Shown: piece after piece, positions 1-64,000 of the stretch | Layout of the letters: every line of letters begins with the position of its first letter | Position numbering within the stretch: position 1 is the stretch's first letter | NCBI GenBank assembly: GCA_026770025.1 | Contig: JAMXDE010000054.1 | Coordinates: 62,001-126,000, forward strand | Origin: Craspedostauros australis | Lineage: Eukaryota; Bacillariophyta; Bacillariophyceae; Mastogloiales; Achnanthaceae | Length of the DNA stretch: 64,000 nt | Direction: 5' to 3' | The notes under the pieces: generated by a model | Databases searched by the model: none | Told to the model about the DNA's origin: nothing | The model's input: only the letters and a program-made list of their open reading frames with translations | Translations under genes and position numbers: made by a program

Positions 1-967
1 AGCAAGCCCTGTCTCCGAAGCAAGAACCCTTGCCGATGGCTCCCTTGTTGGACATGCATGCTTCAATACCATTGCAAGCGTCATCGGCGACAGTGCCAGA
101 GTTCTCCTTGCAAGCGGCCTCGCCGTTGCAAGCACGGGAGGGCACGGACACGGCGGTGTACTGGCAGGCTCTGTCGCTGTTGCAAGAGTAGGAGGCAATC
201 TGGATGGTCGTCGTGATGTTGGGATTGAAGAAGCAAGCTTGCTCGCCGTTGCAGGAGTCAGGGCAGACGGTGACAGAGCTCTCACTGCTCCAAGAGCATG
301 CGGGGTATGTGGCGTTGACCGACGCTTCGCAACAGCTGGCATCCTTGGCCGCGCACTTGGCTGTGACAGCTTCGGCTGTTCCAGTGAAGCACGGCTCGAG
401 TACCTCGGGGGGCTTGGTCGATTTCGAGGACTTCGCCGATTTCGAGGACTTGGAGGACTTCGCCAATTTGGCGGATTTCGAGGACTTGAGCTGACGACTG
501 TTGGCGTCGTGAGTCTCGTCTGTCTCCATTCCAACAGACAGAGAGCTGTGCTCGTGCGATGCATGCTCATCCTCATCGCTGGACGCATCTTGGGCTTGAA
601 GGCGACCGAGATCGGCGTACTTGTCCTTGATGTTGGTGGAGATGGAATGACGGGGACGGCGGATGCTGTCTGCGATCTTGTCTGTTGTGGTCTCGACCTT
701 TCCATCGTGAGAGTGCAGGTGAGAGAGCAAGTGCGATTGCAGGTGAGAATGCGATTGCGAGTTTGGCATGCTGGCATCTTCCCTCTTGTCGTTGGCTGTC
801 AACTCCATGAGCTTCGCCTTGGCGGCGTTGGCATTGGCGTCGACATTGACGTCGATTTTGCCATCTGCGGCTGACTTCTTGTTGGTGTTCAGCACCGCGT
901 CGACGCCATTGCAGATGATGCTCTGAGCCACGACGAGAGCGAGGATGTCTTTCTTGATGATTGGCAT
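1..967 (-). CDS. Secreted Cys-rich SCNG-repeat protein (partial)
   Basis: The reverse frame is open from an ATG at 967 to the window edge, so the 3' end is missing (322 codons seen). The N-terminus (MPIIKKDILALVVAQSII) looks like a signal peptide. It is followed by a His/Ser-rich stretch and, at about residues 162-186, a Lys/Ser low-complexity tract (repeated SKS, AKSSKS). The rest is Cys-rich, with recurring S-C-N-G-x-x-A-C modules such as SCNGEQACF and ACNGEAACK. Modules of this kind are common in secreted diatom proteins of unknown function. The Lys/Ser tract recalls silica-associated proteins, but that link is inference. No intron is needed: the frame at both ends agrees. Confidence 0.75.
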   Translation of the reverse strand, partial: MPIIKKDILALVVAQSIICNGVDAVLNTNKKSAADGKIDVNVDANANAAKAKLMELTANDKREDASMPNSQSHSHLQSHLLSHLHSHDGKVETTTDKIADSIRRPRHSISTNIKDKYADLGRLQAQDASSDEDEHASHEHSSLSVGMETDETHDANSRQLKSSKSAKLAKSSKSSKSAKSSKSTKPPEVLEPCFTGTAEAVTAKCAAKDASCCEASVNATYPACSWSSESSVTVCPDSCNGEQACFFNPNITTTIQIASYSCNSDRACQYTAVSVPSRACNGEAACKENSGTVADDACNGIEACMSNKGAIGKGSCFGDRAC

Positions 968-1767
968 GGTTGTTGGTGCGTGTTGGTGTGGTGCGAATAC
1001 GTGTCTGTGTCTGTGTTGCTTTGTTGTGCCGAATTATGAGAACAGGAGCATTCAGGGGATGCAGGGTGCAAGGAAGAGATGGATCCAGTTGTCGTTATCC
1101 GTGTGTATCAAAGCTCGTGCATACGACTACTCTGCTCCACAGCGGCTGCTTTGTGTGTTTGTTGCCCTTGTTTGCCCTGTGTGTCGGTGTGCGGAGGCAT
1201 CGCCAAACTTCTCTGTTTGTTTCTTGCTGCTCGCCACAAGAGCAACGAACGTCGGCGAGCAGTTGTTCCGACGAAAGTGCCTCTTCGACAAAAATCACCA
1301 ACTTTGCCGCCTCCAATTGCGGCCAGCAGGCGTCGAACAGCAAAGGTCGAGCGGCCAACGGAGAGGTTGGTGGGACTTCGCTGGCTCAACAGAAATTGAA
1401 GGTTTCGTGAAGATCCCAATGAGATCTACAAGTGAACTCTCTGTGCAGACCTCGCAGGCATGTTCGCTTCACATTTTCCGCGGTGTTCGTTAGTCGACAC
1501 ATTTTCCGCGGTGTTCGTTAGTCGACACATCTTCCTCTTTGGAGAATTGTCACTGAGTCACTATTTCTGGACATTTAAGGCCAATGTCAGCGAACGATGC
1601 CGCAGTCGCGCCTAGTCGTGACTCAGATTGTCGTAAAATGTAAAATGTAAAATGATATACAATAACATAATCCATACCACCGTACGATCTTGTACATATA
1701 AAAATGGTCTTCATCCGACCTTTTCTTCAAAAGTTATAGACCTTTATCTCTGACGCACGACGCTGTG
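968..1767. other. Intergenic, upstream of Cys-rich gene
   Basis: Presumed promoter and 5' region of the gene ending at 967. No convincing gene is seen; the short open frames on both strands lack coding character. It contains an exact tandem duplication at 1471-1526. Confidence 0.5.
1471..1526. repeat. 28-bp tandem duplication
   Basis: Two exact head-to-tail copies of a 28-bp unit (1471-1498 and 1499-1526) beginning acattttccgcggtgttcg. It lies about 500 bp upstream of the Cys-rich gene start. Confidence 0.9.
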
Positions 1768-1777
1768 GTATTTTTTC

Positions 1778-2230
1778 GAGGAAATTCACTAACCAGGTCG
1801 TTTTGGAGGCCAAAGTCCACTAACCAGGTCGTTTTGGTATTGGCCAATCACAATGGCCGGAAATGTGGCCGGCGCGTCCCTGTGACAACTGCGAAAATAA
1901 TAATTTAGCCACGAAGCCAACACAAACATTTCACTGCAGAACAGTGGAAAGTAGTCTAGTTTATGATGTTGTCGATGAATCCTGTTGAGCAGAGGGTCAA
2001 ACCAGCTATTATCGATTGCATACTAACATCAGCCATTGGCATGTACCTACCTTGGAACAGCTACATCCAACTGCAAGGAGATTCAGATTACATTTAGTCA
2101 GTTCATGTGCTGTCATTCGGTCACTGTGTGTAATGAGTTGGTCATATGTGCATACAAAATGTCAATCACAATCAAATCCAACTTGGTGCCCACTTCCAAC
2201 ACACCCCAAAGGATCTTGTCATGAAGAATG
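1778..2230 (+). repeat. Left terminal inverted repeat
   Basis: Matches the complement of about 4100-4557. The outermost 69 bp are almost identical and contain a short internal direct repeat (cactaaccaggtcgttttgg twice). Inner similarity includes shared blocks around the strings tgaatcctgtt, catgtacctaccttgg and gtcatatgtgcatacaaaat. The inner boundary is approximate. Confidence 0.8.
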
Positions 2231-2390
2231 AGGTCCTAGATCCGTCTGGAAGGTAGTCAAATCCGAGAATCTAGATTTCGAGTGGTACTGTGGGTGGTAG
2301 TCCAGTGCTCCATCTACCTCACAAGACGCAATGTTCCACTTGAAATCTAGATCCATCGATTTGAACACCTTCCAGATGGATCTAGGACCT

Positions 2391-4100
2391 CATTCTTCGT
2401 GACAAGATCCTTTGGGGTGTGTTGTAAGTGCGCGCCGGGTTGGATTCGATTGCAATTGACATTTTATACACACGTTTTAATAGAGCCCAAACGTAATGGC
2501 TGTTGTCTTGTTGGCTGTTCTTTAGCTGTAGGCAGAGGCTTGACTGGCAAGCGATCCGGACGAGAGTCTTCTGTTCCACAAGTAGTCAATTTAGAATACT
2601 GGTAGATGGTGAAGAAATGTGCGGATTATGAGGTTAGTGCTATGGTTCTTCTCTTCGAGGGGAATCTCCTGTGATGTCCTGTATGACAATGCGTGTGGGT
2701 TGTGTAGCCCAAGTACCGTGGGTCGAGATCCGTCGTCTGGGTTCTGTGAGAGACAATGGGCGGTGATGCTCGTTGTTGTGGCTTCGGTTCCGTGCGTCGG
2801 CATTTTGGCGATGGTGGGTGTCAGAAACTTGATTATCGGAACCCCAATGGTTCCCTGACACGAATTCCGAAGATCCGCTTCAAGGTTATGGATCTGTCTC
2901 CAAACGTGGGGTTCGGCGAAGTGTCCGTTCGATCTACTGGAATGCTGACGAGTCGGATGATTCGTAGTCTCTCTCGCTAAGGTGGTTACTAGTTTAGCTC
3001 TATTACGTTTTGACAATCTACTGTGCAGTTTGGTGCGTAGCTCGCAGTACTGTCACCCACAGTACCACTCGAAATCTCCACATCCAGATATGGATGCCTT
3101 CCAGATGGACTGGAGATCTCATACTTCGTGACCAGATCCTTTGGGGTGTGTTGTAAGTGTGCGTCAGGTTGGATTTCATTGTGATTGACATTTTCTATCC
3201 ACATTTTGACAATCTACTGTACAGTATGGTGCGTACCTCGTTGTACTGCCACCCACAACACCACACAAAATCTCCACATCCAGATATGGATACCTTCCAG
3301 ATGGATCTAGGACCTCATACTTCGTGAACAGATCCTTTGGAGTGTGTTGTAAGTGCTCGACGGGTTGTATTTGATTGTGATTGACGTTTCCTATGCACAT
3401 ATGGGCAATCTACTGTACACTATGGTGCGTAGCTCGCAGTACTGTCACGCACAACACCACTCGAAATTTAGATTCTCAGATTTGACTACCTTCCAGATGG
3501 GCTGGAGACCTCATACTTCGTGACCAGACGCTTTGGGGTGTGTTGTAAGTGCGCGCCAGGTTGGATTTCCTTGTGATTGACGTTTATAGGCACTAATTCT
3601 CAATCTACTGTACTGTTTGATGCGTAGCTCACAGTACTGTCACCCACAGCACCACTCGAAATTTAGATTCTCAGATATGGATGCCTTCCAGACGGACTGG
3701 AGACCTCATACTTCGTGAACAGACGCTTTGGGGTGTGTTGTAAGTTCACGCCGGGTTGGATTTCATTGCGATTGACATTTTATATGCAAATTTTGACAAT
3801 CTACTGTACATTATGGTGCGTAGCTCACAGTACTGTCACACACAGCACCTCGATGTCCAGATCCATCGATTTGACTACCTTCCAGACGGATCTAAGACCT
3901 CATACTTCGTGAACAGATCCTTTGGAGTGCGTTGGAAGTGGGCGCCGGGTTGGATTTCATTGCGATTGACGTTTTATATGCACATTTTGACAATCTACTG
4001 TACACTATGGTGCGTAGCTCATAGAACTGTCACCCACACTACATGATATCTAGATTCTCAGATATGGATGCCTTCCAGATGGAGTGGAGACCTCATACTT
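2391..4100 (+). repeat. Tandem array, about 195-bp unit
   Basis: The block cttcgtgaMcagatcctttgg followed by gtgtgttgtaagtg recurs near 2393, 3121, 3318, 3511, 3710 and 3902, with a truncated copy near 4095. Spacings are 192-199 bp. The first spacing is about 730 bp and falls to about 197 bp once the 528-bp insertion and its 5-bp duplication are removed. Units differ at many sites, so the array is not very recent. A head-to-head inverted unit lies at about 2155-2330. Confidence 0.8.
2478..3005. mobile_element. Small inverted-repeat element (MITE-like), copy 1
   Basis: A 528-bp segment starting taatagagc and ending gctctatta, a 9-bp terminal inverted repeat. It is flanked by the 5-bp direct repeat cgttt (2473-2477, 3006-3010). 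It interrupts one unit of the 195-bp array. A homologous copy lies at 56292-56820 with its own 5-bp duplication. It encodes no recognisable protein. Superfamily is not assigned: short ends plus a 5-bp duplication are not diagnostic. Confidence 0.8.
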
Positions 4101-4557
4101 CGTGACTGTACTCGCTGAGGTGTTCTCGGAGTGGTGGAGTTGTTGTAATCAAGTATGCTTGACATTTTGTATGCACATATGACCAACATAGTACACACAG
4201 TGACCAAACGGTATCATGAGAACTGGCTATATGAGATTTATCACTCGTTGCAGCTGGATCTGGACCGTCCCAAGGTAGGTACATGCCCATGACCGATGTC
4301 AGTATGCAATATAGTTGGTTTAACCCTCTCCTCGTCTTCCGCAGAACAGGATTCATCAACACCATCAAAAACTGGAGTACTCTACACTACTAGACAGGGG
4401 CACGGTTGATGTGTTTACTTCACGGCTAAATTAATATTTTCGATGTTGTCGTAGAGACACGCCAGCCATTTCAGTCATCCAATCATCGTGTCGGGCACCA
4501 AAACGACCTGGTTAGTGGACTTTGGCCTCCAAAACGACCTGGTTAGTGAATTTCCTC
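4100..4557 (-). repeat. Right terminal inverted repeat
   Basis: Inverted partner of 1778-2230, ending at 4557 next to the second copy of the 10-bp target duplication. The inner boundary is approximate because the repeat grades into the tandem array. Confidence 0.8.
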
Positions 4558-4567
4558 GTATTTTTTC

Positions 4568-5190
4568 ACCTCATCATTCGGAAATGGATCTTGGTTGTTC
4601 GTGACTTACGATGTTTAATGGTGTCCTTTCGGTTAACTACGGTTAAGGTTTAGCGATACATACCTCGCCAGCATCTCTTGCATCCGCGACGTCATCATCT
4701 AGATTTATTCATGATGGGCATTTTATTGCGCTATTCTCAGGCTTCTGCGCTTGGTTGTCTCCCTTCTCCTGCAGCTTTTTGTGCATGCGAATTGCCTTGT
4801 TCGCCACAGGCGACGTGATCCTCGTAGTCATTCCATTTGTCCATGGTATCACACACACGAAACCCATTTCAGGAATGGCAAAGCCATAAAGATTCAGACT
4901 ATGAGGGTTATCGGGTCGTATGGACCCGCTGTATCATTCATTGGCTACTACCGTTGGGTGACACGGGCGTTCGCGTGAAAACCCTGTTCTGACCGTTTCA
5001 CATGTATCTCCGGTTGTGTCAACAACCCTTCATTGGTATCATCCATGCCATCGACAATAAATAATCAGAGGTCTCAATCCAATTCAACCATCGGCCATGC
5101 TTGACAACTTGCTCATGAAGATCAACATCCACCATTCCATTTTGACGACAGCAACCCCAGACCGCGCATGAAGGTACTACTCCTATTTCA
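4568..5190. other. Intergenic, no gene seen
   Basis: Sequence between the Mutator-like element and the retroelement cluster. No supported coding region, RNA gene or repeat was recognised. Confidence 0.4.
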
Positions 5191-5356
5191 TGAAGGATAA
5201 CAGCTTTACTGTACTTCTTACGTTTTACTTGTCGTATTAATCCAAAATACTGGTCAGAGATCGTCCTCGGACGACTCACAATAAAACACAAGAGCTTCGA
5301 CCAGGGCATGCAACAACAGGCCAATACGTCTTCATTAGTTCCTTGTGCAGTGTGAC
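5191..5356 (+). repeat. Old diverged LTR, possibly solo
   Basis: Starts TG, ends CA, and aligns over most of its 166 bp with the 170-bp LTR of the copia element just downstream. Shared blocks include aaatactggtc, ctcggac, cgaccagggca and ggccaatacgtct. It is clearly more diverged than the LTR pair at 5465/11186. No matching flanking duplication was found, consistent with age. Confidence 0.6.
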
Positions 5357-5464
5357 AAAGGACATGGCAACGTCCGTGATGCATTTGATGGTCACAATGA
5401 TGCTGGCTTCAGCGATGGTGTTGATTGTGGCGGTGTTGGCATATATAGCCGTGATGACGCCCAG

Positions 5465-5634
5465 TGACAATTCTCACAGAATTCCTTACTTCTTACTTCT
5501 TTACTAATCGTACTAGTCAAATACTGGTCGGGGGCTGTCTTCGGACAGCACTCACAAATAATCAACAAGAGCTCCGACCAGGGCACGCAACAACGGGCCA
5601 ATACGTCTACCGTAGTTACTTGTACTGTTTGACA
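5465..5634 (+). repeat. Copia-1 left LTR
   Basis: 170 bp, begins tgacaattctcacag and ends tgtttgaca. Essentially identical to 11186-11355. Confidence 0.92.
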
Positions 5635-7195
5635 GATTAAGAGTCGTGCTTACCAACACTGAGCAACACCCAACACCACACCAACCTTTCACCATCTTTT
5701 ACCGTCTTACGAGCTATCACCATGGACCGACCAACCAACATCAACACCTTCAACAAGATCATCCAAGAGCTGGTTCAGCTCGATGACGAAGAGATGGCGT
5801 TCCTCAGTGAGAAACTCGGGAGAATCGATCGTGTCATCCGCAACCCAGATGCCACCATCGTGGCGGCTTTGGCGCTCTCGCCAACGCTGTCATCAATCAA
5901 CATCACCAACATCCTCCGCATCTTCGCGTACGCAAGGTCCAACACCATCACTGCGCGAACTGATTGGGCAGCAATCGACTTGTTCAACGAAGCGAACAGC
6001 TACGTGCCACCAGAAGTTAGCACGCCAGTCGCGAACGCAGCCGCTCAAATCCGATCGGAGATGGCGATCAGAGAGGCAGCCGCAGCAGCGGATGCCACTG
6101 GCACAACAGGTCGCGAGATCACGGTCAGCTCACCGAGCCGCGTGACACGCACCGCCAGATCACCACGAACCCCAAGAACTCCGTCAGGATGGAAGTTCGA
6201 CAAGATCAGCATGCCAGAAGCACCTGAATTCACCGGGAATAGTTGCGACTGGTATGACTGGAAGATCGCATTCAAGTGACAGCTGGTCACATCCAGATAT
6301 GCCGCGTACCTCGATGTCGACAAGCCATCACACTTCAGCGAGGAGATCGACGCGCAACTCTACACTGTCCTGCACACCAAGACAGAGAAGGGGTGCGCAG
6401 CATTCATCGTGGAAGCATATGACCCCAACGGCCATGATGCATACCAGGCACTCGTACGCACGTACGAATCCGTCGACAACAAAGCTGAGGCCATCGTCGA
6501 GGAAGAACAGAAGATCGCCGAGCTCCGTTACGATGGATCAGAGCCCTTCCCAGTATTCGTCAATGCTTTCTTCAAATGCATCCGCGTATTGGAGCAAAAC
6601 GGAAAGCAGATGACCGACCAGCAAAAGATCGCGAAGTTCTTTTGCAGCATCACGGACGATCGCTTCACAAGCGAGATGTCCAGATTCCGTAACACGGAAC
6701 AATCCTTCAACGCAATCCGCGAGGCGTTCATGCAACATGACGCGCTCCTCACGAAGTCGGAAGGACACTACTCTCCCAAGCGCACCCGTCGCTACCAGCA
6801 GAAGGACACCAAGGACGACTGCAAGAGGCCACGCGAATCTTCCAAGTGGGATTGCAAGGGCGCCGCATCGTTTCGGTTGCCGGACTCCGTCTTCCGTCGC
6901 ATGCCAGTGAGCACTCAAGTGCTCCTCGTCGAAGCGTCTCGTCACTTCCGCACTACCGGGAAACCAATCGATGAGGAAACCCTCAAGCGCAACAAACCGA
7001 CAGAGTACGCGCGCAACCTCGAGTTGCCAATGACCCAGCGAGGGCCCAAGCGGCCTCGCACAGGGGACCACAAGACCGGACGACCCAGCACCCAAGGACC
7101 ATGGAACGCCGGTTCTTGACAATCAACGACGGGCACAACTCGCCGTCAGTCGGAGATTGTCATCACCTCAAACCCCGCGACTGTAGGGGGCGAGC

Positions 7196-10100
7196 GTGAC
7201 GACCGCAGCGGGAATGCCCGGACGTGCACGTCTGGAGGTACCACAAGAGTCCCGTCCGTGCACAACCCACCCGACAGTGGAGCACTGCATCCGAAGGGCA
7301 AGAGTAACGAATAGCCAAGGCTTTATCATCCTAGACTCAGGGGCGGACGGAGACATCGTTCATGCGTCGGGCTGGGAGGTGACCCACACACACCAACAAG
7401 AGTTTCGTGCCCGAGGGGCGACAATGGACTCACCAATCAAGACATTCCAGATGGTCGACGCGGTGGCAGCATACGAGCCCCCATCAGGCGGCGTGATCCT
7501 CATCAAAGCGAACTACGTGGCTCTCGACAAGCATCCACAGCAGACGGAATCACTGTTTAACACACATCATATGCGCGCGTCCGGACTGAACGTCTATGAT
7601 CGCCTAATCGAACACCAGGGACAGCAGCGGGTCTCATCGGATGAAATCAGCATACCACTGGAGAACCATGAAGGCAACACGCTCCGAATTCCCATCAGAA
7701 AGCCAACAGCCCACGAGATGGCGACGGCACAGCATATCATCATATGCGACAGACACCAGCGTCTACGACGCAATGCGGGTCGGGTCGATTTCACGCGAAT
7801 CTTCCGACACCTTCCACCACACGTGGTGGAGAAGACAATGGCGGCATCCACTCAACTGGCGGATACTCCGATCGAGGCAGAGTCAAGGCTTATCCCACGG
7901 CAGTATCGAGCTCAGCGAGCAGGAGTGCTGCAACCCAACAGAATCGACGGAAGAGTTGACACGGACACGTTCTTCTCCACCGTCCAGTCCATCCGGCACT
8001 ACAAGTGCTTCCAGCTATTCTCGCACAACCAATCGAAATTCATCTGGGCGAAGCCATTGAGCCGCGAGGCCATGGCGCCAGGGGCGCTCACGGATTTCAT
8101 CATCCGCGTCGGCGCTCCGGATCTACTCGTCTCAGACAATTCGCAGGTGCAATCGGGCAAGGCATGGAAAGCGGTCACATCCCGCTATCTGATCAAGCAC
8201 CAATTCACTGTGCCCATGAATCAGAACCAGAACCACGCAGAACGGGCAATTGGCGATGTCAAGCGACATGCATACCAGCTACTATGGGCGGCCTCGGCGC
8301 CACTCTCATTCTGGTGCTATGCTGTGCAACACGCTATTGACGCATGGAATTACACGGCGAAGGCAAGCCTCCAATGGCGCACTCCGATTGAGATTCTTCG
8401 CGGCAACACTCCCGACATCTCGATGTTCCGTTTCACGTTCTTCCAACCCGTATGGTTCTTCGAACCCATGACCAAATTTCCCAACCATCCATTCAAGCCA
8501 GGATACTTCCTTGGCATCGCATGGAATCACGGCAATCCATTCACCTACACCATATGGTCTCCACGAGGCGATGACGTCACGAAGGGCACCGCGCTTGTGC
8601 GCAACATTGTCAAGCCGCGTGTCGTCGAAGACGCCATTCCTCCACGCATCACAGACGCGGAGGTCAACCGCATCGCTCGACTCGATATCATCCACACCAC
8701 TACGCGCGGCGAATCCGGCGAACGCGCCAGAACCAAGACATTGCCGGCGGAGCTCGCTCGACAGGTCCGCGAGGCCATCGACGCGATTGCTGTGCAGTCA
8801 GGGGCGGCGGCGGGTCCGCCGGAGCCGGAGACGCAGGAGGTCAGGGGCGTATCCGAGAATAACACGCCAGCAGGCACGGCTGACCGGTGGTTCGGTCAAC
8901 CAGACATAATTCCCAACGACGGCGACATGCCGGAACATAATGCACACGGCGTCATCTCAGATGACGACAGCGACGCATCCGCGGGTAACATCTCTGAGGC
9001 GACCGATGACTCCGAAGTCACGGCGATGCCAGATCCTCCGGAGCACCGCTCTCAGGGGCGTGAGTCCTCTCTCATCGAGAGAGAGCATGACGAGCTGTTC
9101 CGAAATCAGGTCGAAAACGAGAAATCTGACGACTTGGCAATCCAATCCATCCTCAGCCACGCATTCAGAGACGGACATCTACACTTCAATGTGCAATGGT
9201 CCAACACTGAAACGCAATGGTTCCGATACGACGTGATCCGAGCTGACCATCCCGAAATGGTAGCACGGTACATCATCGACAACGAACCACGACGCAACGG
9301 TCGCCACAATCGGCAATCACAAGTCCTACTCAAGTGGGCGAAACATGCTCTGCGAGCCATCAGGCGCAGAATCCGAAGAATCGAGCAGACTCGAGCCTTC
9401 ACAATGGATGAGAACGACAACATCATCATCATCAGACGAATCCGTCCAGGCAAGAAGAAGCCGAAGCGAGACTACTTCGCCACTGTATATCAATACGGTG
9501 TCGAGGTCCCACGCAACATGAAACATGCATTGCAACTGGATGAAGCAAATGGGGATCACCAATGGAGAGATGCAGCGAAGAAAGAGATCGACGCATTGAT
9601 CGAACTCGACTGCTTCACATTCCACCCATCGACATACCAACCACCAGCAGACTATCAGAGCACGAAACTCCGACTCATATTCGCGGTCAAGCAAAATCTG
9701 CGACGTAAGGGGCGCTTGGTAGCAGGCGGGCATCTCATCGAGCTGGCGGACAACATCCGAGTCTACTCTTCAACCGTCAAGTCGACAAGCGTCCGCATCC
9801 TTGATGCAATAGCAGATGCAAACAACCTGCAACAGCTATGTGGCGACGTCGGCAACGCATTCGTCAATGCGTACACCAATGAGAAGATCTACGCGACAGC
9901 AGGAAAGGCATTCGACGACAAAGAAGGACAAGTCATCGTGCTCAAGAAAGCACTATACGGTCTTCGGTCAAGCGCTCAACGATTCCATGCACACTTCGCC
10001 AACACTCTCTCATCGATGGGATTCACGCCATCTCGGCATGATCAAGATGTATGGATCCAGTGCAGAGACGACTCTGGCTACGACTACATCTGCACCCATG

Positions 10101-11188
10101 TGGACGACTTCAAGATAGTCGCCAAAGACCCAGATCAGTACATGAAGGCGATACAACAAGTCTACACAGTCAAAGACATTGGACCACCGAAGTACTATCT
10201 TGGCAACGATTATTCCAGGAACGCAAAAGGAAAATGGAGCGTCGGATGCGACAAATACATTTCCAATGCTCTGGACAAGATCGAACGGCTCCATGGGGAA
10301 CTGCATGACCAACATGTACCCATGAAGAGCAAGGATCATCCGGAAATGGATGATACACCACTACTAACACCTGACGAGCAACAACAGTTCCAGCAGCTCA
10401 TTGGCATGCTGAACTGGGTTGTACAGCTCGGACGTTTCGACGTCGCATTTGCAACCTCTTCTCTCTCGCGTTTCACGTCGACACCACGGAAAGGGCATCT
10501 CACACAAGCACTGAAGATATGGGGATACCTCAAGAACAAATCAACGCTGAGAACCATGATCGACTCAAAGCCCATCGCATTCGAGAACTTCAATCCAGAA
10601 TCACCCAACCCGGAGATGGTTGCACAGATGAAGGAAGAATACCCCGAAGCGGCCGAGGACATTGACGATCAGGCGCCAGCAGCGATATACCCTGAGATCC
10701 AGATGTGCGCATTCGTCGATGCAAACCATGCACATGATCTGGTCACGCGGAGATCGAACACCGGCATCATCATCTTCCTGGGGCGCACCCCAGTGCACTT
10801 CTCCAGCAAACGCCAGACATCAGTCGCAACATCAACATACGGAGCAGAATTCAATGCAATGCGCTCGGCTACCGAGGAAATCATTGCACTCCGATACGCA
10901 CTCCGATCTCTGGGAGTCACAGTCAAAGCGCCAACGATCACGTTCGGCGACAACAATGCAGTGATATCAAACACGACCATTGCAGACAGCTTGCTCCAAA
11001 AGAAGCATGTGGCAATCTCATTCCACAGAGTCCGCGAAGCGGTGGGAGCTGGAATCCTTGTTCCAGTATATGTCCCATCGAAGCGGAACTTTGCAGATAT
11101 GCTCACAAAGGTGCTGGCAAAGCCAGAACTCACATCATTTGTCACCACTCTGTTCTATGCAGGTCTACCTCGAGATCAAGGGGCGTGA
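7196..11188 (+). CDS. Copia-1 pol-like region (protease, integrase, RT, RNase H)
   Basis: Element-encoded. Recognisable in order: an aspartic-protease-like DSG motif near the N-terminus, an integrase core, a copia reverse transcriptase with an HVDD-type active site, and a C-terminal RNase H region with the copia-typical trailing ADMLTK-like segment. About 1,330 codons. It belongs to the retrotransposon 5465-11355 and is not a host gene. Confidence 0.85.
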   Translation: MTTAAGMPGRARLEVPQESRPCTTHPTVEHCIRRARVTNSQGFIILDSGADGDIVHASGWEVTHTHQQEFRARGATMDSPIKTFQMVDAVAAYEPPSGGVILIKANYVALDKHPQQTESLFNTHHMRASGLNVYDRLIEHQGQQRVSSDEISIPLENHEGNTLRIPIRKPTAHEMATAQHIIICDRHQRLRRNAGRVDFTRIFRHLPPHVVEKTMAASTQLADTPIEAESRLIPRQYRAQRAGVLQPNRIDGRVDTDTFFSTVQSIRHYKCFQLFSHNQSKFIWAKPLSREAMAPGALTDFIIRVGAPDLLVSDNSQVQSGKAWKAVTSRYLIKHQFTVPMNQNQNHAERAIGDVKRHAYQLLWAASAPLSFWCYAVQHAIDAWNYTAKASLQWRTPIEILRGNTPDISMFRFTFFQPVWFFEPMTKFPNHPFKPGYFLGIAWNHGNPFTYTIWSPRGDDVTKGTALVRNIVKPRVVEDAIPPRITDAEVNRIARLDIIHTTTRGESGERARTKTLPAELARQVREAIDAIAVQSGAAAGPPEPETQEVRGVSENNTPAGTADRWFGQPDIIPNDGDMPEHNAHGVISDDDSDASAGNISEATDDSEVTAMPDPPEHRSQGRESSLIEREHDELFRNQVENEKSDDLAIQSILSHAFRDGHLHFNVQWSNTETQWFRYDVIRADHPEMVARYIIDNEPRRNGRHNRQSQVLLKWAKHALRAIRRRIRRIEQTRAFTMDENDNIIIIRRIRPGKKKPKRDYFATVYQYGVEVPRNMKHALQLDEANGDHQWRDAAKKEIDALIELDCFTFHPSTYQPPADYQSTKLRLIFAVKQNLRRKGRLVAGGHLIELADNIRVYSSTVKSTSVRILDAIADANNLQQLCGDVGNAFVNAYTNEKIYATAGKAFDDKEGQVIVLKKALYGLRSSAQRFHAHFANTLSSMGFTPSRHDQDVWIQCRDDSGYDYICTHVDDFKIVAKDPDQYMKAIQQVYTVKDIGPPKYYLGNDYSRNAKGKWSVGCDKYISNALDKIERLHGELHDQHVPMKSKDHPEMDDTPLLTPDEQQQFQQLIGMLNWVVQLGRFDVAFATSSLSRFTSTPRKGHLTQALKIWGYLKNKSTLRTMIDSKPIAFENFNPESPNPEMVAQMKEEYPEAAEDIDDQAPAAIYPEIQMCAFVDANHAHDLVTRRSNTGIIIFLGRTPVHFSSKRQTSVATSTYGAEFNAMRSATEEIIALRYALRSLGVTVKAPTITFGDNNAVISNTTIADSLLQKKHVAISFHRVREAVGAGILVPVYVPSKRNFADMLTKVLAKPELTSFVTTLFYAGLPRDQGA

Positions 11189-11355
11189 CAATTCTCACAG
11201 AATTCCTTACTTCTTACTTCTTTACTAATCGTACTAGTCAAATACTGGTCGGGGGCTGTCTTCGGACAGCACTCACAAATAATCAACAAGAGCTCCGACC
11301 AGGGCACGCAACAACGGGCAAATACGTCTACCGTAGTTACTTGTACTGTTTGACA
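11186..11355 (+). repeat. Copia-1 right LTR
   Basis: 170-bp partner of the left LTR, preceded by a purine-rich tract (aaggggcg) typical of the plus-strand primer site. Confidence 0.92.
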
Positions 11356-11680
11356 CCCAGGATGGCGTTGGCGTTGCCGGTGGCGATGGTCGCTGCCATG
11401 GGAACGAAAGTGGTGGTGGTCCCCACAATGATTTCGTCGTCGAGGGCGATGGGGGTGATGGCAACAAAGATGATGATGGCGAAAGCAACCTGAATGATTC
11501 TGTCATGAACGGCAATGGTGATGGCAATGAAGGTGGAGTTGGCAAGAGAAAAGATGATGATGGGTGGGATGGCGATGATGACAAGAGAATGGGTGAAGGC
11601 ATCGGCAATGGAAGGGATGGCAATAGTGAATGAAGCCTCAAATGCCATCGATGCCAAATTGGTGGAGGAAGAGGATTGGG
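11356..11680 (+). pseudogene. D/G/N-rich coding-like stretch split by copia-1
   Basis: In the + frame this reads as Asp/Gly/Asn-rich sequence (for example GDGGDGNKDDDGESN) ending in a stop near 11632. The same composition and frame are found just left of the element (about 5390-5464), so the retrotransposon appears to have landed inside a low-complexity coding stretch. The left part reaches back only about 75 bp before meeting the old LTR at 5191-5356. The parent gene is not recognised and may have been dead before the insertion. Confidence 0.35.
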
Positions 11681-12029
11681 AGTGCTTTGTCGTGAACTAA
11701 ATTGGAGCGACAGTGAAAGAAGAACACGAGTCATCATGCCAACCAGTACCAGTGGATACAAAACAGGCAACAAAGAGGTATATAGTCTGGAAGAGAGTGA
11801 AGCAAATGTATTCAAAACAGCCATTTGCACCAACCTCATGGAAACTGCTGATCATGACACAACGTGGAAGGATACGACTGCTGGCATAGATCTTCCTCCT
11901 GTTGTAACACCGGGTTGGGCTGCAAAGAAGACCTCATTGTTCAAGCCTATCCCTGACTATTTGTTGGCAGAGCTGAACAAAATCTGTGTAGGTTTGCGAA
12001 TTCCACGCACCGTGATTCCCTACTGGTAG
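11676..12029 (+). CDS. Hypothetical ORF, 117 aa
   Basis: Open from an ATG at 11676, ending in ...RIPRTVIPYW. Composition is protein-like (mixed charged and hydrophobic, few repeats). It overlaps the end of the D/G/N-rich stretch in another frame, so it may be a remnant exon of the same locus. No family recognised. Confidence 0.3.
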   Translation: MGVLCRELNWSDSERRTRVIMPTSTSGYKTGNKEVYSLEESEANVFKTAICTNLMETADHDTTWKDTTAGIDLPPVVTPGWAAKKTSLFKPIPDYLLAELNKICVGLRIPRTVIPYW

Positions 12030-12030
12030 A

Positions 12031-13340
12031 CGATGGTGTAAATGCTGTTTCTGTTTGCTATTTCATCACGTGGGTGGTTGAGTATCTCTGCGGATAGCTC
12101 TCGCTCGACTATGAGTTCACACAAGATGCTCTCTTGTGTTTCCGTCTCTACAAGTGTTGGAACTCCAGGGTTATCGTAGTACTCTATTCTGTTATTAGAT
12201 TGTACCGTTTTAGAACTGTGGAGATCAATCTTCTTGACCCTCTTCAATTCAAATTTGATTGCAAGTGTAATCCATAGCAGTTCACCATAGTCATACACTT
12301 GTCCATAGTTGCTCTCATCTGCATCATCAACTTGCTCTCATGCTCTCTCCTTCAGATTCATTGTGCATTTCAGTAGTGCCATGCCTCTTCTATATTCAAG
12401 CAGTATTTCTTGTAGCCGCACGGGTACCTCAGCTTGGGTCTCAGCCTGATCGATCCCACATCATCTTTGATTCCTCAGTATTCTTCCTATGCCACCCCCA
12501 CGGTCTCAGCAATCATGTTTGTCCAATGTCGCATTGTCATTCGTGCTCTTGGGTGACTCAGGGATCGCCTCCGTTTCTCCTTCTCGCCGTTTCTCCCATT
12601 GGGGTGACTCTGGAGCGTCTCTTGTCTGTTGAGGCATGTCGACTTGCTTGGAATTTATTGACTGTATTGCACATAGTCTTGACTCATGTGCAGATACATC
12701 CCTAGTGGTCAAATTACAGGTTCGCCCTCATTTCCATGACAGTTCATAGATAGACTCTATTGTGGGACATGACTGCGTATGGTGCCAGCCACAAAAGGTG
12801 GAGTGAGGAGAGACAAGCTACAAGGTAGTCCAAGTGTGATCAACAAGGTTGAATTGTTCAAGTTGTGAAGATATTATTGGGAGGTGCTGCAATCAGGGGT
12901 ATCTTGACAAAGTTGTACCCTCGATTCCTGACATCGGGAGTGCAAGGATCTTGCAAATATGCAACGCCATAAATCGGCATGTGTATGGGTCTCCCGTGGT
13001 GGGAGTGAAGTTGTGATGGAGGCCATTGAGGTCTTCCTTGGTGAGGAAGGTGAGGTCGCCAATGTTTCCACCGCTGCGTCGATGATAACGTGGCAGTGAT
13101 CAGAGTTGTTGGAGATACCCACAGTCTTGAAGACGTGGTTCTGTACAGTGATGGAGTTGGTGGGTTCTGTTGTTTTGTTCGGTTTGTCACGGAGAAGCGG
13201 ATACGCTGTGCTCGGTGTGTTCGTGTGTGCTGCCTTGGTTGGCTCTTCTTGTTGTTTGGTTTCTGCTTCACATCGTCACATGATGCACTTGGTTCGTTGC
13301 TGATAGGATCAGCTCGGTGTGTTGGAGTTGATTTCACTCA
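12031..13340 (-). pseudogene. Decayed coding sequence around the old LTR
   Basis: On the reverse strand, protein-like sequence lies on both sides of the LTR 12155-12933. The right part (about 12935-13150) contains stretches such as DLTFLTKEDLNGL; the left part (12031-12154) reads SILCELIVERELSAEIL. The style recalls N-terminal segments of diatom retroelement-associated proteins, but this is a weak resemblance. It is treated as a fossil with at least a few breaks; product unknown. Confidence 0.35.
12155..12933 (-). repeat. Diverged LTR related to copia-2
   Basis: On the reverse strand the segment begins tgtcaggaatcgagggtac and ends ...ggagttccaaca. Both ends match those of the 747-bp LTR of the element at 48155-55769 (also tgcc/tgca-like acacctcccaa and cagttctaaaacggtac blocks). 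The middle is strongly diverged. Length 779 bp. No target duplication was found. Likely an old solo LTR or fragment. Confidence 0.6.
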
Positions 13341-13649
13341 GGCAGATCAGGACGTAGCGCTTGCGACTGTTAATCTATTGTCCTGTTGTTGTAAAGAGCG
13401 AAATCGCATGAGTCCTTCAAGAGAGATCAAGTCTTTCAGGATGATGGCGATGAGCTGTAGTAAAGAAGATGCTGATTGGGTAGAGTGACTTCTGAATCTA
13501 TGGTTATCTTACTTAGGTGTATCTCATGCTGTCGCGTTCAAAGACATCTCTTGCTTGTGCCAAGTTGAGGTGCTATCCTTCTCTAAGATTCTTTACTTTT
13601 GATCCACCAGACTCAAGAGGAGTGGCTTGGTTTTGTCTGTCATGATGAG

Positions 13650-15782
13650 TCCCTAGTGTGTCCCTATGTCAACAATCATGTGCATGGAGGAAAGCGTCGT
13701 CTCGGCACATACCAGGACGAACAAATCAGAAAACGTATCAGGCGAATAAAGCATTGTGCTAATAGCAGCCGCCATTCTACGTTGCAGTACATCAATGGCT
13801 TCTTGTCCTGTGTTCTTTGCAAGGAAGCGGACCAGTTCATTCGCTACAATTGGATGATCACAAAATCCTTTGTCCGTGATTTCTTCCATGATATCCAAGC
13901 TGCAGAGGATGGCGAAGAACTTGACCTTGTTGTTACTTGCTTGATTGTTGACATTGAGAGCACCATGTGACATTCGTCGTGGTTTGACAATCTCGCTGAT
14001 GAGGCGATAACCAAGAGAGGTGACAAGGTGCCAGGACTTGGCTGTGCTATAGCATGAGCGGTTCAGGTCGTTGTAATCGTCGTCGATGAATCGAATGAAG
14101 CCGTGAATCCACTCAGCAGACCTGCTGAGCGCAGCTTACATGAGACTGGCTTGATGGGACGAGAAATCGTAGGTGTCACATGTGGAAGATTTGATATCAA
14201 AGCGGACATCGCGCAGGTGCAGCTCCAGTTTGTCCTTGTATCCAGTGGATACGATGGAACAATCCGCATGTGATGGAATCTTGTTGAAGAATGAGTGTGT
14301 AACATTAATGGGCTTGCCCACACCAAGGGAGCAGAAGAAGGCAGGGATGGTGTGATCAAATGACTCCACTGTTGTGGTGAAATTTCCTGTGGCAATGTCT
14401 GCTTTCTTGAGTGTAGTATGCATCTTGAGGTTGCTTCTGCCTGTCATCCGAGCCAGGATTTGTTGGGAAAGCACATGAGTGTCGACAAAGTAGCCACAGT
14501 CGAAATCAGGGCACTCAGTGTTGAGCCAGAGATTGGCTTCCAGAAAAGATCCAAAACCCATGCCTCCGAACCAAACTTGAGAAGTATCGGTTGTGGATTG
14601 GCTGTGTGCAAGCATGGTTTCGAGTTGGTTCAGTTGTTCAGTGGGATCACCTTTGGCTTGCATGGCGCCAACAGTGTCCGAGAGGCATTGAACCTCAGGA
14701 TTGCTTCTGCCAGACGACTGTGCCGCAAGTTCTTTTAGGCGATCGTATAGCTGGGACATTGTGGACACAGTTGAGGATTCCAAACACGACACAGAAGCTT
14801 GGGATTTGGTTTTTTCTGCTGCTATCTCAGAGATCATCTTTTGCTCCAACATGAGTACAGCCTTGGTTGTGGGTGGGTCCGCGAGTGCATCATCAAGTGA
14901 TGCCATCATGTCCAGGACCGTCGTGAGAGTACCACAGACAGTCATGGACTAAAACCCTTCAAACTGGTTCCTGCCATGCTTGCCAAGACTGGGCTCCACT
15001 TCATTGATGTCATGGGCAGCCATCTTGTGTGCAGTATGGTTGGTCTATTGTTCTTGGAGGAGAAGCTGTACTGTGCCATTGAGAGCCATGGATATTTTGG
15101 CCACCTTGCTATCGATGAAACACAGTGCTTTGGCCACATCATTCACTGTGCCTTGTTGGTCGAAGTCGGATGAGTATTCACTTGTTTGGTGTAACCAGGA
15201 TTGTCTGCAGCGTCTTCCATTGCAGAAAGGGTATTGTTTTGTAAGGGGCATACTACAGGTGGGCTTGGTCAATGTCTTTGTATTCAATTTGAAGGATTTT
15301 GGTGGTAATGGGCAGTTCTGATGGTATGCTTGTGACAGTGGTGAAGAAACGAAGCCAATCGTCAAGAGAGAGAGAGAGAGCAAAGCATCAGTCATGGGTT
15401 TGGCTAGCTCTGCATGCAAATGAGACAGAGGCAGACTGGGAGTGAAGTACGCAGTCATCGCTGTCTTTGCAATGTACAACCCCGCTTTCGGTGGGTCCCA
15501 TGCAACTCCATGATATGTTTTGGAGCAGCTTCGGCCTGTGCAGAAGGTTTCTCTCTTCCCAATCATCGTGAAACACGCTCGTTCATACTTGTGGTCGTTC
15601 GTGGGAACACAATACAGCTTGTAGTGCTTACCAGAGACAGCTTTCTTCCCAGGGTTGAAAGTTACCACAGCTGCTGTCTGTGGCATTGCAAAGCCCATCA
15701 TCACCCCTGCCGCCCCCTCGCTGCCAAAGTTCTCAAAGAGGGAGTCGGCCAAGCGGCGAGAGAGGTCCTGGAGGCTGGACAT
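13650..15782 (-). pseudogene. Broken gene of an uncharacterised family
   Basis: Reverse-strand coding-like sequence starts at an ATG at 15782 (MSSLQDLSRRLADSLFENF) and continues, interrupted by several breaks (roughly five), to a stop at about 13653. The pieces share one style: Ser/Thr-rich, with a middle part rich in Gln/Glu helices and a C-terminal part containing SLGYRLISEIV and EAIDVLQRR. The C-terminal part resembles hypothetical proteins present in many copies in diatom genomes, which suggests an element-borne or expanded family. No domain is recognised. Confidence 0.5.
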
Positions 15783-17017
15783 GATGAACAATAAAGGAAG
15801 AGAGGAGATCAACAAATGAAGTTGCATGCAGTATTGTGCACCGTGTTCATGCAACGACAGCGACTGATGCATTCTTGTGATCTTATGTGCTTGTGTTGTG
15901 GCTTTCTGATGTTGGCCTTGCATTGTTGTTGTTTGGCCTTGCTGGTGTGACTGCCCCAATTGAGGTTAGCGTAAGATCAGGGCAGTATTGCATCTGTTCA
16001 TTGATTGGCCTGTTCAGGTACCATGCGTGGGTCGTGCGTCCAGCTGGTTGAGTCGATCGGGGTCAACGGTCTGATGTCACGGCCTGCTTGATTGAGGATT
16101 CGTGATGGATTGTCGCGTCGGAACACCTCAGAAAGAGACTAAACAATTCAAAATGGGAACAAAATCGCTGAAACAAAGAACAGCAACGCGAAACGTTGGA
16201 TCTATGTAGTCGGAAGCAAGGCGCTGACTCCCGGAAGAGACTGATACATGTGCACATCAGTTGGTATTCCGTGTCTTTTGCACGTTGTCAGGAGGATGAT
16301 CTGTCCTTCAACCGGTTTTGACGCCGTTTGATGTTGAGGACAAAGCTGTATCAGACGATGATGTAACTGTAGTAGACTCGGAAGTAAGCTGTAAAGATTG
16401 TTTCTGATTGCTTGTTTTATGTGTTAAGCTTACTATTGATAGGATGATCGAGTAAAAAGGTGGGGTTCATGCCGTCGTGCTTCAGCCGTTCTTTGTTGCG
16501 CAGCAACATGCCGTGGTGATCCTGCACACATACAGTCGTTCAGCATCATCACCCATGGAGCAGCAGCTGATCCATTCACATGGATATGCTTCAAGATGGG
16601 TGCATGTTCTGCAAGATGGTTAGCTGGACAGGTGGGATGGGTGCATGAGCTGGAGGGTGAGCAGAGCATGGATCGTGGTTCAACTACACACCATGCGCGC
16701 GGTAGCCTTCCATCACAGTACCGGTTTTGGATACCGAATACCGTGTACGCGGAATGGACAGCCAAGTCCCGGATCAGTCCCGGATCTAGTCTGTCCCAAC
16801 TACATCCATCGGTCCATAAAACTTAAAATAGGACCTAACTCAAAGCTTTAATGGATCCTTATTTATTTTAGATCTACAAGGATTACGAATATGTGCTTGG
16901 TTTGGATAACGGAGATAGTAGTTAGGAGATCAATTTCAAACTGTAGATCGACTCGCTCGAGGGGGTCATACATGAGTTCCTCACAGAAGGTCAGAACGAA
17001 AGAGAACTCGTTGCTCT
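15783..17017. other. Intergenic with a short dispersed repeat
   Basis: No supported gene. The main feature is a stretch at 16814-16905 that recurs inverted at 60962-61052. Part of the segment before 17249 is probably promoter or 5' UTR of the RING gene. Confidence 0.4.
16814..16905 (+). repeat. Dispersed repeat shared with the piggyBac flank
   Basis: About 90 bp, including the strings ataaaacttaaaatagga and gatctacaaggattacgaat, matches the complement of 60962-61052. The latter lies just downstream of the piggyBac transposase gene, so this may be a relic of a related element end. Confidence 0.65.
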
Positions 17018-17248
17018 GTGTTGTCTGTGTTTGTTGTTGCAACAAAAATGCAGCCCACAGAGAAACGGCGCGTAATCTTTTGCTCACAAATGAGAACGCA
17101 ACATCACACACTATCGCACACTGTCGCAGAACACCGCACAACATCGCGGAAGAACATCAACCAGATCCGCCGAAAGATCATAACACAGCCACCAACAACA
17201 AGCACCGACGCGCCAAAAGAGAGTATTCCGATACGTAGACACGCATTC

Positions 17249-18403
17249 ATGCACGCCATCCAAGCATCAATCGGAGACATGGCACTGACGAACTTGAGTG
17301 CAGCACACCAGCAGAGGCTGCTCGAGGAAGAGGATGGAGCAGATGCCATGGGCCCTGGCCTTCTTGCGCTCGTCACCATCTTCTTCCTGATTTGGAACAC
17401 CGGAGTAGGGGGTTGGGTAGTCCGTGCTATTCTCAATGCGTACAATGGTGACTACGCCGAGCTCATGATCTTTCTTTGTCCTCATTGGATCATCGGCATC
17501 ATCATTCCGGTATACTTCTGGGCGATGTCGCTGGGAGTGGCTGGGATCATCATTGGCTGCGCGATCCCAGTGGGGATACCTTACTCGGTGTGGATCGTCA
17601 GTTGCTGTTGCCTGGGAAATGAAGGCACCAATCATGCCAATACTCCTACCAACGCCAACATTGTCGATAACATGAATTCCAACCGTTTCACCATCGACAG
17701 CAGCAATACCAACGGCAACAGAAACGATGGTGGGTCACCCTTGCACGATCCACTGGGCGATCACGTTGAACCCATGCATGGAAACATCCTGGAGACAATC
17801 ACTGGGCAGGAAAATCAAGTGAGCACGACCGGGGACACAGATGTCGAGCTCGGGGAATTGCCGCTGTCTCTCTTCAGACGGCGCAACCGCAACGAGGATG
17901 ACATTCTTCAAAAACTCATCGTGAAGAAGGTCGTCAGCAATCCACCTTTCCCATGGACGTTGGCGACAGCATTTACATCGTCCTTCCGAGCCACACACCC
18001 AAAGACCGACATCGTGGCGTCTGGCGAGCCATTACCGTCGTCGCCGTCATCATCATCGCCGTCGCCAAAGTCTCTCGATGGCACGACATCACGTAAGACG
18101 AAGAAGTGCAGGTGCAAGAAGGTCCACGATGGAGACGAGGATTGCATGCCGTCAACTTCCGAAACGGAAGGGTCCGAAATCAGCGTTTCTGACGCGGCAC
18201 CACAGGAAAATGTGGGCGAGGATCACATCTCGCGCAATCCGTCGGAACACGTGTGCAGCATCTGCCTGGAGGGATATCAGGTGGGAGAATCGATAGCGTG
18301 GTCGAAGAATCCGAAGTGCCGCCATGTCTTCCACACCGATTGCATCGTGTCTTGGCTGCAGAAGGGTCACAGTGCCTGCCCCATGTGCCGCAGCACGTAT
18401 TGA
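17249..18403 (+). CDS. RING-H2 membrane protein (probable E3 ubiquitin ligase)
   Basis: 384 aa from the ATG at 17249; 17279 and 17048 are alternative in-frame starts. The N-terminal third holds three hydrophobic segments (about residues 36-60, 70-95 and 97-118). A Ser/Asn-rich, probably disordered middle follows. The C-terminus is a C3H2C3 RING: CSIC, KCRHVFHTDC, then CPMC, ending six residues from the stop. RING-H2 domains recruit E2 enzymes to ubiquitinate substrates, and this topology suggests an E3 acting at an endomembrane. Tail-to-tail with the gene ending at 19162. Confidence 0.8.
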   Translation: MHAIQASIGDMALTNLSAAHQQRLLEEEDGADAMGPGLLALVTIFFLIWNTGVGGWVVRAILNAYNGDYAELMIFLCPHWIIGIIIPVYFWAMSLGVAGIIIGCAIPVGIPYSVWIVSCCCLGNEGTNHANTPTNANIVDNMNSNRFTIDSSNTNGNRNDGGSPLHDPLGDHVEPMHGNILETITGQENQVSTTGDTDVELGELPLSLFRRRNRNEDDILQKLIVKKVVSNPPFPWTLATAFTSSFRATHPKTDIVASGEPLPSSPSSSSPSPKSLDGTTSRKTKKCRCKKVHDGDEDCMPSTSETEGSEISVSDAAPQENVGEDHISRNPSEHVCSICLEGYQVGESIAWSKNPKCRHVFHTDCIVSWLQKGHSACPMCRSTY

Positions 18404-19161
18404 TATGCAAGCGCAAGACGACGGAACGCACGCTTTCATGATGCTGCATGAGATACCGGTGTGCACTGGCGTTGGAGCCGAGCCGACCACTGCCGAATGG
18501 GTTGGGGAAGGGTGCTGGAATGGATGGAGACAGAGTCGCTGATGATCTGCTCACGTAGAAACAAGAAATGAGGTCTGTATAATTAGGTAGTAATATCAAT
18601 TTCCCGCTGCTTCTTGAGTGTGATGACGTACAGACGTTTGTGTGGGATTTTAGTGGAAGAGCTTTACTCATGCTATCACTATGGATGAAGTTCTAGCAAC
18701 ATTCCAGTTATCGTCTGATTCTTCGAGAGCAGTCTGCAATCATACCATACACAGAACGAAAGACAGCTCAGTCATCATGGGATGTCTGGAAAGAAGCGAG
18801 TAGGTGTGGCATGGGCATGTAGACATGTCGGAATCTATATTCCTTCGTGGTCATCGCCACGAGAGGAGGAGACGATGGCTATCGTACTTGAGGAGAACAG
18901 AACAGAAAAGAATGCTCGATTCCACGCACAGCTGTAGTAGTTGTGATCCGTCCAATCGAGCAGAGCAATAGAATGGATGTGATGTTGGTGCAGAATGTCC
19001 GGCTCTGGTGAGGCTGACCTTTGTGGAAGCAGTTGAAGATGGTGCTACAATGTTGTTTATGTTGGTTAACTGTTGTGCTATGGGTTCCTCGGCCTATGTT
19101 CCCCTCACAACACACGCGCCTGACTACCCCTTCCTCTGCTCAAGCACATGGCCAGAAGATA
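18404..19161. other. Intergenic between convergent genes
   Basis: 3' flanks of the RING gene and of the acidic/Arg-Ser gene. No gene or RNA recognised. Confidence 0.5.
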
Positions 19162-20253
19162 TTAGCTGAAAGCCATCGCCGCACGTTGGATGGCTCCGTT
19201 GGTGCCTACATGACCGTCCATCGAGGCCCTGCGCATGAACCTTGCTGATGAACTGCTTCGCCTTCGCTGCTCAGGTCCTCCTTGGCAGACGGACGGCAGC
19301 GCCTGGGGATGCAGGTCCATGTATGCGTTCGGGTCGAGGGAGGCGCTGAGGCTTCTTCGTCTGCTTGACAGCGAGGATCTTCGGGGGAAACTGTCCTGGG
19401 GGTCCATGCGATCGTTGGCGTTGTTGTTGTTGAGCATCGTGGCGGAGTCGCCGGCAAAGGAGATCTGCACGCTGCTGTCCAACGACTGTCGTCTCATCCT
19501 GTGGGATGAGGACCGTCGTTGTGCGGAACGGCCCTTGGAGCGAGCTGGCTGCGATGACAGTGCGCCTGCGTCGTCGCCGCTTCTCCAGCTGTTGCTCATC
19601 GAAACGGAGCTGGTGCTCTGCCTTCTCTTCCTTTGATTCATGGCTTTCGGCGTCGCGTCGATGTTCTCGGGTGCGTGGCACGGTGGTGCGAGGGGTGCAG
19701 GTGGAGTCGGTAGGACGGATGCGATGGGAACGACCGAGGTCGGTGACATGGTCTCCGCAAGCTTGGACAAGGAGCCGCTGTTGGCGTGGGTGTTGCTGTG
19801 CTCCGAAGAGGGCGGGGTGCCCATGCGGTGGCTGCTACTGTCGCCTTCCGTCAGCTGTTGTTGCGCATTGTCGCTGGCATTGTCATTGTCAGTGTCCTCA
19901 TCGAAGGTGTCCTCATTGTCGACCTCGTAGATGGTGAAGAGAGCACCGAAGGCATCCTCTTCTTCGATCGTCACGTAGGTTGCAGTGTCGTCGTCTTCAT
20001 CGTAGACTTCGAACTCCTCGTAGAACTCCTCGTAGTCTTCATCGCTGCTGTTGTTGATGTTGTTGGTGCTCCTGCTGCTCCTGTTGCTGCTGCTCTTGAT
20101 GCTGTTGGCGTCGCTCTCCCAGTCTTCGATCTCGATCTCTTCGTATGACAGCTCGTCGAACTCTGCCTCGACATGTTCCGCGCCGTTGTTGGCGTGAGCT
20201 GTGAAGTCCAACCCACCGGTCGATGATCTTCGTGAATGTGCTATGGCGGACAT
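19162..20253 (-). CDS. Acidic, Ser/Arg-rich protein of unknown function
   Basis: 363 aa from an ATG at 20253; the frame stays open further upstream, but that part looks like promoter. The first half is very acidic (DEDYEEFYEEFEVYDEDDD). The second half is basic and Ser-rich with repeated R-R-x-S sites (RRQS, RRSS, RRRS, MRRAS), which fit basophilic kinase or 14-3-3 binding sites. It is probably largely disordered and phospho-regulated. No catalytic domain seen. Convergent with the RING gene. Confidence 0.65.
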   Translation of the reverse strand: MSAIAHSRRSSTGGLDFTAHANNGAEHVEAEFDELSYEEIEIEDWESDANSIKSSSNRSSRSTNNINNSSDEDYEEFYEEFEVYDEDDDTATYVTIEEEDAFGALFTIYEVDNEDTFDEDTDNDNASDNAQQQLTEGDSSSHRMGTPPSSEHSNTHANSGSLSKLAETMSPTSVVPIASVLPTPPAPLAPPCHAPENIDATPKAMNQRKRRQSTSSVSMSNSWRSGDDAGALSSQPARSKGRSAQRRSSSHRMRRQSLDSSVQISFAGDSATMLNNNNANDRMDPQDSFPRRSSLSSRRRSLSASLDPNAYMDLHPQALPSVCQGGPEQRRRSSSSARFMRRASMDGHVGTNGAIQRAAMAFS

Positions 20254-21568
20254 GGTTGTGTGTAATGCAGTGGTATTTGATGTTGTGAGACGTTGTGAGA
20301 TGTCTTGTTGTTGTGAGATGTGGGAAGTGATCGTTCCTGCTCTCTGTCTCTGTCTCTCAGAGCTATTCGGATGCTGGATGTCAAGGTTGTTCTGTGCTTC
20401 TGGTTTCTTTGTTGTTGTGGTTGTGCTCCACTGCTCGTGCGAATACTCACGGACCTCTTGTTCCCGCTGGTTCTCTCTCACATTCACACACGCGCACACA
20501 CGCTGCACGGGTACAGACCAAGATGGGCGAGTTGTGTGGTTGGTTGCTGGTAACTGGTCCCATGTTGTGTCGTGCCTTGGCAAATACGTGAGCAACTCAA
20601 ACCACGACGACTGGCGATGATGGCAACTCACCAACTGTTGGAGTTGGCGACACGCAGCGGTCATGGCTTGTTGGGATCGCATCAAATTGTCACGACAATG
20701 CACACAAAACGCGTCTGGCTTGCACTTCCGCTCGTCAATCTTGCGAACACGGAATGATTCATGTCACATTCAATACCTCTGACAAGTCGCAGTGACTCAC
20801 ATACGATTGCGAGTCAACAGTACCGTTATGTGGACCGTTCACGAGTTCCGTCTGTGACAGGTCCTGACCACCGTGGAGAAACGTTGCAAGGCGGTCGGAC
20901 TTTCCTCAACTGCGTACTTTGTACGGCTTGCTCATCTTTTGTGTTCTCCGTGGCGAAACCGCGCGCTCTTGGCCATGTCTGTCCATTTGCGATCGATGAC
21001 GCAGCTGTGGTCGCGCAACGATCATGAGTCGTATTGGACTTTGACGCACGACGGATGCACACAAAGGAAAACGACCATCAAAGCCAAAGCGAAAATTCAG
21101 TTTCTGTCGTTGAGGGAGAGAACATGTGGGCTTTTGTTGGAATCATGAGTACACACCCAAGACGCTTTCGAGCGATGTGGCTTCGCTTTGAAATCCGGGT
21201 TCCTTTTGTGTTGCTGTTGGCGTGTTCGCTCACAAACACGTCTCGAGGCCTCTCCACAAAATGGGAGACCGGCTCTCCTTGGCTCTCCTTGGCTTGTTGT
21301 CCATCCATTCCAATGCAATCGTCACAACCAACATGCGATTACCTGTGCGCACACACACATGAGAGTGTGCGTGAGAGAGACAGAAGATGGGAGGTCACAA
21401 TTGTCGAGAGCAGAAAGTGGGGTCCATATGTACGACCTATGGTTCAATACTCTTCTATCCCCATTACTGCACAACGATGATGGATGGGCAGGCATTGCAT
21501 CCGCAGAGCAATGCATGCCACCACTCTATCCTTTTTCTCATTCGTTGCCCCCATAACGCGCATCCACA
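20254..21568. other. Intergenic
   Basis: Upstream region of the acidic/Arg-Ser gene and 3' flank of the CRAL-TRIO gene. Short open frames on both strands show no coding character. Confidence 0.5.
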
Positions 21569-23939
21569 TCAAACGGAACGAGTCAACGTGGCCTCGACCA
21601 GGAACCATCCACGAGAAGCGTCTCTGAATCGGGCAGGTGTATCGTTCTGATCCTCGCCGACAACTTCGATCTCTGCTGTTGCAATTGCCGTGGTGTCGAG
21701 AGGCAATTCGATTCCCCCGGAGCAAGTCATGGTGCTGCCGTCATTGTGCTGCGCACCACGGACCTTGACCGAGTCACAAAGTAACGTTCCGGATTTTGTG
21801 CGTGCATGGAACTTCGCGGAGGATGATGATCGGGTGTGGATGCGAATGGATCGCAAGGTCTCGCCTGTCTTGCATTTCACGATATGCTTGACGGTCTTCT
21901 GCCGTTTCAACGACAGCAGCTGGGTGTCGATGCGCTGTTTCTGTGTGCGAGTATTGAGTGGCGTCAACTCATCGATAGTTGTATTCGTATTGTTGACCGA
22001 GATTTTGGTATCCGTTCCATCGACGTTGCTTTCTCCAACAATTTCCTTGGCAGGATCGGCATCATCGTCGCAGTCACCGAATGCATCATCCAACGATGTG
22101 TTGAGGCCTGCGTAATCCGAAGGCAGGTGTTCCAAGTCGATGAGCTCGTGCAGCCGTTGGAATGCCTTCGTCTGGCTGGAAAAGACCTGGATGCGTTGTG
22201 CCGTGCGCGGATCGATGAGCCGTTTGATGATGCGCCATGACACGGAGAAGTAACTGGGCGCATTCAAGACGATGAGACAGTGCAAGGTTTCTGGGAAGGA
22301 ATCGCCGACGGAACCCGCGAGCTTGACGCATTCCATGGCGTCCGGCGATGCGAGCGTCGAGGCGGAGATGCCATCGAGATCCAGCACCACGACGACCTCC
22401 ATGCGGCAGACGTTGGGGTGGATCTTCTGCGATCTCTTCATGGCATGGATGAAGGCATGGTAAGACTGGTGCCAAAAGAAGTTGCTGGCCTTTTCGATTG
22501 TGGTAACGCAGAGCAAACCTTCAGGTTGGATGCGGCCCGCCCGCAGGTACGATACGGGACATCCGTTCTTGGCCTGCCCTATGTATTTGACCGGGTACTG
22601 GCTGAGGAAGAGCGACTTTGGACAATCCAACGCGATCTCCACCTGCGGGTACATGTCGTTTGCCCTGGCCTTCTCCCAGCTTGAGCTTTCACCTCGCAAC
22701 CGCTGCAGCGTATCCGCCGCGACAAACTTGTTGGCACGCAGGAATCGGCACAACGCAAATGGCTCCTCCTCGATCTCTGAGAACATGTAGACCATGTCGG
22801 CCAAGGTTTGGTTTTCCGGCTTTTGCAATTCTTTCATAAGAAGTTGCTGCAGAGTGTAGTATAGTATAGTGTAGTATAGTATTGTGCGGTAGAGTGGAGG
22901 CAGATCCAATAAAGCGGAGCGAAGGAGAGTGAAGTGGGGTCAGATATGATGGAGTAGAATCGAGACAAATCAAAGATCAGAAATGGTCGTTGTTGACGAA
23001 GGGTCAAGCATCCAATGCAATGCAATGCAACGAGATACGTACCGCTTGCTCCAGCTCCTCTTTGGTGAGCCTTCCTGGAAAGCCCTTGTCCGGAACCACG
23101 ACATCAGGATGAATGAGACCTTCCGTGGTCGAACGCTGGTTGCGTTTGGATTGTAATTTCCCGTTGGATCGCACGCCATGAAAGAGGTTGGAGAGACTGC
23201 GTGACATTCTCCGCATCGATTTCTTGTGCTTCAATCGCCTGTTGTGCGGATCACCTTTGGTTGGGGATCTGCCCTCTGCGGCAATGGCCGTCTCGTGCAT
23301 GCCACTATTGACGGTAGCAGCATTCTCGTCACCGGTGTCATCATCGGCCAGTTGCTGCAATTCCAGAGCATGTTCGAGCAACATGGTCCGTGGTTCGAGC
23401 ATCGAGACTCGCGGCTTTGGCTTGAGATATGTTGTTGTGACGATCGGATAGATATCTTCGTGCTGGTCTGCGTCTGTGTTGCTGTTGCTTTTGTCCGGAG
23501 CGTTTCGTTGGTACTGCGACACCTTATCGCGCTGATCGGTCGAGGCCATGCCATCTTCCTCTTCCTGGACCGTGTCGAAGAACATGGTGCTGCCGTCCAC
23601 GGAGAAGTTGGACTGTCGTTTGGACGTTGCTCCGGTCATCTTGCCGTTTGGTGCAACGTCCACCTGATATTCCTCCGCATCTTCAAACTCATCCAAGTCG
23701 GAATCGCCAATCCAGCTGGGAAGGCATCGTAGACCATCCGCCGTCTCATGGTACATGGTGCGTCGCCGCACAGGTGCATGTTGGTTGGAACGCTGCTTGC
23801 GTTGCTTGCGCGAGGATGGCCAGCATGTGCAGACGACGGCGCCTGCGTCCAGATCATCGCCGCCCGTGGAGACTGTGGAGGCGGTGTTCGATGCCATGGT
23901 CATGCTGGCGGATGGCGTTGTGGTGGGGTTCGGAGTCAT
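21569..23939 (-). CDS. CRAL-TRIO (Sec14-like) lipid-binding protein
   Basis: Two exons: 23043-23939 and 21569-22846, with intron 22847-23042 (GTACGT...CTCTGCAG, phase 0). About 724 aa from the first ATG (23939). The frame stays open to 24002, preceded by a splice-acceptor-like ctttccacag, so a further 5' exon is likely. The first 300 residues are Ser/Thr-rich and basic at the end. Exon 2 carries the CRAL-TRIO N-terminal helices (FALCRFLRANKF) and the Sec14 lipid-binding domain (VVVVLDLDGIS, ETLHCLIVLNAPSYFSVSW, LPSDYAG). A beta-rich C-terminal part could be a GOLD-like domain (inference). Such proteins bind phosphoinositides or other hydrophobic ligands and link lipid metabolism to trafficking. 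Confidence 0.82.
22847..23042 (-). other. Intron of the CRAL-TRIO gene
   Basis: 196 bp, GT-AG, in phase with both flanking frames. It holds a TATAC/TAGTA simple repeat near the acceptor. Confidence 0.8.
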
Positions 23940-25056
23940 TCCAGTGTTGGGCTTGGTGGTTGGCACTCCCACTGGTTGCTTTTGCGAACAGCGTCGGAAT
24001 GACTGTGGAAAGATGGGTGGGTGGGTGGGAAGAGGATGGATGGATAGTAGCAGATGGGTGGAAAGAGGATAGAGATTATGGGCACAATGTCTGCTTTCGG
24101 TGTTGCTATTGTTGTGGTTTGTTGAACAAGGTTGTTTGGATGGAAGATTGAGTTGAATTGCGATGATCGAATGCTACTCTCTGGCTTTTTGTTGTGGTCT
24201 GCAGCAATCGTGTCGCCTGTGCTTCTTTGTTGTTGCTGTTGCTGTTGACGCCATCGCCCTTCGTTCGCTGCGCAGACTTGTGACTCTGTTGTTCTTGCAC
24301 AGCTGATTGTTCTTGGGACGATTGCCACAACAACACAAAGAGAGCACGCAAGTTGGCGGAAACGCTTTCGAGTCTTGATGTCTTGCGTGTGCCTCCATCA
24401 GTCGTGGAACACTTGCGAATCTTCCACCCAGTCGAATTCATGGGCTGTTGGCTCACACGATTTGGCGGGAAACGCCTCGCAAACTGCCGGTTTCGGGATA
24501 ACCGTTTGAGGCAGTTCATGTACGGAGCGAGCTTGTCGGAGTAGTGTAACAGTAGGATGAATAAGAGTGATGTTTGTTGTACTCTACTAATCTTGTGCGT
24601 GTGCTTTTTATGAGTTAGTTGTTGATAGTAGTTGTGCTAGTAGGATGAAGAAACGACATTCACGCAGCTGGCACGACCCTGCACGGATCCTCATGGCTCA
24701 GCGTGTTGGGGCAGACCAACTGCTTCTTCTACTCCGTCTTCAATCTGCTGTTGCTTTACAATGCATTAAAGAGCACAACACTCAACATTCTGTTGAAGTT
24801 GCAACCACGTGGCTGTGGCTGTGGCTGCTGTCGTTGTTGTTGTCGTAATAATCTATTATAATCGATGTCAACACCGTCACATGAGTCAATTTCGTTTCTG
24901 TTGTTTGGTGTTATTTCTATGCAATTATTGTGGTATCTTTTGCTCTTTGAGGTGTATCCACGAGTTCTCTATCCTTTCGCACTGTCTCAGTCAAGGCTTC
25001 ATTCTTTTTTCACATCTCTCTCACAATCAAATGTGGTTGTACTGTCGGGGAATGCT
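23940..25056. other. Intergenic / 5' region
   Basis: Likely holds the missing first exon of the CRAL-TRIO gene and its promoter (up to about 24.4 kb), then a dispersed repeat at 24448-24712. No further gene is supported. Confidence 0.4.
24448..24712 (+). repeat. Dispersed repeat shared with 57323-57572
   Basis: Shared strings include ctgccggtttcgggata versus ctgccggcttcgggata, tatgagttag, gtaggatgaagaaacga and gaccctgca. About 250 bp with many differences. Edges are approximate. Confidence 0.6.
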
Positions 25057-25617
25057 TCAATGATCCCAAGTCTCGCGTCCGTAGCCCAAGACGGCCATGG
25101 CATCGCGCTGCTTGTTCGTCAGCTCGTCCCATGACTTGTACAGATCTTCTGGCCACGTGTCTTCGTCCCACATGGCGGAAGTGAATCCACCGGCCGTGGC
25201 GGCCTTCTTCACGATCTCTGGAAGATCCTCCCACGAGTAATCCTCGTACTGGCTCTCCCAGGCACCCTCGGACCATCCCATGGTCTCGGCGGCCGCCTTC
25301 TGCTCCTCGCTGAGATCCCACCAGTGGTAGTCGGAGACCTCGATCCAGGTCGAGTCGTTCCAGGATTCTTCTTCGTATCCCAGGACCTTGGCGGCCTTGC
25401 GGGCCTTGATGGACAGCTGCTTCCACTTCATGTTCTCGTACTTGGTCTGGACGCCGGTGAAGGCACTGACCTTGATGATATCATCGCGCTTGGCGGGGGC
25501 GGCGACTTCCTCTTCTTCCTGAATCTTGTCGTCCTTCTTCTTGCCGAACATCTTGAGCGCCGTGCTCATGGTCTCGCTCTGCGAGCAGCAAAGGCCGAGC
25601 ATCTTATCGAGAATCAT
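25057..25617 (-). CDS. Small protein with four W-x2-L-x17-W repeats
   Basis: 186 aa from an ATG at 25617. After an N-terminal basic/acidic segment come four units starting at Trp 65, 99, 129 and 163. Each has Leu three residues later, an Ala-rich helix, usually an LGY or MGW turn, and a second Trp exactly 21 residues after the first (86, 120, 150, 184). Examples are MKWKQLSIKARKAAKVLGY and KSWDELTNKQRDAMAVLGY. The last unit ends the protein. Similar W...LGY...W motifs occur in other stramenopile proteins, but I know no assigned function. No signal peptide or membrane segment. Confidence 0.75.
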   Translation of the reverse strand: MILDKMLGLCCSQSETMSTALKMFGKKKDDKIQEEEEVAAPAKRDDIIKVSAFTGVQTKYENMKWKQLSIKARKAAKVLGYEEESWNDSTWIEVSDYHWWDLSEEQKAAAETMGWSEGAWESQYEDYSWEDLPEIVKKAATAGGFTSAMWDEDTWPEDLYKSWDELTNKQRDAMAVLGYGRETWDH

Positions 25618-26323
25618 GGTTGCGGTTTGTTGGTTTACTAGTTGCCGTGGAGTAGTGGAGTAGTGGAGTAGTAGAGACGGAGTGGGTGAGCTTGGCAATT
25701 GTGATTGCGATGGACTGCTGTCTTGATTGTGTGAGAGATGGAGGTGACATCTCTCCACAGCAACGACGACGACGACGTGGTATCTCACGACAAAGGCACA
25801 ACACGTGACAACCATGGACATCATTCAGCGAGAAAATCCCATCACTGCCCGCGACAACGAGTCCGCCAAACCCAACCACCGATTTCGCTCTCCAAATTCT
25901 TCCGCAGTCTTGGAGAAACTTGGGGAGTTGGGGTTGGCAACTCCAACCGTTGGACTCGTGTTGTGTATGTATCTTAACGCCAAATAACGTCATTGGCCCG
26001 CAGTGAAGGGCGTTGAACCGTTGAATCCATGTGTTCGATTCGACTAGATGGAGTCTTGCAGAGAAACTGCAGTCATCGTTGTTGAAATCAATAAAATGTC
26101 AACAGTCATCCACAAGCTCAAAATGTGATGAAAACTGATTGTTCGCTTGCAAGGCATGGCGATCGTTGATGTGATGAAGATGATGTGATGAAGATGTTGT
26201 GAGGATGCTGCCGAAGTGCATGCCATCTGATGCTTCACACCATCCGATCTATGAGTACAGGCACTCGTACTCGCCCTCGTACTCGCACTCGCACCTCCAT
26301 CATACCATCAGCACTGGAATGAC
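25618..26323. promoter_or_regulatory. Bidirectional intergenic promoter region
   Basis: 706 bp between divergently transcribed genes (Trp-repeat protein and glycosidase-like protein). It should carry both promoters and 5' UTRs. No specific element can be named. Confidence 0.4.
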
Positions 26324-28210
26324 ATGCAACGCAGAATGAGTGAATCACGCACAAGGAAATCAGCAGCAAAGCAGCTGCAGCTGCAGCGGCGTCAGAGGGC
26401 GATCAGCAAGGCCAAAGGAGGCACCGCTTCCTCGACGTCCTGCCTGTCAAGAACGAGACGATGGATCCCCCGAGCTGTGCTCCTGCTCTTCAGTCTCTAC
26501 TGCCTCGTCGTCGTCCCGTACTTCGTCCTGCGGCAGTCTGCCGACAATGCAGCGAAGGCCGCGGCCAATGATACGCATCAATCCGCAACTGCAACTGCGA
26601 ATAAAGAGTCGGCAGCAGCCAGCAACGCAAAGTCCATGTTCCACAAGCGCATGCTGCCCAACAGACCTTCCATGTCTCAATCGGCAGCAGAGTTGCAACG
26701 GATATCCTCCAGATTGGACAACATGAATAACAAGGTCAACATGAATGCCAATAGCGATGGGAATAACGATGCCGATACCAATGTTGCCAACGTTCAGGAT
26801 GCATCAACGATCAACTCATGCGACTTTCGACGCTACCCGAGACGGCGGTACTACAAGCTCAACGAGCAACCGATGCCGGACTTCCTGGAGACTGCCGAAT
26901 ACATCTACGGACAGCTGCCCACTTTGCTGGAACCAGAATCATCATCGATGGGAGCGTCCAAGTTGTGCGTCGATCAATCCGAGTGGCTAAATGCTGACAA
27001 CGCCCACAACAAGGAACTGCCATTCGCAGACGGTACCAACCCGTCTCTGCTCTCGCTGCAAAACCCAATCACGAGAAGCAAGATCGACCCGGCGGTGTTG
27101 CAGATGTTCCCGCCCAACGTCAAGTTCCTGGCCACCATCTGCATGACCAACTCGCAATGCGCATGGCGGGACACGCCACAAGAACAGGCCGAGTACCATT
27201 CGTCCACGCTGGCGGAACCCACCACCGTGCGCACCGTCCTGCTCTTCCTCGATGCATCCTTCCGCACCATCCAAGAGACGACGATTCGCACGCAGATGGA
27301 TGCCCCATTCGGCCGCAAGCACAAGCGCGCCATCCCCGATGCCACGACGCAATACGCCCTGAGATCGTTCGCCCTCGATGATGCCCGCCTGTTCACAAAC
27401 CGCGGAGATATCTGGGTATCGTACCGCGAAGGCAAGGCGTTCGGCTACGACAAGCAGGTCCTCAACAAGCTGCATTTCGACAAGGATCTGCGCGTCGTGG
27501 CCAAGGCGTCCGAGACGTCCACCTTTTGCTGCGGGCGCAACATGGCCTTGATCGACAACGTCCATACCAACGAACTGCAGAGCCTCAAGTGGGTCGATCC
27601 CGTCGTAGTGGAAGCCGTGGATGATGCGCAAGGCCCACGTCCGGCGGCGGCACGTACAAACAGAAGGCGATTATCGCTGCAAGGCACCGGCAGCACTATT
27701 CGTCCTGCATCGAGAAATCCCAACTACAATCCCATTCCGAGCGGTCACAGACGACTGCGCGAACTCCACGCCCAACCAACCAAAAAGAGCGACTTCCATG
27801 GCACCAACGGGATGATGGTCTACCTGCCCCAAACCGACGAGTACTTGGGCATGGGGCATTTCCACAGACCGCCGGGTCGCAAGGAGAACGAATTCGCACG
27901 GTTTGGTCATCACTACACGCACGCCTTCTTCACCATACCAGCGCAACCGCCTTTCCGATTGCAACGGTTGAGTACCGAATTCGTTCTACCCAGCCATGCG
28001 TACGCCGACGACGCCGAGATCATCCAGTTCATGAGCGGTTTGGAACTCGTGGAGGACAAGCACGTCGTGATCGCGTACGGCATCAACGACTGCGAAGGCG
28101 CGGCCGTCATTGTGTCGATGGATCGCGTCGATGGTATGCTGCGAGACGTGGAGGAAGGCAAAGAGGTTGTCGATTTGATGCAGCCGTTGCAAACGCAGCG
28201 GCGGTTATGA
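26324..28210 (+). CDS. Type II membrane protein, glycosidase-like
   Basis: 628 aa, single exon. A basic N-terminus precedes one membrane anchor (about residues 50-69, AVLLLFSLYCLVVVPYFVL). Then comes a Ser/Asn-rich stem and a large luminal domain from about residue 160. The C-terminal motifs GMGHFHRPPG, FGHHYTHAFFTIPAQPPFRL and VIAYGINDCEGAAV recall five-bladed beta-propeller glycosidases/phosphorylases (GH130/GH43-like, with a typical SYGxNDC strand). Function as a Golgi glycan-processing enzyme is inference from topology and these motifs. Tail-to-tail with the sulfotransferase gene (141 bp gap). Confidence 0.6.
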   Translation: MQRRMSESRTRKSAAKQLQLQRRQRAISKAKGGTASSTSCLSRTRRWIPRAVLLLFSLYCLVVVPYFVLRQSADNAAKAAANDTHQSATATANKESAAASNAKSMFHKRMLPNRPSMSQSAAELQRISSRLDNMNNKVNMNANSDGNNDADTNVANVQDASTINSCDFRRYPRRRYYKLNEQPMPDFLETAEYIYGQLPTLLEPESSSMGASKLCVDQSEWLNADNAHNKELPFADGTNPSLLSLQNPITRSKIDPAVLQMFPPNVKFLATICMTNSQCAWRDTPQEQAEYHSSTLAEPTTVRTVLLFLDASFRTIQETTIRTQMDAPFGRKHKRAIPDATTQYALRSFALDDARLFTNRGDIWVSYREGKAFGYDKQVLNKLHFDKDLRVVAKASETSTFCCGRNMALIDNVHTNELQSLKWVDPVVVEAVDDAQGPRPAAARTNRRRLSLQGTGSTIRPASRNPNYNPIPSGHRRLRELHAQPTKKSDFHGTNGMMVYLPQTDEYLGMGHFHRPPGRKENEFARFGHHYTHAFFTIPAQPPFRLQRLSTEFVLPSHAYADDAEIIQFMSGLELVEDKHVVIAYGINDCEGAAVIVSMDRVDGMLRDVEEGKEVVDLMQPLQTQRRL

Positions 28211-28351
28211 GCAATGTGTAGTACTACTATAGAGGATGAATCTTGTACCATAATGCTAGCGCAGCAGTACGCAGGAGGAGCAAAGTTGAGGACTGCAAAT
28301 ACGCTCTACTTTCTGCAGAGATTGTGGAGGGGACACACCGTACGCAGGATT

Positions 28352-30439
28352 TCATCCGCCTTCGGTGATACGTTGTTTGCGATCCTGCCGCTCCATCAAC
28401 TCTGCAACGCGTTTGGCCTTTTGGTCATGCCTTAGGTCCTTGCGATGCTCCTGTCTCCATTGACGGAATGCGGCGCTGTGATTTACGCGCCGTTCCTTGC
28501 GCCGTTCGTCGTCATCTTCGAATATGGATGCCGCGACTGCAGCATCGGCGTCATTGCGTTGCAAGTCCTTTGCGGTGGTCTTGGTGCGATGGTTGATGTT
28601 GTGCTGTCCCCAGCAATCGGCGTAGTACCGTATCGCATGCTTATTGTTGTTGGTGGTGTTGGAGGTCCTGTTGTTGCTGCTCCTGTTTGCGAGCATTGGC
28701 ATTGGTTTCTGTGGCTTGGTTGCGAGTTCAGAACCGAACAGGAACTTGGTGAGAAGCTGACCTGTGCTGTTGTTGATGTCAACCTCCAAGAACGACAGCG
28801 TGGGATGATCCTGGACGAAACGTCGCACCTTGAGCGTGTGGCGGAATGCAAATTCACTGAGGAATGCACCGGTATTGTTGATGGCAATGTTGGAGGGGAA
28901 GTTGCCTAACCTGCGCTGGTACAGGCACTCATTGACGAATTGGAGCTGGAGATTTGGCGAATGGCGCTGCACGGACTTGGACCAGGCATCGTAATCGGAT
29001 GGTGATTCTTCAGTGGGTTCTCTATTCTGCTTCGTTGCTGTTTGTTGTTCCTGTCGTTGTCGTTGTTGCTGCACCTGCGTATCAAGATCCCCATTCTCAT
29101 TCTCGTCCATCTTTGCGGATGTGGCCCGTCCCCGCCGCACATTCAGGATCCACGTCGCCTCTGGGTAGGCATCGTACAGTTCTTGCAGATGGAAATGCTG
29201 CGGGATGAAGAGCTTGGATTCTCGAATGTTGGACTGGTCCGGAAGCTTGTTGAATATGCGTCGCGGACCGTTGATCTCCGTGAAGACATCGTAATCACCG
29301 CATCCCTGGAAGATCGAATCCTTGCGCTCTTTCGACGACGGTGACGACGAAGATGACGCTCTCCTGTGCATCGTTCCAACAACCACCTCGCCTTGACGAA
29401 AGCTCACAAATTCACGCGAAGTATCGTTGGCGTAGACCTTGCGATAGTGGTTGTACGCCAGACAATCGCTCATCAAGCCAGGCCCGCCGATCTGCGCCTC
29501 GTACTGAAAGTCGCAGCAGTACCAATGCTGACTCGCGAGCCCGACACGGTCAAAGTACACGAAGAGTGACGAAGTGCCGGCCTTGGGCAGGCCCACGACG
29601 ATGATCGGTAATGGCACCTGCAGTTGCAACCGCCGGTGGACGAAGTTGGATCGGTTGAAATCACGATGGACAGGACGCGAGTGCTGGAACATGGTGTGCG
29701 GCACGACCGCCTCGTCATAGGCGTCCGCAGTTGGATTCAGATGCAACGCGTCTCTGACCAAGGTGCGCATCCAGCGCATGCCGGTGGGTACGCGGATGTG
29801 ATGATCCCGCCACGTTGGTTCGAGTTGCATATAGATGATGATTGTGAATCCAGAAAATCCCACCGTGATGAGGAGTAGGGAAGTGAGGATAGATGTCCGG
29901 AATGATCTCTTCTTCGGTGCCTTGGATCGACCGCCGCCATGTCTTTGCTTTCTCGTTCGTCGTCGTTGCGTGCCTCTCGGTGGGGGCATCTGCCGCTGTC
30001 TGTTTGTCCTCGTACATGCGTGTTCATATTGCGGATGTGCATGTGCATGTGTATGTGTATGTGTACGTGGACGGGTCTGCGAATTCACCTGCATCTGTGA
30101 CCGTTGATCATTGATTCGAGCTTGGGTGCGATCCTTCGAATGAGGCTTGGAAGCCGTCGTGACTGTTGCTGCGACAGATGTTGCGGCAGCTCCCATGTGA
30201 GCTCTTTGCCGAAGTCTAGCATTTGGCTGCTCCTGCCTCGCTGCTTTATCTACCACCTGCAGAGGAACAATGCTGCTTGCATTGGCTTGCCCAATTTCTT
30301 GTGCACCATGTGTGCCTGGCAACGATGTTAACTCCCGTGAACTCGGACGTGCACTTGTGGATGCAGAGGTGGATGGAGGTGTGGAGCGATCTGGACCATC
30401 CCGTACGATCATTCTTCCCATGTCATTGGTAGATGGCAT
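28352..30439 (-). CDS. Membrane-anchored sulfotransferase-like protein
   Basis: 695 aa from the ATG at 30439 (an upstream in-frame ATG lies at 30520). It has a long Ser/Arg/His-rich N-terminal region, one anchor at about residues 183-205 (ILTSLLLITVGFSGFTIIIY), then a luminal domain starting with the PAPS-binding P-loop LPIIVVGLPKAGTSSLF (about 277-293). Further conserved-looking parts are DVFTEINGPRR, FIPQHFHLQELYDAYPEATW and the C-terminal HPTLSFLEVDINN. Family role: transfer of sulfate from PAPS to glycans or proteins in the Golgi; substrate unknown. The His/Thr-rich tract (residues about 125-140) comes from a gt/ca microsatellite. Confidence 0.75.
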   Translation of the reverse strand: MPSTNDMGRMIVRDGPDRSTPPSTSASTSARPSSRELTSLPGTHGAQEIGQANASSIVPLQVVDKAARQEQPNARLRQRAHMGAAATSVAATVTTASKPHSKDRTQARINDQRSQMQVNSQTRPRTHTHTHAHAHPQYEHACTRTNRQRQMPPPRGTQRRRTRKQRHGGGRSKAPKKRSFRTSILTSLLLITVGFSGFTIIIYMQLEPTWRDHHIRVPTGMRWMRTLVRDALHLNPTADAYDEAVVPHTMFQHSRPVHRDFNRSNFVHRRLQLQVPLPIIVVGLPKAGTSSLFVYFDRVGLASQHWYCCDFQYEAQIGGPGLMSDCLAYNHYRKVYANDTSREFVSFRQGEVVVGTMHRRASSSSSPSSKERKDSIFQGCGDYDVFTEINGPRRIFNKLPDQSNIRESKLFIPQHFHLQELYDAYPEATWILNVRRGRATSAKMDENENGDLDTQVQQQRQRQEQQTATKQNREPTEESPSDYDAWSKSVQRHSPNLQLQFVNECLYQRRLGNFPSNIAINNTGAFLSEFAFRHTLKVRRFVQDHPTLSFLEVDINNSTGQLLTKFLFGSELATKPQKPMPMLANRSSNNRTSNTTNNNKHAIRYYADCWGQHNINHRTKTTAKDLQRNDADAAVAASIFEDDDERRKERRVNHSAAFRQWRQEHRKDLRHDQKAKRVAELMERQDRKQRITEGG

Positions 30440-31461
30440 CGCCTGATGAAAAATCAGCAGGAGAGGACAGTGTGCCACAACAGCACAGCACAAGTACGGG
30501 AAGCACTGTGATCCTCTCACTCAGCACTCCACACTCCTACCACTGTTCCTTTCACGCATCACGTTGTGCACCAACGCGTATGGATTCATAGGGCAGTGTG
30601 GTAATATATTGGTAAAGTAGTAATGTAATATAATATAATACGATGTTCGTCGCCTCTGAAACCACCATGATCGTTGCTATTCGGCTGGCGAAGATCGCGT
30701 CGGCGTGTTGTTGTTCGTCTTTTCCACGATTTTTGTTCTTCTTCGTCATTCTCTTGTTTCCAGACACCATGTACGATCCATCCGACTTCAAATATCATCG
30801 AGTCACGAATATATCGTGATCCAGAAACTGGAATGATCTTGTTCGCAACATCCACATTAATCATGAAGTGGCAGACGACAACAGAGTATTGTAGAGTCTA
30901 TGGTATGCAGTGAGTACTCGTAACGATTGCTTTTCTCTCTCTCTGGAATATTGTGTCCGTAATAATAGTATTGTGAAATAGCCAATTTGTAGCTGTTGCT
31001 ATTGCTGTTCGTCTTCTAATCCCAAAATGACGATGGATCGCTGGCGAGGATGACAAGACCACTCACTCTTGGTCTGTGGGCGCAGGATGGATGCATCTCT
31101 TGCGTCCCTGCCTCGCCTTGCGATAAAAACTGCGCACTTGCGTCGTGCCATGTGTTGTCGTTCCGTGGGCGGAATAAAATCCATGGATAATGAAATGTCT
31201 GCGCGTGCCTTGTGAACAACACCGAGAGTCTTCGTGAAGATCTCCGCTGTCGCTTTTGCTCCTGTTCTTCCGTGCTATTCTTGACTGTCTGGTTGCGCCG
31301 CGTAGGGCTCACAATGATTGTTGTCACTTGCCGCACAACTGATCAATCAATCTGTGGTCCGCCCTCGAGCTGCGCTTACGCTGTGCTGCCACCGTTGTAA
31401 AGGTGTCGATGATGATAACGATGCGTTGCGGTTGCGTTGTCGTCAATATTGAACCATCGCG
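30440..31461. other. Intergenic
   Basis: 5' flank of the sulfotransferase gene and 3' flank of the ammonium transporter gene. AT-rich stretches (for example near 30600-30645). No gene supported. Confidence 0.5.
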
Positions 31462-34016
31462 CTACACCGAGGACCCTGCTACCGTGCCTGGACTCTGCTC
31501 CTGCATGTAAGCACCTCCCTTGTTTGACTTGTGCGACCGGCTGCCGGAATGATCGTCCGTGTGTTGCGTGACGCTGCCGGGCTGGCCCAGGTAGCTCTCG
31601 GCCGATCGCTTCAGTTCGTCGATGTCGGACGGAGACAGCGCTTCGCCTGCCAGCTGTCCCGTTTCCAGCGCCTCACGCACGATGTTCTTGTAGAAGAGGG
31701 CCTGCCGCGCCGTCATCTCGCCGCTGTGGATGCCGCCGTGGAATGACTTGTCCAGTCCGATGACTTCGTCCTTTGCCAAGGAGCGGAAGAGGCCCTGCTT
31801 GGAGAGGATCCAGAAGAAGGGGTACATGAGCGCCACGGTCCATGCCATGATGAAGACACAGCCGACGAGTTGGGCGCCGAGGAGGTTGCCATCGATTTCT
31901 TGGCGTTCAAAGATGGAGTAGAACAAGCCGGGGTGCTTGTCGTTTCCGTAGGCCATCTGCAGTTTGCGTGGCGTGGCGAACAGTCCGACAGCGATCATCC
32001 CCCAGATCCCGTTGAACATGTGCACGGGGATGGCGTTGACAGCGTCATCCAACCGCAGCTGGATGAGGAGCCACGAACCGAAGAGGTAGAAGATGCCCGC
32101 GAGGATGCCGATGACGACGGATGCCCATGGATCGACGACTCCGCAGCCGGCTGTGATGGCGACCAGCCCGCTGAGAGCGCCGTTCATGACAGGGGCGATG
32201 TCGTAGAAGGATTCGCCATTGATGATGCTCTGCGCGAGCATGTTGACACCGAGCGCTGACATGCCGGCAGATCCAGCGGCCAGAGTGGTCGTGACAGCAG
32301 CGTTTGCCGCAATGAGATGAACCTCGTCGCCTTCGAAAAGCAGAGCGGAACCGGCATTGAAGCCGTACCATGCGAACCAAAGGATCATGGTTCCGATCAT
32401 CTGTTCGTGCATTCATAGTCGTACATTCGTGCATTTGTTCATTCGGATTGGTGGAGCCATGGTGGTGTTGATGTTCGCGACGGTGACGATGGCGATGGTG
32501 GTGTTCATGTGAAGAGGTGAGAGTTGCATGCGAAGACGGAAGGGTGCATTCGCGTGTGTGGAAGAATGCACGTTGATGTTCGTGGGATGCACAACACCAA
32601 AGCAGGATCAGGGGAGAAGCGTGAGAAACAGAAAGAGAAAGAGAAAGGACGGGTGTGAGTGCACCTGCGGAGTTTGAATGCAGATTCAGCGCTGCGAGTT
32701 TTGCAGGAAGCGGGCGCCCCGTTGTGAGATGCAAACGGCTTTCTGGTGTGGTGTCTTGATTTTTCGTTGTGAGGTTCGCCTTGTCCTGTTGACAATTTTC
32801 CCGTGCACCAAGAATGGGGAAAAAGTCGCTTTGCTGGCACCAAGAGGATACTTGATGATGAAGTCAGCTCAAGCGAGATTGCGAAACTCCCTTGGACAGT
32901 ATCGATGACACGAGCGCTTTGTCCGCATGCCATGTCAGCGCCTGTCTGCAGATTCTTGGGATCGTTGCGCCGCCCAAACGATCTTTGCGATGCGCTCCCC
33001 AGCTTGCTTTCTCTCTCTTTCTGTGCCACGTCTGGTGGGTTGACTTGGTACTGGTCGTGGTCGCACTTGTATCTGTGTTTGCATCTGTGTTTGATACATA
33101 CTGCTTGATTGCAAGATCGTTGAGATTGCGTCGTCACAGCGGTGCCAAGATCGTGGATGGAGATGTTGCGCTCTTGCCGCCTCCTCCATCATCATGCCTC
33201 GCCACTCTGTCTGACGCTACTGCGCTGACTGCTTCGGAATGAACTTACCTGCAAGCTGATGCTGTGACCACGGATCTCCACGGGAACCTCGAGGGGCTCT
33301 CCCGTGACTTCGTCGTGGAATCGACCGCGCCTGGCACCCAGGATATGGGTTGCCACCAAGGCCGTGACGCCGCCCGTCAAGTGCACCACGCCGCTGCCTG
33401 CAAAGTCAATGACGCCGATATCAAGGAAGGCGCCACCGGGTCTCGCGGGGCTGAGGAAACCTTCGGCACTCCAGATGGAATGCACGACGATGGGGTAGAC
33501 CCATCCCGACACGAAGATGGAGTAGAAGAGGTAGGCCTTCATCTTGCATCGCTCCGCCAAGGTTCCGGCCACGATGGTGACGGCGGCCGCCGAGAAGGCG
33601 TACTGGAAGACCCAGAACGCGAGATCGTCGACGTCGACGAGGAAGAAGTTCTTCGTGCCCATGAATTGGTTGGGATTGTCGCCATCCCCAAAGGCGAAGG
33701 CATATCCCACGCTCCAGAAGCTCATGGCGGAGCCGCAGGCATCGAGCAGATTCTTGAGCATGGTGTTCTGAAGGTTCTTTCGTCGCACGGCTCCCGCGCA
33801 GACCATGGCGAAGCCTGCCTGCATGAAGAAGACGAGGGCGGCGGCGAGGACGAGGAAGATGTCTCGTGAGTAGGAGGCCTGCACTGTGATGCTGGATTGG
33901 TTGCTCTGGACCAGCTCCTCCAGCTGCGCCATTCGATTCGTCACGCAGACCAGCAGGGCGTCGGTGGTGCCATCCGAGGAGGCGATGCATGCGCTGTACT
34001 CTTCAGTGGAGCTCAT
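31462..34016 (-). CDS. Ammonium transporter (Amt/Mep family)
   Basis: Two exons: 33249-34016 (256 codons) and 31462-32400, joined in phase 0 across GTAAGT...GAACAG; product 568 aa. It has the Amt family fold: a first membrane helix at about 49-78, the signature DFAGSGVVHLTGGVTAL, and both pore histidines (about His212 and His383, the latter in IPVHMFNG). MILWFAWYGFNAGSAL follows the splice. The cytosolic tail (about 110 aa) is hydrophilic and ends in Ser/His-rich sequence. Role: NH4+ uptake at the plasma membrane (or an inner membrane). Diatoms carry several such genes, usually nitrogen-regulated; regulation is not visible here. Confidence 0.95.
32401..33248 (-). other. Intron of the ammonium transporter gene
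   Basis: 848 bp, GT-AG, about four times longer than the other introns here. Open frames inside look non-coding. It could host regulatory sequence; none can be named. Confidence 0.8.
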
Positions 34017-35823
34017 GCTGATTGTTACGTATTATAGTGTAGTATTGCGTTGTGTTGTTGCTTGTGTTTGCGATAGTGGTGGTACTGGTGATACCTGATG
34101 CCTTCAATTGTGAGACACACGGTGTAGATGATGATGTAGATGATATTGTTGGTGTTGTCGGATGTCCGTGTTCATTCAGGGTTTCTCAGATTTATGATCT
34201 CCTGTCTCGCTTGATGCGCAACGAATGGGGAATGTTGGAAACGACTCCTCTCGTTGTGCTCGTTGTTTCGTGTGCGGAGTTACACCCACCAAGGAGAGAG
34301 AGAGAGAGATCTGTTTGGGCCGAGAGGGGTCAAATGATTGTTGTTGAGACACAGACACACCGGTTGTTGTCGTCGATGTCAACTTTGGTTGGTTGTATCC
34401 GCACGAACTCTCTGAGTAGGATTTGGATCGCCATTGGACGAATGCAAGAGTGGATAGCACGTCTGCGCCAGTGTTTTCGCTCTGTGTCAGTGTGTCGTGT
34501 TTGTGTTGTTGAAGCGCTTTGCGCAGCTCTTGTGCTGAATGCTGTGTCCGCTGGAACAATCAGTGGGCATGAGCGCAGAGCCAATCGCCTCCAACAGCAC
34601 TGTTCAGTCGAACAAAGTCTGGCGGCAATTTCTCATCCGTCCATGATTTCTCGGTTCTTCAGGCAGTTCAACCTTCGCGACAGAGAGGTGGCGGCAGTTG
34701 CGTCCTCCTCTTCCACGGCACCATGAAGCCACAAGGACAGAGCGGAGAAATCTTGCTCACAACCGACGTTGAAATCCAACTCGTTGCCATGTCCATGCGG
34801 ATTCTCTCTCCATCGCACTTCGTACGTTGTGCTCCCACAGTCAACGACATCGGCATCCATTCGCAGAGCCTCTCTTGCTGGTCGCGGAAGCAGCAGCAAT
34901 TCCAGCAACGGATACCTCACAAGAACACAGCCACACACACACACACGGCATCATGGACTTCGTTTCGCGTCCAACAACTTCTTTCTTCCCGCTTTGTCCG
35001 ACACAACTCTCGTGGAAGGAATACTCTTATCCTTCAAGGTGACACATTAGGTCACAACAGAAGACGGTGGAGTTGAGGGAAAACTCTCAATTCGCAACAA
35101 AGGCGTTGACATTTGAAGCACTGGATAAATGTCCCAATGACCTCTCCCAAAGTGCGATAGTTCGTGAATCAACACGGTAAACCAAAAACATGTTGGTGGT
35201 GGTGCATTTCTTGTGTGCGTAGAAGCGAGAGACAAAATGATGAAGTATCACGGCGTTGTGTGGCGCAGACATGGAGCATCGACAATTAACCTTCCACATC
35301 GTGGTTGAACGTTCCATCAAGACCAACGGTATATCCATCCACTCCCAAACCGTGTGGTAGCGTGTTGCTGACTATTTCGCGAAAGGCCAGTCGTCACGAT
35401 TCGTGATTGCGAAGCGAATGCAAAAGCTGTCTGTGTCGTGTATGTGTCGTCATTGATATTGGGCAGAATACACCATAACTGTCAGACAAGAGTACAAGAG
35501 AGAAGGAATCAACTGACACGAACCGACACGAAATCCGAACACCAAGCTGAAAGATACCTCCACCACTTGACACCACGCGACCACATGGCGCGGCCATGGA
35601 GACTGGTCCATGATCCATGATCCAAGATGCGGGGCGTCATGATGAGCAGGGACAGCGAAGAGTCAGCGAACATCATAGTAGTATCATAGATCGAACTCCA
35701 CTCCGCAGGAAGAGCAGCACATCTCCATCTCTACGGCGACTGCCAATGGTATGCATGCGTACATGAATGAATGCATGCACACTCAAGAGAGAGATCGAAG
35801 CTGCCGAACCAAATTGAGTACCA
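34017..35823. promoter_or_regulatory. Intergenic between divergent genes
   Basis: 1.8 kb separating the starts of the ammonium transporter (-) and the multipass protein (+), so it should carry both promoters. Short frames on either strand are not convincing. No RNA gene or repeat recognised. Confidence 0.45.
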
Positions 35824-37968
35824 ATGATCAAGCAGAGCGGATCCATCCGAATGCAAACAGATCCCAACTTTCACCCCTTCCCTTCGTTGTGGACGATGTC
35901 CGGATCCATCGCTGATGAGCTGGCCCCAGTCTCCGCGAACGACGATGGTAATCGCGTCACCTTTAGCGGTAGATCAGGTGACGCCTTGCGTCGTGATCAA
36001 GAGGGTGACGTGGAACAGCCTCGTGACCTTTTGATGACAGAGGCGAGTGAAGACCGCGCCCCTGACGATGACATTGACAATGACAATGATGATGACATTG
36101 ACGATGACAATGACGACGGTGGCTATGATGGTGATGAGGACATCAACGACGGCGACGCGGATGATGGCGAAGATGAGGAGGAGGACAGCGACAGCGGCAA
36201 CGAGGAACTGCGCAGATCGTTTCATTGCAGATACATCGGCAGCCCCTTCATCAGCTTCCTGCTGTGGATCGAGAACTGGGGCGCCGCCCTCTTCTCACCC
36301 AACATCCGCAACAAGTTCTTTGCGTGGCTCAGCGTCGGGGCTGTCATGGCCGCCATCATCGTTGCTTACGTCACCCTCTTCCGCAACGACTCCAGCCTTT
36401 CCAGGCTGACGCTCTTTCTCGTCTTGGATTCCGGCACCAGCTTCTTTGCCTTCCTCATCATCCTCTTTGGTCCCATCCGCTACGCGTTATCGGGGTTGGA
36501 GTTCAAGTCGCCTCACACGTCGTCGTGGGCGTTGTCCTATTCGGCCTATCGGTACAAGCACAGGAAACGGGGCAACAAGAAGCGCAAGGCGGGCCATGGC
36601 AATGGGAACGGCGGCAATGGCAATGGTGGTGGTCTGAACACAGAGAGCGATGCATCTAGCGCTATATCCGATGTGGGAGGCGAACCGTTCCTGCCTGTTG
36701 CGGCTACTAACGACAACAGCACCGGTGCTTTGCAGAAAGAGGACGCCGGAATTCCATCAGAAACGATGCCCCTGGTTGGATCGCATCCTTCTGCTCCCAC
36801 ATATTCGCATGCAGCGACCAGGGACAACGAGCATGCCAATCCTGCTCATGGCGATGACCAAATTGAAGCGGATATTGATATCTCCTTCCTTCGCAACGAC
36901 ATGCTCATCAACATGAACATAGTCCTCTTCCTCATCTGCTTCGCGCTCACTTGCTGGAAAGATTACGTGAGGGTGGATCATGACAGCGGCCCTGACACGT
37001 CCTTAACGTGGAAGGTCATCTTCGTCCTCTCCAGCCTCGTCGAGGACACGGTCTTCTGCGGTGGATTCTTGATGCTGGCGGTGGCCTACAGGATACTCGC
37101 ATTGAGAGTGTGGCGACTGCGCACGCGTCTCTTGATCGCCATGGAACGCCGCATCAAGCATCGCCAGGTGCACAAGCAGCATCGCTACCTCAACGCGGCG
37201 CTGCGATCGCACATGTTCCTGGATTTACCCCAATCCTCCTCTTCGTCGCCTCCCACCGCAGTCGCGAAGGAGCGGATGTTACGCCAGCTGCACAAGGAGC
37301 ACGAGCGTGACAAGTCGCAGTACCATCTGTTCGAACTCATCCGTGCGAGGTACGAATCCACCTTCCAAGCTGCGAGGTCGCTGAGCGAACGCACCAGCCT
37401 CTTCACCTTGCTCATGATCTCCATGATCTTGCTGCAGATCACGTCGATCGGATACGACATCATCGTGTCACCTTCATCGGATGAGGACGGCTGGGAAACA
37501 CCGTCGACCGCAGCTTCTGATGCGACGTCCAACCCCGTCACGTCCGCTTCCTTTCGCAAGGATTACGCCCATTTCCAACTCCTGCGCATGCTCCTCTTCC
37601 TCTCCATCCAACTGTTCCAGATCGTGATCTCGGCCGCCAACCTCATGTTCGCAAGCCGCCGATTGGCCGAACGGTTGGTGCGCGTCGAATGCCTCGTGCG
37701 TGAAGAGATTTACGAATTCGAGGTGCAGCAGCTCAAGATGGAATCCAGCACGGCACCGACGACGGCCATCCTGACACGCACCCAACGCGCCGTGAAGCAG
37801 GCGCAGGCCGATCTTCTGAAGACGCTGTCGTACCGCGTCAAGAATCATCCCGTGCGCATCTCGTGGGGGTGGTTCAATCTCACAACGGGGTGGTCGGTCG
37901 GTATGAGCTTCATCATCGCGACCGGGATTCTGGGGTTCATCGGTATTCAGTTGCCGACAGGGACGTGA
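35824..37968 (+). CDS. Multipass membrane protein, about seven TM segments
   Basis: 714 aa (690 aa if the ATG at 35896 is used). An acidic, probably cytosolic N-terminus (about 120 residues, Asp/Asn runs) precedes about seven hydrophobic segments: FFAWLSVGAVMAAIIVAYV, LVLDSGTSFFAFLIILFGPI, MNIVLFLICFALTCW, VIFVLSSLVEDTVF with what follows, LFTLLMISMILLQITSIGY, MLLFLSIQLFQIVISAANL and a C-terminal GMSFIIATGILGFIGIQL. A long Gly/Asn/Ser loop separates TM2 and TM3. The layout, with the last helix right at the C-terminus, resembles gustatory-receptor-like 7TM proteins known from animals and protists, but sequence support is weak. Function unknown. Confidence 0.65.
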   Translation: MIKQSGSIRMQTDPNFHPFPSLWTMSGSIADELAPVSANDDGNRVTFSGRSGDALRRDQEGDVEQPRDLLMTEASEDRAPDDDIDNDNDDDIDDDNDDGGYDGDEDINDGDADDGEDEEEDSDSGNEELRRSFHCRYIGSPFISFLLWIENWGAALFSPNIRNKFFAWLSVGAVMAAIIVAYVTLFRNDSSLSRLTLFLVLDSGTSFFAFLIILFGPIRYALSGLEFKSPHTSSWALSYSAYRYKHRKRGNKKRKAGHGNGNGGNGNGGGLNTESDASSAISDVGGEPFLPVAATNDNSTGALQKEDAGIPSETMPLVGSHPSAPTYSHAATRDNEHANPAHGDDQIEADIDISFLRNDMLINMNIVLFLICFALTCWKDYVRVDHDSGPDTSLTWKVIFVLSSLVEDTVFCGGFLMLAVAYRILALRVWRLRTRLLIAMERRIKHRQVHKQHRYLNAALRSHMFLDLPQSSSSSPPTAVAKERMLRQLHKEHERDKSQYHLFELIRARYESTFQAARSLSERTSLFTLLMISMILLQITSIGYDIIVSPSSDEDGWETPSTAASDATSNPVTSASFRKDYAHFQLLRMLLFLSIQLFQIVISAANLMFASRRLAERLVRVECLVREEIYEFEVQQLKMESSTAPTTAILTRTQRAVKQAQADLLKTLSYRVKNHPVRISWGWFNLTTGWSVGMSFIIATGILGFIGIQLPTGT

Positions 37969-38292
37969 TGGTGTACTAGCAGAGTCATATAATATATATA
38001 GAAATGTATACTAAAATCCGCATGCAGTTCTTCTGGAGATAGATCGTATTGTGCATCATCAATCAACTGCATTGTTACATAGTCTGAGTCCAACATCGAC
38101 TGATTCGAAAGTTCGGACACATGACAGATGAAAAAGACTTCTGATTTTGGCGAAGGATGTCCACAACAACACACGAACATCTTCTGCGCAATCATTCGCA
38201 ACCGCACTCACCCACCTCCATGAAAGGAAGAGAGGACAGGTATTATATAATACTATACCGATGCAACAGAAGAGGAACAACAAAGCACGACA

Positions 38293-39412
38293 ATGGACGA
38301 AGTGAAGAAGATCAAAGGAGATGACCTTCTCTTGAAGGTAGGTGCGTTGTCATTGTCGTTGCCATTGTAGTTGATGGCAGTACTCACTCTACCGCTATTG
38401 TTCCTATGATATGATCTGTCATGCATCCGTGTATGGCTTCGAAGAAGATCGGAGGCCGACTCTCACCATTCCTCCAACTTCTCCATCCATTCATCCATCC
38501 ATCCATCTATCTATACTCACACGCTCACAGGTCATCAAATCCACAAAGACCGGAGATGATGCCAAAACCATCCAAAGCGATGATCACGTCCTGATTCAGA
38601 TCGTCGGCAGACAATCGAACGACCTGAACCACATCGACGGACCCATCTTTCAGGACACGAAATCCAAGTCCTGGCTGGTCAAGGCCAGCGCCTCCGATCT
38701 GCTGGTCCCCGCCATCCGCCTCTGCCTGCCGCACTGCAAGGTCGGCCAGACGGTCCATATCTGGTCCACGGCGCAGCATGCCCTCGGCGACAGCGTCCGC
38801 AAGCTCGGCAAGTACCAGCTGCCACCCAACTCCAGCGTCCTCTACACCGTCACGGTCTCCCAAATCGTCATGGACACATCGCGGTTGAATCCTTACTTCA
38901 CCATCCAACTGCACAAGACGCGCAAGGAGATCGCCAACGACCTCTACCAATGCCAATTCCGATCGATGTGGCAGCGCGCCATCCTAATTTACGATGCCAG
39001 CGGCAAGGCGCTCGAGACGTTGCTCAATGGCACGTACTTTGCCAGCGTCGAATCGAATCATCCGCAACGCAACGAGACAAGGCAGCTCATGCTGGACTGC
39101 TTCAACAACGTCGTCGCCGTCTGCGTCACGGCCAAACAGTACAAGCGAGGACGCGACGCCGTGCAAACGGTGCTCAAGCATGATGCGAACAACAAGAAGG
39201 CGCTGTTGCGCAATGCCAATCTGGCGTTGATGGACGCGAAGCTGTCGGGTGGTGATCGGGCGCAGGCCATGAAGATGGCGCAAGATGCGATCACGTATCA
39301 CGATGCGAAGGAGTTTGCGGAATTGGAGAAGCTGCAGACCAAACTGAAGGCGGCATTGCAAAAGGCGAAGCAGGACAAGGAGGAGGCAGAGGCGGTCCGC
39401 GAGGCCGAGTAG
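38293..39412 (+). CDS. FKBP-like protein with C-terminal TPR
   Basis: Two exons: 38293-38337 (MDEVKKIKGDDLLLK) and 38531-39412, intron 193 bp (GTAGGT...CTCACAG, phase 0). Product 308 aa. Residues about 5-135 fit an FKBP fold (GDDLLLKVIKSTKTGD..., GPIFQD, CKVGQTVHIWSTAQHALGD, SSVLYTVTVSQI), but aromatic residues of the peptidyl-prolyl isomerase pocket are mostly not conserved, so it is probably inactive as an isomerase. Residues about 150-290 form TPR helices (ALLRNANLALMDAKLSGG) and a charged C-terminal helix. FKBP-TPR proteins act as Hsp90 co-chaperones; that role is inferred. Confidence 0.8.
38338..38530 (+). other. Intron of the FKBP-TPR gene
   Basis: 193 bp, GT-AG, containing a short catc repeat (ccatccattcatccatccat) near the acceptor. 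Confidence 0.8.
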
Positions 39413-39638
39413 AGTGGAGAGGTGCGTGCATGTATGTACGGGTGTACACGTGCGGTTTGAGCCTACACCAGGCACATGTCACGCCATACCCTACCATGCC
39501 AAGCAATTGATAACACACTGCGTTACACTTAGAGTATGCGGAGGCCGATGTTAACTCGTAGACGAGGTGTTCAGTGATCGATCCATTCTATCTGACTCGT
39601 ACGTACGAGGATTCCATCTCATGCTCCATGCACTTGCA

Positions 39639-41885
39639 TCAGAACGGCACGTTATCATAGTCTTCTGGCGCTGGCACATCCGCCTTGTCTTTGGGTGTGT
39701 ACGCCCTCTTCTTCTGTGTGGGAGAATAGAACTGGTTGCCGCCGACTGCCGCGGATCGCGCCGATGTGCTGTATTCTCGTTTGGGCATGGGTTCCGAACC
39801 CACACCACCAAATCCAAAGTGATTTGCGATGGCGCTGTACGAGCGCTCTTCCGCCTCCTGCAGCTTTTCGTAGGGGAAGTTGGACCGCTTCATCTTGTCC
39901 AGAAATGTTCGCTTGATCGTGTAGAAGTCCATGTCATCGTAAAACGAGATCACACGATCCACATCCAACTCCGTCATCCTCATCACCGACAGCTCATCTG
40001 CATCCATCGCAGTCTCATCCGCAGGACGGATCATGGAACCAAAAGGCACATCACGCTCCAGCTCCACCAACACGCGAGACAAACGGGCCTGATCCTCATT
40101 CTCCATCAACGTTTCACGACGCTTCTTCTGCTTGATATCATCCACATTCTCATAAATACCATCCAACGACCCATACTCGTTGATCAGCTGCGCGGCGATC
40201 TTCGGTCCAATGCCTGGCACACCAGGCACGTTGTCGGCCGCATCACCTGCCAACGCCAACACATCACCCAGCTGATCCGAGTTGACGTTCCACTTCTCGA
40301 CCACAGCATCATGATCGACTCGGCTCATCTTCATGGGATCGATCATCTGACACACCCCAATGCCACCATCGCTGTCAGATGCATTGGGAGTGATGAGCTG
40401 CATGAGATCCTTGTCACCTGACAGGATGTTGACATCCATTCCCATCTGTGTGGCTTTGCATGCCAGAGTGGCGATGACATCATCTGCTTCGAAACCAGCC
40501 GCTTCCACTTGTGGTATGCCGTATGCTCTGCCGGCTTCACGGATGAGACTGAACTGAGGGATGAGATCGACGGGCACGTCGGGTCGTTGTGCTTTGTAGA
40601 GGGGATAGATCTCGTTTCTGAATGTGGGTCCAGGTGCATCGAACACGAGGACGAGTCTTGGTCGTTCTTGGTTGAGCATTCTGTTGAGCAGCATCCTGTT
40701 GAGCATGTTGCAGAATCCGAGGACGGCGCCAACGGGCATTCCGTCGCCTCTGTGCATGGGTGGCATGGAGTGGTATGCTCGGAAGATATAGGCGGATGCA
40801 TCGACGAGCAGCAGCGGGTCCTTCGACCGGACCACCTGGCGTTTCTTCGACTCGCCGGCGTTGGGGGCGACGTCCGCCACAACCTTGGACATGATGGGTT
40901 TCTTGGAAGCTGCCGCTGCTTTGGGAGAACGCTTGGGTTTGGTTTGCGTCATGATGTTGAAGACGTGCGTGCCGGCCTCCCTGGCCTCCTTCGTTTTGAT
41001 CACCCTGGCGCGGCGGTACTTGAGGCTGCGGTGCTCCAGGATCAATCCGGCCATGGGATTCTGATGCGCGATACCTTCCAGCGTGCTCTTGTTGGTGGAC
41101 CTCCCCTCGATGCCAAAGAGAGCCATGGAAACCTGCTTGGGACTCCCGACCTTGAATTCCTTGCCGTCGTTCATTTCGAAGATGCGCACCTCCAAACTCT
41201 CGAGGTCAAGATCGATCTGCTCTAACGTGCTTTCCTGGTGGCTGCGTTTGCCGGGCATGGGGGATTGCTTCGTCGTCGCGCCGCGTTCATTTGGCTTGTT
41301 TGTTTTGTCTGCAGCTTGTGCAGTGACCGACGGTTTACTGCCACCGGAAGACGCAGTGGAGTCTTGATCCGGCGCTTCCTTGACTTCGGCATCACTCAAG
41401 ATGTTGTCATCCGTGGCCTTCGTGGAGGCGGTCACGGGACCCGCAGACTTCTGTGGAGGCTTCTGTGCAGACTTCTGTGGAAACTTCATTGGTTGATAGC
41501 CATATTCATCCTCATCATGTGCTGTCAAATCCATACCAACATCAACGAAGTCGTTGAGCGAATCGGAAGGATCGGGCAGTGAGGAATATGACATGAAGTC
41601 GTTGAACTCAGCCCCCGACATCTCCTCAGCGTAATTGTTGATGGGCCAATAATGGCTAGAGGCCTCGTCGTCGCCGTCGTCACCGGCCTTGGAGTACAGC
41701 GTGGGCGACGATGAATAGATGGACTGCCGTTGCTTGCGGAAGTTGTGCGAACGGCCATGCTGCTGCTTCGCTCTGTGCCTCACAGCGCGCCATGCTTGAC
41801 GCTGAAACGTCCACATATGCACCACGCGAAACGACGAGGCTATCAGCAACACCGAGAGCAGCCGCCGGAGGTCAGGATTGGGCAT
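39639..41885 (-). CDS. Plastid-targeted 5'-3' exonuclease, paralog A
   Basis: 748 aa, single exon. N-terminus MPNPDLRRLLSVLLIASSFR: a signal peptide ending at ASSF, close to the ASAF motif of diatom plastid precursors, then a basic transit-like stretch. Residues about 220-290 contain EFKVGSPKQVSMALFG and AGLILEHRSLKY, which match the region before the palm of family A DNA polymerases. Residues about 359-652 are a complete polI-type 5'-3' exonuclease: LLLVDASAYIFRAYHS, FEADDVIATLA, ILSGDKDLMQL and GVPGIGPKIAAQLINEYG. A 90-residue tail follows. Role inferred: flap/RNA primer removal in organelle DNA replication or repair. The polymerase domain itself is absent. Confidence 0.85.
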   Translation of the reverse strand: MPNPDLRRLLSVLLIASSFRVVHMWTFQRQAWRAVRHRAKQQHGRSHNFRKQRQSIYSSSPTLYSKAGDDGDDEASSHYWPINNYAEEMSGAEFNDFMSYSSLPDPSDSLNDFVDVGMDLTAHDEDEYGYQPMKFPQKSAQKPPQKSAGPVTASTKATDDNILSDAEVKEAPDQDSTASSGGSKPSVTAQAADKTNKPNERGATTKQSPMPGKRSHQESTLEQIDLDLESLEVRIFEMNDGKEFKVGSPKQVSMALFGIEGRSTNKSTLEGIAHQNPMAGLILEHRSLKYRRARVIKTKEAREAGTHVFNIMTQTKPKRSPKAAAASKKPIMSKVVADVAPNAGESKKRQVVRSKDPLLLVDASAYIFRAYHSMPPMHRGDGMPVGAVLGFCNMLNRMLLNRMLNQERPRLVLVFDAPGPTFRNEIYPLYKAQRPDVPVDLIPQFSLIREAGRAYGIPQVEAAGFEADDVIATLACKATQMGMDVNILSGDKDLMQLITPNASDSDGGIGVCQMIDPMKMSRVDHDAVVEKWNVNSDQLGDVLALAGDAADNVPGVPGIGPKIAAQLINEYGSLDGIYENVDDIKQKKRRETLMENEDQARLSRVLVELERDVPFGSMIRPADETAMDADELSVMRMTELDVDRVISFYDDMDFYTIKRTFLDKMKRSNFPYEKLQEAEERSYSAIANHFGFGGVGSEPMPKREYSTSARSAAVGGNQFYSPTQKKRAYTPKDKADVPAPEDYDNVPF
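39929..40809 (-). repeat. 881-bp block near-identical to 43050-43930
   Basis: Covers exactly the exonuclease core of paralog A. Aligned by eye without gaps to the same block in paralog B, with about 26 differences (about 97% identity), mostly silent. Identity stops abruptly at both edges. Confidence 0.85.
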
Positions 41886-42450
41886 GGCAAACTATGAATG
41901 CGGGCTTCGTTTGCGTATGGGATGCAGAGAATGCTGCGTGTCCTCGAGTTCGTGTTGGTCCTGCACAGTGTTACTGACGATCTACTCACACTCATTGGAC
42001 TGTGCGCACTGTGTTGGTTGAGGGATGTTCCGCGTCGATTTGGAAAGTTTCGCGATTTCTCGCAGTTGTGTTGCGCTTGGAAAATTGTTGGTTTGTGTTT
42101 CGGATTTTGTGGAGAATCCTCGACTCGTTCGAATCAATCTCAATTGTGCGATAGTCCACAAACGTCATGATGTGACGAGTTTAGAGGTGTTGTCCGCTCC
42201 ACTCTACTCTGCTCTACCGTACTCTACTCGTACATGGTATGATCAGCCTTGACGATCACAACAGAACATTGAATCAAAGAATAGGACCGAGTTAAATTGA
42301 GGTGAACAGCTATCTTGTTTCTGGTGGTGGAAGGTTGGTGGCGTCTGGTCCCCGGGCCACATCCCACTCTTTGGAATGGTTCCTGCGTTTACTCCTATTA
42401 TTCGATTCGACATTGTTTCGCAAATTTTGTCGGCGCGGTCGCTGCATTCG
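41886..42450. other. Intergenic between exonuclease paralogs
   Basis: 565 bp: promoter of paralog A and 3' flank of paralog B. No gene recognised. Confidence 0.5.
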
Positions 42451-45084
42451 CTAGAATGGGACACCGTCGTAGTCTTTGGGCGTCGGCACAGCCGCCTGCT
42501 TGCTCGCGATGATCAGCAGAGCCTTCCGCACGTTTTCGTCTTCGTAGTAATCCAGAAATAGTTCTTCCTTGTACGATGTGAGGAAGATGTCATTGGGTGG
42601 GTCCGCAACCAAGGCCTCCCACTCATCGATGGACCTCGAGCCCTTGCTTTTGGCCTGCTTATGGGCGGAGAGATAGATTTCGGCTGGTGCGCTGGAGAGG
42701 AAGTGCTGCGTCTCTTCAGCGAGAGCAGCAAAGAACTGCCGAGTGCTCGTCGAGGGGAGGATCTGGTCCTCGCCAAGTTGTTCGGTGCGACCGCCGCTGT
42801 CGCTGTGATCGCTTTCGTTGCTATCACTGCGACGGTCGAGATTTATCTGTACCTCTCCTTGGGCGGCCGCATGCGCCGCGTCGGCGCGATCAGTTCCAAG
42901 CCTGTCTTTGTCCTTGCTGTGGTTTGGGTTTGCATTCCCTTCCATCTTGGCGCAGTCAATGCATTCGGTTGAGTTCTTTGCGGATGCCGAGGCTCCTTCG
43001 CTTTGCGGTCGCAATCGTTCTGTCATCTGCTGCTTCACCTTCGTGAATCCCATGTCATCGTAAAACGAGATCACACGATCCACATCCAACTCCGTCATCC
43101 TCATCACCGACAGCTCACCTGCATCCATCGCAGTCTCATCCGCAGGACGGATCATGGAACCGAAAGGCACATCACGCTCCAGCTCCACCAACACGCGCGA
43201 CAAACGGGCCTGATCCTCGTTCTCCATCAACGTCTCACGACGCTTCTTCTGCTTGATATCATACACATTCTCGTAAATGCCATCCAACGACCCATACTCG
43301 TTGATCAGCTGCGCGGCGATCTTCGGTCCAATGCCTGGCACACCAGGCACGTTGTCGGCAGCATCACCTGCCAACGCCAACACATCACCCAGCTGATCCG
43401 AGTTGACGTTCCACTTCTCGATCACAGCGTCATGATCGACTCGGCTCATCTTCATGGGATCGATCATCTGACACACCCCAACACCACCATCGCTGGCAGA
43501 TGCATTGGGAGTGATGAGCTGCATGAGATCCTTGTCACCTGACAGGATGTTGACATCCATTCCCATCTGTGTGGCTTTGCATGCCAGAGTGGCGATGACA
43601 TCATCTGCTTCGAAACCAGCCGCTTCCACTTGTGGTATGCCGTATGCTCTTCCGGCTTCGCGGATGAGACTGAACTGAGGGATGAGATCGACTGGCACGT
43701 CGGGTCGTTGTGCTTTGTAGAGGGGATATATCTCGTTTCTGAATGTGGGTCCAGGTGCATCGAACACGAGGACGAGTCTTGGTCGCTCTTGGTTGAGCAT
43801 TCTATTGAGCAGCATTCTGTTGAGCATGTTGCAGAATCCGAGGACAGCGCCGACGGGCATCCCGTCACCTCTGTGCATGGGTGGCATGGAGTGGTATGCT
43901 CGGAAGATGTAGGCGGATGCATCGACGAGCCACAAGGCGTCGTCGTCGACGGCTTCTGACTGCTGTTCGCTTGATGCATCCATGGATATCGTGCTGTCGG
44001 CTGAAAAGTTGCCGTGTGCGTGTTTCAACGCAGTTCGTGCGCGCCGTTTCCGCCAGAAGTGGCGCATCTTCATTCGTTGGTGCTCTTTCTTCCTTTGCAG
44101 ACGCGACAGCGACGACTTGATAGTGCGATGCTTCAGCATCAACGAAGCAAATTCGCTGTGCCGTGCCATTCTCTCCAACACCTGCTTGCTGGTGGATCGC
44201 GTCGCGTTGCCGAACAGGAGCTTGGCGACCTGCCGGGGACTGTTGACATTGAATTCGGTGCCGTTCGCATGATTCGCAATGATGGCTTCCTCGACCCTCC
44301 GAAGCTGCCGGCTCGCTTCATCCAGCCGATTCTCGAGATACTGTCCGCGTCCACCATACTTGGCGCGCTCCACGAAGAACTTGTATGCGTCTTCATCGAT
44401 TCCAACCAAATGGGAATTTTTGCCCAATTCCACATGGCGCAGTGCAAAATAGCCTTCGGGAACGCTGTTGGCCCTGTCGGTCATCCTGAAGGATGGTTCA
44501 TAGCCGTCGCTGTTGCCATCGCCGTGCTCGTCATAAGTATCACCTCCATTGATGCCACGCTGTTTGTGAAACTGATTGATGTACTCGTTGTCGATTGCTC
44601 TCCAATATTGCGCGCTGCTATCCTCCCCCAGTTGTTTCTGTACATCCAAACTGGTACTCATCCTCATTTCGTCACTCCAAAGTCCATCTTCTTTCAGTTG
44701 GATTGGTGCATCTCCCGCTTCCATCGTTCCATTGACGAGTGGATCATGCGCCTGGGGCGATGGTTTGCCATCCTCTTCTCCCACAGAACGTCGCTGTGCA
44801 CGGATTCGCGTGGAAGTTGCACATCTGAATCGATCCGCTTGTGTCCTTCCTCTGTTGTCAGCTCGGAGTCGCAGGAGGATGCCGCCAGCATGGAGAATCG
44901 CACCGAAACCCGAAGATGGCGGGGTTGTGCGGATCCATGTCTCTGGCTTGGCAACATTTCCGACAGTGCTGCTGCCATTGAGGGGATGGAAACCACTGGC
45001 CACTCCCTTGCACCCATCAAAGCCCGTGTTGCATGGCAGCAACAGCATGATGCGCGTCAACAATCCCAACCACCGACATGTCAT
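42451..45084 (-). CDS. 5'-3' exonuclease, paralog B
   Basis: 877 aa, single exon, tandem and same-strand with paralog A. The N-terminus (MTCRWLGLLTRIMLLLPC, later VASGFHP) is hydrophobic enough for a signal peptide, and ASGF could serve as the plastid cleavage site, but less clearly than in paralog A. Residues about 265-335 hold the same polymerase-A-like segment (EFNVNSPRQVAKLLFG). Residues about 385-679 are the exonuclease core, nearly identical to paralog A with the same acidic metal-binding residues. The 200-residue C-terminal extension is longer and unrelated to that of A. Role inferred as organelle replication/repair. Confidence 0.83.
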   Translation of the reverse strand: MTCRWLGLLTRIMLLLPCNTGFDGCKGVASGFHPLNGSSTVGNVAKPETWIRTTPPSSGFGAILHAGGILLRLRADNRGRTQADRFRCATSTRIRAQRRSVGEEDGKPSPQAHDPLVNGTMEAGDAPIQLKEDGLWSDEMRMSTSLDVQKQLGEDSSAQYWRAIDNEYINQFHKQRGINGGDTYDEHGDGNSDGYEPSFRMTDRANSVPEGYFALRHVELGKNSHLVGIDEDAYKFFVERAKYGGRGQYLENRLDEASRQLRRVEEAIIANHANGTEFNVNSPRQVAKLLFGNATRSTSKQVLERMARHSEFASLMLKHRTIKSSLSRLQRKKEHQRMKMRHFWRKRRARTALKHAHGNFSADSTISMDASSEQQSEAVDDDALWLVDASAYIFRAYHSMPPMHRGDGMPVGAVLGFCNMLNRMLLNRMLNQERPRLVLVFDAPGPTFRNEIYPLYKAQRPDVPVDLIPQFSLIREAGRAYGIPQVEAAGFEADDVIATLACKATQMGMDVNILSGDKDLMQLITPNASASDGGVGVCQMIDPMKMSRVDHDAVIEKWNVNSDQLGDVLALAGDAADNVPGVPGIGPKIAAQLINEYGSLDGIYENVYDIKQKKRRETLMENEDQARLSRVLVELERDVPFGSMIRPADETAMDAGELSVMRMTELDVDRVISFYDDMGFTKVKQQMTERLRPQSEGASASAKNSTECIDCAKMEGNANPNHSKDKDRLGTDRADAAHAAAQGEVQINLDRRSDSNESDHSDSGGRTEQLGEDQILPSTSTRQFFAALAEETQHFLSSAPAEIYLSAHKQAKSKGSRSIDEWEALVADPPNDIFLTSYKEELFLDYYEDENVRKALLIIASKQAAVPTPKDYDGVPF
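43050..43930 (-). repeat. 881-bp block near-identical to 39929-40809
   Basis: Partner of the block in paralog A; same length, no indels. The flanking linkers do not align at nucleotide level. Confidence 0.85.
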
Positions 45085-45768
45085 TGCTCATTCGACTCAT
45101 CCCTGTCTTGACTGGTTCCAGATGGTGATTGAATCGTTGAGTGGTTGAGTGGTTGAGTGATTGGGCGCACAAGTATGCGTATGCGTATGGTATGAAGACA
45201 GCAGATGATGGAGCGTGCAGCATCAAGTGAGCTTTAGATGGTGGTGACTGCGACCATTCGAATGGAGGTGGGGATGGAGATGTACGTACGAGTTGTGAGT
45301 CAATGTATTGGTGGTCAGTGTGGATCGGACAGCACCACCAACCGGCGTTGTTCTTCTGTTTTGGATCTTTGTCGGTGTTCGGATTCTTCGGTGTCGAGAA
45401 CTAACATGAAATGGTGGTTGTGCTTCTGATGATGTGATGATTCGATTCTGTCGTCGCCTTTCTCACTGCGACGCCAAAGATGGTGCGAGGAATGGTTGAT
45501 GTGGCGACACCCACGCGACCAACATCAAGGCGGGTGGTTGTTGTGGTGGTGTATGCGATGAAGCCCAGCCCAGCCTTGTCATCTCGTCTCTGCTGTCACA
45601 ACAGCTCGCCACACATACCCTTTGAGGTTGTCCCAGAGAAATAAGACGATCATTGGTACAGGACGGTACACTCCTTGTCACAATCGAACAGTGATTCATC
45701 CAATCGACGCCACCCACGCAACCAGCAGCATACAAAGGATCAAAAGCATCACGCGAACAACGATCAAA
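45085..45768. promoter_or_regulatory. Intergenic between divergent genes
   Basis: 684 bp between the starts of exonuclease paralog B (-) and the ankyrin gene (+); presumed to hold both promoters. Nothing specific identified. Confidence 0.45.
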
Positions 45769-48141
45769 ATGTCCAGCAGTCAATCGGAAGCGTGAGTTGT
45801 CTTGGTTTGGTTTGGATTGGTTTGGCCGCATCTCTCGGGAGAGGTGTACACAAATGCGACTACGCGTCTGAGCGTCCTTGTTGTACCATTCTGATAGTCC
45901 TTGTCACTCACACTGATGCTGGTGCTGGTGCTTTCCTTCTCTGGTCCAATTCAACCTCGACCTCCCAACCATACATCTCTTTCGTCACAATGGAATCAAT
46001 GTACCATACGCAGTGACAAGGCTGTCTGTGAGTGGATCAGACAGGTGGACGGTGCATGCATCAATCATAACTTGACAGAGCTTCAAGATCTGGTTGAATC
46101 GTATGCGGACGGAGCAGTCATCCCTTCCAATACGGTAGACGAGTACGGCGAAACTGTGTTTCATCGTGCATGTTCTCATGGAACCAGGGAGATGGTGAAG
46201 TATCTGGTGGAGTCTGATCGAATCGGTGTGGATGTCAATCTCCAAAACACGCAAGGACGCACGCCATTTCATCATGCTTGCTCGAATGGGCACAAGAGCA
46301 TCGTTGAATACTTGGTGGAATCGAATGAAATCGATGTGGATGCCAACATCAAATCCAACAGTGGTCTAACACCACTCTACCTCGCTTGTTCGAGTGGACG
46401 AAAAGCCATTGTTGAGTATCTGATGGAGTCCGATCGAATCGATGTGGATGTCAATATCAAAGACGACGACGGCCGGACAGTGCTTCATGGTGCCTGCAGA
46501 CACAACAACGCTGAGACTGTGAAGTATTTATTGGAATCCGGCCGAGTGCCCATCACCATGGAAGACAAAGACGGTTCCACATTGATCCATCACGCATGCG
46601 GGAGCAGACGGCCCGATGTACTGGATTACTTGGTGCAATCGAGTCATGTCAACGTTGACGCTTACATCAACAAACAGGACAAGGAAGGTTGCACGCCTTT
46701 GCATGTCGCATGTATGTTCGGTCACATCGATGTAGTCAGATACATGATGGAGTCGGATGGGATTGGTGTCGATGTCGACGTCAACGTCCGAGATAACAGT
46801 GGGAACACTCCACTCCATCATGCTTGTTGCAGTGGAGAGCATGAACTCATCGCATATGTGTTGGGTTTAGATGAACTCGATGTTCGTCCTGAGGTGATTG
46901 GACCAAACTGCGATGGTGATTCGCTGCTTCATCTTGCTAGCCTATGGGTGGAAAGTGATTTGATTATGTGTCTGATGGAAACGGATCGTATCGACATCAA
47001 CAGCATGCTTGGTATCAACGGCAACTGCAACATCCATGTCAGCGCTACCGCCAATGGGAGCATTCAAAACAACGAAGGGAATACACCGCTCCATCTCATT
47101 CTCAGACATTGGCCGGTCTTTGACGCGGTTGAGTATCTGATGAATCATGATCGCATCCTCACTCGCATCATGCTTCGCACCCAGAATGACGATGGGAATA
47201 CGCCCCTCCACATCGCTTGCTTGGAAAGGGAGCGAAGCTTCATCAAGGAATTGCTACAGTCACGCAAGAGCGATGCAATCCTCAACATCAACGACGACGA
47301 TAATGGCATCCATATCGATATCGACGACATCTTCAACATCCAAAACAACCATGGAAATACGCCTCTCCACCTCGCTTGCTTGGAAGGGGATCGAAGCTTC
47401 ATCAAGGAATTACTACAGTCACGCAAGACCGATGCAAACCTCAACATCCAAAACAAACATGGTGACACACCCCTTCACATTGCATTCAACAGGGGCATGT
47501 TCTTCACCTTCAATCACACCGCCAGGCTTCATCACGTCTTCGATTTCATCCAACACCAATTCATTCCCACAACCAACCTCATCCATCTCTCCAACAAGCA
47601 CAACCATGATGTTGGTGATGGTGATACCGTTGGTGATATGGAGATCATGCAACGGTTGAGGGAGAATGCCACAGCAATCGCGAACATTCAGAATCATGAT
47701 GGCACCACTCTCCTCCATCTCGCATGCAAGAAGGGTGATGTTTCTGTCCTTCGGAATCTGATCGGATGTGACTCAGTGGATGCCACGTTGCGAAACAGCA
47801 GGGGTGATACAGCATTGCACTGTATTTGCAAAGGAGCAGATAGAAATGTATCTGAGGATGGATGTGAAAGTGAGAGCGAGAGCGATGATCACAAGATTCG
47901 AGCTGAGAAGATGAAACTGTTGGTCGAATCGAACAAGGTGGATGTGGATGTGAACATGGTGAACGATGAGGGAGATACGGTGCTGCACTGTGCTGTGAAA
48001 GGCGAGTATTTGGAAGTGGTTGAGTATCTGATGACATTGGAGATGATCGATCCGCACATGCAGAACAAGAGTGGTGATACGCCGTTGCAATGTGCACAAG
48101 AGGAAGGTTGCGATGGGAGAATGTTGGCATTGTTTGAATAG
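45769..48141 (+). CDS. Ankyrin-repeat protein
   Basis: Two exons: 45769-45791 (23 nt, MSSSQSEA) and 46014-48141; intron 45792-46013 with GTGAGT...ATACGCAG. The splice restores an Ala codon and gives 716 aa. A start inside the intron (45901) would add a spurious hydrophobic leader. The protein is almost wholly ankyrin repeats (for example GRTPFHHACSNGHKSIVEYL, GNTPLHLACLEGDRSFIKEL), at least twelve, several with the variable insert VESDRIDVDVNI between helices. Two adjacent repeats (47216-47272 and 47378-47434) are close copies, a sign of recent internal duplication. No catalytic domain. Likely a protein-binding scaffold. A copia element begins 14 bp after the stop. Confidence 0.88.
45792..46013 (+). 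other. Intron of the ankyrin gene
   Basis: 222 bp, GT-AG, phase 2, directly after a 23-nt coding exon. Confidence 0.75.
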
Positions 48142-48154
48142 AAGATGATTGGTC

Positions 48155-48901
48155 TGTTAGGAATTGAGGGTACGACTTTGTCGGAATACCCGTAATTGCC
48201 GCACCTCCCAACATTGTTCGTCACAGCTTTGAATATTATTCGTCACATGTTCGGAGACTATTTGTCACACCTTTGTATACCATGTCATTATGACTATGAC
48301 TAAGCATACAGACGCAATTGATACCTGTATAACCGCAAGGAGGGTAGCCTGTCCTCTGGTAACGTAAAGAAGACACCCACGGCGGATCAGGAGGTCCTGA
48401 TACCACGCCTACCATGGTAACCATCCAGATGACGACGTCGATCAGAACAGCATGTCTATGGGCAAGTGACGCACCTTCTTCAGAGGACAGCACACGCCCC
48501 TCCTACGGACAAGAACATCCGCAGGTTTGGAACATCAGAAAGGATCAGAACATCCGCAGGTTTGGAACATCACCAAAGGAGACATCGGGTATGAGACAAT
48601 GGCGTCATGAAGATCAACGAAGGAAACATGAGACAGGCAAGTGCTCAGGGCTGCAGATCCCTACCATGCAAACGTAGACAGCTACAGCAACGCAGAGGCA
48701 AAGAAGCAAGAACAGAGCATGATGAATGAAGAGGGAAGCACCTAAGAGACAACAGGATGCCCCGTGTCGTTACCGCAACAGATGCCTGTCAAGAAAACGA
48801 AATCGGAAGAGAAAGTGAGATTGTGCTCACAGTTCTAAAACGGTACAGTTTCTAACAGCAGATTAGAATGTAGTACTAACTATAACCCCGGATTTCCAAC
48901 A
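48155..48901 (+). repeat. Copia-2 left LTR
   Basis: 747 bp. It contains short internal repeats (gaacatccgcaggtttggaac twice around 48501-48560, within 20-bp blocks). Near-identical to 55023-55769. Confidence 0.95.
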
Positions 48902-48981
48902 CGTTTCGAAACGTTACGATTGAAATCCTACGTTTCTACCACCATCAACACAGCAACAAACATCCTCTCATCATCATCACC

Positions 48982-51900
48982 ATGACATCCTTCCTAGGTA
49001 AGACTGATCGCTACATGATCATGTTCGACGGCAAGCGGTCCAGCTGGAAAGCTTGGAGTGCAAAGTTCCTAGCCCGCGCTAACCGCAAGGGCTATGGTGA
49101 CTTGTATCTCAAGGACATGGGTGATGTGGTTGTGAAGGAAGAACCGTTCGTCCCCTCTGTTGCTTCCCTCCCTGTGAAAGGCAAGAAGAAGGACGACGAC
49201 GAAGCCAAGAAGCCAAGTGTCATGACTCCTAAAGAGGAGGCTGAGTACAAGAAGGCATTGGCGAAGTACGCGTTTGAAGAACTGACCATGGCTATTAGCC
49301 ATGAAACCACCGAAGGCAATGTTGCCTTCATGGCTGTGTTGGGATGCAAGAGCAGCGCTTACGAGGGAGGAGACCCTCGTAAGGCATGGAAGGCTCTTGA
49401 GCGTATCTACGAGCAGCGCACTGCGCCTATGAAGGCAAAGTTGTTGGCGCAGCTCAACGGGATGCGCATGAAGAAGGGAGAACACCCGGACACGTTCCTC
49501 ACCGAGATGGAAGTGCTCCGTGGACGCCTCTCCCACGCCGGCGTCGACTTGGACATGACTCAGTACCACATGCTCGTGCTTAACGCCCTCGCAAGGGACT
49601 ACGAGATGGATGTGAAGCTCATCGAGCTCAAGTTCACCGGCATCGAAAGCACGATGTCAATCGAGGACATCCGTGAAGCTGTGAGTGCCACCTACGACGC
49701 ACGTCACATCAAGCAAGGAAGCAACCGCCGCGAGAGCGACACCAAAGAGGAAATGGCTCTCGCTGCCACTGGCGGTTTCAAAGGGTACTGCCGCAACTGC
49801 GGCGCCTACGGGCACAAGAAGGCGGACTGCCGCTCTCCCCCTAAGAACAAAAACAACAAGACCTTGAAGAAGAACAACAAGAGAGGAGACACCCCCGCCA
49901 AGAACAAGTTCAACGGAAACTGCAAGTACTGCGGTAAGAAGGGGCACAAGATCCTCGACTGCTTCAAGTTGAAAGCAGCGATGCGAGAAGCCGAGGCCGC
50001 AAACGTGGCGACCGATGGCATGGAAGAAGAGACAGATGTCGCCCTCGTGATGGTCGAAGAACACATGTGGCGGACTGCAGAGGACGATGTGGCAGGCTAC
50101 GACTCCTTCGTTGAAGTTGACGAGGAGATGTGGTCGACCTCCAACGAGAAGGCCGACGACGTTGGCCTAGCCATGATCGAGGAGCCCATCTGGTTGCCTG
50201 AAGACGACAAGTCCATGGATAGCACGGAAATGATGTGCTTCCTCACCAACGAGTTCGAACTTGATTCGACTGAGGTCAAAAATGTGACCAACCCAAGACT
50301 CGTAACAACCCAAGAAATTGCGAACATCAAGAAAAACATGAGCAACGACCACACCATGATGCCTCCCGAAGAGGAGACCACCAAAGACCTCGCCCTCACG
50401 TCCACCGACGAAGAGATGGCCGACCAAGGCATCGAAGAGCCAAACCAAGGCTCCGAGTGGACAGCTGAAGAGCGGGCGGCCCACCACCCAGGGGTGTATG
50501 GTCACTACGGACCACCAGCGGTCGCCGCCGAACGCATCAACCGCGAACTCTTCCCGTCCGAAGACGAGTCCACCGATGACGACGGGTTCTTCGACGAGGT
50601 CATCTACGATGAAGACCTCGTCAGCACCGAAGAGGAGTCTACCAATGAAGTGGCAATGGTGATCGGAGCGGAAGACATCTGCAGAGAGCCCGTCTTCACG
50701 CTCTCCACCAACAAGTCTCCCATCGAGAAGACGATCGAAGCAGCAGGGCGCGCAATGTACCAAGGATGGGCATCATGCCCACTGTGCTTCAAGCAAGGGT
50801 ACATCTACTCGTACTGCGTCGATTGTCCAGCCCAGCCATTCCTCATCGATCTACCGGAAGGAACGGACGTGGTGAAACCAACGACCCACGAAGAACGCGA
50901 TGAACGCCGCGCCATGCTCGCAAAGGAGGAGTCCCTCGCACTCGCAGTGCGATACTCATTGAGCAACGCCATGCCGGCTGACAGTGTGCGCTCCGAGCTT
51001 GCCTTGCTGTGCCTCGACACAGTGGAGGAGTACAACTCGAGAGACAGACGCAATTGCGCGGATGCTCGCACCCTCTACTTCCTCCTACGCGAAATCGGGA
51101 TGATGACTCCTTTCAACGTCATGAAGAACATGCCATATATCAACGAAAGGCTGGAGAAGGAGCAGTTGCCAGCCATCCACCATGGACTCATCGGGAGCCT
51201 GGCCTCGCGTGGAGCACTCCAAGTCATGTGGAAATACCACCCAGGCCACTACGGAGTCCGCAGCCCAAATGCGTTCACTGAACTCCCCATCTACAGCGAA
51301 AGAAACCCGCAACCAGACATGGCAATGGTGATCGGTGACATCGACGGCGTCGAAGAACGCCGCATCACGCTTGCCCCAGACCGCCATGAGGCAAACACTT
51401 GGTTGGGCGACTCAGGTGCCTCGTGTCACCTGACCAACAACGACGAGGGGATGACCAACGTGCGCGTGGCCGACCACTCCATCAAGATCGGCAGCGGTCG
51501 CTACATCAAGGCAACAAAGGTGGGCGACAAGCGCATGGTGGTAATGCAGAAAAACGGTACCACCGCAACCATCCTCCTCAAGCACGTGAAGTTCGTGCCC
51601 AATTTGTGGGTGAACCTTCTCAGCATCAACAAAGCGCTTGAGAGCGGCTTCAACATCAGCAACCACGGCGTTGTGATGAGCCTGGAGAAGCGCGGACAAC
51701 GTATTACGTTTGACCGGCTTATGGCTACCCACAGTGGGTTCGTGAGCGGTGTTAACATGATCACCGCCCCTCACCCTCACGATCAAGCCAATGTTGGCGT
51801 GTCCACCCAGAACGCGGTGGACATCAATCAAATCCATAAAATGTTAGGCCATGTTGACACTTACACGATCTCTCGCACAGCGGGACGATACGGGTGGAAT

Positions 51901-54900
51901 GTCACAGGCAAATTGCATGCATGTGTGGACTGTGCCATCGGCAAACAAAGGCAGAAGGCCATGAAGAAGAAACTCCAATCACGAGCGAAGAAGGTTGGTG
52001 ATCGACTGTTCATTGATACATCAAGTGTCCAGACGCACAGCTACGGACAAGGAAAGTATTGGCTCCTAGTCCTCGATGATTACAGTGACTACTGCTGGAG
52101 CTATTTCCTGAAGGAGAAGAGCGAGGTTGGAACAAAAATGGTTCTGTTGCTCAAATGGCTCCATGCCAATCAGCAAACACGAGTGAAAATTATCAGATGT
52201 GACAACGCAGGAGAAAATTATTCTGCGGAGAAGCAACTGCTCGTCGCAGGGTTCGCCCCAACGTTCGAGTACACTGCAGCATCTACACCGCAGCAGAACG
52301 GTCGCGTGGAAAGAAAATTCGCCACGTTGTACGGGAAAGTTCGAGCCATGCTCAATCACACGCACCTGCCGAAAAATGTCCGAGGAAAATTATGGGCCGA
52401 GGCGGCCAGAACCGCTACCCAATTGGAGAATATCATCGGGACGAAAACGAGAGAACCAGCATGCGTACTATTCAACAACCGGATCCCCACCTACGTGGAT
52501 GGACTGCGCGTTTTTGGAGAAATAGGCATGGTGTATGTTGGCGGCCGCACGATAAAGGCGAAACTGGACGACAGATCCAGACCAGCTATGTTCGTCGGAT
52601 ACGGCCAGTCACACGCGAAGGGAGTATATCGAATGCTGAACCTCGCAACAACTAAGATCCTAATCACGAGAGACGTGACATGGATGAATCAGTCATATGG
52701 GCAATTCAGAGGTATCGAGAATGCCAACAGATCAATATTGATAGATCTGGAAGATGACGACTCTACATCGGGTATGAAGACTCGACACACGAGAGCAGTT
52801 TGGGAGCGACGATCGGAGACCATCAAAGGCATGGAGACCGACGACGCAGATCGCAGCAGCAGAGCCAGAGAGAAAGCAGATACAGAAGACGCTGCGCGAG
52901 GGCAAGATGACTTGCTCCCCACCCAAGGGAAAAATGAGTCGAACGATAATGACAGCGACGAATTCGGAAGGGACGATGAGGGGAGAACAAATGAAGAGGC
53001 CAAATATGAGCCGGAGCAGACCCCTATCGCAGAACCTGTGCAACGCGTACCAAGGATGGTGAGTGCTCTCGCAGGGTATAACAAAGAACCCATTCCAGAG
53101 GAGGAGCGAGACCTCGGATCGAGCGATGAGTCAGAACCAAATACAGACGAAGGGTATGAGACACCCCAAGAGACTATCGCATCCCCATCGGACACAGGAG
53201 GACCCGACTTCCACGCGGACGGGTCAACATTCAACAGAGATATCGCAGGCATGATGATTGATACACCTCACGGAATGATGAGACTCGACGACATCATCAC
53301 TGCGGACCAAGCATTGAACAATGAACAGAATGAGGATGGGATGGAACTAGCGAGCATTGCTATGCTGCTGGACCCAACCACATTCGAGGACTGCTGGGAC
53401 CACGCAGACCCCAGTAAGAGAAAGAAATGGCGAGAAGCCATCAACAAGGAATTCTACGATATGGCCAGAAGGAAAGTATGGGAAAAGATCAAGAAGGACC
53501 GGATGCCGAGGAACCGGCGGTGCGTGAAGACCAAATGGGTCTTCAAGGAAAAGAGGAACGGGGTATTCCGCGCCAGACTCGTGGCATGCGGGTACTCGCA
53601 AATCGCAGGAGTCGACTTCTCAGCGCACCACGCACCGGTGATACATGATGCAACCTACCGTATCATGCTCACCATGAAGATGATACTGAAGCTAGACAGC
53701 ATCATCATTGACTTTGAGACAGCATTCTTGCATGGAGACCTCGACGAAGAGATCTACATGCAATGCCCGAAAGGCATGAAACACGAAACCGATGAATGCC
53801 TGCTACTCAAGAAAACCATCTACGGACTCGTGCAGAGTGCCAGACAATGGAACAAGAAGCTCGTCGACATCCTATTCAAATTGGGGTTCAGACAGAGTGA
53901 GGTAGACCCATGCCTAATGATTCGGAATCAGGAAGGGCAACTGCTTTTAATCGGCACCTATGTGGACGATTGTCTCTGCATCGGAGAAAAGCAGGAACTG
54001 CAGAAGCTCGTGAAGGATATCCGAGCGGAACGGTTCGGGGTCAAAGTGGAGGAAGATCTTGAAGACTACCTAAGTTGCAAGATCATATTCAACCATGACA
54101 AAACGAACTGTTGGGTAAACCAACCACACATCCTCAAGAACATCATCGATACGTTCGGGAGCGATGTGCTGAAACTGCAACGATACGGAACACCAGGAAC
54201 ACCAGGGCAGGGCATCCAAAGGAACAGCGATGCACCCAAAGTGGACGAACAGCGACACAGCCGATACCGAAGCGGAGTAGGCATGCTGCTATACCTGGTG
54301 AAACACTCTCGACCCGACATCGCCAACGAAGTGCGAGAACTGACCAAGGTATTGGACGGACCAACAGCCTCAGCATATAAGGAGATGCTACGAGTCATGA
54401 AGTTCGTGTGGGACACGAGAGAGTATGGACTGAAGATGAAACCGAGTCCACTGACTAATGATGCATGGAAGATTGCAATATTCACCAACAGCGAATTCGC
54501 GGGTGACAAAGACAATCGCATCAGCGTAGGAGGGCACATCGTCCTACTACAAGGAGTGCCGATCATATGGAGATCAAAGGCACAACGCAGCGTAACGCTC
54601 AGCTCAACAGAAGCAGAGTACGTCGCACTGTCAGAAGCAGGGAAAGAAATCCGCTTCGTGACGCAACTGATGAGCGACATCGGATTAAAGATGCACAAAC
54701 CCGCGGACGTTATGGTCGACAACGTCGGAGCGATCTTCATCGCCTCCAACCCATCGACATCCGCAAGAACAAGGCACATCGACATCCGACATCACTTCAT
54801 ACGTGAACTCGTCAAAAATGGAGAAGCCGTAACCAAATTCGTGCGATCAGAAGATAACATCGCAGACGGCTTCACAAAGAACACCAAAAAGGAGATCTAT

Positions 54901-54948
54901 GACAACCACAAGAATCACTTCATCCAACTGCGGTCTGCAATGGATTAA
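48982..54948 (+). CDS. Copia-2 gag-pol polyprotein
   Basis: Element-encoded, about 1,988 codons in one frame. Gag with two CCHC zinc knuckles (CRNCGAYGHKKADC, CKYCGKKGHKILDC), a long acidic spacer, an aspartic protease (GDSGASCHL), an integrase with HHCC and DDE-type core, a Ty1/copia reverse transcriptase with the YVDD active site, and RNase H near the C-terminus. Gene order is that of Ty1/copia. The acidic insert between zinc knuckles and protease (roughly residues 350-750) is long for the family. Confidence 0.92.
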   Translation: MTSFLGKTDRYMIMFDGKRSSWKAWSAKFLARANRKGYGDLYLKDMGDVVVKEEPFVPSVASLPVKGKKKDDDEAKKPSVMTPKEEAEYKKALAKYAFEELTMAISHETTEGNVAFMAVLGCKSSAYEGGDPRKAWKALERIYEQRTAPMKAKLLAQLNGMRMKKGEHPDTFLTEMEVLRGRLSHAGVDLDMTQYHMLVLNALARDYEMDVKLIELKFTGIESTMSIEDIREAVSATYDARHIKQGSNRRESDTKEEMALAATGGFKGYCRNCGAYGHKKADCRSPPKNKNNKTLKKNNKRGDTPAKNKFNGNCKYCGKKGHKILDCFKLKAAMREAEAANVATDGMEEETDVALVMVEEHMWRTAEDDVAGYDSFVEVDEEMWSTSNEKADDVGLAMIEEPIWLPEDDKSMDSTEMMCFLTNEFELDSTEVKNVTNPRLVTTQEIANIKKNMSNDHTMMPPEEETTKDLALTSTDEEMADQGIEEPNQGSEWTAEERAAHHPGVYGHYGPPAVAAERINRELFPSEDESTDDDGFFDEVIYDEDLVSTEEESTNEVAMVIGAEDICREPVFTLSTNKSPIEKTIEAAGRAMYQGWASCPLCFKQGYIYSYCVDCPAQPFLIDLPEGTDVVKPTTHEERDERRAMLAKEESLALAVRYSLSNAMPADSVRSELALLCLDTVEEYNSRDRRNCADARTLYFLLREIGMMTPFNVMKNMPYINERLEKEQLPAIHHGLIGSLASRGALQVMWKYHPGHYGVRSPNAFTELPIYSERNPQPDMAMVIGDIDGVEERRITLAPDRHEANTWLGDSGASCHLTNNDEGMTNVRVADHSIKIGSGRYIKATKVGDKRMVVMQKNGTTATILLKHVKFVPNLWVNLLSINKALESGFNISNHGVVMSLEKRGQRITFDRLMATHSGFVSGVNMITAPHPHDQANVGVSTQNAVDINQIHKMLGHVDTYTISRTAGRYGWNVTGKLHACVDCAIGKQRQKAMKKKLQSRAKKVGDRLFIDTSSVQTHSYGQGKYWLLVLDDYSDYCWSYFLKEKSEVGTKMVLLLKWLHANQQTRVKIIRCDNAGENYSAEKQLLVAGFAPTFEYTAASTPQQNGRVERKFATLYGKVRAMLNHTHLPKNVRGKLWAEAARTATQLENIIGTKTREPACVLFNNRIPTYVDGLRVFGEIGMVYVGGRTIKAKLDDRSRPAMFVGYGQSHAKGVYRMLNLATTKILITRDVTWMNQSYGQFRGIENANRSILIDLEDDDSTSGMKTRHTRAVWERRSETIKGMETDDADRSSRAREKADTEDAARGQDDLLPTQGKNESNDNDSDEFGRDDEGRTNEEAKYEPEQTPIAEPVQRVPRMVSALAGYNKEPIPEEERDLGSSDESEPNTDEGYETPQETIASPSDTGGPDFHADGSTFNRDIAGMMIDTPHGMMRLDDIITADQALNNEQNEDGMELASIAMLLDPTTFEDCWDHADPSKRKKWREAINKEFYDMARRKVWEKIKKDRMPRNRRCVKTKWVFKEKRNGVFRARLVACGYSQIAGVDFSAHHAPVIHDATYRIMLTMKMILKLDSIIIDFETAFLHGDLDEEIYMQCPKGMKHETDECLLLKKTIYGLVQSARQWNKKLVDILFKLGFRQSEVDPCLMIRNQEGQLLLIGTYVDDCLCIGEKQELQKLVKDIRAERFGVKVEEDLEDYLSCKIIFNHDKTNCWVNQPHILKNIIDTFGSDVLKLQRYGTPGTPGQGIQRNSDAPKVDEQRHSRYRSGVGMLLYLVKHSRPDIANEVRELTKVLDGPTASAYKEMLRVMKFVWDTREYGLKMKPSPLTNDAWKIAIFTNSEFAGDKDNRISVGGHIVLLQGVPIIWRSKAQRSVTLSSTEAEYVALSEAGKEIRFVTQLMSDIGLKMHKPADVMVDNVGAIFIASNPSTSARTRHIDIRHHFIRELVKNGEAVTKFVRSEDNIADGFTKNTKKEIYDNHKNHFIQLRSAMD

Positions 54949-55022
54949 TGGGAGTAAGGCGAAAGGTGAGAGAGAAAGACGGTGATGATGGATATTATGT
55001 TGTCGATGCGACAATGGAAGGG

Positions 55023-55769
55023 TGTTAGGAATTGAGGGTACGACTTTGTCGGAATACCCGTAATTGCCGCACCTCCCAACATTGTTCGTCACAGCTTTGA
55101 ATATTATTCGTCACATGTTCGGAGACTATTTGTCACACCTTTGTATACCATGTCATTATGACTATGACTAAGCATACAGACGCAATTGATACCTGTATAA
55201 CCGCAAGGAGGGTAGCCTGTCCTCTGGTAACGTAAAGAAGACACCCACGGCGGATCAGGAGGTCCTGATACCACGCCTACCATGGTAACCATCCAGATGA
55301 CGACGTCGATCAGAACAGCATGTCTATGGGCAAGTGACGCACCTTCTTCAGAGGACAGCACACGCCCCTCCTACGGACAAGAACATCCGCAGGTTTGGAA
55401 CATCAGAAAGGATCAGAACATCCGCAGGTTTGGAACATCACCAAAGGAGACATCGGGTATGAGACAATGGCGTCATGAAGATCAACGAAGGAAACATGAG
55501 ACAGGCAAGTGCTCAGGGCTGCAGATCCCTACCATGCAAACGTAGACAGCTACAGCAACGCAGAGGCAAAGAAGCAAGAACAGAGCATGATGAATGAAGA
55601 GGGAAGCACCTAAGAGACAACAGGATGCCCCGTGTCGTTACCGCGACAGATGCCTGTCAAGAAAACGAAATCGGAAGAGAAAGTGAGATTGTGCTCACAG
55701 TTCTAAAACGGTACAGTTTCTAACAGCAGATTAGAATTTAGTACTAACTATAACCCCGGATTTCCAACA
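55023..55769 (+). repeat. Copia-2 right LTR
   Basis: 747-bp partner of the left LTR, preceded by a purine-rich tract at about 55013-55022. Confidence 0.95.
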
Positions 55770-55775
55770 TTGGTC

Positions 55776-56291
55776 CTGCCAGTGGGTAGTGACGATGATG
55801 ATGGTGCTGGCAAAGCCAGGTCTGCAGAGGTGAAGGTGTTGAGCAGGAAGAGGCGAATAGAAGCCGGATGAGATTCATCACACTTCAACACTACTCCGTT
55901 GGAAAAATGTGAAGTATGGTCCATTGTATGGTAAGATGGTAACGAATGGTTAAGAATGTCAACACTATTGTGGAATGCCCCACATCCAATTTGATCTGAT
56001 TTGAGCGCTCTTGTCCATCTCCAATCAGCTCGTCCGCGCGCTGTATGTCATCGTTTCTTTGGCTGCCGAGTGAGGTCCTCTCGTGGCTCCTGCTTCTGTC
56101 ACGCGGAGGGGATTGAGATCCATCAACCATCCCTCTCTTGTGCCCACATGATATTCATTATGTTCATGAGGGGGCATGTGTTATCAGGTGTGCCGCTTGA
56201 CAATGACCATAATGTGGAAGTGGATCTGGTTGCAGGTGTGGGTGCGGATGTGGATGCATTTCACAGTTGGAGTGGTACAAGTAGCGTCTTG
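55776..56291 (+). other. Former 3' flank of the ankyrin gene
   Basis: Sequence displaced from the ankyrin gene by the retrotransposon. One frame at 55777-55872 reads LPVGSDDDDGAGK... to SRKRRIEAG and a stop, which looks like a protein end, but it is not in frame with the ankyrin ORF. It could be a former alternative 3' exon or chance. The rest holds no supported gene. Confidence 0.3.
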
Positions 56292-56820
56292 AAATAGAGC
56301 CCAAACGTAATGGCTGTTGTCTTGTTGGCTGTTCTTTAGCTGTAGGCAGAGGCTTGACTGGCAAGCGGTCCGAACGTGAGTCTTCTGTTCCACAAGTAGT
56401 CAATTGAGAATACTGGTAGATGGTGAAGAAACGTGCGGATTATGACATTAGTGCTACGGTTCTTCCCTGCGGGGGGGGATCTCCTGTGGTGTCCTGAATG
56501 ACAATGTGTATGGGTCGTGTAGCCCAAGTACCGTGGGTCGAGATCCGTTGTCTGAGTTCCATGAGAGACAATGGGCGATGATGCGCGTTGCTGGGGCTCT
56601 GTTTCCGTGTGTCGGCGTTTTGGCGATGGTGGGTGTCAGAAACTTGGTTATCGGAACCCTATTGGTTCCCTGACACGGGTACCAAAGATCTGCTTCAAGG
56701 TTCTGGATCTGTCCCCAAACGTGGGGGCCGGTGAAGTATTCGTTCGATCTACTGGAATGCTGACGAGTCGGATGATTCGTAGTCTCTCTTTCTAAGATGG
56801 GTACTAGTTTAGCTCTATTA
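56292..56820. mobile_element. Small inverted-repeat element (MITE-like), copy 2
   Basis: 529 bp, starts aaatagagc and ends gctctatta, flanked by the 5-bp direct repeat tcttg (56287-56291 and 56821-56825). Aligns end to end with 2478-3005 with scattered differences. The two independent target duplications define the element ends. Confidence 0.8.
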
Positions 56821-56825
56821 TCTTG

Positions 56826-57322
56826 GGCACAAGCATCATGGCAGAACCAAGAGTTGGCCATCAGCCATCCTTGAATCTTTGATGGTGTCCAGGTTGATGC
56901 TGATGTCCAACGATCTGGATAACATTCAAGTTGGTCATGAAACAGACACCAAAGATACCGCCACAGGTTGGCCATGGAAGCGATGGCTGTCCACGACTTT
57001 GTCATGGCTCACCGCCTCTCTCTTCCATAATGTGGGATGGTGTGGGATGGTGTCGTATTTCATTTCGTTTCATGTCGTTGCGCGTCATGCTGACATGAAA
57101 CTGGAGATTTGTGACGGATGTGTGTTGGAACATGACGAATATTCAGATTCGTGTATGACCCGGTTGGGGTCACAGTTGCGCAAATGACTGCTCACACATA
57201 TTTGTTTGTCCAGAACTCCTTCTCACGATCAAATGTTCCAAACCCGAAAACGGAAATTTACAGCAGAATCCTCGAATATGACGAAAGAATCTCGGAATCT
57301 TCAGAAACAAATAATCAGTTAG
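56826..57322. other. Intergenic, no gene seen
   Basis: Between the MITE-like element and the dispersed repeat. No supported coding sequence. Confidence 0.4.
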
Positions 57323-57572
57323 GATTCGGGCGTAGACGGCGCGAATCGGCGGAGGATGCCTCTTGGATCTGCCGGCTTCGGGATAGCCGTGTGATGCGGT
57401 TCAAGAGAAGTGTACTGATTGAAGAGTTAACTGTAACGATGAGTAGAAGAGTGCTTTGTAGCTAATCCTTGTGTGTTTATTATGAGTTAGCTTGTAGTGT
57501 TAGTAGGATGAAGAAACGATGCCACACAACTTGGCAAGACCCTGCACTGATGTACTTGGTTCAGTGCTTGAG
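57323..57572 (+). repeat. Dispersed repeat shared with 24448-24712
   Basis: Second copy of the roughly 250-bp repeat (ctgccggcttcgggata, tatgagttag, gtaggatgaagaaacga, gaccctgca). Edges approximate. Confidence 0.6.
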
Positions 57573-57632
57573 GGTAGATGATCATAACAGTGTCTTTCTC
57601 TCCGCACATGTAGATACACTGCAGTGTAGATC

Positions 57633-57776
57633 ATGACGCATGTCAGTGACGGTCATGAAGCAGTGGCTGTGGCTGGAGCTGACCCTCGGATTCCATTGCT
57701 CGAGTTGAAGCAGGTTGGATACACGCGTCAAGACTACGACAGTGGTGCAGTAGTCGTCAGCATGGAGGGAATCGAG
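57633..57776 (+). CDS. Possible first exon, fragment
   Basis: 48 codons from an ATG (MTHVSDGHEAVAVAGADPRI to VVSMEGIE), ending at a good donor GTATGT. Composition is protein-like, but no matching downstream exon was found before the reverse-strand frame at 57886. It may be a stranded gene fragment. Family unknown. Confidence 0.25.
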
Positions 57777-57885
57777 GTATGTTGTAGTAAAAGGATCTGA
57801 GGAGCATATCCCTTCATGACCTAGGGGATTACTTCGATCCAATATAAATTTCATTCTCACCCCATTCCGTTTTTGACCGCAACTT

Positions 57886-58188
57886 TTACATGTACCCCTC
57901 CACTTTTCTTGTACCAACGGAATCCTTGGGAGTTGGCGCTTCTTCTGATCTTCCTGAATCAGGGGTCTTCTTACTGCGGTCGGGTCGCCATCGTCCTCCG
58001 AAGTACTCGTGAATCGTTTTTTCGGCGACGGGACTGATGGGAAAACTCATCAGCGAGGCCATCATCGCTGATTTTCGCGACACATCAATGATTTTTTCGG
58101 TGCTCACATCTCTCAACTCGATCGCCGTTTTCACATGCATCACTTGGCATGCGTGTTCATACAGCTCCGTGAATACCTGCCAACACAT
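57886..58188 (-). CDS. Hypothetical 100-aa ORF
   Basis: Starts MCWQVFTELYEHACQVMHVK, contains IIDVSRKSAMMASLMSFPIS, and ends in a basic, Pro/Ser-rich tail. Composition looks coding. A stop lies 9 codons upstream of the ATG. It lies head-to-head with the piggyBac gene (about 200 bp gap) and could be an accessory frame of that element or a host remnant. No family recognised. Confidence 0.3.
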   Translation of the reverse strand: MCWQVFTELYEHACQVMHVKTAIELRDVSTEKIIDVSRKSAMMASLMSFPISPVAEKTIHEYFGGRWRPDRSKKTPDSGRSEEAPTPKDSVGTRKVEGYM

Positions 58189-58385
58189 TGCTTCGCTGAT
58201 GATCTCTGTGGCTCATCGTTCATGGATCATTCTTCGTTGCACGCAATCTCTTTGATTGTTTCTTCGCACCGTCGAAGAGATCATCACGATTGGTGATCAC
58301 AAAATTGCAATCGCAATTCCACCCATTCCACATCATCGATCGCCCATCACAACACAAGCACAGCCAATCTCATGCACCCGCGGCC

Positions 58386-60770
58386 ATGCCTGCATCATCT
58401 CCGGCTTCTCCCACATCCAAGCGTGCCAAAGTAACCAACCCTTCTTCCAATGGCGCGGCAAGCTACAATTGCGCCAAACCCTTCGTGGTATTCCTCAACA
58501 GCAATCGGAAAAAATCCCTTCATGCTACCAATGGAGTGACAGGAGACCGTTCCGCAGGAGCACCAACCGCAAGCAGCAAGGGAGTATGCAATGGCAACAG
58601 TGCCTGCATCAGTGTGGCTGGTACCACCACTGCCAGCAGCACTGCAAGCATACTCGAAAGCAACAGGCGCAGCAGTCGCATTATCGAGCGCCTCAAATGC
58701 AAACTTGCATTGAGGTGCGGAAGAAAAAACAAGAGGAGTGGCCCGATTGCAACCAACAACAGCAACGATGGCGTGGCCAGCAACAATGGCACAGCCAGCA
58801 ATGATGGCACGGCCAGCAACAATGGAGCAGTGGATACAAACCGCACCACTTCGACTGGTGTTGCCATGGCTCCTGATGGAGCAACTGCTGTGGATGGCAC
58901 AGCCGTTCCTGTGCATGGAGCCAACAGCAATGTTGCCTATGCACCACTCCCCATCAGTTCGCACAAGCCACTCTTCCGGTCAGTTGGAGGTTTCAACCCA
59001 TCAGTTGATACCATCCTGGAGGTTTACTTCTCACGGCAACTCATCAAGTCCATGCAAGTCCACACCAACAACCATATCTTCAACAGTGGATCCACGGCCA
59101 GCTTCGTTTCAGTGAAGGAGATCTACCTCTTCCTTGCAATCTACTACTACATGGGAGTCTTCAAGGCACCAGCCAAGCGGGATTATTGGCGCGCCCCGTC
59201 CATTGGTGTACCATCCCACCTGCTCACAAAGTACATGACACGAGCACGATATGAAGTTGTGTGGAACCACATTCACTTCTCAGCTGTGAGGAATGCCGTT
59301 GCTTCTGATACAACCAATGCCACTGACTCGGAAGATGAGAATATCAGTGACAGCGAAGACGATCTCATCCAGAGCCGATATGAATCTCTCATGAGTGCAA
59401 CGGCCAGCAGCTGCTCTCCCTCAAGTCGGTCTGCAACTTTGAGCTGCTCCACATGCACAGGCAGCAACCAAACCCTGCACACACAGCCCCCCACTCCTCC
59501 TACACCAATTGTTGACACCAACAGAAGCTGGTATCACAAGATCCAACCACTGCTTGACCACGTCAACCAGGTGTCAAAGAGTATCTGCATCAAGCCAGGC
59601 TTTGCCTGTGCAATCGATGAGATGATGGTGAGATTCAAGGGCAGGTCCAGGCAGACCACTCGGATGAAGCAGAAACCCATCAAAGAGGGGTACAAATTCT
59701 ATGCTCTGTGCTGCTCGAAGACTGGATTTGGATATCATGTACTGCCTGCAGGACGTCTGGACACAACAACAAAAATCAACAACACTGTGGAGGAGCTCAT
59801 GAAGACATTGGTCCCATCGAATCACCATGTCGTTGCAATGGACAACCTCTTCACAACCAAGACGGTCATGGCGAAGTCAAGAGAGATGGGCATCGGAGTT
59901 GTTGGCACTGCAAGGAGGAGGAACGGCTTCCCCAGCACAGAGGTGAAGGAAGTTGAGGACATGCGCTTCAACTCACTCTATGTCTGGATTGAGAACAATC
60001 AGTACGTGGTGGCCAGGTGGATTGACAACAATGTGGTGTTGATGGTCAGTACGGTGCACCATGGGAACGAGTCGGTACTTTCCAATCGCCACAAGCCAAG
60101 AAAGAACAAGGTGAATGCAGGGCACTTGGAGATGGTCTGGGGGAGCAAGTACTCTGCACACATCCGAATTCCGAAGATGATTGATGACTACAATCATTGG
60201 ATGCTTGGAGTTGACAAGTGCGACCAACTCATCGCATACTATCGCCCTGACTTGAGGGCTCGGAGAGTATGGATGCCCCTCATGTTCCACTTGTTCGACA
60301 TCATGCGCGTCAATACTTGGATTGCATTCAATCACCTGGCAAGAGAGCAAGATCGATTGGGGAGCAAGGCATTCATGATCGAGATGATTGAGGCTCTGGT
60401 CTGCAAAGGGAATGAAGCAGATTTGATGGCAACAAGGGCAAGCCACCAGAGAGTCCCACACACCATTCGAACAAGGAATCGGATGAGCCCCTGCTCTCCA
60501 AAGCTGCCCAGATCGAGGCTGGAGGGGAGATTCGAAGATCACAAGGAGATCATCAGCAGGGACGGAAGCCAGAAGACTTGCAGATACTGTTCTTATCTTA
60601 AAGCAAAAGCAAAGCTCGAAGGGAGGCCAGCACATGAACCAAGCAGAGTCAGAAGGATGTGCAGTGTATGTGGAATCCATGTCTGTAAGCTGCACTGGAA
60701 TGTGTTTCATGGGAAGGATGATGAGAGTACAATCAACTCTGACGAAAGTGAACTGACCATTACAGTCTAA
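58386..60770 (+). CDS. PiggyBac-family transposase
   Basis: 794 aa from the ATG at 58386 (MPASSPASPTSKRAKVTN); an in-frame ATG lies at 58290. The N-terminal 200 residues are Ser/Asn/Thr-rich, with short degenerate repeats (SNNGTASNDGT) and a possible NLS. The DDE_Tnp_1_7 domain follows, with its aspartates at about D411 (CAIDEMMVRFKG), D486 (VAMDNLFTT) and D610/D613 (LGVDKCDQLIAYYR). A C-terminal Cys/His cluster (CRYCSYL, CSVCGIHVCKLHW) is the family's DNA-binding finger. Family role: cut-and-paste transposition at TTAA. The frame is intact and catalytic residues are present. Flanking TTAA duplications and inverted ends were not located, so a domesticated host gene is also possible. Confidence 0.9.
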   Translation: MPASSPASPTSKRAKVTNPSSNGAASYNCAKPFVVFLNSNRKKSLHATNGVTGDRSAGAPTASSKGVCNGNSACISVAGTTTASSTASILESNRRSSRIIERLKCKLALRCGRKNKRSGPIATNNSNDGVASNNGTASNDGTASNNGAVDTNRTTSTGVAMAPDGATAVDGTAVPVHGANSNVAYAPLPISSHKPLFRSVGGFNPSVDTILEVYFSRQLIKSMQVHTNNHIFNSGSTASFVSVKEIYLFLAIYYYMGVFKAPAKRDYWRAPSIGVPSHLLTKYMTRARYEVVWNHIHFSAVRNAVASDTTNATDSEDENISDSEDDLIQSRYESLMSATASSCSPSSRSATLSCSTCTGSNQTLHTQPPTPPTPIVDTNRSWYHKIQPLLDHVNQVSKSICIKPGFACAIDEMMVRFKGRSRQTTRMKQKPIKEGYKFYALCCSKTGFGYHVLPAGRLDTTTKINNTVEELMKTLVPSNHHVVAMDNLFTTKTVMAKSREMGIGVVGTARRRNGFPSTEVKEVEDMRFNSLYVWIENNQYVVARWIDNNVVLMVSTVHHGNESVLSNRHKPRKNKVNAGHLEMVWGSKYSAHIRIPKMIDDYNHWMLGVDKCDQLIAYYRPDLRARRVWMPLMFHLFDIMRVNTWIAFNHLAREQDRLGSKAFMIEMIEALVCKGNEADLMATRASHQRVPHTIRTRNRMSPCSPKLPRSRLEGRFEDHKEIISRDGSQKTCRYCSYLKAKAKLEGRPAHEPSRVRRMCSVCGIHVCKLHWNVFHGKDDESTINSDESELTITV

Positions 60771-60961
60771 AATCCAGTTTAGAGACAGGTACAGAACTAG
60801 TTTTCATACGTAGGACATGGTAGGAAAAAGCCGTAGAAATTTAACACGGAGGCTTTATAATGGATCTGACAGATCCTTTATGGCTGGTCCATTAAGAGCC
60901 CGATCAGTGAGTCGACCTGCACTCCGTTATTGGCGTCTATAAAATTTATCTTGAATATCCC

Positions 60962-61052
60962 AACCAAGCACATATTCGTAATCCTTGTAGATCTAATACA
61001 AATAATTAACCGATGGATTTTTTAGTTAGATCCTATTTTAAGTTTTATGAAT
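60962..61052 (-). repeat. Dispersed repeat, inverted copy of 16814-16905
   Basis: The complement carries ataaaacttaaaatagga and gatctacaaggattacgaat, as in 16814-16905. It lies about 200 bp after the piggyBac stop codon. Confidence 0.65.
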
Positions 61053-63748
61053 ATTCAAAGGTGTTGTGAAGTCGTATGGGTCGACCCCCGTGAACTTCCT
61101 AGTTGTTTCGCAGAAAGTTCGATTATGTTCTCGTGCATTTACCCTATGTCATCCAGTCACGGAATAGACGCAGGGATTGTCGTTCGTTTGGTACGCGTTA
61201 AATACACGTTAGCATCTGCGACATGATCTCACATTTTGCTCGTCACAACACACATCACACAAAACACATCACACATCCAACATCATCGCCATCCGCTCAC
61301 AACTTCGGAAATCATCGCCACTCTTTCGCTCCATTTCACAACTTTCCTCGCCAATGCCATGCGCACTCGCTGTTGTGTTCCATGCTTGTGCTCGCTCTAG
61401 TAGTGTAGTAGTAGTAGTAGTAGCAGTTGTTGTTGTTGTTGTCAACAAATGGTCGACCTTCATCCCATGCTCTCCTTTCCTCACTTCGTCTCAGACCAGT
61501 TCAACACATCCAACTAGCTAACAACTATACGAGGTCCAGATCGCAGTTGATGCACTCACGATAACACTAGTTGTGGAGTGTTTTTTGAGTTTTACTCGTG
61601 ATGAGTCGTGATAAAGTAGACTAAATTAGAGGACACCCAAAACCATCCAAACAACTGCTTATGATGTTATATCTCAACAACGCACCATTTAAAATTAAAA
61701 CTAGATAGTGCATTCGGACGATTGGCTATCGCTTATTCTGAATATCGAAGTTGAATTTGTATGAACTTTATTTTTAATGTCGTTTTGGCTTGCTGTCAGT
61801 CAGGTGGTGGGTGCGAAAAATTCTCGATGGCACCATGCTGCCCTACCTTCAGCACCCATGATCATCATTATCATCCCTGGCATTTTCACAATCCGCGCAC
61901 CACATTGGCTCCGCACACCCCCCATCTATCCACTCCATGAAGGACAGAAAAATCTGGGCGCATTGGATATCCCAAAGGCTCCCTGCACTGAAACGCAGAA
62001 ATTTCGAACACCCGATTCCGACGCGGATGCCATTCGTATTTGGATCCGTATCTCGTCGATACGATCCTTGCAGCTCCTCCACATGCTCCCCATGCGTTCT
62101 CGCATTCTCTGGCGACACACTGATGTGTTCAGAATGGGTGGGGCGCTCATACCTCCAAAGGTACACCTCCTTGTGATGATGTCATCATGCTGTTTTTCCG
62201 ACACCCAAAAAAATCCCTTTTGTGTGCATCCCAGGCTGCAGCCTCTTCCAGACCTTTGTTTTTTCTGGCGCTTCATGAACCGATCCCTGAGCTAATTTTG
62301 AACACATCTTGAATGGGTGGCTTGGCGATCTGGGTGACTTGTGAGTGGCACCCATCACCAGTGAAGTCACGTGATGTGTCTGCCACCACCCACCAAAAAA
62401 CTCTTGCCCTCCACTTGTTTCTTGCGGAGGGCACCTTCCAGGCCACCCCCGACCCTCAAACTTCGTGGGAGCCTTCATACCATCCTCTTGGATGCGTTTT
62501 GCCCATCAATAGTCGTTGGAATGGCCTGTGCATTCCAGGCAGAGACCGTATCCAACAAGCGGATTTTCCTCCGAATCGTGTCATGTGCGCGTGGGCCTGC
62601 CACGGTCCCAAATCAACCACGATGGCATCCCCCTCTCGCTCATCCACCAAACTTTACATGGCGGTTCCGCCTATGCGCTCAGATCTTGCACTGGACCGCT
62701 GGTTGTGGCAGTGCCGTCGATGCCATTCGACAGCGCTTGAGGAGTTTTGTTGTGTTTCTCCATTGTCGTGTTGTTGTGTTGTGTTTGGTGTTCTCAAACA
62801 GTTTTTGCTGTTGGGGGCCATGGAAATTAACCACAAATCTACCGAATGCGCCCATCAATGAGAACACTTTGCGAGTCCCGAATTGCGAATCCATTCCACA
62901 ACGATACAGCGGAGGCACAAAATCCTCCTCACAAAGTTGACAGAGGAAACACAGCGCATCTCAAACGAGTTCCTCCTGTTTCTCTGTTGCTTGTAGTCAT
63001 AGCTTACACAGAATGTAGAATGACTGTGACCTTCCCACAAAGGAAAGAGTGGATGGTACAAGGCACCTTGTGACCATCCTCCGTGTTGTCCATGCCGTTC
63101 TGTGGTGCGCTGCGCCGTGCTGCGCGTCAATGACTGGTGATGCGCTGTGCTGTGCTGTGCTGTTCTCCTTGTGTGCCTGATGTGCGTCATGACCAGCCAA
63201 TCTCGTACAATCAGCTTGCAACCTCTATTGACACACAGCTAGTATTCACCATGAGTTCCCTTGTTGTTAGACCATGTGTGCTGAATCAATCCAATCGTTG
63301 TTCGAGTTTTGAGTCCTTTGTGTCAATCACACTTCGATTCGAAAGATCCAAGAAAACTACTCGATAGAATTCGGAAAATGTGATGCGGGTTTCAGACCCA
63401 AGACAGAATTAGGAAGATGATCCAAGAGGATCAAAGAGACTCTATTATACCTCCAAACATGTGTCATAGCACATGTTTGGACACAGATACACAAATTAGC
63501 AGGAGTAACCAGCAGTTTGGCATGGTTACAACACAATGGACAATGGTGAATAGCACCATTAGTGGAGCCAAGAAGTAGAAAACAGGAAGATGATGAACTC
63601 TTATTGATGAGCTCATAATCTCAACAAACTTAACTTTGTAAACCATCACTTCAAACAAGCACACACAATAACACAGTTCTATCAACCTTCACCCACATTG
63701 GACATAGTTGTATCATCCTGCAATCACTGTCCTCTGCACCTCACAAGC
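61053..63748. other. Intergenic, no convincing gene
   Basis: 2.7 kb with only short frames on both strands lacking recognisable domains. Contains a gta/gtt trinucleotide repeat at about 61400-61440 and a short perfect hairpin at 63453-63480. Confidence 0.4.
63453..63480. repeat. Perfect hairpin, 11-bp arms
   Basis: ccaaacatgtg, 6-base loop tcatag, cacatgtttgg. No adjacent T-run; role unknown. Confidence 0.7.
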
Positions 63749-64000
63749 ATGTTGCGTGCTGGGGATTGTGTGAAGGTGGCACCTCACACTGACTCAAATG
63801 ACAAGATCCGTGACCTGGGCGTATGCCATGTTGAGTTTGCAATGAAGCAGACCACGGACGGCGCTACAATCAAACGCGATGAGCCTCTTGCACCAGGAGA
63901 GGTGGCGATGGTCATGGTGACCCCAGTCATGGGGCAGCGCCGAATGTACATCGTTCGTGAGGATCTGTGCGCACCACACAGCCTTGCTACCTTTGCACGG
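63749..64000 (+). CDS. Partial gene at right edge
   Basis: Open from an ATG at 63749 to the window end (84 codons: MLRAGDCVKVAPHTDSNDK to DLCAPHSLATFAR), so the 3' end is missing. The same frame stays open upstream to about 63675 and includes SCNHCPLHL, preceded by an acceptor-like aacacag, so this may be an internal exon with a small Cys/His motif. Composition is clearly protein-like; family not recognised. Confidence 0.45.
   Translation, partial: MLRAGDCVKVAPHTDSNDKIRDLGVCHVEFAMKQTTDGATIKRDEPLAPGEVAMVMVTPVMGQRRMYIVREDLCAPHSLATFAR

Follow-up and report, generated by a model that had tools for sequence, protein, structure and literature searches.

A detached DNA polymerase I thumb lies before the 5'-3' exonuclease of two tandem algal genes and before MutS in an MSH1-type protein

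Two tandem genes in the window (the whole stretch of 64,000 nucleotides that was analysed) each encode a Pol I-type 5'-3' exonuclease that is preceded by a detached thumb of a family A DNA polymerase, and a third copy of this thumb module is found N-terminal to MutS in an MSH1-type protein encoded elsewhere in the same genome. We propose that the products of the two genes, A and B, are probably organelle-type flap nucleases that share with the MSH1-type protein a Pol I thumb acting as an accessory clamp on duplex DNA, a reading in which DNA binding, organelle location and nuclease activity are putative.

Gene A (39639..41885, minus strand) is an uninterrupted single ORF of 748 aa that contains a leader, the Pol I thumb module and the exonuclease, and its tandem paralog, gene B (42451..45084, minus strand), is an uninterrupted single ORF of 877 aa with the same domain order; an in-frame stop lies 5' of the first ATG in both. 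The 5'-3' exonuclease cores of A (40035..40814, minus strand; residues 358-617) and B (43156..43935, minus strand; residues 384-643) match PF02739 and PF01367 with E-values of 3.5e-48 to 5.7e-29, above the curated cut-off (hmmscan, Pfam), and both contain all of the peptides VDAS, VFDAPG, EADD, SGDKD and GDAADN, which we take to hold the catalytic acids of 5' nucleases. Both proteins also match NCBIfam models of Pol I and of the 5'-3' exonuclease, with the exonuclease part as the best stretch and with every match under the models' own whole-protein cut-offs. Gene B is adjoined on the plus strand by a 746-aa ORF (45901-48141) that appears by eye to encode a long ankyrin-repeat protein.

The original prediction held that a segment of family A polymerase, of the kind normally found just before the palm, sits N-terminal to the exonuclease in both paralogs, and that the rest of the polymerase is missing. 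A search with hmmscan agrees on each point: PF00476 (DNA_pol_A) matches residues 219-297 of A (40995..41231, minus strand; profile positions 6-94 of 381, E 1.7e-6, 27.7 bits) and residues 249-328 of B (44101..44340, minus strand; profile positions 3-91 of 381, E 6e-7, 29.2 bits), and both peptides that the prediction had quoted are present in the A and B ORFs. The scores lie under the curated cut-off of 34.3 bits, a threshold calibrated on the complete family of 381 positions, as expected when the modules cover only a quarter of the profile. The matches stop at positions 94 and 91, leaving palm and fingers (the part of PF00476 past position ~95) unmatched in A and B, and hmmscan matched no 3'-5' exonuclease domain in either protein.

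The segment before the palm is the thumb, as profile matches and predicted fold both indicate. When a profile built from the three modules (alignment A1 of A, B and the MSH1-type copy) was searched against all PDB sequences, it found 55 distinct sequences at E-values up to 1, of which 35 had E ≤ 0.001 (best 1e-9), and all 55 are Pol I DNA polymerases (Bst, E. coli, Taq and similar). The aligned stretch runs from helix H through the EFN(I/V)NSPKQ motif and the short tip helices (H1 and H2) into the beginning of helix I, in the helix nomenclature of the Pol I thumb. In the opposite direction, a profile of 34 bacterial thumbs was run on A, B, the MSH1-type protein, the genome's own polymerase and reversed copies of all four; each forward protein was found at E ≤ 5.2e-6, whereas a single reversed copy was reported, at E 0.43.

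Structure prediction with AlphaFold2, for which the input was the A and B sequences only and no templates were used, yielded four helices in thumb order for each module, at 17-39, 50-58, 67-73 and 78-105 for A (pLDDT 85.6) and at 4-45, 56-64, 73-79 and 84-116 for B (pLDDT 79.8). Foldseek comparison of these models with the PDB returned 124 matches for A and 203 for B, and the best 50 in each case were all family A polymerases (Pol I, Taq, theta, nu), as assigned by description or entry code. These 100 matches had probabilities of 0.99-1.00 and TM-scores, normalised by query, of 0.53-0.68; none of the 50 for A or the 50 for B reached E ≤ 0.001, which we attribute to the short query. Taken together, the profile and fold comparisons make it near certain that the module is homologous to the Pol I thumb. 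Neither of the two outcomes that would have spoken against the original prediction, lack of a DNA_pol_A match or a predicted fold foreign to the thumb, was observed.

The window's own assembly (75 Mb, 90 contigs) was searched in six frames with PF00476, and this search found the genome's family A polymerase on contig C37, the two modules in the window and one more module, on contig C45. The C45 gene (L025, G000 C45, 1432-6696, minus strand) is an ORF of 1754 aa with MutS_I (E 4.7e-10), MutS_V (E 4.6e-35) and a C-terminal GIY-YIG domain (E 1.1e-4; 22.9 bits, just above the cut-off of 22.6), and its N-terminal module matches PF00476 positions 7-96 at residues 251-343 (E 1.5e-4; 21.3 bits, under the cut-off). 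Used as a query, the C45 segment finds the A module at 50% identity over 56 residues (E 2.7e-5) and the B module at 44% (E 0.012); the reciprocal searches find C45 at 48% with A (E 5.2e-6) and at E 0.007 with B, so the pairing of B with the MSH1-type copy is a weak one (E 0.007-0.012). MutS_V has eight matches in the genome, at about seven genes, and the C45 gene is the only one of these among the PF00476 matches. The MutS_I, MutS_V and GIY-YIG make-up is that of plant-type MSH1, which occurs in certain protists whose plastids derive from secondary endosymbiosis (PMC12292046). The N-terminal Pol I thumb, in contrast, is a feature of the C45 protein, and the word 'thumb' does not occur in the text of that review (PMC12292046).

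Bacterial PolA contains the same two parts as A and B, a 5'-3' exonuclease and a thumb, but in the reverse order, and A and B differ from it further in having neither a 3'-5' exonuclease nor a DNA_pol_A match past the thumb. As a control for domain order, the exonuclease core was used to retrieve 47 bacterial loci. The module profile found a thumb in 34 of the 47, from ORF residue 551 onward and downstream of the exonuclease; of the 13 loci with no thumb, 12 have short ORFs (295-418 aa) and one (L027) is cut by a contig end. One of the 34 loci with a thumb (L058) has an extra stretch fitting the module profile at 313-346, with a negative score, and the order thumb then exonuclease occurs in none of the 47. 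The modules of A and B also differ from the bacterial thumbs at the tip, where the loop from LF to the Leu of H2 is 13 residues in both paralogs versus 23-25 in all 34 bacterial thumbs. The same loop spans 12 residues in the MSH1-type copy by alignment A1, and another alignment places the gap elsewhere, with the segment longer further on; we restrict the claim of an apparent shared tip-loop deletion to A and B.

The two paralogs diverge unevenly along their length. A block of 881 bp over the exonuclease core of A (39929..40809, minus strand) matches B (43050..43930, minus strand) with 26 mismatches and no gaps, a DNA identity of 97.0%, and this blastn alignment has sharp edges and diverged flanks of the kind that would mark a likely conversion tract. 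Outside the block, the only notable blastn alignments of A with B were one of 80 bases in the module (71%, E 4e-6) and one of 31 bases at the C-terminal tip (81%, E 0.008). Differences affect 11 of the 137 fourfold-degenerate sites of the core. The modules share 29 of 79 aligned residues (37% identity), and for the leaders and linkers the alignment is poor or absent. The simplest reading is that A and B are an old duplicate pair with a catalytic core recently homogenised by gene conversion; given this apparent homogenisation, the pair is probably older than one would judge from the 97% identity of the core, and the module appears to have been kept in both genes through long divergence.

These comparisons bear on the proposal, made in the original prediction, of an ancestral domain rearrangement kept in both copies. 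Retention is upheld by modules that persist at their present identity, but an order swap within one Pol I gene does not account by itself for a third copy that lies before MutS. Because this copy precedes MutS in an MSH1-type protein, a portable module fits the data better than an order swap within one Pol I gene, and we infer that the three detached modules share one origin.

A wide family of such modules in this genome was considered and set aside, as the searches that were run gave three detached copies only. No fourth detached module was found with PF00476 at E-values up to 10, with the three modules as protein queries or with two motif patterns, in genome searches that score the best first-look candidates only and that a weakly conserved fourth copy could escape. 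The first pattern had 12 matches in the genome, of which three are the modules and nine are not in a thumb context; the second, which A's variant motif does not fit, had three, comprising the B and MSH1-type modules and, by eye, an apparent arginyl-tRNA synthetase. Five scans of viral contigs returned 83, 0, 5, 4 and 0 stretches that fit a pattern, and no relative was confirmed among them.

Scores against thumb profiles are compatible with more than one source for the module. With the module profile, scores are 14-26 bits for bacterial Pol I ORFs and 6.5 bits for the polymerase of this genome, and the 34-thumb profile gives the own polymerase 15.6 bits (in three pieces), the MSH1-type protein 16.2, A 19.0 and B 25.6; the genome's own polymerase may still be the source, ~80 residues being too short to tell. 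For the exonuclease, the best segments of the A and B cores are 46-54% identical to the alphaproteobacterial loci that were found and 35-40% identical to others, so the core is nearest to alphaproteobacteria by identity, as it is by tree path. The tree, which contains bacteria plus A and B in a sample taken by peptide patterns with no cyanobacterium in its titles, places the pair on a long branch (1.3) outside the alphaproteobacteria, beside 15 rows that are mostly not alphaproteobacterial (fork 95/77, not starred). An alphaproteobacterial affinity of the exonuclease is a lead only.

The organism is an alga, as 61 light-harvesting matches in the genome indicate; for example, one light-harvesting protein matches five PDB sequences at E ≤ 1e-30, four of LHCI and one of a fucoxanthin chlorophyll a/c protein. 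Its family A polymerase locus on contig C37 (L026, G000 C37, minus strand) consists of two ORFs (4424-7321 and 3077-4042), one encoding a 3'-5' exonuclease and SAP domains and the other the palm. No 5'-3' exonuclease match was found at this locus, and a PF02739 search of the genome found A and B only. The half of the polymerase with the SAP domains has no PF00476 match at E ≤ 0.01 and matches thumb profiles only in pieces; by eye, the SAP domains sit where the H1-H2 loop of the thumb should be. Plant polymerases have two insertions in the thumb (PMC7699545).

The placement of palm and 5'-3' exonuclease on separate genes matches the division of labour described in plants, where POL1A and POL1B do not have the 5' nuclease and OEX1 and OEX2 supply it, the role of OEX2 being a likely one (PMC12164749). 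Like A and B, plant OEX1 and OEX2 (At3g52050, At1g34380) are free-standing Pol I-type 5'-3' exonucleases/flap endonucleases that exist beside an organellar polymerase without that domain (PMC12164749). The plant proteins differ in that they consist of a targeting sequence, PIN and H3TH, and a thumb module goes unmentioned in their description (PMC12164749). A and B would accordingly be counterparts of OEX1 and OEX2, doing the 5'-nuclease job that is missing from the separate organellar-type polymerase.

Both ends of the A and B proteins have features of note. Near each N-terminus lies a hydrophobic stretch, with maxima of 2.37 in A and 2.15 in B (a light-harvesting protein reaches 1.97); it is followed by IASSF in A and VASGF in B, where the genome's own light-harvesting protein has SAAAFAP. 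We take these sequences to be like the ASAFAP plastid motif, and the leaders suggest possible import of A and B into the plastid. At the other end, after poorly alignable tails, A terminates in DYDNVPF and B in DYDGVPF; the tips read VPAPEDYDNVPF (A, 39642..39677, minus strand) and VPTPKDYDGVPF (B, 42454..42489, minus strand), and the stop-anchored pattern of this tip occurs at two places in the genome, both in A and B. In our estimation the tip resembles the docking tip of bacterial SSB, and that it might serve as an SSB-like docking tail is speculative; the single SSB-family match found in the genome is in an ORF with an ending different from the A/B tip. This ORF (L087, G000 C15, 1300-2613, minus strand) has GGGWKSQPGE-like repeats in tandem ahead of the SSB fold, and its Asp-rich tail ends in NEFVF.

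The thumb of Pol I grips the duplex behind the primer terminus. If the module retains this property, the thumb at the N-terminus of each nuclease (helices H, H1, H2 and I, with the shortened tip loop) would clasp duplex DNA next to a nick, gap or flap and tether the nuclease to its substrate, much as primer-template is held by the thumb of a polymerase; the module before MutS in the MSH1-type protein would provide an extra grip on duplex. All three modules retain an Arg at Bst segment position 80 and the Ser of the NSPKQ motif, which presumably correspond to E. coli R631 and S582, both with a role in holding DNA. At two positions that we take to be DNA contacts in Pol I, Asn at position 29 is replaced by or kept as K/N/N, and Lys at position 84 as Y/S/K, in A, B and the MSH1-type copy, respectively. 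Charge also varies: residues 249-345 of B have 21 K+R versus 9 D+E, whereas the modules of A (14 versus 13) and of the MSH1-type protein (11 versus 11) are neutral. The clamp reading is therefore supported by the Arg and Ser kept in three of three modules, by a fold that is predicted whole and by the basic stretch of B, and it is weakened by the partial conservation of the Lys and Asn, by the short A/B tip loop, which is about half the bacterial length and presumably part of the DNA grip, and by the neutral modules of A and MSH1.

The features that weaken the clamp reading are those that fit its main rival, in which the module has lost DNA binding and is a docking surface for a shared partner (organellar polymerase, helicase or nucleoid protein) that brings the nucleases and MSH1 to one repair or replication site. 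A module common to functionally linked proteins of one genome would be expected of such a surface, and thumb insertions bind processivity factors in T7 and in a human family A polymerase (PMC7699545). Docking does not readily explain why the thumb Arg and Ser are kept in every module or why the B stretch is basic, and no partner is known; we consider it unlikely as the main role.

Less probable still, and in our view doubtful, is a reading in which tandem duplication of a Pol I gene left the module behind as an old, permuted remnant, which survives as a functionless spacer between targeting leader and nuclease. Tandem duplication of Pol I followed by a deletion would put the thumb of the first copy before the exonuclease of the second, and the closest sampled bacterial relatives of the core by identity are full-length alphaproteobacterial Pol I genes. 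The modules, however, keep their motif and predicted fold while the surrounding leader and linker no longer align, and a Pol I leftover alone would not explain the copy in MSH1.

It is very improbable that module and nuclease are joined only in the gene model, as parts of one ORF and not of one mature protein: the models do rest on a six-frame reading of the genome, but uninterrupted ORFs join module and catalytic domains at all three loci, with stops upstream of the first ATG in A and B and an uncertain start codon position at C45. Chance similarity of a helical hairpin to a thumb, for which one could cite single PF00476 matches under the curated cut-off and Foldseek E-values above 0.001 among the best 50, is ruled out for practical purposes by the exclusively Pol I matches of the profile in the PDB, the family A identity of the best 50 structural matches of each model and the agreement of three loci.

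Returning to the clamp reading, a precedent exists for one nucleic-acid module carried by different organellar DNA-repair proteins. Many Viridiplantae have DPD1 fused to MutS1, and many green algae in which MutS1 has been lost have it fused to RecG (PMC12292046). DPD1 is a 3'-5' exonuclease, whereas the module described here is a polymerase thumb without catalysis. Each domain of the three proteins is known; the detachment of the thumb, its placement and its sharing with MSH1 seem to be unreported, and we claim no priority. Full-text literature searches, judged on titles and the starts of abstracts and with subscription papers and eukaryote domain databases outside their scope, found no report of a free thumb, of its place before an exonuclease or of its sharing with MSH1.

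The thumb is usually considered integral to the polymerase hand, so a lone thumb with a predicted independent fold before a flap-type nuclease and before MSH1 would offer a natural test of a stand-alone duplex clamp. The module links two kinds of organelle repair protein, and we tentatively suggest, with rather less assurance than for the clamp itself, that in secondary-plastid algae the detached thumb might be a portable DNA clamp carried by several enzymes of organelle-genome maintenance (flap nuclease, MSH1) and marking proteins that work on the same organellar DNA structures. The thumb fusion may also serve as a searchable signature for more organelle DNA-maintenance factors in algae.
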